Below, piece by piece: positions 1 to 38,424 of a stretch of 38,424 nucleotides of DNA (positions within the stretch are counted from its first letter, which is position 1; every line of letters starts with the position of its first letter). The DNA is taken from the NCBI GenBank assembly GCA_013138735.1, contig WTCE01000130.1, positions 1 through 38,424 on the forward strand, read 5' to 3'. The stretch comes from Crocinitomix sp. GTDB taxonomy: Bacteria > Bacteroidota > Bacteroidia > Flavobacteriales_D > Crocinitomicaceae. The notes below the pieces were generated by a model. The model ran no database searches, had not been told where the DNA came from, and worked only from the letters and a program-made list of their open reading frames with translations. The position numbers and the translations under genes were made by a program.

Positions 1-90
1 AATTCAAAAATTAAAGCTTTTAGATCTCAATTTAGAGGCGTTAGAGATGTCAATTATTTCCTTTTTAGATTAGAGAAAATTTTTGCTTAA
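1..90 (+). CDS. C-terminal end of an IS transposase (partial)
   Basis: The first 29 codons of the window are open and end in TAA at 88-90. The peptide contains KIKAFRSQFRGVRDVNYF followed by LFRLEKIFA, which I recognise as the usual C-terminus of ISAon1/ISL3-type DDE transposases common in Bacteroidota (typically ...FNAKIKAFRSQFRGVR...FFLFRL.KIFA). The rest of the gene lies outside the window, so it cannot be judged whether it is intact. The 90 bases that follow, up to the convergent WG-repeat gene, would contain the right end of the element, but no terminal inverted repeat can be assigned without the left end. Confidence 0.7.
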   Translation, partial: NSKIKAFRSQFRGVRDVNYFLFRLEKIFA

Positions 91-180
91 CACTCAGATA
101 ACAACAACAATTGTACTTGATCCAAAAGACTTCGAACTGAAATTCGCAACAAGAAATAGAAGAGGCAAGAGGGTTTTCAT

Positions 181-2199
181 TCAATCTAAATTTATACGTT
201 GATGACATCCGGTTTTTTGAATTACGTAATAACCCTTTTCATCTATTTTTATTGGATAATTAGATTGGAATAGCATCTTACCGTCTGTATTGATAATGTA
301 TTTGCCTACAAGTTTTACTTTTTCTCCATCAAAACTAACTGTACTACTATCGATTTGTATTAGCTTATTGTTGTTGATTTGAAACATAAATCCTTTCCGA
401 ATGATTTGTTTTGTATTCACATCATAGGAAGTGCAACTATCGGCTACAAGTTCGAGGTTTTTATTATACCAATCATGATAATAACCATGATGCGCAATTA
501 GACTACTATCGAATGTGGTCCGGAAATTATCATAGATAATCGGGAATAGTTCATTGCCTTCAAGATCAAACAATCCTTTTTTGCTGCCTTTTCCCAAAAT
601 AAAGTAAGCCAATTCAGAATGTGTGGCATATTTGTAGTTTCGTTGAAGTGGTCTAACGTTATCATATTCAAAATTAAAAATAACTTCTCCATTTGGATTC
701 AATCCACCAAATTTTCCGTTTTTATCTTGAAAAAAATGAACATCTATCCACCAATCCATTGTCCTAACGCCACCTTCATCATAAATTTCAATTGATTTAA
801 TTTTTTTGTAGTTAGAATTGTACACATCTAATTGAACAGCAATCGCTGCTCTTTTATCCTTGTCATAAACATGTTTAAAAGCATAAAAAACGAGTGCATT
901 ATGATGCGTTTTCCAGTTTATTTGGTTGTAATTTGGCGGTATTTTTTGACCCGTTTCATAGTTTAAAAGTCCTAACTTACAGGTGTGATACTGAGGCTCA
1001 TCTTCAGCTTCTTTTTTTACCGCTTTTATTTTTCTGTATAGAAAAATAAAGGGTTCTTTCTGAACCAATTTATTCGATTTATTTTCGGCACCAGTTTCTT
1101 CATAAAATTGATCAACATTTACGTTATCATAATGAATGGTTAATCCTGAATAGGTGCTGACGATTGGTAAATTGTTTTTACTACGAAAAATTTTTTTGAA
1201 CGAATCGTCTAAAATTGACCAACCGTTCTTGTCTATCGCAACAACTTTATCGAACAAAAATGTCACTTCTTTATATTTTTGGGATTGTTGTTTGGTGCGC
1301 AAATTATAAACAGTTTTAGAGTGATCCGAATTAGTTACAATAAGGTAATCGTGCGATACAGTCGTTGCAATAAATTCTTGGATAGAACAATCTTCTACTA
1401 CAGGTCGATAATTATAAAATTCGACTTGCGGTACTGGTTCGTTTTGTTGGAAAACAAGTTCTCCATTGGAATTATAAATCGTTTCCCCATTTCCGTCGCT
1501 GTGTTGAAATCGATAGTTGGCCTCGCTTGAAGGATCAAATTCATAATGATATTGAATGGATAAATAGGCGTTTTTTACATTTGGAATGAATAAGTCTTTA
1601 TTCAGATCGTAAATTCCCTTAACACCTTTATCAGTAGCTTCAAACAAATGGTCAGAATACACAACCGCCGAGCCCTCTTCCCAAAGACTTGACTCAACCT
1701 CTTTTAGATGCGAAAAACGTGGTATTACTGTAGTTGTGAAGTCCAAATCCATTAAGCCATATAAATTGTTTTGCTCGAAAATGATCGTGGCGTTGTTTTT
1801 CAACGTAAGACTTTGATAACCGGCAGGAAGAACTATATTATTGTCACGATCTATTAAGCCCCATTTATTATTTAATTGAAACTGAATATAAGTCTGATTA
1901 CCATGTGCTAATGAATCATACAAGAAAGGAATTATCACTTCATTATCAGCATTGATCATTCCAAATTTGCCTTGTTTCCTTGCATAATAATAACGCGTAT
2001 GATAAGTGTTGGCAGTATCCCGTAATTGATTCTGGAAGATGCATGTATAAATGTGCGGTATTAATTGACGAGCTTCAAGAGATAATCCGTAAATATTGTT
2101 GAAGTAAGAATGTTTTATAATTTCATTGTTCTGCTGCCCAAACCCTATATAATTCGAAAAGGTCAAAATCAAAAAGATCAATTGTAAATAGGGCCTCAT
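181..2199 (-). CDS. secreted WG-repeat protein
   Basis: About 672 residues. A hydrophobic signal peptide (MRPYLQLIFLILTF..., ending near GFGQQ) points to export. The body contains WG-type repeats: KFGMINADNEVIIPFLYDSL, KWGLIDRDNNIVLPAGYQSL and LYGLMDLDF in the N-terminal third, then KFGGLNPNGEVIFNFEYDNV and KKGLFDLEGNELFPIIYDNF in the C-terminal third. Each is a short beta-strand unit with a Gly-Leu/Met-hydrophobic-Asp core and a following ...iiP..Yd motif. Such proteins are envelope beta-rich scaffolds of unknown role. I chose the ATG at 2199. A TTG five codons upstream (2214) is also open but would only lengthen the signal-peptide n-region. There is no lipobox and no clear T9SS tail. The gene stands alone, divergent from the cold-shock gene. 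Confidence 0.8.
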   Translation of the reverse strand: MRPYLQLIFLILTFSNYIGFGQQNNEIIKHSYFNNIYGLSLEARQLIPHIYTCIFQNQLRDTANTYHTRYYYARKQGKFGMINADNEVIIPFLYDSLAHGNQTYIQFQLNNKWGLIDRDNNIVLPAGYQSLTLKNNATIIFEQNNLYGLMDLDFTTTVIPRFSHLKEVESSLWEEGSAVVYSDHLFEATDKGVKGIYDLNKDLFIPNVKNAYLSIQYHYEFDPSSEANYRFQHSDGNGETIYNSNGELVFQQNEPVPQVEFYNYRPVVEDCSIQEFIATTVSHDYLIVTNSDHSKTVYNLRTKQQSQKYKEVTFLFDKVVAIDKNGWSILDDSFKKIFRSKNNLPIVSTYSGLTIHYDNVNVDQFYEETGAENKSNKLVQKEPFIFLYRKIKAVKKEAEDEPQYHTCKLGLLNYETGQKIPPNYNQINWKTHHNALVFYAFKHVYDKDKRAAIAVQLDVYNSNYKKIKSIEIYDEGGVRTMDWWIDVHFFQDKNGKFGGLNPNGEVIFNFEYDNVRPLQRNYKYATHSELAYFILGKGSKKGLFDLEGNELFPIIYDNFRTTFDSSLIAHHGYYHDWYNKNLELVADSCTSYDVNTKQIIRKGFMFQINNNKLIQIDSSTVSFDGEKVKLVGKYIINTDGKMLFQSNYPIKIDEKGYYVIQKTGCHQRINLD

Positions 2200-2347
2200 A
2201 ATTAATAAACGCAAAAGTCTGAAAAAGGTACTGAATTAACTGGATTAAATGTAATATAAAGTCATTTAAAGACTCCTTATCTAGTGATTCATTATCAGTT
2301 TAATTTAAATAAAGAAACCATTGTTCACAAGTTATTACCTAAAACGC

Positions 2348-2378
2348 ATTGATTTCTGAGAATAAGAATGTACATTTG
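2348..2378 (+). promoter_or_regulatory. Bacteroidota-type promoter of the cold-shock gene
   Basis: TACATTTG at 2371-2378 is an exact TANNTTTG (-7) box. ATTG at 2348-2351, 19 bases upstream, is one mismatch from the TTTG -33 element. The predicted transcription start is about 2383, roughly 140 bases before the start codon. Motif match only; no expression evidence. Confidence 0.6.
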
Positions 2379-2381
2379 TGC

Positions 2382-2401
2382 CGTCTTAAGGGGTTAAGAC
2401 G
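2382..2401 (+). promoter_or_regulatory. 5'-end hairpin of the cold-shock mRNA leader
   Basis: CGTCTTAA-GGGG-TTAAGACG is a perfect 8-bp stem with a GGGG loop. It begins at the predicted transcription start and so would cap the 5' end of the long leader of the cold-shock-domain gene. This position suggests a transcript-stability or temperature-responsive role; that role is inferred. Confidence 0.55.
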
Positions 2402-2524
2402 CTAGTTATTGTTCCAGGTTAATCCTAAAAAGAAGCGAATCCTCGTTTCATTCTCTGATTGTTTTTCCTTCTTCAATGGCTAAAACGCCTAGGTGCGATA
2501 ATATTTATAAACGAAATAGAATTA

Positions 2525-3061
2525 ATGGGAAGATCGAACGAAACCTTTAGTAAAAAAGAAAAAGAAAAGAAAAAAATTGCTAAGCGTAAAGAAAAGTTAG
2601 CCAAAAAAGAGGCTAGAAAAGAAAACGCGACTAGCGGTAGCTTAGACGATATGATCGCTTATGTTGATGAAAATGGTGTAATTACAGATACTCCGCCGGA
2701 TCCGACAAAAAAGAAAAAAGTGATTAAAGCAAGTTCAATTGAAATTGGCGTTCCAAAACGTGAGGATATTGAAATTGATCCAGTACACCAAGGAATTGTT
2801 GCATTCTTTAATGACGAAAAAGGATATGGCTTTATAAAAGATCTTGAATCTCAAGACAGTTATTTTGTTCATATTAACAATACAAAAGAACCTATTTCCG
2901 AAGGCAATAAAGTTTCTTTCGAATTGGAGTCTGGACCAAAAGGCCCAGTTGCTGTGAAAGTTTCAATTGTTAAGAATGAGCCAAAACCAGCACCGAAACC
3001 TGCACCAACTGCTGAGGCGGATGCTAAGGAAGAGGAAGATGCAAAGGACGAGGAAGAGTAG
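2525..3061 (+). CDS. cold-shock-domain RNA-binding protein
   Basis: 178 residues from the ATG at 2525. Residues 1-35 are a highly charged Lys/Glu helix (KKEKEKKKIAKRKEKLAKKE), followed by an acidic linker and a KKKKKVIK stretch. The cold-shock domain lies at about residues 88-150 and carries both RNA-binding motifs: KGYGFIKD (RNP1) and DSYFVHI (RNP2). The C-terminus is Pro/Ala/Lys then acidic (EEEDAKDEEE). The MGRS-E-F-KKEKEKKK start is a pattern I know from Flavobacteriia cold-shock proteins with a basic N-terminal extension, which is why I reject an upstream start 22 codons earlier. It likely binds single-stranded RNA as a chaperone in the cytoplasm. A long leader of about 140 nt fits cold-shock-type post-transcriptional control. 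Confidence 0.88.
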   Translation: MGRSNETFSKKEKEKKKIAKRKEKLAKKEARKENATSGSLDDMIAYVDENGVITDTPPDPTKKKKVIKASSIEIGVPKREDIEIDPVHQGIVAFFNDEKGYGFIKDLESQDSYFVHINNTKEPISEGNKVSFELESGPKGPVAVKVSIVKNEPKPAPKPAPTAEADAKEEEDAKDEEE

Positions 3062-3099
3062 TTGATAACGCTTGTCCTTAATAGGGTAAAATATCAATT

Positions 3100-3849
3100 A
3101 TGACTTTATACGGCAAATTTTCTCCCTTCATTTTATTGTTATTAATCTATTCATGCGGAAGTGCTTCTGTGAATGATATGGATGAAACCCCACTTGATTC
3201 TACAGCCCAATTAATGGAAAACGTTATTGGAGCGCATGGAGAATTAGGGAATTATGTTTTCACTTTCAGGGAAAATGGCTATTCCTTTGAAATTACTGAT
3301 TCTACTTACAAGTACACTAAAGTCGTACGCAATGATTCAACGCTGCGTGAAGATGCGTTAACAAATGATGCTTTTGAACGCTATGAAAATGGTGAATTGC
3401 TGAATTTGAGTCAAGAAGACGTTGATCGATATTCAGAGTCTCTAAACTCTGTGATCTATTTCACTTGTTTACCCCTTAACCTATCTGATCCCGCTGTAAA
3501 CAGAAGCTTGAAACCTTCGGTCAAAATTCATGGTAAATCATATGACGTTATGGAAGTAACCTTTGATGAAGAAGGTGGCGGAACAGATCATGATGATGTT
3601 TTTTATTATTGGTTCAATACTGAAACACATATTATGGATTATATGGCCTATAGTTATGCTGTGAATGGAGGAGGAGTGCGATTCAGATCCGCTTACAATT
3701 CAAGAATGATTGATGGCATGCGCTTTCAAGATTATATCAACTATGGTGCTCCGGTTGGCACTCCTTTAGATAGTTTACCCATCTTACTGGAGACAAATCA
3801 GCTAGAAGAGCTTTCTAGGATTGAAGCGGAAGATGTGCTTTCTTTTTAA
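3100..3849 (+). CDS. lipoprotein, DUF6503-like
   Basis: 249 residues with a lipoprotein signal peptide: basic start, hydrophobic ILLLLIY, then a lipobox with Cys at about residue 19 (IYSCG). The mature protein has motifs I associate with Flavobacteriia DUF6503-type lipoproteins: an AHGELGNY segment near the start, a FRENGYSFEI segment, a YEVM-like hydrophobic strand and a HDDVFYYWFNTETHIMDYM segment. This architecture is reminiscent of lipoprotein-carrier (LolA-like) beta folds that bind or shuttle acyl chains, but that link is not shown here. It sits 38 bases after the cold-shock gene in the same direction, with no obvious promoter between them, so co-transcription is possible. Confidence 0.65.
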   Translation: MTLYGKFSPFILLLLIYSCGSASVNDMDETPLDSTAQLMENVIGAHGELGNYVFTFRENGYSFEITDSTYKYTKVVRNDSTLREDALTNDAFERYENGELLNLSQEDVDRYSESLNSVIYFTCLPLNLSDPAVNRSLKPSVKIHGKSYDVMEVTFDEEGGGTDHDDVFYYWFNTETHIMDYMAYSYAVNGGGVRFRSAYNSRMIDGMRFQDYINYGAPVGTPLDSLPILLETNQLEELSRIEAEDVLSF

Positions 3850-4549
3850 ATCCCAACGGCCACAAATTCACACATCTAGTAAAAAGATCAATCAATCACA
3901 ATAACAAGTCCTGCGCCACTTGAATGTTAAAAAATCGATTTGATTTGGAAAACATTAATCCATGAATTGAAGTTTAGTCAATAGAACGCAGATGACACAG
4001 TTCCGAACACTTGTTATTTGAAAACCCAACGAAACTTGCATAAAATAAAATGGATCCCTCCTGATTTCATACCTATCCATTAAAGCCTTTTCATTTATTT
4101 TAATCTGCGAACTATCTGCCCGATCGGCAGCATCAGCATTCTATTAATTGACAACCCCTGTGAAAAACACAACAATTCAAATGGAAAAAACAAAGTCAAA
4201 ACGTATTGATAATTCTACACTTCGACTAGTTCGGCGCGGCGCATTGTTAAGTTCCAATTGATCAGGTCAAAATTGAGGATCAGTTACAGAAATCAGGGAA
4301 GAATTGGTTATTCGTAATATACTGATTGTCTAAATTCAGGATTTTGAGTTATGAAAAACTTCGATAAGGAGTTAAAGCGGTCATAGGCGTTCGTCGGAGA
4401 ATTGATTTTATCAAAGCACATTATTAGAAAGATCGGGAAGCTCCCGTCGCAGAGCAGGGAGATCACCCGACCGCACTTATAATGTGGGCAGTGAAAATTG
4501 ATTTGAGAATGTGCCCTCCGAATTTAAGCCCTGCTAGGAGACTTTTTTG

Positions 4550-4575
4550 GTACTTTTTGGTCGAGCAAAAAGTAC
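4550..4575. repeat. 10-bp inverted repeat (REP-like)
   Basis: GTACTTTTTG (4550-4559), loop GTCGAG, CAAAAAGTAC (4566-4575) is a perfect palindromic hairpin. I recall very similar ...TTGGTACTTTTTG-N-CAAAAAGTAC... units as widespread intergenic repeats in Flavobacteriia, but this is from memory. It is far from gene ends (700 bases after a stop, 250 before a start), so a simple terminator role is unlikely. Confidence 0.6.
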
Positions 4576-4704
4576 GATAGTTTCATTGTAAGAATAAGTA
4601 TTAATTCATCATTAAATTTGAATATGAAAGGATGTCATAACTTTTACATATAGTCCTCAACAATTGGTCTTGATCCAAATAAACCCAAGTCAAAACACAT
4701 AGAG

Positions 4705-4731
4705 AATTGCACATTGATAATTGCACATTGA
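4705..4731. repeat. tandem 13-bp direct repeat
   Basis: AATTGCACATTGA occurs at 4705-4717 and again at 4719-4731, one base apart, and is followed by a degraded third copy (AAAATTGA). This type of low-complexity intergenic repeat is familiar from Bacteroidota spacers. No function is evident. Confidence 0.55.
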
Positions 4732-4799
4732 AAATTGAGAAAATCCTATGCACGCATAAAATATTCAACCCAAATCACTAACGCTTACATAATTTCCTG

Positions 4800-4807
4800 T
4801 ATTTTTG
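4800..4807 (+). promoter_or_regulatory. -7 box of the nitronate monooxygenase gene
   Basis: TATTTTTG matches TANNTTTG exactly and lies 19 bases before the ATG at 4827, giving a leader of roughly 14 nt. No convincing TTTG was found at the -33 distance. Confidence 0.45.
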
Positions 4808-4826
4808 TTAGAAACAGAATAAAAGA

Positions 4827-5789
4827 ATGGCTGAACGTAAATCATTATCCGATATTTTAAACATTGAACACCCCATTATTATGGCGCCTATGTTCCTTGT
4901 ATCGAATGCAAAGATGTTAATTGCTGCAGGTAACAGTGGAATAACAGGAGCTGTACCAGCTTTAAACTATCGAACAGATGAAGCGTTTCGCGAAGCCATC
5001 AAAGAAGTACGCGCAAATACCAAAGGACCAATTGGCGTTAACTTAATCGTTAATAAATCCAACCCAAAAGTACCGCAGCAACTCAAAACCTCAGTTGAAT
5101 TAGGAGTAGATTATATCATTACTTCTTTAGGTAGTCCAAGAGAGGTGATTAAGCAATGTAAACCAAAAGGCATTAAAGTGTTTTGTGATGTAGTTGACTT
5201 GAAGTTTGCGCTCAAAGTGGAAGAAATGGGAGCGGATGCTGTAATTGCAGTAAATAAAGAGGCTGGGGGACATGCTGGACCGACTTCTCGCGAAGTATTG
5301 ATTCCATTATTGGTTGAAAAATGTACTATTCCAGTCATTTCAGCAGGTGGAGTCGGGAATTATGAGGAATTACAAGAAATACTGGCATTAGGCGCATGCG
5401 GCGCTTCAATAGGGAGTGTTTTTATTGCAAGTGATGAATCAGACGTTTCAGATGAATATAAACAAGCCTGTGTTGATTATGGCGCCGAAGATATTGTGAT
5501 GAGCACAAAAGTGTCTGGAACACCATGCACAGTTATTAATACACCCTACGTTCAAAAGATTGGCACAAAACAAAGCTGGCTTGAAAGAGTTCTAAGCAAA
5601 AACAAAAAACTAAAGAAATGGGTTAAGATGTTGACCTTTGCTAAGGGAATGAAAGCCTTGGAAAAATCTGCCTTTAGTGCAACTTATAAAACCGTTTGGT
5701 GCGCTGGTCCAACAATTGAACATGTTACTGCTATTAGACCAATTAGTGATATTGTGAAAGAGTTGACGGAGGTGAAGAGCAAAGCTTAA
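4827..5789 (+). CDS. nitronate monooxygenase / 2-nitropropane dioxygenase family flavoprotein
   Basis: 320 residues, the usual family length. It is an FMN-dependent TIM barrel that oxidises alkyl nitronates, or acts as a related flavin oxidoreductase. Visible motifs: HPIIMAPMF at 15-23 (flavin-binding start of the barrel), GPIGVNLIV in strand 2-3, EAGGHAGPTS near residues 145-154 with the catalytic His, ISAGGVGN near 170-178 and GACGASIGSVFIAS near 190-203 (FMN phosphate binding). The C-terminal extension has a Lys-rich segment. No signal peptide, so it is cytoplasmic. The gene converges on the next gene with stop codons overlapping in a TTAA palindrome (5786-5789). The true substrate cannot be told from sequence, because many members are annotated from homology alone. 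Confidence 0.9.
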   Translation: MAERKSLSDILNIEHPIIMAPMFLVSNAKMLIAAGNSGITGAVPALNYRTDEAFREAIKEVRANTKGPIGVNLIVNKSNPKVPQQLKTSVELGVDYIITSLGSPREVIKQCKPKGIKVFCDVVDLKFALKVEEMGADAVIAVNKEAGGHAGPTSREVLIPLLVEKCTIPVISAGGVGNYEELQEILALGACGASIGSVFIASDESDVSDEYKQACVDYGAEDIVMSTKVSGTPCTVINTPYVQKIGTKQSWLERVLSKNKKLKKWVKMLTFAKGMKALEKSAFSATYKTVWCAGPTIEHVTAIRPISDIVKELTEVKSKA

Positions 5790-6457
5790 TCACACTCACT
5801 AATTCGACCAACTTCAGTCAATGTTCCGTTTATTAGTTTGAATTGTATTTGAACGGGCGAACGCTTAAATCCAACTTTACATTCTTCTGAATCTTCCGCT
5901 ACAAGGTATTTATTATCATTGTCCGCACTAAAATTCCCTAAATGTTCAACTTCCGTATGTAAAATCAGCTCTTTTTCTATTGGATCATATTCAAATAGAT
6001 GACCACGACTAATCGCATAGCCATTGCTGCAAGTCATACGCATAAAGAGATCTTTGGTGCCATCAAAATTGAAATCAATATAATTTAAATCGAAGTATAA
6101 GCTGTTAAATGCTAAATCGAATTTTTGAAAAACCAAAACCCATTCGTTCATTTTTAGCTCATACAAATGGATGTTACAAGTTGAATCCAATTGCTCAACG
6201 TATATAGCATTTTGAACGGAGTCATTTAATAAAAATCCTGATTCAAAAGCTTTGAATGGCTTCGTTTCAAAACAGTCGGAACTGTCCAGAGCTAACGAGT
6301 TGCGTAAACTTGTCTTTAAAAAATCTTTTTCGGTTAGTTCATTACCTAAAGGAACAGAAGAAACGTCAACAACTTCAATGCACGTTGTTTCCTCACAAGC
6401 GAAAAAAAAAGGGACGAACAGAAATGTAAAAGTCGTTATAATTAAATGACGTGGCAT
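5786..6457 (-). CDS. lipoprotein with an XAC2610-like C-terminal region
   Basis: About 223 residues from the ATG at 6457; a longer in-frame ATG at 6496 is possible. The N-terminus is a lipoprotein signal (MPRHLIITTFTFLFVPFFFAC, Cys at 21). The middle and C-terminus contain LYFDLNYIDFNFDGTKDLFM, an aspartate-rich DxNxDGxxDL calcium-loop-like motif seen in FG-GAP-type and XAC2610-type proteins that report on protein surfaces. The function is unknown. It is the last gene of a minus-strand group with the 6538 lipoprotein and the TonB receptor, 80 bases downstream of the former. Its stop overlaps the stop of the convergent nitronate monooxygenase gene by four bases. Confidence 0.6.
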   Translation of the reverse strand: MPRHLIITTFTFLFVPFFFACEETTCIEVVDVSSVPLGNELTEKDFLKTSLRNSLALDSSDCFETKPFKAFESGFLLNDSVQNAIYVEQLDSTCNIHLYELKMNEWVLVFQKFDLAFNSLYFDLNYIDFNFDGTKDLFMRMTCSNGYAISRGHLFEYDPIEKELILHTEVEHLGNFSADNDNKYLVAEDSEECKVGFKRSPVQIQFKLINGTLTEVGRISECD

Positions 6458-6537
6458 AAACAACAAAAAAGAAATCCTAGAAAAAGGAAGTTGCATCAGC
6501 TCAAAACGCTTGCTCCAAACTCAAAACTGTAATGAAA

Positions 6538-6921
6538 TTATCTTACTCCAATAAACTCAGCAGTATTAATTCCTTTATTATAAGTGAACTTCAACTTATT
6601 TTCATCTGAAATAAAGATAAAATCGCTTAAATAAGGATCCGCTTGAGAAACTGGCTCAACATTGATTCCATTTGAAGTCACTAAAACATCAAAATTCACA
6701 AAATCATTCCCCGCTACAGTAACTTTATTATCATTTAAGGCCGTAACCAAAACTTGATAGCCACTTGAAGTCAACGTATCATGGTCGTCAAAAGAACCTT
6801 CAAAAGATCCTGTATAAGTTCCTGACATAGTAACTGCAGGCTCTTTATCTTTTTCACAACTAGTTAAAACCGCGAAGCCAAAAGCAAGAATGGCGAAACT
6901 ATAAATGATGTTTTTTTTCAT
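6538..6921 (-). CDS. small lipoprotein
   Basis: 127 residues. MKKN start, a hydrophobic stretch (IIYSFAILAFGFAVL) and the lipobox LTSCEK mark it as a lipoprotein. The remaining ~100 residues look like a small beta-barrel or beta-sandwich (MSGTYTGSFEGSF..., then alternating hydrophobic strands ending KLKFTYNKGINTAEFIGVR), the style of small lipocalin-like Bacteroidota lipoproteins. I cannot name a family. It follows the TonB receptor gene by 60 bases on the same strand, so it may be an accessory surface protein of that transport system. That link is context only. Confidence 0.7.
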   Translation of the reverse strand: MKKNIIYSFAILAFGFAVLTSCEKDKEPAVTMSGTYTGSFEGSFDDHDTLTSSGYQVLVTALNDNKVTVAGNDFVNFDVLVTSNGINVEPVSQADPYLSDFIFISDENKLKFTYNKGINTAEFIGVR

Positions 6922-6981
6922 GGTACAATTTTTTTCTGTGTCTAAATTAAGAAAAAGGGATGATTAATTAAAGAACCAAAC

Positions 6982-9645
6982 TTAAAATTTAACAATTAAG
7001 CGCACATTAATTCTTCTCCCAGTTAAATGGTTTGGAATGGCATAGTATCGCCCGGCAATATCTTGCAGCCATTGGTAAGAAATAATATTGTTAACACCCA
7101 ATAAATTAAAGGCGTCCAAACTAACCGTCATTTGGTTAAAATGTTTCAATACTTTTTTGTCCGTATATAAATGCAAACTGTCTGGATTTATGATATCATA
7201 CATAAAGCCCAAATCTAAGCGCAAATAAGATTTTGTGCGCAAGACATCTTTATAACGTTCATAGGTTGGCGGACCGTAAGGTAGGGGAGTTCCCATTATC
7301 ATATTTGCAGATACTTTTAAATTCTCAAAGCGTGGCATTTTATCTTGGAAAAACACAGAAAATGTCATCCGCTGATCAGACGGTCTTGGTAACCAACCTG
7401 GTTCGGTATAGGCTGAATCGACTGCAGCGTCATTAAATGTATAACCTGGGAATATGGTATCGCCGTCTGAATTGTAATAGGTATAATAAAAGTCATCTAA
7501 AATATCCTCTTTCGTATTCAAATAACCAATTCTAAAAAAGGATTCAACGCCCTTTACAAATTCACCATTTATTTTCGCATCTGCTCCGTAGGAATAAGCA
7601 ATGGCATTATTATCGCCATAATATCTAATTCTTACATTGTCAATTTCATAAGGAACTACATCCCACATATATTTGTAATATGCTTCTGAAATGAATTTAA
7701 AATCGCGTCCCCAAAGTTGGAAAAACACATCAGCACCAACTACATTATGCCATGATTTTTGTGAAATAATGTTTGGATTTATCTCTCCATTTATACTTCG
7801 CATTGTTCGGTACAATGGTGGCTGATAATATAAACCACTAGCCAAACGTAATTTCATGTTTCGGCGCAATAAGGTAGTGTCTTCTGTGATGAAATATTTA
7901 CGCGGTGTATAAGTAATGCTGGCACGTGGTGTCAACCACCATTCGTCATTATAAGAACGAAACCCTGCTCTTGTTCCAATGTTGAATGAGAGTTTGGCAG
8001 GACTTCTATCAAGCGTATCCTTAAAGTAGATAAATATATTTCCTGTATCCGTCTTAATCTTACGCTTTAAATCTAAATAAACAGGTTTGTAGCGGATTAA
8101 TCCTCTATTAAACTGAATGTATGAAGTTGCTCTATAGCTTTCTACAAAATTGTCTTGTTTAATGACTTCCTTTAGTTCGACAATAGTAGGAGATCCTTGT
8201 GGAATAGAATAACCAGCAGAATCAATCAAATGCCATTCACTTAAGTGATCATTAAACTGCTCGTATTGTAATTTGGCTCCCCAAAATAAATTGGCAGTTT
8301 TAGAATTTTTGGTAATCGTATCTAATTTACGATCAAATGTATATTTACCATCATGATAAACATTCCCAATCCATACATTTAAATTGTTTCTTGCATGGTC
8401 AAGTAATCCACCAACACCAACGTTGCTTGTAGAATCTCCAAAATCCTCTTTAGAGGGATCTGTTTCGAGTTCATTAATCCAATATTCACCCAAAATATCA
8501 AAATACTCACTTTCTACAGAGTGGAATACAGAAGAGGTAAACGACAATTTTAAATTATCATTATACATATTCTCTATACCTGTTGCAGCTGTAAAAGTTT
8601 GGAATTTAGTTTCTTCTTGCCCTTCAAAGAATACACGTAATTGATAGGCCTCATTAACTGTTCCCCAAGAAGTGTTTCGCGTTTGCGGTTCAAAGCGGTA
8701 ATTATTGGTTGAAAAATGCCCTAATGTATACCACTTCTTATAATTACCAGGGTCATCATAGTCCAAATAGAAATTGGTTAAAAACTGATAATCGAAAAAA
8801 GTAGGATTATAATCGCCCTGTGTTGGTAAGCTGTTTAGCAGATAAGAATTGGCGCGATAACGTGCTCCAGTCATGTACGAGCCACGTCTACCTGCAAAGT
8901 TTCCTTCAACATGCGCTTGGCCACCCATTAAACTTATCTGAGCAGAACCTCCAAACTCAGTTGGTTGTCGATAACGAATATCTAACACTGAGCTTAGTTT
9001 ATCACCATAATAAGAATCAAATCCACCTGCAGAAAAGAAAATATTGTTGACAAAAGCAGGGTTTATAAAGCTTAGCCCTTCTTGCTGACCTGAGCGAGCT
9101 AAAAAGGGACGGTAAATTTGAATCCCGTTAACGTAAATTAAATTCTCGTCATAGTTTCCACCGCGTACATTATAATTAGCGGTTAACTCGTTATTCGAAT
9201 TCACACCCAAGCCAACTACCTTAATTAAATCTTCAAAATTTTGTGATGGTGTGCTAATTCGAGTTAAATCAACCAATGGAATTCCATCCATAAAATCACT
9301 TGGCCTAATTTCTTCAACTAAAACAGGGCCTAATGTTTTATCTTTTATCGAAATCCGAAGTCCAGTAATATCTGTGGTTTGAACTGAGATTCTTTTCTTT
9401 GTGGCGCGCCCAATATAACTGAACCTTATCGTGTAGCTATTATTGGGTTTAATTGAAATGGAAAAGTATCCTTCTTTATTGGTACGACCAACTTCTCCCA
9501 TATCATCAACAGTAATAGCAACACCTGATAAAGGTTTGCCATCTTCGTTTGAGACTTCTCCTGAAACAGTAACATCCTGTGCCTGAACAGACAAGAAAGT
9601 AGTGAAGAGAACTAAGAGTAAGAGATATTTTTTAAGTAATTCCAA
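6982..9645 (-). CDS. TonB-dependent outer-membrane receptor
   Basis: 887 residues. A signal peptide ends at VQAQ (about residue 22). A CarboxypepD_reg-like beta domain follows at about 24-105 (VSGEVSNEDGKPLSGVAITVDDMG...TNKEGYFSISI). The TonB plug is at about 125-225 (SQNFEDLIKVVGLGVNSNNELTANYNVRGGNYDENLIYVNG...YGDKLSSVLDIRYR). The rest is a 22-strand-type barrel ending in a C-terminal Phe (INVRLIVKF), as barrels do. It imports an unknown ligand across the outer membrane with TonB-ExbBD energy. It has no SusD partner, so it is not a classic glycan locus. The start codon is TTG (9643-9645): an in-frame TAA lies five codons upstream and the next Met is past the signal peptide, so TTG is the only sensible start. 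Confidence 0.93.
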   Translation of the reverse strand: MELLKKYLLLLVLFTTFLSVQAQDVTVSGEVSNEDGKPLSGVAITVDDMGEVGRTNKEGYFSISIKPNNSYTIRFSYIGRATKKRISVQTTDITGLRISIKDKTLGPVLVEEIRPSDFMDGIPLVDLTRISTPSQNFEDLIKVVGLGVNSNNELTANYNVRGGNYDENLIYVNGIQIYRPFLARSGQQEGLSFINPAFVNNIFFSAGGFDSYYGDKLSSVLDIRYRQPTEFGGSAQISLMGGQAHVEGNFAGRRGSYMTGARYRANSYLLNSLPTQGDYNPTFFDYQFLTNFYLDYDDPGNYKKWYTLGHFSTNNYRFEPQTRNTSWGTVNEAYQLRVFFEGQEETKFQTFTAATGIENMYNDNLKLSFTSSVFHSVESEYFDILGEYWINELETDPSKEDFGDSTSNVGVGGLLDHARNNLNVWIGNVYHDGKYTFDRKLDTITKNSKTANLFWGAKLQYEQFNDHLSEWHLIDSAGYSIPQGSPTIVELKEVIKQDNFVESYRATSYIQFNRGLIRYKPVYLDLKRKIKTDTGNIFIYFKDTLDRSPAKLSFNIGTRAGFRSYNDEWWLTPRASITYTPRKYFITEDTTLLRRNMKLRLASGLYYQPPLYRTMRSINGEINPNIISQKSWHNVVGADVFFQLWGRDFKFISEAYYKYMWDVVPYEIDNVRIRYYGDNNAIAYSYGADAKINGEFVKGVESFFRIGYLNTKEDILDDFYYTYYNSDGDTIFPGYTFNDAAVDSAYTEPGWLPRPSDQRMTFSVFFQDKMPRFENLKVSANMIMGTPLPYGPPTYERYKDVLRTKSYLRLDLGFMYDIINPDSLHLYTDKKVLKHFNQMTVSLDAFNLLGVNNIISYQWLQDIAGRYYAIPNHLTGRRINVRLIVKF

Positions 9646-9652
9646 TGTGCGC

Positions 9653-9681
9653 CAAAATTAAGCATTCAGTTCTAATTCAAA
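9653..9681 (-). promoter_or_regulatory. promoter overlapping the receptor start (leaderless?)
   Basis: On the minus strand TTTG (9678-9681), a 17-base spacer and TAATTTTG (9653-9660) form a good TTTG-TANNTTTG promoter. The predicted start is only a few bases upstream of the TTG start codon at 9645, so the mRNA would have almost no leader. Confidence 0.5.
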
Positions 9682-9874
9682 ACGCATTTTATTCGATAAT
9701 ATTTCAGGTACTTACAAATTTGAATAAGAATTGTACCGCGTAGGATTCCTCGAATCGCCTGTTAATGGATTGATTTAATGAAAATCTACTCGAATACAGC
9801 TTATTAATGAATAACTAACCGCAAAATGTTAATATCCTCTTGCTTACTCATGCAAATCATACGTTCATTCCACT

Positions 9875-9882
9875 TATTTTTG
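9875..9882 (+). promoter_or_regulatory. -7 box upstream of parE
   Basis: TATTTTTG matches TANNTTTG. It predicts a start near 9888 and a leader of about 42 nt to the ATG at 9930. No clear -33 element. Confidence 0.4.
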
Positions 9883-9929
9883 TAGGTGCTGCTGTTCATA
9901 GGTTGAATGGTGCAAAAAACGATTAAAGC

Positions 9930-11780
9930 ATGGCAGAAGAAGAGCAAGTGAATTATGACGAGGGGAATATTAAATCCTTAGAGTGGAATGAGCATATTCG
10001 GCATAGACCAGGTATGTACATTGGGAAGTTGGGTGACGGTGCATCTGCTGATGATGGAATCTATGTTTTGATTAAAGAGATAGTAGATAATTGCATTGAT
10101 GAGTTTGTGATGGGGAATGGGAGAAGAATTGACATCAAAATTAAAGATGGTGTTGCCACTATTCGTGATTATGGTCGTGGAATTCCATTAGGATCAGTTG
10201 TTGATTGTGTATCGAAAATGAACACAGGGGCAAAGTACGATTCTAGAGCCTTTAAAAAATCAGTTGGATTGAATGGAGTTGGTACAAAAGCAGTTAATGC
10301 TTTAAGTCAACGTTTTCACGTAATGTCAATTCGTGATGGTGAACAAAAATCGGCCTTTTTCGAGCAAGGAAATTTAATGGATGATAAAAAGGTAGAAAAA
10401 TCTACCGAACGAAACGGGACCTATATTAATTTTACGCCTGATGCAAGCATCTTTAAAAACTACCAATACAAAATCCCATACTTACAGAAACTTTTCTGGA
10501 ATTATTGTTATTTAAATAGAGGTTTAGCCATTTATTTTAACGGAGAAAAATTCGTTTCAGAAAACGGATTAAAAGATTTGTTGGAAGACAATATGGAAAG
10601 CGATCCATTATATCCAATCATTCATATAGAGGGAGATGATATTGAGGTAGCAATAACGCACATCCGATCATATGGTGAGAATTACTATTCATTTGTTAAC
10701 GGGCAACATACAACACAAGGTGGAACGCATTTAACTGAATTCAGGGCCGCAGTTGCTAAAGTTATTAGAGACTTTTACGGTAAAAATTATGACGCCATAG
10801 ATATTCGCCAATCCATAGTGGCGGCGGTAGCTGTAAAAGTAATGGAGCCCGTTTTTGAATCACAAACGAAAACAAAATTAGGTTCGCAGGAAGTAGAGAA
10901 GGGTGGTAAATCAATGCGGGCATTTATGACCGATTTTTTGAAAGAAAAATTGGATAATTATTTGCATAAAAATCCTGAAACTGCCGAAATCTTAGAAAAG
11001 AAGATTAAACAATCTGAAAAAGAACGGAAAGAACTATCGGGTATACGAAAACTTGCGCGTGATCGTGCTAAAAAGTCAAGTCTACATAATAAAAAATTGC
11101 GCGATTGTCGGGTACATTTTAACGATAAGGGAAATAACGAAAAGAAGGATGCAACAACCCTTTTTATAACGGAGGGAGATTCGGCCAGTGGATCAATCAC
11201 GAAATCTCGCCGAGTAGATACGCAAGCAGTATTTAGTTTGAGAGGGAAACCTTTGAATAGTTTTGGCTTGACCAAAAAAATTGTTTACGAAAATGAGGAA
11301 TTTAATCTCCTTCAAGCAGCCTTAAACATTGAGGATGGAATTGATGACTTACGTTATAAAAACATTGTAATAGCAACAGATGCTGATGTTGATGGCATGC
11401 ACATTCGTTTGTTATTATTGACGTTTTTCTTACAGTTTTTCCCCGATTTGGTAAGAAAGGGACATGTTTTTATTTTACAAACACCACTTTTTAGAGTTAG
11501 AAATAAAAAACAAACTTTTTATTGCTACACAGAGGAAGAACGTGTGAAAGCGGTTGAAATATGTGGGAAAACAGTTGAAATAACACGTTTTAAGGGATTA
11601 GGAGAAATCTCGCCAGATGAATTCGCCAATTTTATTGGAGAAGATATTCGTTTAGATCCTGTGTTAATTGGGAATGATGCTAAAATAGAGGATGTCTTAA
11701 CTTTTTATATGGGTAAAAACACACCCGACAGACAAGATTTCATTATTGACAATTTAAAGTTTGACGAAGCTGTTGCATAA
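9930..11780 (+). CDS. parE: DNA topoisomerase IV subunit B (ATPase)
   Basis: 616 residues. It supplies the ATP-dependent clamp of topoisomerase IV, which with ParC separates linked daughter chromosomes. GHKL ATPase motifs are complete: RPGMYIG 26-32, EIVDNCIDE 50-58 with Glu50 and the Mg/ATP Asn54, RDYGRGIP 79-86, and the lid [14 protein letters not shown] from 113. The TOPRIM domain has EGDSASG from Glu415 and [10 protein letters not shown] from Asp484, the metal-binding triad. The C-terminus carries the ParC-interacting FKGLGE region. Bacteroidota carry parE next to parC; here the partner is 2.4 kb downstream. No truncation or frameshift. The start ATG is supported by the MAEEE opening just before the conserved block. 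Confidence 0.95.
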
Positions 11781-11812
11781 ACGCTAAGAGGATTAGGTAC
11801 TGAACGGCGTAA

Positions 11813-11944
11813 GCCAATACTGCTAAAACGACCATAGTAACAATTCAATCAATCAAAGACAAGGATGAGCATTATTCTAATGTAGCATTCAAAGATTTTT
11901 TTGATATTGAGACATTAAGCATTTTCGAAAAAGCTAAAGAATAA
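11813..11944 (+). pseudogene. possible coding remnant between parE and the next gene
   Basis: A 43-codon open stretch without its own start reads as plausible protein (for example SNVAFKDFFDIETLSIF followed by EKAKE and a TAA at 11942-11944). Its composition is protein-like, but there is no ribosome-binding context or Met. It could be the C-terminal remnant of a gene lost when extra genes entered between parE and parC. Weak evidence; chance cannot be excluded. Confidence 0.25.
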
Positions 11945-11978
11945 ATTTAAACATCTTCTAAAACATAAATTAAAAAAC

Positions 11979-12692
11979 GTGAAGGCACTTAAATTACTGA
12001 TATTATCAACCCTTTTAACATTCGTAGGGCAAGTTACATACGCACAAAATAACAACATGGGCGAGGTGCGATTCCTTGTCAACGTTGATAACAGCTATTT
12101 CGAAATTGAGATTAACGACACTATGCTGCTTAAGCGCTATAAAGATAGCCTGCCTGCAGGTGACTATTCCGCTAAGGTTTGGTCTCCAGGCTATATAATG
12201 AATCGGATTGAATTCACCGTTGTAGCAGGAAAGATGACGGAAAAGCGCGTTGACATGGTGAAAAATAACAACTTTAACGAGTACGAGCGAGATTACAAGA
12301 AGTACCGCATGCAGTTTCATAAACAATTGACTGCACCATTAGCACTAACTTTAACGAGTGCTGTTACTTCAGGCGTGTTTATGGTAAATGCCTACAATTA
12401 TAAAAAGAAAGTAATCGCAGATATAGAGGATTATCATCTTTCACCTGTTACAAGCGAAATTGGAGAAATTAAACTTAGAATTGCTGAAAACAATAAAAAA
12501 TATAATTTTCACCGAAGCGCATTTTATATAAATTCTGGTTTTACATTTTTGTTCGTAGGGGGTACAATATGGTCCTACATGAACTTCAAGAAAAATAATA
12601 TAGAACCTGATTACTCAAAAGACAGTCCTTTTAAGGATAAATTTTCATTAAACTTAACACCATACGGATGCAGTTTAGCAATAAAACTATAG
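11979..12692 (+). CDS. exported membrane protein with PEGA-like domain
   Basis: 237 residues, GTG start at 11979. A signal peptide (KALKLLILSTLLTFVGQVTYAQ) is followed by a short beta region (VRFLVNVDNSYFEIEINDT...LPAGDYSAKVWSPGYI, then EFTVVAGKMTEKRV) that resembles a PEGA domain, which places small beta folds on the cell surface. After a Lys/Tyr-rich linker come two membrane-spanning stretches (about 117-137 and 182-202) separated by a helical segment. The gene overlaps the following lipoprotein gene by 25 bases, so the pair is translationally coupled and probably works together in the envelope. Function unknown. Confidence 0.7.
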   Translation: MKALKLLILSTLLTFVGQVTYAQNNNMGEVRFLVNVDNSYFEIEINDTMLLKRYKDSLPAGDYSAKVWSPGYIMNRIEFTVVAGKMTEKRVDMVKNNNFNEYERDYKKYRMQFHKQLTAPLALTLTSAVTSGVFMVNAYNYKKKVIADIEDYHLSPVTSEIGEIKLRIAENNKKYNFHRSAFYINSGFTFLFVGGTIWSYMNFKKNNIEPDYSKDSPFKDKFSLNLTPYGCSLAIKL

Positions 12693-13114
12693 TACTTAAA
12701 TTAGCTTTATTAATCATGCTTCCTTTATTCTTAGGGAGTTGTTTGAAGAAGGTAGAGGGCATTGACGAAATAAACACCAATATATTCGATCGTGAATATG
12801 CTGGTGATGTTTGGTATGTTATAAAAGACATTGAGCAGGTGACTAATGATTTGGGACAAATTAAGGCCCGCTTATATACTTGGATTCCAAAAGCAAATCT
12901 TCCTGGCTTGGTGCCTAGTAATATTAAAATTTTTGTTTCTGGAGATGGCTTGCCAGAAGGCGTGATCGATTACCCTTTAACACCTGGTGGAGATTTTGAG
13001 CGTGCAATTGATTTGCCTTATGTTTCTCCTGGTGAATACTGTATCACATTAGGGATCTATCTCGAAGATGAAGATGAGACCATTAATTTATTTGAGACGT
13101 GTATCATACTTTAA
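12668..13114 (+). CDS. lipoprotein coupled to the upstream envelope gene
   Basis: 148 residues from the ATG at 12668, inside the end of the previous gene. N-terminus: LKLALLIMLPLFLGSC, a lipobox with Cys at about 20. The mature part (~125 residues) is beta-rich, with Gly/Pro turns (PSNIKIFVSGDGLPEGVIDYPLTPGGDFERAIDLPYVSPGEYCITLGIYLEDEDE), like a small Ig-like or carbohydrate-binding fold. No family recognised. The 25-base overlap with the PEGA-like gene argues for shared expression and a partner role at the outer membrane. Confidence 0.7.
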   Translation: MQFSNKTIVLKLALLIMLPLFLGSCLKKVEGIDEINTNIFDREYAGDVWYVIKDIEQVTNDLGQIKARLYTWIPKANLPGLVPSNIKIFVSGDGLPEGVIDYPLTPGGDFERAIDLPYVSPGEYCITLGIYLEDEDETINLFETCIIL

Positions 13115-13173
13115 ATAGTGTTTGTCTTTAAAGTCCGATTTCACCGCTATGCTTACCTATAAATATTAATTCT

Positions 13174-13200
13174 ACATTCCTTGTTCGAAATTCGACATTT
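13174..13200. repeat. 27-bp intergenic repeat, copy 1
   Basis: ACATTCCTTGTTCGAAATTC followed by GACATTT. A second copy with one base change sits at 13902-13928. The two bracket the ASCH-domain gene. The motif is of a kind seen in many Bacteroidota spacers (recollection, not searched). Confidence 0.65.
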
Positions 13201-13213
13201 TTCCCATTTGCTA

Positions 13214-13281
13214 CCGCGAGATTGTATCTCGTGGTAAAGTCAAATCGAAAGTCGACGTGCACACGAGATACAATCTCGCGG
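13214..13281. repeat. 20-bp perfect inverted repeat with 28-base loop
   Basis: The left arm CCGCGAGATTGTATCTCGTG (13214-13233) and the right arm (13262-13281) are exact reverse complements. The loop is TAAAGTC...GTCGACGTGCA. This long, GC-richer palindrome in an AT-rich spacer is the sort of REP/terminal-inverted structure made by REP-associated tyrosine transposases or MITE-like elements. It sits 55 bases before the ASCH gene. Confidence 0.8.
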
Positions 13282-13335
13282 CAGCGGCGTAAATAGTTTA
13301 CGTTCTACCAAGCTAAATTTATATCAAAAATTATT

Positions 13336-13707
13336 ATGAAAGTCCTCTTATCTATAAAACCAGAGTTTGCAAATAAAATATTTGATGGTAGTAAAAAATT
13401 TGAATTCAGAAGACTTGTCTTTAAGAATAAGGATGTAAAAAAAATAGTGGTCTATGCTTCGGCACCGATAAGTAAAGTTATAGGTGAATTTGATGTTGAC
13501 GAAGTGCTGTACAGAGATATTGATGACTTATGGAATGATACTAAAGAACATTCAGGAATTACTAAAGACTATTATGAATCATATTTTGTGGGTAAAGAAA
13601 AAGGATATGCGATTAAGGTTAAGAATTCAAAGAGATATGCAAAAGATTATTGTCTCATGAGTAGATATGGCGTAAAGCCACCCCAATCTTTTCTGTATTT
13701 GAGATAA
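13336..13707 (+). CDS. ASCH/PUA-like domain protein
   Basis: 123 residues. The opening KVLLSIKPEFANKIFDGSKKFEFRR is a typical ASCH start (the S-I-K-P and the F-K-G-x-K-x-x-E-x-R motif that forms the RNA-facing cleft), followed by alternating strands (KKIVVYASAPISKVIGEFDVDEV) and the ending GVKPPQSFLYL. ASCH/PUA-like proteins bind RNA or nucleotides; several act in transcript or toxin control. No signal peptide. It lies between parE/parC and is framed by two 27-bp repeats, suggesting it arrived as a small insertion. It is not homologous to its neighbours. Confidence 0.8.
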   Translation: MKVLLSIKPEFANKIFDGSKKFEFRRLVFKNKDVKKIVVYASAPISKVIGEFDVDEVLYRDIDDLWNDTKEHSGITKDYYESYFVGKEKGYAIKVKNSKRYAKDYCLMSRYGVKPPQSFLYLR

Positions 13708-13781
13708 TGGAGAAACAACTGAACCAAGCGTAACGTAGCAAATTTACAATTACTTATATGCGTGACAAAGAGAATATTTAG

Positions 13782-13803
13782 AGAACATCAATGTTCTTTT
13801 TCT
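13782..13803 (+). terminator. possible terminator after the ASCH gene
   Basis: AGAACAT-CA-ATGTTCT (13782-13797) is a perfect 7-bp stem followed by a T-rich run (TTTTTC). It lies 75 bases after the ASCH stop. The two-base loop is tight, so the true stem may open by one pair. Confidence 0.4.
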
Positions 13804-13901
13804 TATCATATTCCTGAAAACGCTCCTTTTAATTTCTAATGCACAGTACATGGAATTGATTTTGATTAAGAAACATGCCGTCTATTCCAAATCTAAATTG
13901 A

Positions 13902-13928
13902 ACATTCCTTGTTCGAAATTCGATATTT
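13902..13928. repeat. 27-bp intergenic repeat, copy 2
   Basis: Second copy of the motif at 13174-13200, differing at one position (GATATTT for GACATTT). It is in direct orientation, 728 bases from copy 1. Confidence 0.65.
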
Positions 13929-14130
13929 CCCCAACATCAGCATCTCCTTCAGAGAGAATGAGCTTAGATTTATAATAATTTCGAAAAGAAATACCGAATT
14001 AGTGTAACTAATTCACTCCTCATAACAATTAACACGCTCTATAATCCTTCATAGTTATCCACTTTGTAAACTAAAACCAAAATGTTGATAACTCAGGCAC
14101 TTATCCTGTCTAAATTAAACGACTTCTCAT

Positions 14131-14138
14131 TATTTTTG
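14131..14138 (+). promoter_or_regulatory. -7 box upstream of parC
   Basis: TATTTTTG matches TANNTTTG and predicts a leader of about 16 nt before the ATG at 14159. This suggests parC has its own promoter now that it is separated from parE. The -33 element is not evident. Confidence 0.45.
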
Positions 14139-14158
14139 TTGGTTGCAGAACAACAATT

Positions 14159-16900
14159 ATGTCAGAAGAGAACCAAGAACCCGAAGAGCAACAACAATTC
14201 GACCCCAAGCGCAATGCTGGGGCTGAAATGGGGCACGACGATAACGGTGACCAAATCATTCCACTTTCTGGAATGTATAAGGATTGGTTTTTGGATTATG
14301 CTTCCTATGTAATTCTAGAAAGAGCCGTTCCTGCCTTAACAGATGGTTTTAAGCCGGTACAGCGTAGAATTCTTCATTCCATGAAGGAAATGGATGATGG
14401 GCGTTATAATAAAGTTGCCAATATCATTGGTAATACCATGAAATATCACCCGCACGGTGATGCTTCAATTGGTGACGCTTTGGTTCAGTTGGGACAAAAA
14501 GATTTATTGATTGACATGCAGGGGAACTGGGGTAATACCTTAACGGGTGATCGTGCAGCTGCCCCTCGATATATTGAGGCACGTTTGTCTAAGTTTGCAA
14601 ACCATGTCACGTTTAATGCGAAAACAACAAAATGGGCGCCATCTTATGATGGTAGAAATAACGAGCCGGTTTTATTACCAGTAAAGTTTCCATTGCTTTT
14701 AGCACAAGGTGCTGAAGGAATTGCGGTTGGTATGGCCTGCAAGATTTTACCACATAATTTTATAGAATTAATAGAAGCATCTATTGATATATTGCGTGGA
14801 AAAAAAACGAATATTTTACCCGATTTTCAGAATGGCGGAATGGCCGATTTTTCTGGCTATAATGATGGGTTAAGAGGAGGGAAAGTTAGAGTGCGTGCGA
14901 AGATTGAAAAGGTTGATTCTAAAACCTTGCGCATTGTTGAAATTCCGTTTGGAACGAATACCTCCACACTAATTGATTCTATTCTTAAAGCAAATGAAAA
15001 GGGAAAAATAAAAATTAAAAGGGTAGAGGATAACACCGCGGCGGAAGTAGAAATAATGATTTTTCTAGCGCCAGGGGTTTCACCAGATAAGTCAATTGAC
15101 GCCTTGTACGCATTCACCAATTGTGAAATGTCTATTTCGCCAAATAGTTCGGTGATTTTAGATAACAAACCGTATTTCCTTGGTGTCAATGAAATTTTAA
15201 AAATTAATACTGAAAATACAGTTCAATTATTGAAGCTTGAGCTGCAAATTCGTTTGGCTGAGCTATTAGAATCATGGCATTTTTCTTCGCTAGAAAAAAT
15301 CTTTATAGAAAATAAAATCTATATCGATTTTGATGGAAAAACCTATGAAGAAGCCATTGAAGTAACGCATAAATTATTAAAACCACACATCAAACATTTA
15401 AGACGTGCGGTAACAGATGATGATATAAAGCGTTTGCTTGAAATTAAAATGCGTCGAATTACCAAACACGATTCGGATAAAGCAGATAATTATATTACTT
15501 CTTTAGAAGAAGAAATGGAGCGCATCAAGTTTAATTTAGCAAACTTGACCGACTTTGCAATTGATTATTATAAAGACCTTAAAAAACGATATTCAAAAGG
15601 AAAAGAAAGAAAAACTGAGATTAAAATATTTGATACCATTTCTGCTAAAAAAGTAATTGTTGCCAATAAAAAACTATATGTTGACAAAGCAGAAGGATTT
15701 ATTGGTTGGGGATTGAAAAAAGAAGAATTCATTGCAGAATGTAGTGATATTGATGATGTAATCGTTTTCTTTAAAACAGGTAAAATGATGGTGACCAAAA
15801 TCAGCGATAAAAAATTCGTTGGTAAAGGCATTGTTTATTGCGGAATCTGGAAAAAGGGAGACATAAGAACAATCTATCATCTAATTTATAGAGATGGGCC
15901 CGAAGGTAATGCCACTTATATGAAGCGTTTTGCCGTGAAAAGCATAACACGAGATAAGGAATATCCAATTACCAAAGGAACTAAAGGAAGTAAGATGTAT
16001 TATTTCTCTGTTCATCCAAATGGCGAGCGTGAAATAGTAAATGTACAATTAAGACCAAGACCGCATTTAAAACGAGTTCGTTTTGATATTGATTTTGGTG
16101 ATTTGCTAATTAAAGGAAGAGCTTCTGGTGGAAATAGAGTAAGCAAAGAAATAATTTCGAAAATTATTCAAAAGGAAGTTGGGGAATCAACATTAGCCGC
16201 ACGTAAAATATGGTGGGATCCTGTTGTAAGTCGTTTGAATGTAGATGATCGTGGAACATTGTTGGGAAGCTTTAAAGGAGACGATAAGTTGTTAACGCTT
16301 TATGCTTCAGGTGAATTACGTTTAACCAATTTTGATATTTCAAATCGTTTTTCAGATGATTTAGTTCACATTGAAAAATGGCACCCAGATCATTCTATTA
16401 GTGCAGTATACTATGATGGCGATAGGGATTTGTATTTTGTAAAACGTTTTTTAATCGACATTAGGTCTGATAAAAAAGCATTGTTCATTTCAGAGTCTGA
16501 GAATTCACGATTAGAAGTTGTTTCAACTGCCTATGAACCAAAAATCAAACTGATTTATAATAAACGTTTGAAAGAAACAAAAAATCTGCCGGACAAAATA
16601 ATTGACTTGAATAGCTTCATTGATATTAAAGGAATGAAGTCACAAGGAAATCAATTAACCAAACTAAAGGTAAAGGAGATAGAATTGAACCATGCAATAG
16701 CTGGGGATATTCCATGGCCAGAACCAGAGGTTGAAGAAGTTGAGGCTGTTGAAGTAGTGGATGCAGCTACTGAAGAAGAGGCAAAGTCAACAGAGGATGA
16801 CAAAGCTATTGAGGTTGAATGGGACCTTACCAAAGACAAGAAGGATAAACCAAATCCAATAAAAGAAGAAGATGATGACAGCCAAGGCTCACTTTTTTAA
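14159..16900 (+). CDS. parC: DNA topoisomerase IV subunit A
   Basis: 913 residues. It is the DNA-cleaving subunit of topoisomerase IV and partner of ParE. The N-terminal winged-helix region contains SYVILERAVPALTDGFKPVQRRIL and the active-site tyrosine in AAAPRYIEARL (Tyr138). HPHGDASIGDALV carries the QRDR-type helix next to it. The long C-terminal part (from about 520) is a DNA-wrapping beta-pinwheel-like region with repeated strands, ending in an acidic tail (EEVEAVEVVDAATEEEA...DDDSQGSLF). The length fits Bacteroidota ParC. The stop overlaps the next gene by about 29 bases (16872-16900), so the downstream lipoprotein is probably co-translated. The start ATG is right after a good -7 box. 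Confidence 0.94.
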   Translation: MSEENQEPEEQQQFDPKRNAGAEMGHDDNGDQIIPLSGMYKDWFLDYASYVILERAVPALTDGFKPVQRRILHSMKEMDDGRYNKVANIIGNTMKYHPHGDASIGDALVQLGQKDLLIDMQGNWGNTLTGDRAAAPRYIEARLSKFANHVTFNAKTTKWAPSYDGRNNEPVLLPVKFPLLLAQGAEGIAVGMACKILPHNFIELIEASIDILRGKKTNILPDFQNGGMADFSGYNDGLRGGKVRVRAKIEKVDSKTLRIVEIPFGTNTSTLIDSILKANEKGKIKIKRVEDNTAAEVEIMIFLAPGVSPDKSIDALYAFTNCEMSISPNSSVILDNKPYFLGVNEILKINTENTVQLLKLELQIRLAELLESWHFSSLEKIFIENKIYIDFDGKTYEEAIEVTHKLLKPHIKHLRRAVTDDDIKRLLEIKMRRITKHDSDKADNYITSLEEEMERIKFNLANLTDFAIDYYKDLKKRYSKGKERKTEIKIFDTISAKKVIVANKKLYVDKAEGFIGWGLKKEEFIAECSDIDDVIVFFKTGKMMVTKISDKKFVGKGIVYCGIWKKGDIRTIYHLIYRDGPEGNATYMKRFAVKSITRDKEYPITKGTKGSKMYYFSVHPNGEREIVNVQLRPRPHLKRVRFDIDFGDLLIKGRASGGNRVSKEIISKIIQKEVGESTLAARKIWWDPVVSRLNVDDRGTLLGSFKGDDKLLTLYASGELRLTNFDISNRFSDDLVHIEKWHPDHSISAVYYDGDRDLYFVKRFLIDIRSDKKALFISESENSRLEVVSTAYEPKIKLIYNKRLKETKNLPDKIIDLNSFIDIKGMKSQGNQLTKLKVKEIELNHAIAGDIPWPEPEVEEVEAVEVVDAATEEEAKSTEDDKAIEVEWDLTKDKKDKPNPIKEEDDDSQGSLF

Positions 16901-17933
16901 TTACTTTGCTTTATTCGTGTTATTTGCTGGTTTCATGAGTGCTTGTGCACCATCAAATCAGGCAATCTCTTATAAAACTCAATTCAAAGGTACTTCCGCG
17001 AATGGTGCGCATGCACGAGCACTTTTTGTAGGCGACTTATACATAATTGCTGCTGGACAAAATGGAAACATGGGTGTTCATATCTTGGATACCGCATTCA
17101 ATAGACCTCATATTCAAGATTCTATTCCTGGTATAGAAGATTTTCGTGATGTACGTTTAAATGCAGATGGTAATTGTTTGCTAATGAACTCAGGCGAAAA
17201 CGGAATGATATACGGCATTTCTCGTGGTTCATTTAGACGAGTTTTATATGATACCGCAGGCGTTTTCTTTGATGGTATGGCTTTTTGGAATGATAGAAAC
17301 GGAATTGTTTTTGGAGATCCCATCAACGGGAAATTCTTTTTGGCTAAAACAGAAACTGCTGGAGCATTATGGGAACCTATAACACCTAATTCAATGCCAA
17401 ATGCCTTGGAGAATGAAGCTGGGTTTGCCGCAAGTGGAACTAGTATTCAAGCCGTGGGTGATTCAACAGTTTATTTTGGAACAGGAATGGGAGCTAGCTC
17501 ACGTTTATTTTGTAGTTATGATCAAGGCGAAAACTGGATTGTTAAAAACACACCAATGCGAGCGGGTGATTCTTACGGGATTTACGCCATGTACTTTTGG
17601 ACACAAAACGAAGGTATAATAGTAGGGGGCAGCTATAAAGATTCTACCTATAAAAAAGATATTTGCCAATACACCAACAATGGTGGCGATTCATGGCAAG
17701 TACGCACCAATGGACTTTTAGGATATTGTTCTTCCATTCATGGTACGGCAAATGGTGAGTTTATTGTTGCCACGGGACGCATGGGAACATTCTACACAAC
17801 TAACAAAGGTCAAACTTGGGATGTTTTAGTCGACCGCGCGTATTATTCGTGCTTTGTAACAGATGAGAGAGTGGCATTATTGGGCCGTAATGGAACAATG
17901 GAAATTTTAAATTATACCTTAATAAAGAACTAG
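16872..17933 (+). CDS. beta-propeller lipoprotein (BNR/YCF48-like)
   Basis: 353 residues; the start can be either of two adjacent ATGs at 16872/16875. Lipobox in FAGFMSAC (Cys near 25). The mature protein has repeated W/F-G-x-D-P and S-x-D-x-G-x-x-W motifs: FWNDRNGIVFGDP, YDQGENWIV, TNNGGDSWQV and TNKGQTWDV. These Asp-box (BNR) and YCF48-type blades indicate a seven-bladed propeller, found in sialidase-like and photosystem-assembly-like proteins. No catalytic residues can be assigned, so I call it a surface propeller of unknown ligand. Its start lies inside parC's last codons, a coupling seen in some Flavobacteriia. Confidence 0.85.
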   Translation: MMTAKAHFFNYFALFVLFAGFMSACAPSNQAISYKTQFKGTSANGAHARALFVGDLYIIAAGQNGNMGVHILDTAFNRPHIQDSIPGIEDFRDVRLNADGNCLLMNSGENGMIYGISRGSFRRVLYDTAGVFFDGMAFWNDRNGIVFGDPINGKFFLAKTETAGALWEPITPNSMPNALENEAGFAASGTSIQAVGDSTVYFGTGMGASSRLFCSYDQGENWIVKNTPMRAGDSYGIYAMYFWTQNEGIIVGGSYKDSTYKKDICQYTNNGGDSWQVRTNGLLGYCSSIHGTANGEFIVATGRMGTFYTTNKGQTWDVLVDRAYYSCFVTDERVALLGRNGTMEILNYTLIKN

Positions 17934-17947
17934 GCATGGAATTTGTC

Positions 17948-17979
17948 TTTATTTTAAATCCGTATGAATTTAAAATAAA
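17948..17979. repeat. AT-only 12-bp inverted repeat
   Basis: TTTATTTTAAAT (17948-17959), loop CCGTATGA, ATTTAAAATAAA (17968-17979): a perfect hairpin 15 bases after the propeller gene stop. It may act as a weak terminator. It would fall inside the N-terminus of the next gene if the upstream ATG at 17936 were used, which is one reason I prefer the later start. Confidence 0.6.
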
Positions 17980-18010
17980 ATGGCTAATTTCAACGTTAAT
18001 TAAGAATATC

Positions 18011-18757
18011 GTGTTTAAATCAATAAATATTAAAGGAATTTCAATTCTACTGGCTTTATTCTCAGTTGTGGGATTTGCCTATGGTCAACATGACTTTCAA
18101 GTATCTTGGAATGCATATACCACGGGTGAAACTATTGAGGAAGACCCTTTTAATGGCAGTTTTACAGTTAGTAATGTGGGTGAGTCAACTATAAATGCAG
18201 GAGATACTATTTGGTATGGTTACTTCATTAATGACGCAATCTATGATATTGCCTTAAATTCTGATGCCGTTTCTGGCGAGGTTTTAGAAGAAGATTTTGA
18301 ACCCGGTGGCGAAATTGTAATTATCAATAACTTTTGGTGGCCATTATTTGGTTCAGGTATAACAGTAGAAATGTGTGCCGTTGTTTATGGTGTTGGATAC
18401 GAATCCTATACAGGTGAATTCTACACAGGAGATGATGTTGATTCTAATAATACGGATTGCGTATCAGCAATTTTACCTGAATATGTTGTAGGGATTAGTG
18501 AAGAGAATGAGGGTGCTGATATTTCAATTAGCTTTTCAAACCAAAAAGCATTCATCTTCAATAAAACGCTATTGCAGGAAGAAACTGCAAGATTGGAAAT
18601 TTACTCCATTACAGGTAAATTGCTTTATACTGAATTGATCAATATGAACTGGGGCACAACTCAGATCGATTTACCCACTTTAAATAATGGCATCTATATT
18701 GGTCGCCTTATTTCAGAGGAAGTCCAGATTAGCGAAAAATTTGTAATCAATCAGTAG
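18011..18757 (+). CDS. T9SS-exported protein, paralog 1
   Basis: 248 residues from a GTG at 18011, which puts a clean signal peptide at the start (ISILLALFSVVGFAYGQ). An ATG at 17936 would add 25 residues but includes a hairpin and non-signal-like sequence. The middle has paired-strand motifs shared with the next gene: F..SWNAYTTGETIEEDPFNG, then VSNVGES...GDTIWYGYFIND.A, and VEMCAVVYGVGYE...SNNTDCVS. The C-terminus is a type A T9SS sorting domain (TARLEIYSITGKLLYTELINM...LNNGIYIGRLIS...KFVINQ). It is thus secreted through the outer membrane by type IX secretion. Function unknown. Confidence 0.75.
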   Translation: MFKSINIKGISILLALFSVVGFAYGQHDFQVSWNAYTTGETIEEDPFNGSFTVSNVGESTINAGDTIWYGYFINDAIYDIALNSDAVSGEVLEEDFEPGGEIVIINNFWWPLFGSGITVEMCAVVYGVGYESYTGEFYTGDDVDSNNTDCVSAILPEYVVGISEENEGADISISFSNQKAFIFNKTLLQEETARLEIYSITGKLLYTELINMNWGTTQIDLPTLNNGIYIGRLISEEVQISEKFVINQ

Positions 18758-18924
18758 TCTTAAGCAATACACAAACCTTCAAAAATTCATCCATTATTTG
18801 AATTCAATCGCATTTTTGGATTTTAAACAGGCAATTGTTGAAAATTAACACCTGTTTCAAGCGCTTTTTAACAACTTAAAACGCTAATTGTTCATTTACG
18901 AACAAAGTCTTAGTTTTTTTTTCT

Positions 18925-18932
18925 TACATTTG
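18925..18932 (+). promoter_or_regulatory. -7 box of T9SS paralog 2
   Basis: TACATTTG matches TANNTTTG exactly and predicts a leader of about 22 AT-only bases before the ATG at 18960. Clear -33 element not found. Confidence 0.5.
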
Positions 18933-18959
18933 ACTAATATAAATTTAATAAAGAAAAAT

Positions 18960-19679
18960 ATGAAAAAAATTTACACTTTGATTGCCATTATGGCTTTTAC
19001 ATTTAGCGCTTCAGCTCAGTTTGACCTGTCTTGCGAATTTGCTGCTTACACTGCTGGTTCTACAGTAGATGACGATCCTATGGACGGAACTATCGTAATT
19101 ACTAACGAAGGTGGTGATATTCCAATTGGAGATACATTAACATTCGGATTCATTATTGATGGTGATGCTTATTCTTTAGCTTTAGATGCTGGTTTCTACA
19201 ACTTTTTCGTAACTGAAGAAACATTCGTTTCTGGTACTACTTTATCTTTCGGTTCTGATGCTTTAGCTTGGGCTGCATTAGGAATTGATGTTGAGATTTG
19301 TGCTACAGCTTACGGAGTAGGTGCATTAGCAGTTCCAGATTTTACTGGTGACTCTGATCCATCTGACAACAGTCAATGTATCACTTATGAGCTTCCTGAT
19401 GCTCCAATCGACGATACTGGTATCGAAGATTTGAACTTAGTTTTATCTAACGTTTATGTTGCTGCTGGTCAGTTAATGATCGTTAACGAAGGAGCTAATG
19501 ATGACGTTCAAGCGAACTTAAACATTGTTAACATGAATGGACAAACTGTTCAAACTGAAAACTTTGCTTTAGCAACTGGAACTTCAATCGTTGAATTAAA
19601 CAACCTTTCTGCTGGTATCTACATTGTAGCTATCGAAGTTGAAGGTGCTGTTATCACAAGAAAAATTTCTATTCAGTAG
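18960..19679 (+). CDS. T9SS-exported protein, paralog 2
   Basis: 239 residues from the ATG at 18960. The start at 18888 would add a non-signal N-terminus. Signal peptide KKIYTLIAIMAFTFSASAQ. The core is homologous to the previous gene: CEFAAYTAGSTVDDDPMDG, VITNEGGDIPIGDTLTFGFIIDGDAYSLALDA and VEICATAYGVGA...SDNSQCITYELPD. The C-terminus is a type A sorting domain (VQANLNIVNMNGQTVQTENF...LSAGIYIVAIEV...KISIQ). Codon usage looks optimised, it has its own -7 box, and a strong terminator follows it, so it is probably highly expressed. Role unknown; likely an abundant secreted or surface protein. Confidence 0.85.
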   Translation: MKKIYTLIAIMAFTFSASAQFDLSCEFAAYTAGSTVDDDPMDGTIVITNEGGDIPIGDTLTFGFIIDGDAYSLALDAGFYNFFVTEETFVSGTTLSFGSDALAWAALGIDVEICATAYGVGALAVPDFTGDSDPSDNSQCITYELPDAPIDDTGIEDLNLVLSNVYVAAGQLMIVNEGANDDVQANLNIVNMNGQTVQTENFALATGTSIVELNNLSAGIYIVAIEVEGAVITRKISIQ

Positions 19680-19699
19680 TAACTGAGTAACTAATTATT

Positions 19700-19737
19700 A
19701 AAAAGCCCTCTTGGATTTTCCAAGGGGGCTTTTTTTA
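19700..19737 (+). terminator. Rho-independent terminator
   Basis: AAAAAGCCCTCTTGG, loop ATTTT, CCAAGGGGGCTTTTT then more T: a 15-bp stem with one G-T pair and a T-run. It starts 20 bases after the stop of T9SS paralog 2. The strongest terminator in the window. Confidence 0.9.
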
Positions 19738-19817
19738 TGGAAAAAAATAACACCTTAGTTCTTTAACCTAAACTAAGTACAGTGTTAAGTAACCAGACAC
19801 TAACGATACGAGAACTC

Positions 19818-20263
19818 ATGGAAATCACGCTAAAAGTGGCCAACAAAACTTTAATAAAAAAGAACCTTCGCATTTATTTCGGAATACTATTCTTAGTAGT
19901 AGGTTTACTGGTTTGGGCTACAGTTGCAGCGTGGTTTACGAAAGATGATACCACCAATAAAATTATTGCTTATTCAATTTTTGGGATAATCCATTTTGGG
20001 TTTATCATTTATAATTTGAGGTTTAGTATTAAAGAAAAAGTAATAGTTGTGAAAGACGGAATCCAAACAGAACAGTTTAATTTCATTCCTTATTCAGACA
20101 TTGTTAGCTATACACCTTAAAATTCACAAAATGGACAGCCACTATTGTAATTAAGTGCCGTTCAGGTCAAGAAATCGCCTTCGCACGAGCCAACGGAGTA
20201 AGTGCTGATGATTTTATTGCATTTGGAAATTATATTAAGGAAAATTCCTCAATAAAGAACTAG
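19818..20263 (+). pseudogene. frameshifted membrane protein with PH-like C-terminus
   Basis: From the ATG at 19818 the first frame encodes two membrane segments (IYFGILFLVVGLLVWATVAAWF and a second near IIAYSIFGIIHFGFIIY) and a strand-rich part (KVIVVKDGIQTEQFNFIPYSDIVSYT), then stops at 20118-20120. The -1 frame continues KFTKWTATIVIKCRSGQEIAFARANGVSADDFIAFGNYI to a TAG at 20261-20263. The two parts together (~148 residues) look like one YcxB/PH-domain-type protein. The join needs one base lost or two gained near 20111-20117. It is a sequence error or a real mutation. The second part's stop overlaps the stop of the convergent gene in a CTAG, as if both ends were real. Confidence 0.6.
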
Positions 20264-20871
20264 ACAAGATCACTATCTAATAAATCATCATTATTATAGG
20301 CTTGTCCGTCCTCAAATTGAATGTCATAATCCGTCAACATCTTGCCATCTACTTCCTTCTTAACAATTGTTGTTTTGAATGACGTTTTCATTTTATAAGG
20401 TAGAAAAAGTCCTAAAAAGACAATGGTACCCACTAAACTTAAGACAATAATGCCGGTTATATCCATTTCCATTTTACCAATGCCGCGAAATGTGAATAAT
20501 AAAATAATGATGGAAGTTGTTTTTAAAAGCTCTAATTTATATTTGAGCGCTCCATAAATACCCAGTCCCGGCAGGACCAAAGAAAGTAAGACAGCTATTA
20601 AAATAACCAAAGGAGCTACTTTTTGTTCTAATAGTACAAATACCCCCAAAACTCGAATTAATACAGTAACACCTGTTAATGCAATATAAATTGTCAGCCA
20701 AATTTGCCATTTAGAGCGCACTGCTACTGAAGGAGTTTCGCCTAAATGTTCCGCAATTGTTTTATTAAACGCAGGGCGAGTTGTTTTTAATTCTTCATAA
20801 ACCGACTGATGCGTTCTGCCGTTCTTGATGATTTCTTGATATCCCTTTTTCTTTATTTCTCTCTTAGTCAC
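20260..20871 (-). CDS. multi-pass membrane protein
   Basis: 203 residues with GTG start (20869-20871); no in-frame ATG nearby. The N-terminus is cytoplasmic and basic (TKREIKKKGYQEIIKNGRTHQSVYEELK), followed by four membrane stretches between about 55 and 160 (IWLTIYIALTGVTVLIRVLGVF, LVILIAVLLSLVLPGLGIYGAL, TSIIILLFTF, IVLSLVGTIVFLGLFLPY) and an acidic tail. No family recognised. Converges on the frameshifted membrane gene with overlapping stops. Confidence 0.75.
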   Translation of the reverse strand: MTKREIKKKGYQEIIKNGRTHQSVYEELKTTRPAFNKTIAEHLGETPSVAVRSKWQIWLTIYIALTGVTVLIRVLGVFVLLEQKVAPLVILIAVLLSLVLPGLGIYGALKYKLELLKTTSIIILLFTFRGIGKMEMDITGIIVLSLVGTIVFLGLFLPYKMKTSFKTTIVKKEVDGKMLTDYDIQFEDGQAYNNDDLLDSDLV

Positions 20872-20951
20872 AATAAATGTTTCGGTAAAACTAATTAAAT
20901 AACAAGTCGTACGAGTATTCTTAGTTCATCTTTCCTATTTTTACAAGAATA

Positions 20952-21410
20952 GTGATAAAGAATTTAAATTTATTGACCTTAATAGGGCTTGTCTTATGTT
21001 TGATTTTCCCAATGTTTGAATTGGAATATGAATATTTACATGGCAATGATAAACCCTTTTATTCCTTAGGATTCGGCAATATTGACATGGTTACGCATAG
21101 GATGCTTGGCATAAAATGGATCAAAGGATATGATCTTGCAATGTTCCTTCTTCCTTTGATAATTCTTGTACAATTGTTGATTGTCGCAAAAAAAATAAAA
21201 GCGTTTCAAAAAATAGGTGATTATTTAGACCATATTAGAACCTATTATGTTATTATAGTAGCAGTAGCTATTAATTTATTTCTGATTGATTTGAGTTACC
21301 CAAAACATCATGTGACATTTTATTTACGAGTGGGTGCATATATATACTTTAGCTTAATCTGTTTGAATGTTATTGCTAGACTTTATAAAAAAGTAAAAAA
21401 TAAAGCGTGA
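20952..21410 (+). CDS. small membrane protein, paralog A
   Basis: 152 residues, GTG start at 20952. Four membrane-spanning segments (LLTLIGLVLCLIFPMF, LAMFLLPLIILVQLLIV, YYVIIVAVAINLFLI, YIYFSLICLNVIARL) separated by charged loops. The topology and conserved order, including the ELEYEY/EVKYRY loop after TM1, FY.WFGAYI in TM4 and the DHIRTYY/NHYRTYV motif before TM3, match the next gene. The pair are tandem duplicates. Function unknown; possibly an energy-coupling or sensory subunit, which is speculation. Confidence 0.75.
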   Translation: MIKNLNLLTLIGLVLCLIFPMFELEYEYLHGNDKPFYSLGFGNIDMVTHRMLGIKWIKGYDLAMFLLPLIILVQLLIVAKKIKAFQKIGDYLDHIRTYYVIIVAVAINLFLIDLSYPKHHVTFYLRVGAYIYFSLICLNVIARLYKKVKNKA

Positions 21411-21466
21411 GGAGATCTATGAAAACAATTTCTTCAGATCTTTCTATTTTAGATTTATCTTAAACT

Positions 21467-21967
21467 GTGCTTAAAAAATTAGATAAAATAACGTTTGTTG
21501 GATTTGTGCTATGCCTTGCAATACCTATAGTGGAGGTGAAGTATCGGTACCGCCATTCAAATGGTTATTCCGGGCCAAATGATCAGGGAATAGGGATTGA
21601 TCTTTGGAATAGTTTCACAGAACATTGGGATGACATTAATTTTCTCTTTGGTTTTCATCCAGAGGTTATAGTTATACCATTAGCTATTGTAATTCAGGGA
21701 ATTATACTATTGAAAAACAAAGCGCCACTCCAAAAAGTTGGAATTTTTTTAAACCATTACAGAACTTATGTATTTTTGCTAATTGCTATTGGCATTAATT
21801 TGTATTTGATCGCAGATGCTTACACACACCATGTCACAAAATTTTATTTTTGGTTTGGTGCATACATATTCTTCGGATTAATCGTTATTAACGTCATTGT
21901 TAAACTAGCAATGCACATTTATGCTAAAAAAGAGGAACCCGCTGCTACTCTAAATAATCAATTCTAA
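21467..21967 (+). CDS. small membrane protein, paralog B
   Basis: 166 residues, GTG start at 21467, 56 bases after the previous stop. Same four-segment layout as its neighbour: KITFVGFVLCLAIPIVEVKYRYRHS, a middle TM (VIVIPLAIVIQGIILL), FLLIAIGINLYLIADAY and KFYFWFGAYIFFGLIVINVIVKL. Ends in a short cytoplasmic KKEEPAATLNNQF. Overall identity to paralog A is low but the motif order is kept, so an old duplication. Role unknown. Confidence 0.75.
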   Translation: MLKKLDKITFVGFVLCLAIPIVEVKYRYRHSNGYSGPNDQGIGIDLWNSFTEHWDDINFLFGFHPEVIVIPLAIVIQGIILLKNKAPLQKVGIFLNHYRTYVFLLIAIGINLYLIADAYTHHVTKFYFWFGAYIFFGLIVINVIVKLAMHIYAKKEEPAATLNNQF

Positions 21968-21984
21968 ACTTGAAAATATAAAAA

Positions 21985-22506
21985 ATGAAAATTCTGACCA
22001 AACTCACGTTCATAGCACTTACTTTAATCATGGTGTCATGTGGCGGCAATGAATTCAACACTTTTACAGATAATGAAAATGGTTTCCAAATTGATTATCC
22101 CATTGATTGGGACACCACCAATATGGATGCGCGCATGTCATTTATGGCCCGTGAAGATTTTAAAGATTCAACCGACATGTTTGGTGAAGGGTTTAGCGTT
22201 TCGGTTTTCGACAATCAAGGTGTTTCCTTACAATCTATTGTAGACGAGAATGTTAAGATGACAAATTTGTATTTTGATAATCCAGAAATTAAAGAAGAGA
22301 AATTTACGAATGAAAACGGAATTGATTGTATTGAAATAGACGTGACTTACGAAACGAGTGGTCTAAATTTGAATAATACGGCAGTATTCATTAGCAATAA
22401 TAATTTATTGTACACCGTAACATTGAGCGCCGAAAAGCACCAAAAAGAGGCTTATCAAACGCTTTTTGATGAAATTATCAATAGTTTTAATTGGACTGAA
22501 AAATAG
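21985..22506 (+). CDS. PsbP-like lipoprotein
   Basis: 173 residues. Lipobox LIMVSCGG (Cys near 19). The mature domain has the PsbP/DUF1795 strand pattern: FTDNENGFQIDYPIDW near residue 29, SVSVFDNQGVSLQSI, and a C-terminal NNLLYTVTLSAEK...YQTLFDEIINSF. PsbP-type folds occur in many bacterial lipoproteins and usually act in small-molecule or protein binding at the membrane. The gene lies 17 bases after paralog B and 4 bases before the cupin gene, so the run 20952-22882 is likely one operon. Confidence 0.75.
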   Translation: MKILTKLTFIALTLIMVSCGGNEFNTFTDNENGFQIDYPIDWDTTNMDARMSFMAREDFKDSTDMFGEGFSVSVFDNQGVSLQSIVDENVKMTNLYFDNPEIKEEKFTNENGIDCIEIDVTYETSGLNLNNTAVFISNNNLLYTVTLSAEKHQKEAYQTLFDEIINSFNWTEK

Positions 22507-22510
22507 GCTC

Positions 22511-22882
22511 ATGGGAATTGAAAAAATTAATATTGCAGACAAATTTTCTTTGTTTTCAGAGCATTGGAGCCCGAAAATAGTAGGAGACTTAAATCAACAA
22601 CAAGTAAAGTTGGCCAAACTAAAAGGCGATTTTGTGATGCACAAGCATGACAATGAAGACGAGCTTTTTTTAGTGATTGAAGGCACCCTTTTTATAGAAT
22701 TAGAAGAGAAAACACTCGAATTAAATGCAGGCGAATTTGTGATCATACCAAAAGGAGTAAATCACAAACCCTATGCGCCAGAAAAGGTAAAGGTGCTTTT
22801 GTTTGAACCCGCCAGTACGCTTAACACAGGAGAAGTAACAAATCATTTAACCAAAAACAATTTGGACCGCCTTGACAAATAA
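22511..22882 (+). CDS. cupin-domain protein
   Basis: 123 residues from the ATG at 22511. A small single-domain cupin: the metal-site motif H-K-H...E appears as FVMHKHDNEDELFLVIEG (about residues 36-53), and the second motif region is AGEFVIIPKGVNHKPYAPE (about 73-91), with the last His. Such small cupins bind a metal or small ligand; some are isomerases, others are ligand sensors. It has no signal peptide. It sits 4 bases after the PsbP-like lipoprotein gene, implying co-translation. The exact reaction cannot be inferred. Confidence 0.85.
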   Translation: MGIEKINIADKFSLFSEHWSPKIVGDLNQQQVKLAKLKGDFVMHKHDNEDELFLVIEGTLFIELEEKTLELNAGEFVIIPKGVNHKPYAPEKVKVLLFEPASTLNTGEVTNHLTKNNLDRLDK

Positions 22883-22939
22883 TACGTTGTTTTGTAATTG
22901 ATTTAAGTCCGTAACGTCTGACGTTATAATTTATATACC

Positions 22940-23698
22940 ATGTCAACTAAATACTATTCTCTTTTCATTTTATTTGGTGCTTTAGCATTATCCTCCTGTA
23001 AAAAGGAATATGAAACAGATAATTTGGCCGAATATTTAGCAGAAAACGGTGCTTTAGAAAGAGCTGACTTAATTGCGTGTGCAGCAGGAACAGCGACTGG
23101 TTTAGATGGTACTGGGGATTTCCCAACCTCCGTATTCTTTTATCCTGTTGATGGCGCAACAGATTTTAGATATTTTGAAGCAACTAACTTGGCGGATTCC
23201 CTTGACTTTTCAAAATATACACAGAAGTTCATGACCGACTCACCCGTGTTTAATGGTTATTTATGGAAATTTAATAATACTGCTTTTATCGCTGAACGAA
23301 TGGGGGTAGTAACCTTTAAAACGGATGGCAAAATTCATGTTTGCACACCAATCCGTATGAAAACAAATCCCAAACCAACTGAAATTAATCCGGGTTTATT
23401 GACCGTAACTGAAAATGGAATTAACCCAGAATTTGAGTGGGAGGATGGACTCATCAATGAAAGTGTTATTTATTTTCAAGTAATTTCAGATTTGGATGGA
23501 AACCTGATTTCTGGAACCTATACTTACGAGAAGAATTTTACGTTCTATGATTTGAGCAATGTCGTTTTAAATATCAAAGACGTTGAACCCGCTCCAGCAT
23601 TATTACCCAACAAAATCTACAACATAACAATGATGGCCGTAAGCGAAGATAATTGGGTGAATTTACTTTGCGAAAAGGAGTTTAGTACCGCCGAGTAA
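22940..23698 (+). CDS. lipoprotein, uncharacterised
   Basis: 252 residues. Start MSTKYYSLFILFGALALSSC: lipobox ALSSC with Cys at 20. A large extracytoplasmic domain with alternating strands and a repeated aromatic pattern (VFFYPVDGATDFRYFEATNLAD, FNGYLWKFNNTAF, FEWEDGLINESVIYFQVIS, YTYEKNFTFYDLSNVVLNI). No family recognised. The gene follows the cupin gene by 57 bases and may be expressed with it. Role at the outer membrane unknown. Confidence 0.7.
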   Translation: MSTKYYSLFILFGALALSSCKKEYETDNLAEYLAENGALERADLIACAAGTATGLDGTGDFPTSVFFYPVDGATDFRYFEATNLADSLDFSKYTQKFMTDSPVFNGYLWKFNNTAFIAERMGVVTFKTDGKIHVCTPIRMKTNPKPTEINPGLLTVTENGINPEFEWEDGLINESVIYFQVISDLDGNLISGTYTYEKNFTFYDLSNVVLNIKDVEPAPALLPNKIYNITMMAVSEDNWVNLLCEKEFSTAE

Positions 23699-23790
23699 TT
23701 ATTTGAACCTTCTACGAACTATTATAGCGCATTTATTAATAGCTTTACATAACAGATAATGTGCGTATTATTCAATTCTAATCCTTTTTG

Positions 23791-24666
23791 ATGAAGTCAA
23801 TCTTTATATTCAGCCTTTTTATTTCCGCTTTTTTATCGTGCACTACAAAGGACCAAAACAATGCCATTTCACCAGAAAATGTTGACATGAGGGCCGATTC
23901 TGAACCCACCGAAACAATACAGGAGACATACGACTTAATTTTTTCATGGGAAGGGGAGTTTACAAATGAAGAACAAGAAAAGGTTAAAGCTTGGATTACG
24001 GAAATACACAGTGCTACCAACAAGACCTTAGGACAATATCGATTTGATGTCTATGTCAATATCATTCGTTCCGATTCTAAAAATCGACCAGTACCGTTTG
24101 GCTTTGCACGCAGAAGTAATGGGCAAAATCAAGTCCATTTATATGTAAATCCAACAGCAAGCTACGACGAACTTTTACTAGACTGGACTGCTCAACACGA
24201 ATTCAGTCATTTGTCCCTCCTTTACCTAGGAAAGAGAAATAAATGGTTTTCAGAAGGCTTTGCAACATTCCTGAGCCGCCAAACAATGATGGATCAGGGA
24301 TTGTACACTCAAACTGAATTTGACTCCTTATACCACAGCAAAATAACAGACGCAAAACCCTATTATAATTCAAGCACCAAAACTTTTATAGAAGTGTCAG
24401 ACAGTTTAATGGATAACCATAGCTACGGCAACATGTATTGGGGCAGTTCAACCTTTTTATTTACAATTGATAAACGTTTGCGAAAAGAACGCGATATGCG
24501 CTTTGTTGACGTAATGAAAGATTATCAGCCAAAATATAGAGATGGAGATAAGCGGCTTAAAGATGTCATTCAATCATTTGACAAAGTAATTGGTGAAAGT
24601 TGGTGTTGGGATCTGATGGTGATTTACAGAAATGAACCTTCATATAAAGTGATGGAAAACTATTGA
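23791..24666 (+). CDS. lipoprotein with gluzincin-type metalloprotease motif
   Basis: 291 residues, ATG at 23791. Lipobox SAFLSC (Cys near 16). It contains HEFSH at 136-140 and, 15 residues on, a second Glu in WFSEGFA (Glu155): the HExxH + WxxEGxA pattern of peptidase MA-type gluzincins, where the two His and the second Glu bind zinc and the first Glu is the base. The remainder is helical with KITDAKPYYNSSTKTF. So it is a predicted outer-membrane zinc peptidase. Its stop (24664-24666) overlaps by one base the ATG of the Kelch protein, a typical coupled pair. Confidence 0.8.
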   Translation: MKSIFIFSLFISAFLSCTTKDQNNAISPENVDMRADSEPTETIQETYDLIFSWEGEFTNEEQEKVKAWITEIHSATNKTLGQYRFDVYVNIIRSDSKNRPVPFGFARRSNGQNQVHLYVNPTASYDELLLDWTAQHEFSHLSLLYLGKRNKWFSEGFATFLSRQTMMDQGLYTQTEFDSLYHSKITDAKPYYNSSTKTFIEVSDSLMDNHSYGNMYWGSSTFLFTIDKRLRKERDMRFVDVMKDYQPKYRDGDKRLKDVIQSFDKVIGESWCWDLMVIYRNEPSYKVMENY

Positions 24667-25847
24667 TGAAGGTCCTCAAGTTTCTATTCATAGTATTTAG
24701 TTTAAGCCTCTCATCAAACGGAATTGGGCAGGCATTCGAATGGGAATGGGAGAGTAGCTTTAGTTATCCGCACATTGCCCGTGATGACGCGATTGCATTT
24801 GCAATTGCGGATACCATTTATTATGGTTCTGGCAATCATGGCGGTTTTGCAAATAGCAATATCTTTTATAAATACCAGGTTTCAACCAATACTTGGACGC
24901 CTATTGCATCCTTCCCAGGTCTTGCGCGTCAATATTCAACTGCAGCTACAATTGGTAATAAAGGTTATGTATGTGGTGGAATCGATCTTTTTAGCAATCC
25001 GTTAAATGATTTATGGGAATATGATCCTGCAAGTGATACTTGGACAGAATTAGCGGTATTTCCGGCTGCGGAGCGTTGGCAAGCTGCAAGTTTTGTTTTA
25101 AACGGCAAACTCTATTATGGTTCAGGACGCGGATGGGATGTGATTTACAAAGATTTTTGGTGCTTTGATCCGGTATTAAATGTGTGGGAACAAATCAGCG
25201 ATTTACCAAAACTACCTTGTTATGAAACAATTTCCTTTGAATTATATGATAAAGGCTATTTAGGATTAGGGCGCGATTGCACAGGAGTCTATCTCAATGA
25301 CTTTTGGAGTTATTTGCCTCAAGATGACCAATGGTCGCAAGAAGCAGACTTTCCTTCTGATGCCAGGTACTATGCCAAAGCTGAAGCTTTTAATGGATTT
25401 GGAATAGTGGGTTCGGGCCAAAATGAGTTGGGGCAAATATTAAGCGACTTCTGGGCTTATGACCCCTTGTTAAAATCATGGTCACAGCTTCCAAATCCGC
25501 CCATGTCTAATCGGCGGGGAATGGCTTCGGCGGCAGTTCCTTATTTTGGTGCATACTTTATTGCTGGTTTAGATGAATCCTTTAATCGATCCAAAGAAAT
25601 GTTTTGGTTAAAAGCTATTCCTGCCGCTGAAGCATCTTTTGCATTAACCTATCAGCAAACAAATAGGAGCCTATACATAACAGATATTTCGGTAGCAAGT
25701 ACTGTTTGGATCTTTGATCTAAATGGGAAAGTTTTGTGTCAAACAAACTCGGTTGATACGCATTTTCAATTGGATGTATCCAATTGGGCTAAAGGCATGT
25801 ATTTGGTGCGCATTAATGCTGAGACAAAGAAAATTGTTTTGTATTAA
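24666..25847 (+). CDS. Kelch-repeat protein with T9SS sorting domain
   Basis: 393 residues from the ATG at 24666. Signal peptide (VLKFLFIVFSLSLSSNGIGQ). The body has Kelch-type blades with the strand pattern xxGGxx...W.yDp....W..l: NDLWEYDPASDTWTELAVFP, KDFWCFDPVLNVWEQISDLP, NDFWSYLPQDDQWSQ and SDFWAYDPLLKSWSQLP. A six-bladed propeller is likely. The C-terminus WIFDLNGKVLCQTNS...LDVSNWAKGMYLVRINAETKKIVLY is a type A T9SS sorting domain, so it is secreted or surface-attached. It is translationally coupled to the metallopeptidase-like lipoprotein; the two may form a surface processing or binding unit, which is a context inference. Confidence 0.88.
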   Translation: MKVLKFLFIVFSLSLSSNGIGQAFEWEWESSFSYPHIARDDAIAFAIADTIYYGSGNHGGFANSNIFYKYQVSTNTWTPIASFPGLARQYSTAATIGNKGYVCGGIDLFSNPLNDLWEYDPASDTWTELAVFPAAERWQAASFVLNGKLYYGSGRGWDVIYKDFWCFDPVLNVWEQISDLPKLPCYETISFELYDKGYLGLGRDCTGVYLNDFWSYLPQDDQWSQEADFPSDARYYAKAEAFNGFGIVGSGQNELGQILSDFWAYDPLLKSWSQLPNPPMSNRRGMASAAVPYFGAYFIAGLDESFNRSKEMFWLKAIPAAEASFALTYQQTNRSLYITDISVASTVWIFDLNGKVLCQTNSVDTHFQLDVSNWAKGMYLVRINAETKKIVLY

Positions 25848-25887
25848 CTAGTGTCACTTTTCATTCGATTTTCTCGTCTTTTAGTTA

Positions 25888-26664
25888 ATGCGACACTCCC
25901 TAATAGTATTCTTATCCTTTTGTTCACTAGTATCTTATGCGCAACTTACTGTTGGTGGTTCAGCAGGATCTACCTGCGAAGGACAATGCACAGCTGTTAT
26001 AGATGCTTGGGCAACGGGAGGAAGTCCACCTTACAGCTACAGTTGGGACAATGGGGACACTACTAGTTTTATTGATAGTCTATGTTCAGGAGAATATATG
26101 CTAACTATATCTGATACTGCTGGGGATACTATCGTGGAACCATTTGTTGTTACAGCGAATCCAAAACCTGAGGCAACTGTCCTTACTGGATCGAGTCCCT
26201 GTCCTGCAGACTGCTGCAATGGACAATTGAGCGCCGAGATAACCGGAGGGACTCCTTCATACGTAACCTATTGGGTTTATTGTGATTCGTTCACCCCTGT
26301 TTTCGAAGACGCTGCTCCACCAGAATTATTATTCTGCGCTGGATCTTATGCTGCCGTTGTAATAGACTCATACGGTTGTCGCGACACCTCAGATTGCGTC
26401 ACACTTAACGATTGCGTAACTGAACTGTCTGAAACTCCATTAAGCCCATTTACTTGGTATTTTAATAATCAGACAATGTACTTTTCGAAGCCTTGCACAC
26501 AAATTATTATTTATTATTCGGATGGAAAAGAAATTACAAGATATAGCGGAAGCAGTAAAAACAGTTTCGAAATGAGAGATTTACTGCCAGGAAATTACAT
26601 TGGTTTATTCAAAACAGCTGATGGTACAATTTATAGAAAAAAAATTATGCTCTGGAATGATTAA
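25888..26664 (+). CDS. SprB-repeat-like secreted protein
   Basis: 258 residues; 40 bases after the Kelch gene. Signal peptide (HSLIVFLSFCSLVSYAQ). Two SprB-type repeats: QCTAVIDAWATGGSPPYSYSWDNGDTTS...LCSGEYMLTISDTAGD, and CCNGQLSAEITGGTPSYVTYWVYC...LFCAGSYAAVVIDSYGCRD. These are found in gliding and biofilm adhesins of Bacteroidota. The C-terminus (IIIYYSDGKEITRYSGSSKN...LLPGNYIGLFKTADGTIYRKKIML) looks like a T9SS sorting tail. Conserved cysteine pairs suggest disulfides. Likely a cell-surface adhesin-like protein; small compared with true SprB. Confidence 0.8.
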   Translation: MRHSLIVFLSFCSLVSYAQLTVGGSAGSTCEGQCTAVIDAWATGGSPPYSYSWDNGDTTSFIDSLCSGEYMLTISDTAGDTIVEPFVVTANPKPEATVLTGSSPCPADCCNGQLSAEITGGTPSYVTYWVYCDSFTPVFEDAAPPELLFCAGSYAAVVIDSYGCRDTSDCVTLNDCVTELSETPLSPFTWYFNNQTMYFSKPCTQIIIYYSDGKEITRYSGSSKNSFEMRDLLPGNYIGLFKTADGTIYRKKIMLWND

Positions 26665-26754
26665 GGGATTAGGGTTATTAAACCCCAAAACACAAAAGGG
26701 CCTGTATCTTAACGACACAAACCCTTCTATCAAGTTCTTTTTAAGCAAAATTTA

Positions 26755-26883
26755 CTATTTGCATACATAAATCCATACTTCCGGCTCTGGCTCTTGTCTG
26801 CCAGTATGTATATTATTACCACCTTTTACTGTGTTTAAATTTTTTACAGCTTTTACTTCGAAATTCTTGATTGATTTTTTCAT
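26755..26883 (-). CDS. candidate RiPP/natural-product precursor peptide
   Basis: A 42-residue open frame on the minus strand, between SprB-like and CarboxypepD genes, with an A-rich start context and a TATATTTG box 45 bases upstream. The N-terminal 22 residues (starts MKKSIKNFEVK, ends NTVKGG) match what I know of Bacteroidota GG-leader precursors (TIGR04149-type: charged, Lys-rich leader ending in GG). The remaining 20 residues form a distinct core, starting NNIHTGRQEPEPE and ending WIYVCK, with one Cys, one Thr and no Ser. A leader that ends in GG is the usual cleavage site for C39-type peptidase-exporters. No modification enzyme or exporter is visible within the window, so it may be an orphan, processed in trans, or served by genes outside. 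Confidence 0.6.
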   Translation of the reverse strand: MKKSIKNFEVKAVKNLNTVKGGNNIHTGRQEPEPEVWIYVCK

Positions 26884-26914
26884 CTTTTACTTTTAAATTA
26901 TATTATGATTTGAA

Positions 26915-27115
26915 TTATTTTCTATTCCAAATATAGCGCAGTTCTTTATGAAATTTCGCCTCAATTTCTGAATCTTAGGAATCAACTTCTGAAATGTCAT
27001 TTTGAGTTGCTAAATCTTTTATTGGTTTTTGCTTATTTGCTAAAATCAGGGTCACTGCTTCCTAATCAGCTATCACTATAATCACCTTTTGCAAGACTTC
27101 TGCGGTAATTTGGTA
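26915..27115 (-). pseudogene. decayed coding remnant upstream of the peptide gene
   Basis: One minus-strand frame reads as protein-like sequence (YQITAEVLQKVIIVIAD, EAVTLILANKQKPIKDLATQ followed by NDISEVDS, then DSEIEAKFHKELRYIWNRK) interrupted by two stop codons. The charge balance and heptad-like spacing suggest an inactivated gene rather than random DNA. No family can be named. It ends about 30 bases before the peptide gene's start and overlaps its -7 box. Confidence 0.3.
26928..26935 (-). promoter_or_regulatory. -7 box of the precursor peptide gene
   Basis: TATATTTG on the minus strand (26928-26935) matches TANNTTTG and predicts a leader of about 39 nt to the ATG at 26883. No clear -33 element. 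Confidence 0.4.
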
Positions 27116-27194
27116 TAATCTAACGCAGGATTATGTTTCAATTAACACTATTTAACGTTCAAATTGGTCTAATTTTTGTTACTTCGTAAAACAG

Positions 27195-27914
27195 ATGAAA
27201 GCACTTATTTTAATCGCCTTATTCGTTTCCTCTTTTGCCTATGGTCAAAGTGTTAATTATAACGACTCTTTAATTACGTTAAAAGGAACTGTAATTGATA
27301 CCAATTATAGCGTTGGATTTTACAATGTTGTTGTTTTGAATAAAACAGTAGGCAAAGGTATTTTTGGGGATTATACCGGCAAATTTAACATCACGTTTAA
27401 AAAAACAGATACCATTGGCGTTTCTGTTCATGGATACCAAACCATGTACATTTCATTTGCTGATAGTGCTTACAAAAAGGTGTATAATACTAAATTCTAT
27501 ATTAAAGAATTATCAATTGTTGCTGAAGAAGTTATTGTACGTCCCCTTAAAACCTTAGAAGAATTAAAGGAGGAACGTGCTAGCATTGCTAAACGAGAAG
27601 TAGCAACTGTTACAGTCGTTAATGCAATTGAGAGTCCTATTACCGCATTATACATGGCTTTTAGCAAACGAGAAAAAACAAAACGCTTTGTTGCTGAAAT
27701 GGAATATAAGGATCAACAATATGATGTCGTCAAAGAGATTCTAAGAGTTTATGTTCACAATGATATTTTTGACTTAACTGAGGATGATTTTGATGAATTT
27801 ATTCGATTTATAAATTTGAATGTTGAATTTCTTAAATCTGCCTCAGACTATGACTTAGTAACCTATATCAAAGCTAAGTTTGAACATTTTCAAAAAATAA
27901 AAGAAGGATTTTAG
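27195..27914 (+). CDS. CarboxypepD_reg-like exported protein
   Basis: 239 residues. Signal peptide (KALILIALFVSSFAYGQ). A beta domain at about 27-100 (ITLKGTVIDTNYSVGFYNVVVLNKTVGKGIFGDYTGKFNITFKKTDTIGVSVHGYQTMYI) has the carboxypeptidase regulatory-like strand pattern found at the N-termini of TonB receptors and many Bacteroidota envelope proteins. The rest is helical (IVRPLKTLEELKEERASIAKREV...YKDQQYDVVKEILRVYVHNDIFDLTEDDFDEF). This resembles small CarboxypepD_reg-like envelope proteins with an alpha-helical tail. Role unknown; it precedes the five-gene paralog array by 158 bases, and shares its beta-domain style. Confidence 0.75.
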   Translation: MKALILIALFVSSFAYGQSVNYNDSLITLKGTVIDTNYSVGFYNVVVLNKTVGKGIFGDYTGKFNITFKKTDTIGVSVHGYQTMYISFADSAYKKVYNTKFYIKELSIVAEEVIVRPLKTLEELKEERASIAKREVATVTVVNAIESPITALYMAFSKREKTKRFVAEMEYKDQQYDVVKEILRVYVHNDIFDLTEDDFDEFIRFINLNVEFLKSASDYDLVTYIKAKFEHFQKIKEGF

Positions 27915-27925
27915 TCAATAGTACT

Positions 27926-27985
27926 TAGACCGCTGCGCTTTTAGATCACTTCGTTATTAGAACATAGTTCGCTTCGCTCTTAGAT
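27926..27985. repeat. TTAGA tandem units
   Basis: TTAGA occurs at 27926, 27942, 27958 and 27981; the first three are exactly 16 bases apart, with GC-richer spacers (CCGCTGCGCTTT and similar). A short degenerate tandem array that lies between 27195-27914 and the paralog cluster. It may be a binding site array or an intergenic repeat family. Confidence 0.55.
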
Positions 27986-28020
27986 TGCATTTGGTACGAG
28001 ATAATAGTTTGAGTATCCTC

Positions 28021-28044
28021 ATTGAAAAATTGAACCTTTTCAAT
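28021..28044. repeat. 8-bp inverted repeat before the paralog cluster
   Basis: ATTGAAAA (28021-28028), loop ATTGAACC, TTTTCAAT (28037-28044): a perfect 8-bp palindrome, 29 bases before the first gene of the cluster. It could be an operator or a leader hairpin. Confidence 0.5.
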
Positions 28045-28072
28045 CGTAAAGTGTATTTAATAAAAAAGGAAT

Positions 28073-29044
28073 ATGAAATATCTGTTAATCTGCGTACTTT
28101 TTAATTTGTCAGGAATTGTTTATGGACTTGATGAATCAATGGCTGGTTTACCCGGCTGGACTATCACGTCTGATGTTAAAGATGACTCAATCCCAGCGGG
28201 AGATGTTATAATTGAAGGCAATATCAAGATGTTTTCTAGTGCCAATCCTTTATCAGAAGTGCGGGTAGGAACGAACTCTAACGAAACCTTATCTGATAGC
28301 CTAGGGAATTTCACATTGAATGCAAAAGCAACAGATACCGTTTTTTATTGTTACCGTTCTGGTTGGTACGAAATTTACGAGCTCAATCCTAATTTTGAAA
28401 GTCAACATAGAATCACCGTTAGCGTTTACCTGAATCAGGAACGCCAATTGATGAAAAAACCAGTTATCTATTTATATAATGACGCACCTATAGAAGCTGA
28501 AGTTAAAATTGTGCCCAAAGGTGAATTCACCTTTACCTATCCTAAACATGATAAGGGGTGGAGCGTTGCTATTCAGCCAAATGGAGGTTTACTTGGTTTG
28601 AAATCGAATAAGGAATTCCCTTATCTCTTTTGGGAAGCCGAAACACAGGATTTATTCTTTGACTTTACTGAAAAGCAAATGGAAGGTTGGATCATTAAAA
28701 CTGATACTTGCGTATCCTTTCTAGAAAATCAATTGACTGCTTTAGGACTCAATGAGGTTGAACAAACAGATTTCATCACTTTTTGGGCACCAATTCTGTC
28801 AAAAAATGAATATGCTGTGGTACAATTTTTGTTGGATGATGCTTATCAAAATAAAATAGCTGAAATACAAATTACACCAAAGCCAGATGCTATGCGCCGT
28901 GTTTATTTATTAATGTCACCGCTTGATAATGCCTTTATCGGATTAAATATGGTTCCGCAAACATTTGAGCCCTTTCAACGCAAAGGTTTTACGGTGTTAG
29001 AGTGGGGCGGAACGGAATTAAATTTTTTAGACCTTAAATTTTAA
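28073..29044 (+). CDS. tandem paralog 1: CarboxypepD-like plus novel C-terminal domain
   Basis: 323 residues. Signal peptide (KYLLICVLFNLSGIVYG). An N-terminal beta region (GWTITSDVKDDSIPAGDVIIEGNIKM, then a CarboxypepD_reg-like strand set to about 120). From about 128 comes a ~195-residue domain starting KPVIYLYNDAPIEAEVKIVPKGEFTFTYP, with LFWEAE, ENQLTALGLNEVEQTDFITFWAPIL, AVVQFLLDDAYQNKIAEIQITPKP, RRVYLL and the end GFTVLEWGGTELNF. Related proteins exist in the four genes downstream (29047-33027). It has no cysteines, no lipobox and no T9SS tail, so it is presumably periplasmic or on the outer surface. The domain is unfamiliar to me by name. Confidence 0.8.
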   Translation: MKYLLICVLFNLSGIVYGLDESMAGLPGWTITSDVKDDSIPAGDVIIEGNIKMFSSANPLSEVRVGTNSNETLSDSLGNFTLNAKATDTVFYCYRSGWYEIYELNPNFESQHRITVSVYLNQERQLMKKPVIYLYNDAPIEAEVKIVPKGEFTFTYPKHDKGWSVAIQPNGGLLGLKSNKEFPYLFWEAETQDLFFDFTEKQMEGWIIKTDTCVSFLENQLTALGLNEVEQTDFITFWAPILSKNEYAVVQFLLDDAYQNKIAEIQITPKPDAMRRVYLLMSPLDNAFIGLNMVPQTFEPFQRKGFTVLEWGGTELNFLDLKF

Positions 29045-29046
29045 GC

Positions 29047-30018
29047 ATGAAACAGATCATTGCAATAGTGTTTATTATGTCAATTGGTAGCCTAGCTGCT
29101 CATGCCGAATTAAGGTTAATCGTTCCTTATACTATTATCAGCGATTCGGTTGCTGCGCAAGTGCCAAAAGGCTTTTGTAAAATAAAAGGTTCAATAATTT
29201 CGAGTGATACAAGTATTATTCGAGATGGAATTGTAGCCAATTATGGAATGACGCATAAGACTAAGATAGATGAGGGGAGTTTTGAACTCCTAATCCCTGA
29301 TACAGATAGTGTTGTGTTTTTCTATTCCGCTTTATACGGCGAAATCATCATTAATCCTTATGATTTTCAAAGTGGTCATGAAGTGATACTCAACTTTTAT
29401 CCAATTGAAGCTGGTATGATGATGAATGTAGACAAACCAGTCATATATTGTTATTCAGATCAACCCCTAACTGCTACAATTGAACTTAATTTTAAGGGTG
29501 ATTTCATATTTTCTTATCCTGCTTATAATAACGGCTGGCAAATAGAAGTTGAAGAATCTGGACTTTTAAAAACGGAAAATGGAAAAGCATATCCCTATCT
29601 TTTTTGGGAAGGAGAAACAACTGAACTTAATTTTCAAGCCAATCAAAACGGTTCTTATGATGGCTTTTATATCCAAACCGATTCAGTGACCAACTTTTTA
29701 GAGGCACAACTAACTGCATTAGGGTTAAACCGAAATGAACAGACCGATTTTATTACGTATTGGGCACCTCGCATCCTTGAAAATGAACATGTATTTATTC
29801 AATTTTTGGTAGATGAAGCCTATTCAGAAAATGTAGCTGAGATTGAGATAAGTCCCAACCCGGATAATATGCGTCGTGTATATGTTTTGTATACTGCAAT
29901 GAATGATTTGCCTGATTTTGAGATCAAGTCACAAAGCTTTGAGTCTATTAAGCGTACTGGATTCACAGTGATAGAATGGGGTGGAAGTGAAATGAATTTT
30001 AATGCAATTCAATTATGA
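29047..30018 (+). CDS. tandem paralog 2
   Basis: 323 residues, starting two bases after paralog 1's stop. Signal peptide (KQIIAIVFIMSIGSLAAHA). N-terminal beta region: YTIISDSVAAQVPKGFCKIKGSII, then TDSVVFFYSALYGEIIIN. Novel domain: KPVIYCYSDQPLTATIELNFKGDFIFSYP, YPYLFWEGETTELNF, FLEAQLTALGLNRNEQTDFITYWAPRIL, EHVFIQFLVDEAYSENVAEIEISPNPDNMRRVYVLY and GFTVIEWGGSEMNF. It differs from the others by KPVIYCYSD (a Cys instead of Leu), FITYWAPRI and its shorter N-terminal insert. The stop overlaps the next ATG in ATGA (30015-30018). Confidence 0.8.
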   Translation: MKQIIAIVFIMSIGSLAAHAELRLIVPYTIISDSVAAQVPKGFCKIKGSIISSDTSIIRDGIVANYGMTHKTKIDEGSFELLIPDTDSVVFFYSALYGEIIINPYDFQSGHEVILNFYPIEAGMMMNVDKPVIYCYSDQPLTATIELNFKGDFIFSYPAYNNGWQIEVEESGLLKTENGKAYPYLFWEGETTELNFQANQNGSYDGFYIQTDSVTNFLEAQLTALGLNRNEQTDFITYWAPRILENEHVFIQFLVDEAYSENVAEIEISPNPDNMRRVYVLYTAMNDLPDFEIKSQSFESIKRTGFTVIEWGGSEMNFNAIQL

Positions 30019-31025
30019 AAACCTTCTTAACAATACTGTTTTTTACAAGCAGTCTAACTTTGATCGCTAAAGAAAAAATTCTGCAAAGACCAGATGCATA
30101 CACCATTAAATCGGACACACTAAGCAATGACCTACAACCTGGAGAGGTTCGTGTAAAGGGGCAAGTTCTTGAACCTTATAAAGCTGGAAATCCAATTGAA
30201 GCAGCAATGATCGCTACAATTGATGGGCTAATATCAACCTATACAGATGCGTACGGAAATTATGAACTGATTATTCGAGATTCCGACACCTCGCTTTACA
30301 TGTACAGATATGGTTTTCAAGAAATCGCGATCGATCATTATGATTTTCAAGCTGGTCACACCGTTGAAATAATTTTTAGGCCTCCAACTGAGAATGTGAA
30401 AAGGACTCCCGTTAATACTGGTGGAAGTGGATACGAATCCCTGAAACCTGTCATATATCTATATTCTGATGCGCCACTTGAAGTTTCCTTGACCTTAGAT
30501 TATTTGGGCGATTTAACATTTACGTATCCTGAATATAATGCAGGTTGGAATGTGACAGTTGATCAAAACGGAATTAGTGATCCTCTTACGGAAAGAAGTT
30601 ATCCCTACTTGTTTTGGGAAGGAGAAATGGATGGTTTAGTATACGAAAAAGAAGCTGGCAATGTCTCAGGTCAAGTAATCGCAACGGACACCTTAGTTGC
30701 GTTTTTAGAGCATCAATTGACGGCAATTGGCTTAAACCGTCAAGAGCAAACCGACTTTATTACCTTTTGGGCGCCAAAAATGGCAAATAGTGAATATGTA
30801 TTCGTTCAATTCTTACTGGATGATTTGTACGCGAGCAAAGTAGCTGAATTAACCATTAATCCAGCACCTGAGGCGTTAAAACGAGTCTATTTGCTCTATA
30901 CACCATTTCAAGAAATACCAAATATTGAATTTTCACCGCAAGCATTTAAACCATTCAAACGCGCAGGTTTTACGGTGATAGAATGGGGCGGAAGCGAAAT
31001 AAAACTCAATCCCTTTCGATTATGA
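30015..31025 (+). CDS. tandem paralog 3
   Basis: 336 residues, ATG overlapping the previous stop. Signal peptide (KTFLTILFFTSSLTLIAK). YTIKSDTLSNDLQPGEVRVKGQVLE opens the beta region, which includes DAYGNYELIIRDSDTSLYMYRYGFQEIAIDHYDFQAGHTVEIIF. Novel domain from about 142: KPVIYLYSDAPLEVSLTLDYLGDLTFTYPEYNAGWNVTVDQNGISD, YPYLFWEGEMDGL, EHQLTAIGLNRQEQTDFITFWAPKMANSEYVFVQFLLDDLY, NPAPEALKRVYLLYTPF and AGFTVIEWGGSEIKL. Nearly identical in DNA to paralog 4 over stretches (38 bases at 30720-30757), a sign of recent duplication or gene conversion. ATGA overlap with the next gene. Confidence 0.82.
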   Translation: MKTFLTILFFTSSLTLIAKEKILQRPDAYTIKSDTLSNDLQPGEVRVKGQVLEPYKAGNPIEAAMIATIDGLISTYTDAYGNYELIIRDSDTSLYMYRYGFQEIAIDHYDFQAGHTVEIIFRPPTENVKRTPVNTGGSGYESLKPVIYLYSDAPLEVSLTLDYLGDLTFTYPEYNAGWNVTVDQNGISDPLTERSYPYLFWEGEMDGLVYEKEAGNVSGQVIATDTLVAFLEHQLTAIGLNRQEQTDFITFWAPKMANSEYVFVQFLLDDLYASKVAELTINPAPEALKRVYLLYTPFQEIPNIEFSPQAFKPFKRAGFTVIEWGGSEIKLNPFRL

Positions 31026-32026
31026 AGACATTCTTAACAATCCTATTATTCGCAAGTACTTTAGCAACAAAAGCTGTTGATATTTACAGAAGTGAACCGG
31101 TGACATATACAATCAAGTCTGATAAATATACCAATGACCTTTTATCTGGTCAGGTTCTCGTTAAAGGACACGTCTTTGATGCTACTGGCAATGGATTGGC
31201 TGGTGTTATGGTAAGTACAATTGACGAACGAATGTCTGCATTGACGGATTTATCAGGGGCTTATGAAATGATAATTCACGATTCAGATACTTCAATCTTT
31301 ATTTTTAAGGATGGCTATAAAGAAGTAGCTATAGCACGTTACGATTTTATGCCAGGGCATACTGTTGAAATAGATTTTATGCCTCAATTGATACCAGAAA
31401 TAATTGTGCCCGACCCTGAGCTCGAACCAGAACTTATTTACACTTATAAACCTGTCATTTATTTATATTCAGATGTGGCAATTAATGTTTCCTTGGACTT
31501 AGATTATTTGGGAGACTTGACATTTACTTATCCCGTTTATAATGAAGGGTGGAACGTCAATGTTGATTCAAATGGAATTAGTGATCCTCTTACGGAACGC
31601 GCTTACCCTTATTTATTTTGGGAGGGTGACATGGATGATTTAGAATATGAAAAGAAAGATGGAAGTCTTGAAGGTCAAATGATAGCATGTGATACCTTAG
31701 TTGAATTTCTAGAGAATCAATTAACGGCAATTGGCTTAAACCGTCAAGAGCAAACCGACTTCATCACCTTTTGGGTACCAAAAATGGCGAATAGTGAATA
31801 TGTATTCGTGCAGTTTTTATTGGATGATTTATATGCAAATAAAGTCGCTGAATTAACCGTCAATCCGAAGCCAGAATCACTCAAGCGGGTTTATTTACTT
31901 TTTACTGAGTTTGATGAAATCCCTGATCTTTGGTTTACGCCACAAGTATTTGAATCGTTTCAACGGAATGGATTTACATTAATTGAATGGGGCGGATCAG
32001 AAATATCAACAATAACAACACTTTAA
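31022..32026 (+). CDS. tandem paralog 4
   Basis: 334 residues from the ATG at 31022, which overlaps the previous stop; an earlier in-frame ATG at 30983 would run through the upstream gene. Signal peptide (KTFLTILLFASTLATKA). YTIKSDKYTNDLLSGQVLVKGHVFDATGNGLAGVMVSTIDE, then SGAYEMIIHDSDTSIFIFKDGYKEVAIARYDFMPGHTVEIDFMP, then a Pro/Glu-rich linker (ELEPELIYTY) and the novel domain: KPVIYLYSDVAINVSLDLDYLGDLTFTYPVYNEGWNVNVDSNGISD, YPYLFWEGDMDDL, ENQLTAIGLNRQEQTDFITFWVPKMANSEYVFVQFLLDDLY, ESLKRVYLLFTEF, NGFTLIEWGGSEI. Closest relative of paralog 3. Confidence 0.82.
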   Translation: MKTFLTILLFASTLATKAVDIYRSEPVTYTIKSDKYTNDLLSGQVLVKGHVFDATGNGLAGVMVSTIDERMSALTDLSGAYEMIIHDSDTSIFIFKDGYKEVAIARYDFMPGHTVEIDFMPQLIPEIIVPDPELEPELIYTYKPVIYLYSDVAINVSLDLDYLGDLTFTYPVYNEGWNVNVDSNGISDPLTERAYPYLFWEGDMDDLEYEKKDGSLEGQMIACDTLVEFLENQLTAIGLNRQEQTDFITFWVPKMANSEYVFVQFLLDDLYANKVAELTVNPKPESLKRVYLLFTEFDEIPDLWFTPQVFESFQRNGFTLIEWGGSEISTITTL

Positions 32027-32028
32027 TT

Positions 32029-33027
32029 ATGAAACTATTTACAACACTATTTTTGAGTTTGCTTGGAATATCTAGTTCATTTGCAGAAACATTACCACAG
32101 GGATCTTATACAGTTGTCTCGGATAAGTTTTCAGAAGCTGTACCTGCAGGAACCTGTATTATTCAAGGCACGGCATACGATCAATTAACAGAACTTGGAA
32201 TCTCTGGTGGTGTCGTAGGTGAAACAAGCCGTACACGGTATATCCTAACGGATGCTGAGGGTAAATTCAAGTTGAAATTAAGTGCCAAAGATTCAAGTTT
32301 CTATTTCTTTCATCAAAACTATGAAGAAATTGTATGTTGGGATTATGAATTCAAGAGCCAACATATAATCACCATCAATTTTATGGCGCAAAAAAGAACG
32401 CCAGAAGATATTTATCCCATGGCAGAAAAACCAGTGATTTACCTTTATTCAGATGCCGAAATTGCCGCCAACATCTCACTTCAACCAAAAGGAGAGTTTC
32501 TGTTTACCTATCCAACCTATGAAAATGGATGGAATGTAAACGTATCCTCAAAAGGATTAGAAGTTGACAATGTTCAATATCCTTATTTATTTTGGGATGG
32601 CACTAGCAAAGATTTGAGTTTTAATACGACAGCAGGTGAACTTTCAGGTTACTTTATTAAAACAGATTCTACCATTCAGTTTTTAGAAGCTACTTTAGAA
32701 AAACTGGGCTTTAACAGTACAGAAAGAACAGATTTCATTACCTATTGGGGGCCACGCTTAACGGCACATAATTATGCAACTGTTCAGTTTTTTGTAGGAG
32801 AGAAATATGCGAATAGTGTGGCAGCAATTAATGTCTCACCAAAGCCAGATGCACAATTAAGAGTTTATATGATTTTTCAAGGAACCGAACTTTCGGCAAG
32901 TCCCTTTCGCTTATCAACCCCTGAACTCCCGAAATTTGAACGCAAAGGATTTACTTTAATTGAGTGGGGTGGAAGTGAGTTTAAGCCAGTTCAAAATAAA
33001 GCCATTTTTGCTCAGGTGACTTATTAA
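32029..33027 (+). CDS. tandem paralog 5
   Basis: 332 residues from the ATG at 32029, two bases after paralog 4's stop. Signal peptide (KLFTTLFLSLLGISSSFA). YTVVSDKFSEAVPAGTCIIQGTAYDQLTELGISGGVVGETSRTRYILTDAEGKFKLKL..., then novel domain: KPVIYLYSDAEIAANISLQPKGEFLFTYPTYENGWNVNVSSKGLE, YPYLFWDGTSKDL, FLEATLEKLGFNSTERTDFITYWGPRLTAHNYATVQFFVGEKYANSVAAINVSPKPDAQLRVYMIF, KGFTLIEWGGSEF. This is the most diverged of the five (e.g. TYWGPRL), and it has a short extra tail (KPVQNKAIFAQVTY). It ends the cluster. Confidence 0.8.
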   Translation: MKLFTTLFLSLLGISSSFAETLPQGSYTVVSDKFSEAVPAGTCIIQGTAYDQLTELGISGGVVGETSRTRYILTDAEGKFKLKLSAKDSSFYFFHQNYEEIVCWDYEFKSQHIITINFMAQKRTPEDIYPMAEKPVIYLYSDAEIAANISLQPKGEFLFTYPTYENGWNVNVSSKGLEVDNVQYPYLFWDGTSKDLSFNTTAGELSGYFIKTDSTIQFLEATLEKLGFNSTERTDFITYWGPRLTAHNYATVQFFVGEKYANSVAAINVSPKPDAQLRVYMIFQGTELSASPFRLSTPELPKFERKGFTLIEWGGSEFKPVQNKAIFAQVTY

Positions 33028-33051
33028 AAGATCGGAATATTAAAACAAAGT

Positions 33052-33510
33052 ATGAGTTTTTTAAATATTGTTTGCTTAATATTTACAGTGATTTCTTTCT
33101 GCTCTTGCTCCGAAACAAAATCAGCTGAACCCATAACCGAGGAGCTTATTGAAAACAGATCGATTGATTATTGGTTTAGCGATAAAAGAAAAGGTGATTT
33201 TGAATATGATAAAATTCGCTATATCAATTCCATACTTGAAACTCATAATTCTGATACTATCAATCTATATGAGGTTTACGTAGATTCCATCTTTTACCAA
33301 ATCAAACAACTGTCAGCACCTAACAGAGATGGCCTATCATATTCAGACGATAGTTTAGTAATTGCCACAAATAATTATTTAGCCTTTTTAACTGCTTTTC
33401 ATGGCGCTGAACAAGATCCAAATCCAGGCAATCAATATTACATTTACAGGCAAGACGATATATTATACGATCTCATTAGTTATTATTTTAAAGTGAAGAG
33501 TTTGCGGTAA
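33052..33510 (+). CDS. small lipoprotein after the paralog array
   Basis: 152 residues; 24 bases after paralog 5. N-terminal signal with LIFTVISFCSCSE (lipobox near Cys 19-21). The mature protein is helix-rich and charged (SIDYWFSDKRKGDFEYDKIRYINSILE, DSIFYQIKQLSAP), ending YDLISYYFKVKSLR. No family recognised. The short spacing suggests it belongs to the same operon as the array and may be its lipid anchor partner; that is an inference. Confidence 0.65.
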   Translation: MSFLNIVCLIFTVISFCSCSETKSAEPITEELIENRSIDYWFSDKRKGDFEYDKIRYINSILETHNSDTINLYEVYVDSIFYQIKQLSAPNRDGLSYSDDSLVIATNNYLAFLTAFHGAEQDPNPGNQYYIYRQDDILYDLISYYFKVKSLR

Positions 33511-33583
33511 ACCTTAGTTCGGTAACACCAAATTTCCGCAGAAATCTTGAAATCCATATTTCAGCTATAAATACTTCACAAAG

Positions 33584-33636
33584 TGTGTAACACGTATCGC
33601 AACAACATCCATAGTTTTTCAGTAAATTGTTACACA
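33584..33636. repeat. 9-bp inverted repeat at the left edge of an IS91-like element
   Basis: TGTGTAACA (33584-33592) and TGTTACACA (33628-33636) are perfect inverted repeats 35 bases apart, 100 bases before the recombinase gene. IS91-type elements carry terminal imperfect repeats at ori/ter ends, so this could be one end, but the other end cannot be found because the element is broken. Confidence 0.45.
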
Positions 33637-33715
33637 TTTGTGTACTTTAGCCGGATGTTGAACTAAAACGCTATCGCGTTGGTTTCGAGATGATTTAACA
33701 GATTCTCCGTAGGAG

Positions 33716-33740
33716 TAATTAAACAAAAAATGTTTAATTA
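33716..33740 (+). promoter_or_regulatory. hairpin abutting the recombinase start codon
   Basis: TAATTAAACA (33716-33725), loop AAAAA, TGTTTAATTA (33731-33740): a perfect 10-bp stem whose last base is the A of the ATG at 33740. In the mRNA the start codon would be next to or partly inside the stem, which could hinder ribosome access. Confidence 0.6.
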
Positions 33741-34570
33741 TGAAAACTTTACGAGAAAGGCTTCTGCAAGAGATGCAGTTCAGAAATTATAGTCCTCGGA
33801 CAATAGCCACATATCTAAGTTGCTTAACAGGACTTTCAAAGCATTATAATGAATCTCCGGATAAGATAAACTTGGAAAAAGTGAAAACTCTTTTGCATAA
33901 TTCGGTCATAAATGGATGTAGTGTTTCATTTGTAAACCAAACAATAAGCGCCGTTAGAGTGCTTCATGAGGGAGTATTGAAACAAAAGTGGGAACCGCTG
34001 TCTATAAAGCGACCTCGAAAAGAAAAGAAATTACCCGTTATTCTTTCTCAGCAAGAGGTCAAATCAATAGTCACAGTACTTTCAAATCTAAAACACAGAG
34101 CTATATTGAATTTAGGTTATTCTGGTGGACTTAGAATTGGTGAAGTGATCAATTTGAAAGTTGATCATATCGATTCAAAACGAATGCAAATCAGAATTGT
34201 TGGCGGAAAAGGAAAAAAAGATCGTTACACGGTGTTATCCCAATCCACCTTAGATTTACTACGGGATTATTACAAAGCTTATCAGCCAAAGGACTGGTTA
34301 TTCTATGGTTATAATGCCGCAAAACAATATAGTGCCTCGAGTATTAATAAGGTTTTGGCAAGGGCTTGCACTAAAGCGAATATTAGTAAAGTTGTCACTT
34401 ACCATACTTTGCGACATTGTTTTGCTACTCATTTACTAGACCAAGGAACTAGCATTCAAATTATTCAGCAGCTTCTTGGTCATGCAAATATAAGTACTAC
34501 TACTATGTACTTGCATGTACAGCAATATCGACTCGATCAGGTTATTAGCCCAATGGATATTGTTTTATGA
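33740..34570 (+). CDS. tyrosine recombinase (IS91-associated type)
   Basis: 276 residues. The SAM-like N-terminal core domain (residues 1-90) precedes a catalytic domain with all residues present: Arg132 (GGLRIGEV), Lys157 (GGKGKKDRY), His222 and Arg225 (HTLRHCF), His248 (LLGHANI) and the nucleophile Tyr257 (TTMYLHV). Length and motifs match the XerD-like recombinases that Flavobacteriia carry next to IS91-type transposases. Its stop overlaps the transposase start by 4 bases (ATGA at 34567-34570), which ties them together. It appears intact although its partner is broken. Confidence 0.9.
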   Translation: MKTLRERLLQEMQFRNYSPRTIATYLSCLTGLSKHYNESPDKINLEKVKTLLHNSVINGCSVSFVNQTISAVRVLHEGVLKQKWEPLSIKRPRKEKKLPVILSQQEVKSIVTVLSNLKHRAILNLGYSGGLRIGEVINLKVDHIDSKRMQIRIVGGKGKKDRYTVLSQSTLDLLRDYYKAYQPKDWLFYGYNAAKQYSASSINKVLARACTKANISKVVTYHTLRHCFATHLLDQGTSIQIIQQLLGHANISTTTMYLHVQQYRLDQVISPMDIVL

Positions 34571-35098
34571 AGCCCTATATAAAACCCAAATACGAAATGG
34601 CTGATGTCTTTTCAAAGTATGGGTCAGCTTACAGAAATAGTAGAAAATTACCCTTATCGGATCATAAAGTAATGAATGCTATTGAAAGCTGTCGAACTGA
34701 GGCTTTAGGAGGACATTTAGATAAATGTGCAAAATGTGATTACACAAAAAATGCTTATAACTCTTGCAGAAACAGGCATTGCCCAAAATGTCAGGGGATG
34801 AATCAGCTCAAATGGATTGATAAACGGGTGAATGAGATGTTACCCATTGGCTATTTTCATCTTGTATTTACAATTCCTCAAGAACTGAATAGTTTATGTT
34901 TAATGAATAAGAAAGAAGAATCTAGTCTTAATACGCAAAATCCTAAAAATCAGTTTGAAAAAGCATTTTGGTGATCTCGAAACTTGGCAACAACAATTAC
35001 TTAGACTCACAGGATTTAATGCTTTAAAATGTCCCAAATGCAAGAGTAAAAAAATGCAAACAATCAAGGTTTTTGAGGGATACTTTGCTACTGGATAA
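34567..35098 (+). pseudogene. IS91-family transposase with internal deletion
   Basis: The first frame encodes the usual N-terminus: a Cys-rich zinc-binding domain (LDKCAKCDYTKN...CRNRHCPKCQG, 50-80) and the start of the catalytic core (IGYFHLVFTIPQELNSL). It then loses frame and stops at 34974. A second frame, from about 34952, supplies the C-terminus (DLETWQQQLLRLTGFNALKCPKCKSKKMQ) to a TAA at 35096-35098. The middle of the protein, with the HUH and Tyr residues, is missing: about 130 codons come before the deletion and about 45 after, versus ~380-400 in an intact protein. So it cannot be active. Remnant of an IS91-type element. Confidence 0.8.
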
Positions 35099-35423
35099 TT
35101 GGATTAATGATAATACGTTCTTTGCTGTGTCTATCTTTTACTTCAATCCACACAAATGGGACTGGGAAAGGTATGTTTAAACGGGGAATAAGTTGAATCA
35201 AATTTGTTTAAAAATGAAAATTAGATTTTGAAAAAATGATCCTAAAAAAAAAAACAATTGTCCAATCCTGCCTTGTTGAAATTGCATAGCTTCGATTCCG
35301 CGTCATAGTCCAACATGATTTTATCATTTATTTGAAATTTAATAGCTGTTTTATTACTATTTTACGTTTTAACAAAGGATAAAATCCTAAACGTTAGCAA
35401 ATATTAAAAGACAATTTTTTTTT
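35099..35423. other. spacer with a CTAAACGTTAGCA site
   Basis: About 325 bases without a gene. It contains a poly-A run (35247-35258), the hairpin arms AACAAAGGAT (35371-35380)/ATCCTAAACGTT (35384-35395), and CTAAACGTTAGCA at 35387-35399, 25 bases before the next ATG. The same 13-mer recurs at 37903-37915 before the next small gene. It resembles the R' end (GTTRRRY-like) of an integron recombination site, but does not match the classic consensus exactly. Confidence 0.5.
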
Positions 35424-36521
35424 ATGAAAAAAACAATCTTATTTTTAGCATTATCATTATTCACGACCCTAATAATTGCTCAAGATCATAAAGAATATTA
35501 TAATGACGGTACGTTAAAAGTAGAAGGCCAATATGATGAAGGATTTCAATCGGGAGAATGGAAAAATTATTATGAAGATGGACAACTGAAAAGTATTGGT
35601 AATTATGAGAGTTATGGAGGGACAGAGAATGGAGATTGGAAATACTATTACGAAAATGGACAATTAAAAAGTATAGGGAACTTTATAAGTGGCTTGCGAA
35701 TTTCCGAATGGAAATACTTTCATGAAAATGGTTCAATAGAAAGTAATGGCAGTTATGAATATGGAGAAATAAAAGCTGGTGAATGGATTTACTATAATGA
35801 TGAAGGAGAAATTGTAAAAACAGAATTATGGGGTGAAGGAAAACTAATTGAGACGAAAACACCTTCTGAAGAAGTAGAAAAATTCAGTGATTATTATGAT
35901 AATGGTCAATTAAAAATAATTGGAAGCACAAAAAACGGGCTCCAAATAGGTGAATGGAAATCCTATTATGAGAATGGTCAATTAGGTGCTATTGCTACCT
36001 TCAGTAATGGATTAATGCATGGTTTATCAAAAATATTTCATGAAAACGGACAATTAGGTTCTGTTGTGAATTATGAAAATGGAAGTGAAACAGGAGTAAG
36101 TAAAGAGTATCATGAAAATGGGCAAGCAGCCAGTGTTGGAGAGTTTGAGAATGGAACTAAAATAGGGGAATGGAAATGGTATTATGCAAATGGACAATTA
36201 AGCGGAATTGTGAATTTTGATAATGGAACAGGTAAAGAGTATCACGAAAATGGAAAATTAAAAGCTATTGGTATTTATGAAAATGGGAGCGAAAAAGGAG
36301 TATGGAAATACTATCACGAAAATGGACAATTAAGTGCTGTAATTAAATGGGGAAATGGAAACGTAACGGGAGTATGTAAAGAGTATTACGAAAATGGACA
36401 ATTAAGCAGTATTAAAGAATTTGATGAATTTGGAATGTATACTGGAGAATGGAAGTTCTATGACGAAAATGGAAAATTAACAAATACTGAAACTTATATT
36501 GAAGGTGTAAAACAAGAATAA
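35424..36521 (+). CDS. MORN/YwqK-repeat protein
   Basis: 365 residues with signal peptide (KKTILFLALSLFTTLIIAQ). The rest is about fifteen repeats of the MORN_2 type, each Y-x-x-N/D-G-x-L-x-x-x-G-x-Y-x-x-G-x-x-x-G-x-W-K-x-Y: for example YYNDGTLKVEGQYDEGFQSG, YYENGQLKSIGNFISG, YHENGQLGSVVNYENGSETG. YwqK-type annotations call these antitoxins, but the evidence for that is limited; the repeats mostly mark beta-hairpin surface scaffolds. It is probably exported. It lies in the accessory zone downstream of the IS91-like remnant and 25 bases after a CTAAACGTTAGCA site. Confidence 0.85.
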   Translation: MKKTILFLALSLFTTLIIAQDHKEYYNDGTLKVEGQYDEGFQSGEWKNYYEDGQLKSIGNYESYGGTENGDWKYYYENGQLKSIGNFISGLRISEWKYFHENGSIESNGSYEYGEIKAGEWIYYNDEGEIVKTELWGEGKLIETKTPSEEVEKFSDYYDNGQLKIIGSTKNGLQIGEWKSYYENGQLGAIATFSNGLMHGLSKIFHENGQLGSVVNYENGSETGVSKEYHENGQAASVGEFENGTKIGEWKWYYANGQLSGIVNFDNGTGKEYHENGKLKAIGIYENGSEKGVWKYYHENGQLSAVIKWGNGNVTGVCKEYYENGQLSSIKEFDEFGMYTGEWKFYDENGKLTNTETYIEGVKQE

Positions 36522-36530
36522 CATATGCTA

Positions 36531-37726
36531 ATCGAGTAGACGGCTCTACCCATAATTGAGCAGAGTTCGCCTCTCACACCACCAAGCGTACGGGTCTCGT
36601 ATACAGCCGTTCGATAATGATACTTGATCGTTTGTAGTACTCTGATAAACTAACATAACCCTTCATCTTTAACCGTTTTATAGTAATCGTAGTGCCAAAA
36701 ATGGGGCTTTGAGCAACAGCCCATCCTCCCATTCTAGTTCTACTCCATGCATAGGCTTGACCTTGTTTTCTTCCTAAACGAATAAAGTTTTTCCTTTTTC
36801 GCTCTGGTTTAGCTCATAATTAATCTTTTTTTTATTGGTGTTCGTGATTTCCGCTTTGCTCCAATTCTTCCAATGATGCCAAATGCAATACCTTAGCCGA
36901 TTTCTTAACCATTATTCATAGTTGTTTATTTTCAATGGTAATCATGAATTCCGCAAAAGCTCCATTTCTTCTAACTTCTTAAGTTTCCCTTGAATGGAGG
37001 CAAGCTTAAAGTAATTTATCCAACCTCTAATTAACTGATTGATTCGTTTTATACGTTCATCAAAACTAGCGGGAATGGTCTTTCTGGTCAGGTATTTAAG
37101 TTTTCGCTTAAGTTCTTTCCATTTGGACAATTTAACCACCAATTGATATTTGCCTCTTTCACCTTTCTTGTAAGTTGGTACAAAACCATAACCTAAAAGA
37201 TTAAATGTTGAGGGGTTACGCACACCACTCTTCTCTCGATTGATTGGAAGCTGGAATTCTTCTCGCAGAAACTTGTAAATACTATTACCTACTCGTTTTT
37301 CTGCTTGCTTTTAACATAGATACTAAAATCATCAGCATAACGTACGTAGTGGTGTCCTCGTTTCTCTAGTTCTTTATCCAACTCATTGAGTAAGTCGTGA
37401 CTTTGGAAATCTCCCTCGGTAAGACAAATACCCTTTTGAGCTATTACTGCTGAATCTACTATTTCGGTTAACCTTGTAAAAAAAATAAAGTTTTGGACTT
37501 CGCAAAGATGTGCTTCCCTTCCAACCTTATCCTTCAAAAGCTGCGCTTTTTCTTTTCCAGTTTATGTTCGTCCGTACAGCTCACGCAGTCTGGCTTACTT
37601 CAGTCCTAACCTCACGGCTAACAACCTTGCCACTTGCTTTGCTTAGGGTCGTTACTCCCTCGCATTAAGGACTTTCACCTTTTGGGATGTTCCGAAAAGG
37701 AACTATATTTGCCATTCGAGGCACAC
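36531..37726 (-). mobile_element. degenerate group II intron
   Basis: Read on the minus strand, the 5' end begins GTGTGCC (37726 down), the GUGYG start of a group II intron, followed by the AAAGGTGAAAGTCC element typical of domain I. At the other end, ACGAGACCCGTACG (about 36590-36603) is a domain V-like hairpin, then a domain VI-like stem with GTGTGAGAGGC and ...CTACTCGAT ending at 36531 (AY 3' end). Between them lies a broken maturase gene. The intron is only about 1.2 kb, half the normal size, so domain I-IV parts and the start of the maturase are lost. The insertion lies downstream of the MORN gene and is antisense to the neighbouring genes. Confidence 0.75.
36620..37560 (-). pseudogene. 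group II intron reverse transcriptase/maturase remnant
   Basis: Fragments in different frames: 37289-37537 contains LLNELDKELEKRGHHYVRYADDFSIYVKSK, the YADD active-site motif of the reverse transcriptase. 36942-37310 has GNSIYKFLREEFQLPINREKSG then LLGYGFVPTYKKG...FDERIKRINQLIRGWINYF, the maturase (GIIM) domain. Further down, WLRNRLRYCIWHHWK and then KPERKRKN...QAYAWSRTRMGGWAVAQSP (36620-36810) form the C-terminus. At least two frameshifts and two short insertions break it, and the RT N-terminus is missing, so it is inactive. Confidence 0.8.
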
Positions 37727-37848
37727 ATACTGGATAAAAAACATAGGGCACTTGTGCTAAACCCAAAGTTCTGTAAATATTAATGAAGTCCGCTAAATAT
37801 AATATTTGGCATTTAAGACAAAAAATAAAAGCAAAGTTTTTATATTTA

Positions 37849-37914
37849 GCTAAGTAATAAACCGGAACGTAAGTGCTTATTTATTGCCCTACGTTTCTAA
37901 TACTAAACGTTAGC
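37849..37914 (+). other. attC-like folded site
   Basis: GCTAA (37849-37853) and TTAGC (37910-37914) pair as outer arms; GGAACGTA (37864-37871) and TACGTTTC (37890-37897) pair as inner arms with one mismatch. The order R''-L''-L'-R' and the length of 66 bases are like integron attC sites. It ends with CTAAACGTTAGCA just before the gene at 37927. The core is not the classic GTTRRRY, so this is a tentative structural call. Confidence 0.4.
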
Positions 37915-37926
37915 ATTAATAGAAGA

Positions 37927-38181
37927 ATGAACATAGAAGTAAGTGATAAAGTTGACAAAAAATCCTACGACAAAATTGTTGAATTGATTATTGACATTAT
38001 TGGTGAGATCAGATCACGGAACGCACTTAGAAATATTCCAATAGTTTGCACATATTGCGAGCATAATTTCGAACTCGAAGAAGTCAATAAAAAACTGAAT
38101 GCATCAGAAATTTACAGAGTATATCAAACTGAAGTGAACGCATCAATGGAGAAAAGTCAAAAAATTGATAAAGTACAATAA
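37927..38181 (+). CDS. small protein in a cassette-like position
   Basis: 84 residues from the ATG at 37927. No signal peptide; mostly helical and charged (VDKKSYDKIVELIIDIIGEIRSR) with a CTYCEHNFELEEVNKKLN segment that has a CxxC motif, then an amphipathic tail. No family recognised. It starts 12 bases after the CTAAACGTTAGCA site, which is the usual gene spacing in integron cassettes. An earlier start at 37873 would extend through that site and is unlikely. Confidence 0.55.
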   Translation: MNIEVSDKVDKKSYDKIVELIIDIIGEIRSRNALRNIPIVCTYCEHNFELEEVNKKLNASEIYRVYQTEVNASMEKSQKIDKVQ

Positions 38182-38207
38182 ACAGAGAAACTGAATCATA
38201 AAGAGAA

Positions 38208-38285
38208 ATGAACATAATTAAATAATATGGAGGAAATGTCATTGGAATTCTGACATTTATACTAATATTAACAATGCTGACTTAA
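38208..38285 (+). pseudogene. broken small membrane peptide
   Basis: ATG AAC ATA ATT AAA TAA at 38208 stops after five codons, but the frame continues as YGGNVIGILTFILILTMLT to a stop at 38283-38285. If the TAA were AAA, this would be a 25-residue membrane peptide. It also contains the hairpin AAATGTCA...TGACATTT (38234-38258). Suggestive only. Confidence 0.25.
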
Positions 38286-38424
38286 AGAATACGGATGAAA
38301 AGCCAGCAGAGAACTATGTATAATACGTGTTAAAACGCACCATATACTAATCGTAAGCCATTAAAAAAAGTATAAACAAAAGTATGAATGACGTTGAAGA
38401 TTATTGTCCTGCTAACAAACAAGA

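Follow-up and report, generated by a model that had tools for sequence, protein, structure and literature searches.

In this study, a small orphan GG-leader peptide gene under what looks like LytTR control was identified on contig C132 of a Crocinitomix sp. genome (assembly of 6.84 Mb in 188 contigs, 97.5% complete), the whole of which, 38,424 nucleotides in length, is referred to here as the window. By its sequence the gene is GG-leader precursor-like, and its relatives form a family of solitary peptides of 37 to 52 residues with a gapless leader and variable cores, which are probably exported. The common promoter is what makes the peptide interesting: the repeat-and-box pattern there is also found before a microviridin precursor elsewhere in the genome and in another genus, and this is a new observation. 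The occurrence of double-glycine peptides in Gram-negative bacteria is no novelty as such, since Dirix et al. reportedly screened for them in 2004. In the part of the open-licence literature that was covered, no paper described this peptide family in its title or the start of its abstract, and nothing was found in the open-licence literature under 'grasp-with-spasm' or 'DUF805b'.

The gene occupies positions 26755 to 26883 on the minus strand, stop codon included, and is supported by its open reading frame, by leader-profile scores and by the family search. The sequence-only reading had claimed a 42-residue peptide with a Lys-rich KGG leader, a 20-residue core with one Cys near its end and an upstream TANNTTTG box, and the analysis agreed with it on all of these points. 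The leader MKKSIKNFEVKAVKNLNTVKGG (26818-26883, minus strand), which was delimited by the leader alignment, the profile and the codon-position differences, has 22 residues, six of which are Lys and the last three of which are KGG. The variable core NNIHTGRQEPEPEVWIYVCK (26755-26817, minus strand, with the stop codon), delimited by the leader alignment, has 20 residues with a single Cys in the penultimate position, and the box, a pattern match with the letters TATATTTG, lies at 26928-26935 on the minus strand, 44 nt 5' of the ATG. The further claim that the gene is antisense to its neighbours was right about the strand, which is opposite to that of the flanking ORFs, but there is no overlap: the gene is intergenic, and the 258-aa ORF at 25888-26664 is convergent with it while the ORF at 27195-27914 is divergent. 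No match to the peptide was obtained in NCBIfam (E<=10), Pfam or PHROGs, and the Rfam scan at gathering thresholds gave no RNA element at the peptide. The proposed kinship to the TIGR04149 GG-leader family of Bacteroidales was not upheld; the window peptide shares with that family a short Lys-rich leader ending in KGG, but it has no match to the model, and the site was absent from the matches of the TIGR04149 genome search (E<=10).

That the frame is more than a chance ORF is supported by its leader. A profile built from 12 other leaders, with the window excluded, gave the window peptide 28.7 bits (E 3.1e-8), compared with 8.4 bits for the next window ORF and 11.7 bits for the best of 40 shuffles; the independence of this test is incomplete, because eight of the 12 leaders had been found with the window peptide as search seed. 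A second profile, of eight leaders adjoining TIGR04192-type ATP-grasp genes (one of which ends in GA instead of GG), gave 15.3 bits against a best of 11.7 bits in 100 shuffles. This second profile is unselective and marks a GG leader, not specifically a grasp-with-spasm leader, as it also gave 14.4 bits to a leader in the lanthipeptide-like cluster on C23 and 12.0 bits to a leader on C66, while the window relatives on C157 and C107 obtained only 8.3 and 5.7 bits. Moreover, when the window leader was compared with three UBA2104 leaders, the differences at the three codon positions were 3/3/12, 3/3/12 and 5/5/9, and such a preponderance of third-position differences is expected for translated sequence under constraint. 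The KGG motif alone is little proof, and a crude KGG rule was dropped as evidence of a gene, since it selected one ORF in the window and also one such ORF in 7 of 100 Markov shuffles. The shortness of the frame and these seven shuffles are what could be said for a chance ORF; with both profile scores above every shuffle tried, relatives in other genomes and a promoter layout common to different genera, that explanation is extremely improbable.

The sequence-only reading had asked for similar leaders in related genomes, for a conserved KGG position and for more KGG peptides in the genome; similar leaders, a GG in a constant register and further GG-leader peptides were found. A peptide search of 40 relatives gave more GG-leader peptides within the Crocinitomix genome itself, and a contig scan with a three-row leader alignment found one relative among 146 pattern matches, the record of Flavobacteriales bacterium UBA2104 (G103; contig C29, DCYS01000022.1), which belongs to another genus. 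Without UBA2104 rows, the leader alignment found matches at E<=0.01 in five of 150 family genomes, including five places in UBA2104; with six UBA2104 rows, it found matches at E<=0.05 in 13 of 240 family genomes. In the latter search the own-genome matches were the window peptide and those on C107, C157 and C59, all four of which were rows of the query alignment, and UBA2104 gave seven, the seventh at E 0.037. A peptide on contig C9 of the congener G004, absent from the query alignment, was found at E 3.0e-6, together with a weak second place in that genome. The family thus numbers four members in the Crocinitomix genome, seven (one of them weak) in UBA2104, and one with a weak second in G004. 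Eleven leaders, omitting the seventh UBA2104 peptide with its shorter leader, form a gapless alignment that runs from position -20 to the GG, with the GG in one register throughout; among these 11, F is conserved at -15 (L twice), K at -12 (N once), V or I at -10, N at -8 (S and G once each), V, I or L at -4 and K at -3 (N once). The cores vary, but those of C157, C59 and G004 share similar ends (RAPRYKGSRG, RVSRYRGTRNE and RTPRYRGDRG).

Upstream of the box lies a direct repeat, recognised by pattern and alignment, whose promoter-proximal copy TTCAGAAATTGA (26961-26972, minus strand) and distal copy TTCAGAAGTTGA (26982-26993, minus strand) are identical at 11 of 12 positions and spaced 21 bp apart, with the repeat at a fixed distance 5' of the -7 box, 25 bp from its second copy. 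When the 1.29-kb segment around the peptide gene was searched in nine congeneric genomes, the best non-self match was C70 28593-28737 (75% identical, E 1.8e-17), which corresponds to 26871-27014 on the minus strand of the window; this match of about 145 bp stands just 5' of a microviridin precursor on C70 and just 5' of the peptide in the window. The C70 precursor belongs to NF033738 (68.6 bits, cut-off 26) and is followed by MvdC/MvdD-type ligases. The microviridin-type cluster there (L081, 7269-10116, minus strand) comprises MvdC/MvdD-type ATP-grasps and two precursors whose cores resemble TxKYPSDxDE, and only its second precursor has the promoter in common with the window peptide. Microviridin precursors are marked by a PFFAKFLE-like leader motif and a TxKYPSDxDE core. 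The window peptide, for all its common upstream region, differs from the microviridin and marinostatin precursors of NF033738 in having neither motif by reading and no NCBIfam match, and as it lacks the leader motif that MvdC/MvdD normally use, its maturation by these enzymes was judged unlikely.

The repeat pattern was followed through further sequences. In its strict form, with at most three mismatches, it matched only the window and C70 in the nine genomes, and the backward control gave one match, in G002. In 738,569 bases, the half-site with box matched 16 times, six just 5' of GG-leader peptides and ten elsewhere, whereas the pair with box matched five times, each just 5' of a GG-leader peptide (the window peptide, the C70 microviridin precursor and UBA2104 peptides a, c and e), compared with one match in total over 12 whole-DNA shuffles and none for the reversed pattern; this pattern was composed after the sites had been seen, the bases were chosen around such peptides, and the independent promoters number four, as the window and C70 are homologous. 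A cleaner test is the transfer of TCAGMAR, the half-site core taken from the window and C70, to UBA2104, where it occurred in five of seven peptide upstreams and in 3 of 40 controls (p 7e-4); two narrower forms gave 3/7 against 2/40 (p 0.019) and 3/7 against 1/40 (p 0.008). Furthermore, 12-mer repeats with at least 10 matches at a spacing of 21 were found in 7 of 19 GG-peptide upstreams and 10 of 142 controls (p 0.001, an optimistic value, as three of the 19 come from a single array and two are a homologous pair), and the next commonest spacing, 15, was found in 3 of 19.

Several features suggest that a LytTR-type regulator may act at this promoter. In UBA2104, peptides a and b are followed directly, in the same orientation, by a pair of overlapping ORFs, of which the second is a His_kinase, and by a LytTR-domain response regulator, and one of the UBA2104 sites with pair and box stands 5' of the histidine kinase and LytTR regulator. 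The peptide-adjacent kinase reads as two overlapping ORFs (L149, 12983-15809, minus strand), whether through an assembly artefact or because the gene is truly damaged. Direct repeats about two helical turns apart and upstream of the promoter, the layout of a LytTR operator, are found in the window with its 21-bp spacing. The half-site TTCAGAAATT differs from what we take to be the LytTR consensus, a point against LytTR control, while the repeat ACAGTTAAT 5' of the C59 peptide presumably equals that consensus. The Crocinitomix genome has 33 LytTR genes compared with 7 in G004 and 8 in UBA2104, at about twice the genome size of either. Also against the proposal, none of the 33 lies on C132 or beside the window peptide, the stretches around all 33 held no pair-and-box pattern before kinase or LytTR genes, and none is a clear orthologue of the UBA2104 regulator, the best reaching 38% identity. 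GG peptides near the 33 genes were found only in the stretches of C54, C106 and C158. According to PMC11347149, LytTR sites are paired 9-bp direct repeats 10 to 13 bp apart and mostly upstream of -35, and that layout fits the repeat spacing and the position before the window promoter.

With respect to export, the sequence-only reading had seen neither modification enzyme nor exporter nearby, and no C39 or TIGR04192 match, the two families searched, was found on contig C132; of the genes for which it had advised a wider search, a C39 exporter, a radical SAM gene and a cluster with LanM-cyclase-like domains are present on other contigs. Among four C39 matches in the genome, one is a full-length ABC exporter on C126 with a 749-aa open frame, adjoined by an OEP/TolC gene and by a gene that resembles a membrane-fusion partner and has no Pfam match. 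In G002 an exporter that adjoins grasp-with-spasm genes shares 83% identity with this one, and two UBA2104 ORFs share 73-77% with it; lone C39 exporter genes exist in both the Crocinitomix genome and UBA2104. The UBA2104 exporter reads as two overlapping ORFs (L246, 6642-8617, plus strand; assembly error or real damage), a point that weighs against C39-dependent export, as does G004, which has family peptides and no C39 match: the gene may be missing from the assembly, which is 94% complete, or the peptides may need no C39 exporter. As expected of a C39 substrate, the window peptide carries a short, charged leader with Gly-Gly at -2/-1, and an exporter gene is available in the genome. The C39 protease LahT, according to PMC6363468, reads hydrophobic Val-4, Leu-7 and Leu-12. 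The window leader has V at -4 and L at -7, but K at -12; across the 11 leaders -4 is kept, -7 is not conserved and -12 is Lys (N once), a mixed picture in which the -12 residue departs from the preference described in that source and counts against C39-dependent export. Further maturation genes were six TIGR04192 matches, four of them above the cut-off (the C62 match with an internal stop) and two being the C70 MvdC/MvdD-type pair, a cluster on C23 with LanM-cyclase-like and thiopep_ocin domains, and a radical SAM/SPASM gene on C71. Directly 5' of GG-leader precursor genes, a DUF805b RNA (RF02914) was found twice on C66 (L057, 7990-8025 and 8615-8650, minus strand) and once on C23 (L059, 8321-8354, plus strand), and a similar element was seen by eye, below the Rfam gathering score, before precursors on C134, C36, G002 C12 and G008 C499.

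The genomic site is peculiar to this genome among its nearest relatives. The peptide gene and the 258-aa ORF of the plus strand (25888-26664, one SprB repeat) lie together in an extra segment (25846-27136). G003, G005 and G006 lack this segment: there the kelch gene (window 24663-25847) directly adjoins the gene at 27195-27914, leaving no orthologue at the same site in these three genomes. The ends of the segment were considered for a mobile-element origin, and no convincing terminal repeats were seen. Short own-genome matches of the segment (E 2.3e-6, 1.5e-5 and a weaker third) near 27082-27129, close to its right end, indicate a small dispersed repeat, with copies of about 40-50 bp and 82-87% identity in C71, C26 and C84. 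Elsewhere in the window, five tandem plus-strand ORFs of 323-347 aa at 28073-33027 look paralogous by eye (common ending near GFTxIEWGGSE), one of them scanned without a Pfam match; ORFs that by eye resemble a tyrosine recombinase and the first part of an IS91-type transposase lie at 33740-34974 (plus strand), and a group II intron D1-D4-3 match (46.8 bits, gathering 32) lies at 37423-37621 (minus strand).

Taken together, the data are most simply explained by a real gene for an exported GG-leader peptide that would be switched by a LytTR regulator along with the C70 microviridin cluster, cleaved by a C39 exporter and released as a bacteriocin-like effector, an explanation to which we give about an even chance and which is favoured by the leader-profile scores and by the gapless family in two other genomes. 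The empty site in the three nearest congeners, and the occurrence of the peptides as scattered single copies, would suit a precursor that was copied recently or is decaying and serves no role at present, but leader differences concentrated at third codon positions and a promoter layout retained in another genus make that quite improbable. A RiPP precursor matured in trans, with a leader recognised by a grasp-with-spasm ATP-grasp/SPASM pair from elsewhere in the genome and core Thr or Lys cross-linked with Glu before export, is rather unlikely. Its merits are the leader, which has KxFE at a similar spacing to the GG and, on a weak profile, may be of the same class as the TIGR04192/TIGR04193 precursors, the 15.3 bits from the ATP-grasp-leader profile, and the similar leaders that adjoin TIGR04192 ATP-grasps in the Crocinitomix genome and in G002; moreover, 10 other genomes gave weaker family matches, and among the seven whose neighbour was scanned five had TIGR04192, the other two being short pieces cut by locus ends. 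The profile is, however, the unselective one described above, the nearest relatives are solitary, the core is unlike those of grasp-with-spasm precursors and has no repeated graspetide-like motif, and no ATP-grasp/SPASM gene adjoins the peptide, C132 being without a TIGR04192 match. The core may be modified in some way.

It is also conceivable, and we consider it unlikely, that the released core is a pheromone, a signal for a sensor kinase that would act through a LytTR regulator on the microviridin cluster and on the promoter of the peptide itself. Peptides adjoin kinase and LytTR genes in UBA2104, C54 and C106, and a C54 peptide, which weakly resembles pheromone models, passes TIGR01847 bacteriocin_sig (16.1 bits, cut-off 15.7); but no kinase stands beside the window peptide, and several different cores under one operator type are a better fit for effectors. 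The genome has other GG mini-peptides, several with cores of 12-14 residues such as QSSSIIIEDIAGF, which look like candidate signal peptides: four on C54 (L229, 650-1316), divergent from a Reg_prop/Y_Y_Y/His_kinase and LytTR pair, five on C106 (L228, 2751-6294) ahead of such a pair, two on C158 (L234, 5492-5858), three on C150 (L058, 2593-3004) adjoining a His_kinase, and one on C27 (L238, 7215-7337).

According to the exported-effector explanation, which we prefer, a LytTR-type response regulator would bind the two half-sites just 5' of the promoter and would activate the window peptide jointly with the microviridin cluster on C70. The conserved leader may then direct the peptide to the full-length C39 ABC exporter of C126, which would cleave after KGG, and the 20-residue core so released may belong to a varied set of small peptides whose simplest reading is as bacteriocin-like effectors, in a manner that would resemble the Blp-type regulons of Gram-positive bacteria. 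In the gallocin regulon (GSP-BlpRH), as described in PMC8545106, one 30-bp operator precedes all regulated promoters, and by analogy the diversity of cores behind one operator type points to effectors more than to a single signal. The likeness to such Gram-positive LytTR regulons lies in the short GG-leader peptides, in one repeat-bearing operator type before several peptide genes and in the kinase and LytTR regulator that adjoin some peptides in UBA2104. The differences are that the promoter box is of the Bacteroidota kind, that the peptides are scattered and the operator a predicted one, that no regulator stands beside the window peptide, and that the operator is shared with a microviridin precursor.

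More generally, and with somewhat less than even confidence, we propose that some Bacteroidota may have LytTR-governed regulons of scattered hypervariable GG peptides, a Gram-negative counterpart of the Blp/Pln systems, in which a tandem-repeat operator would tie orphan peptides to a microviridin inhibitor and, in the other genus, to a peptide-kinase-regulator set. Orphan GG peptides have no gene cluster to flag them and fall below the usual gene-calling length, and library models pass them by, as four family members and relatives had no NCBIfam match where scanned. If the operator marks orphan GG peptides, they could be located through the promoter pattern, which could also lead to the two-component system that governs them. 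If true, the proposal would provide a concrete example from Bacteroidota of two-component regulation that is linked to peptides and coupled to a protease inhibitor.
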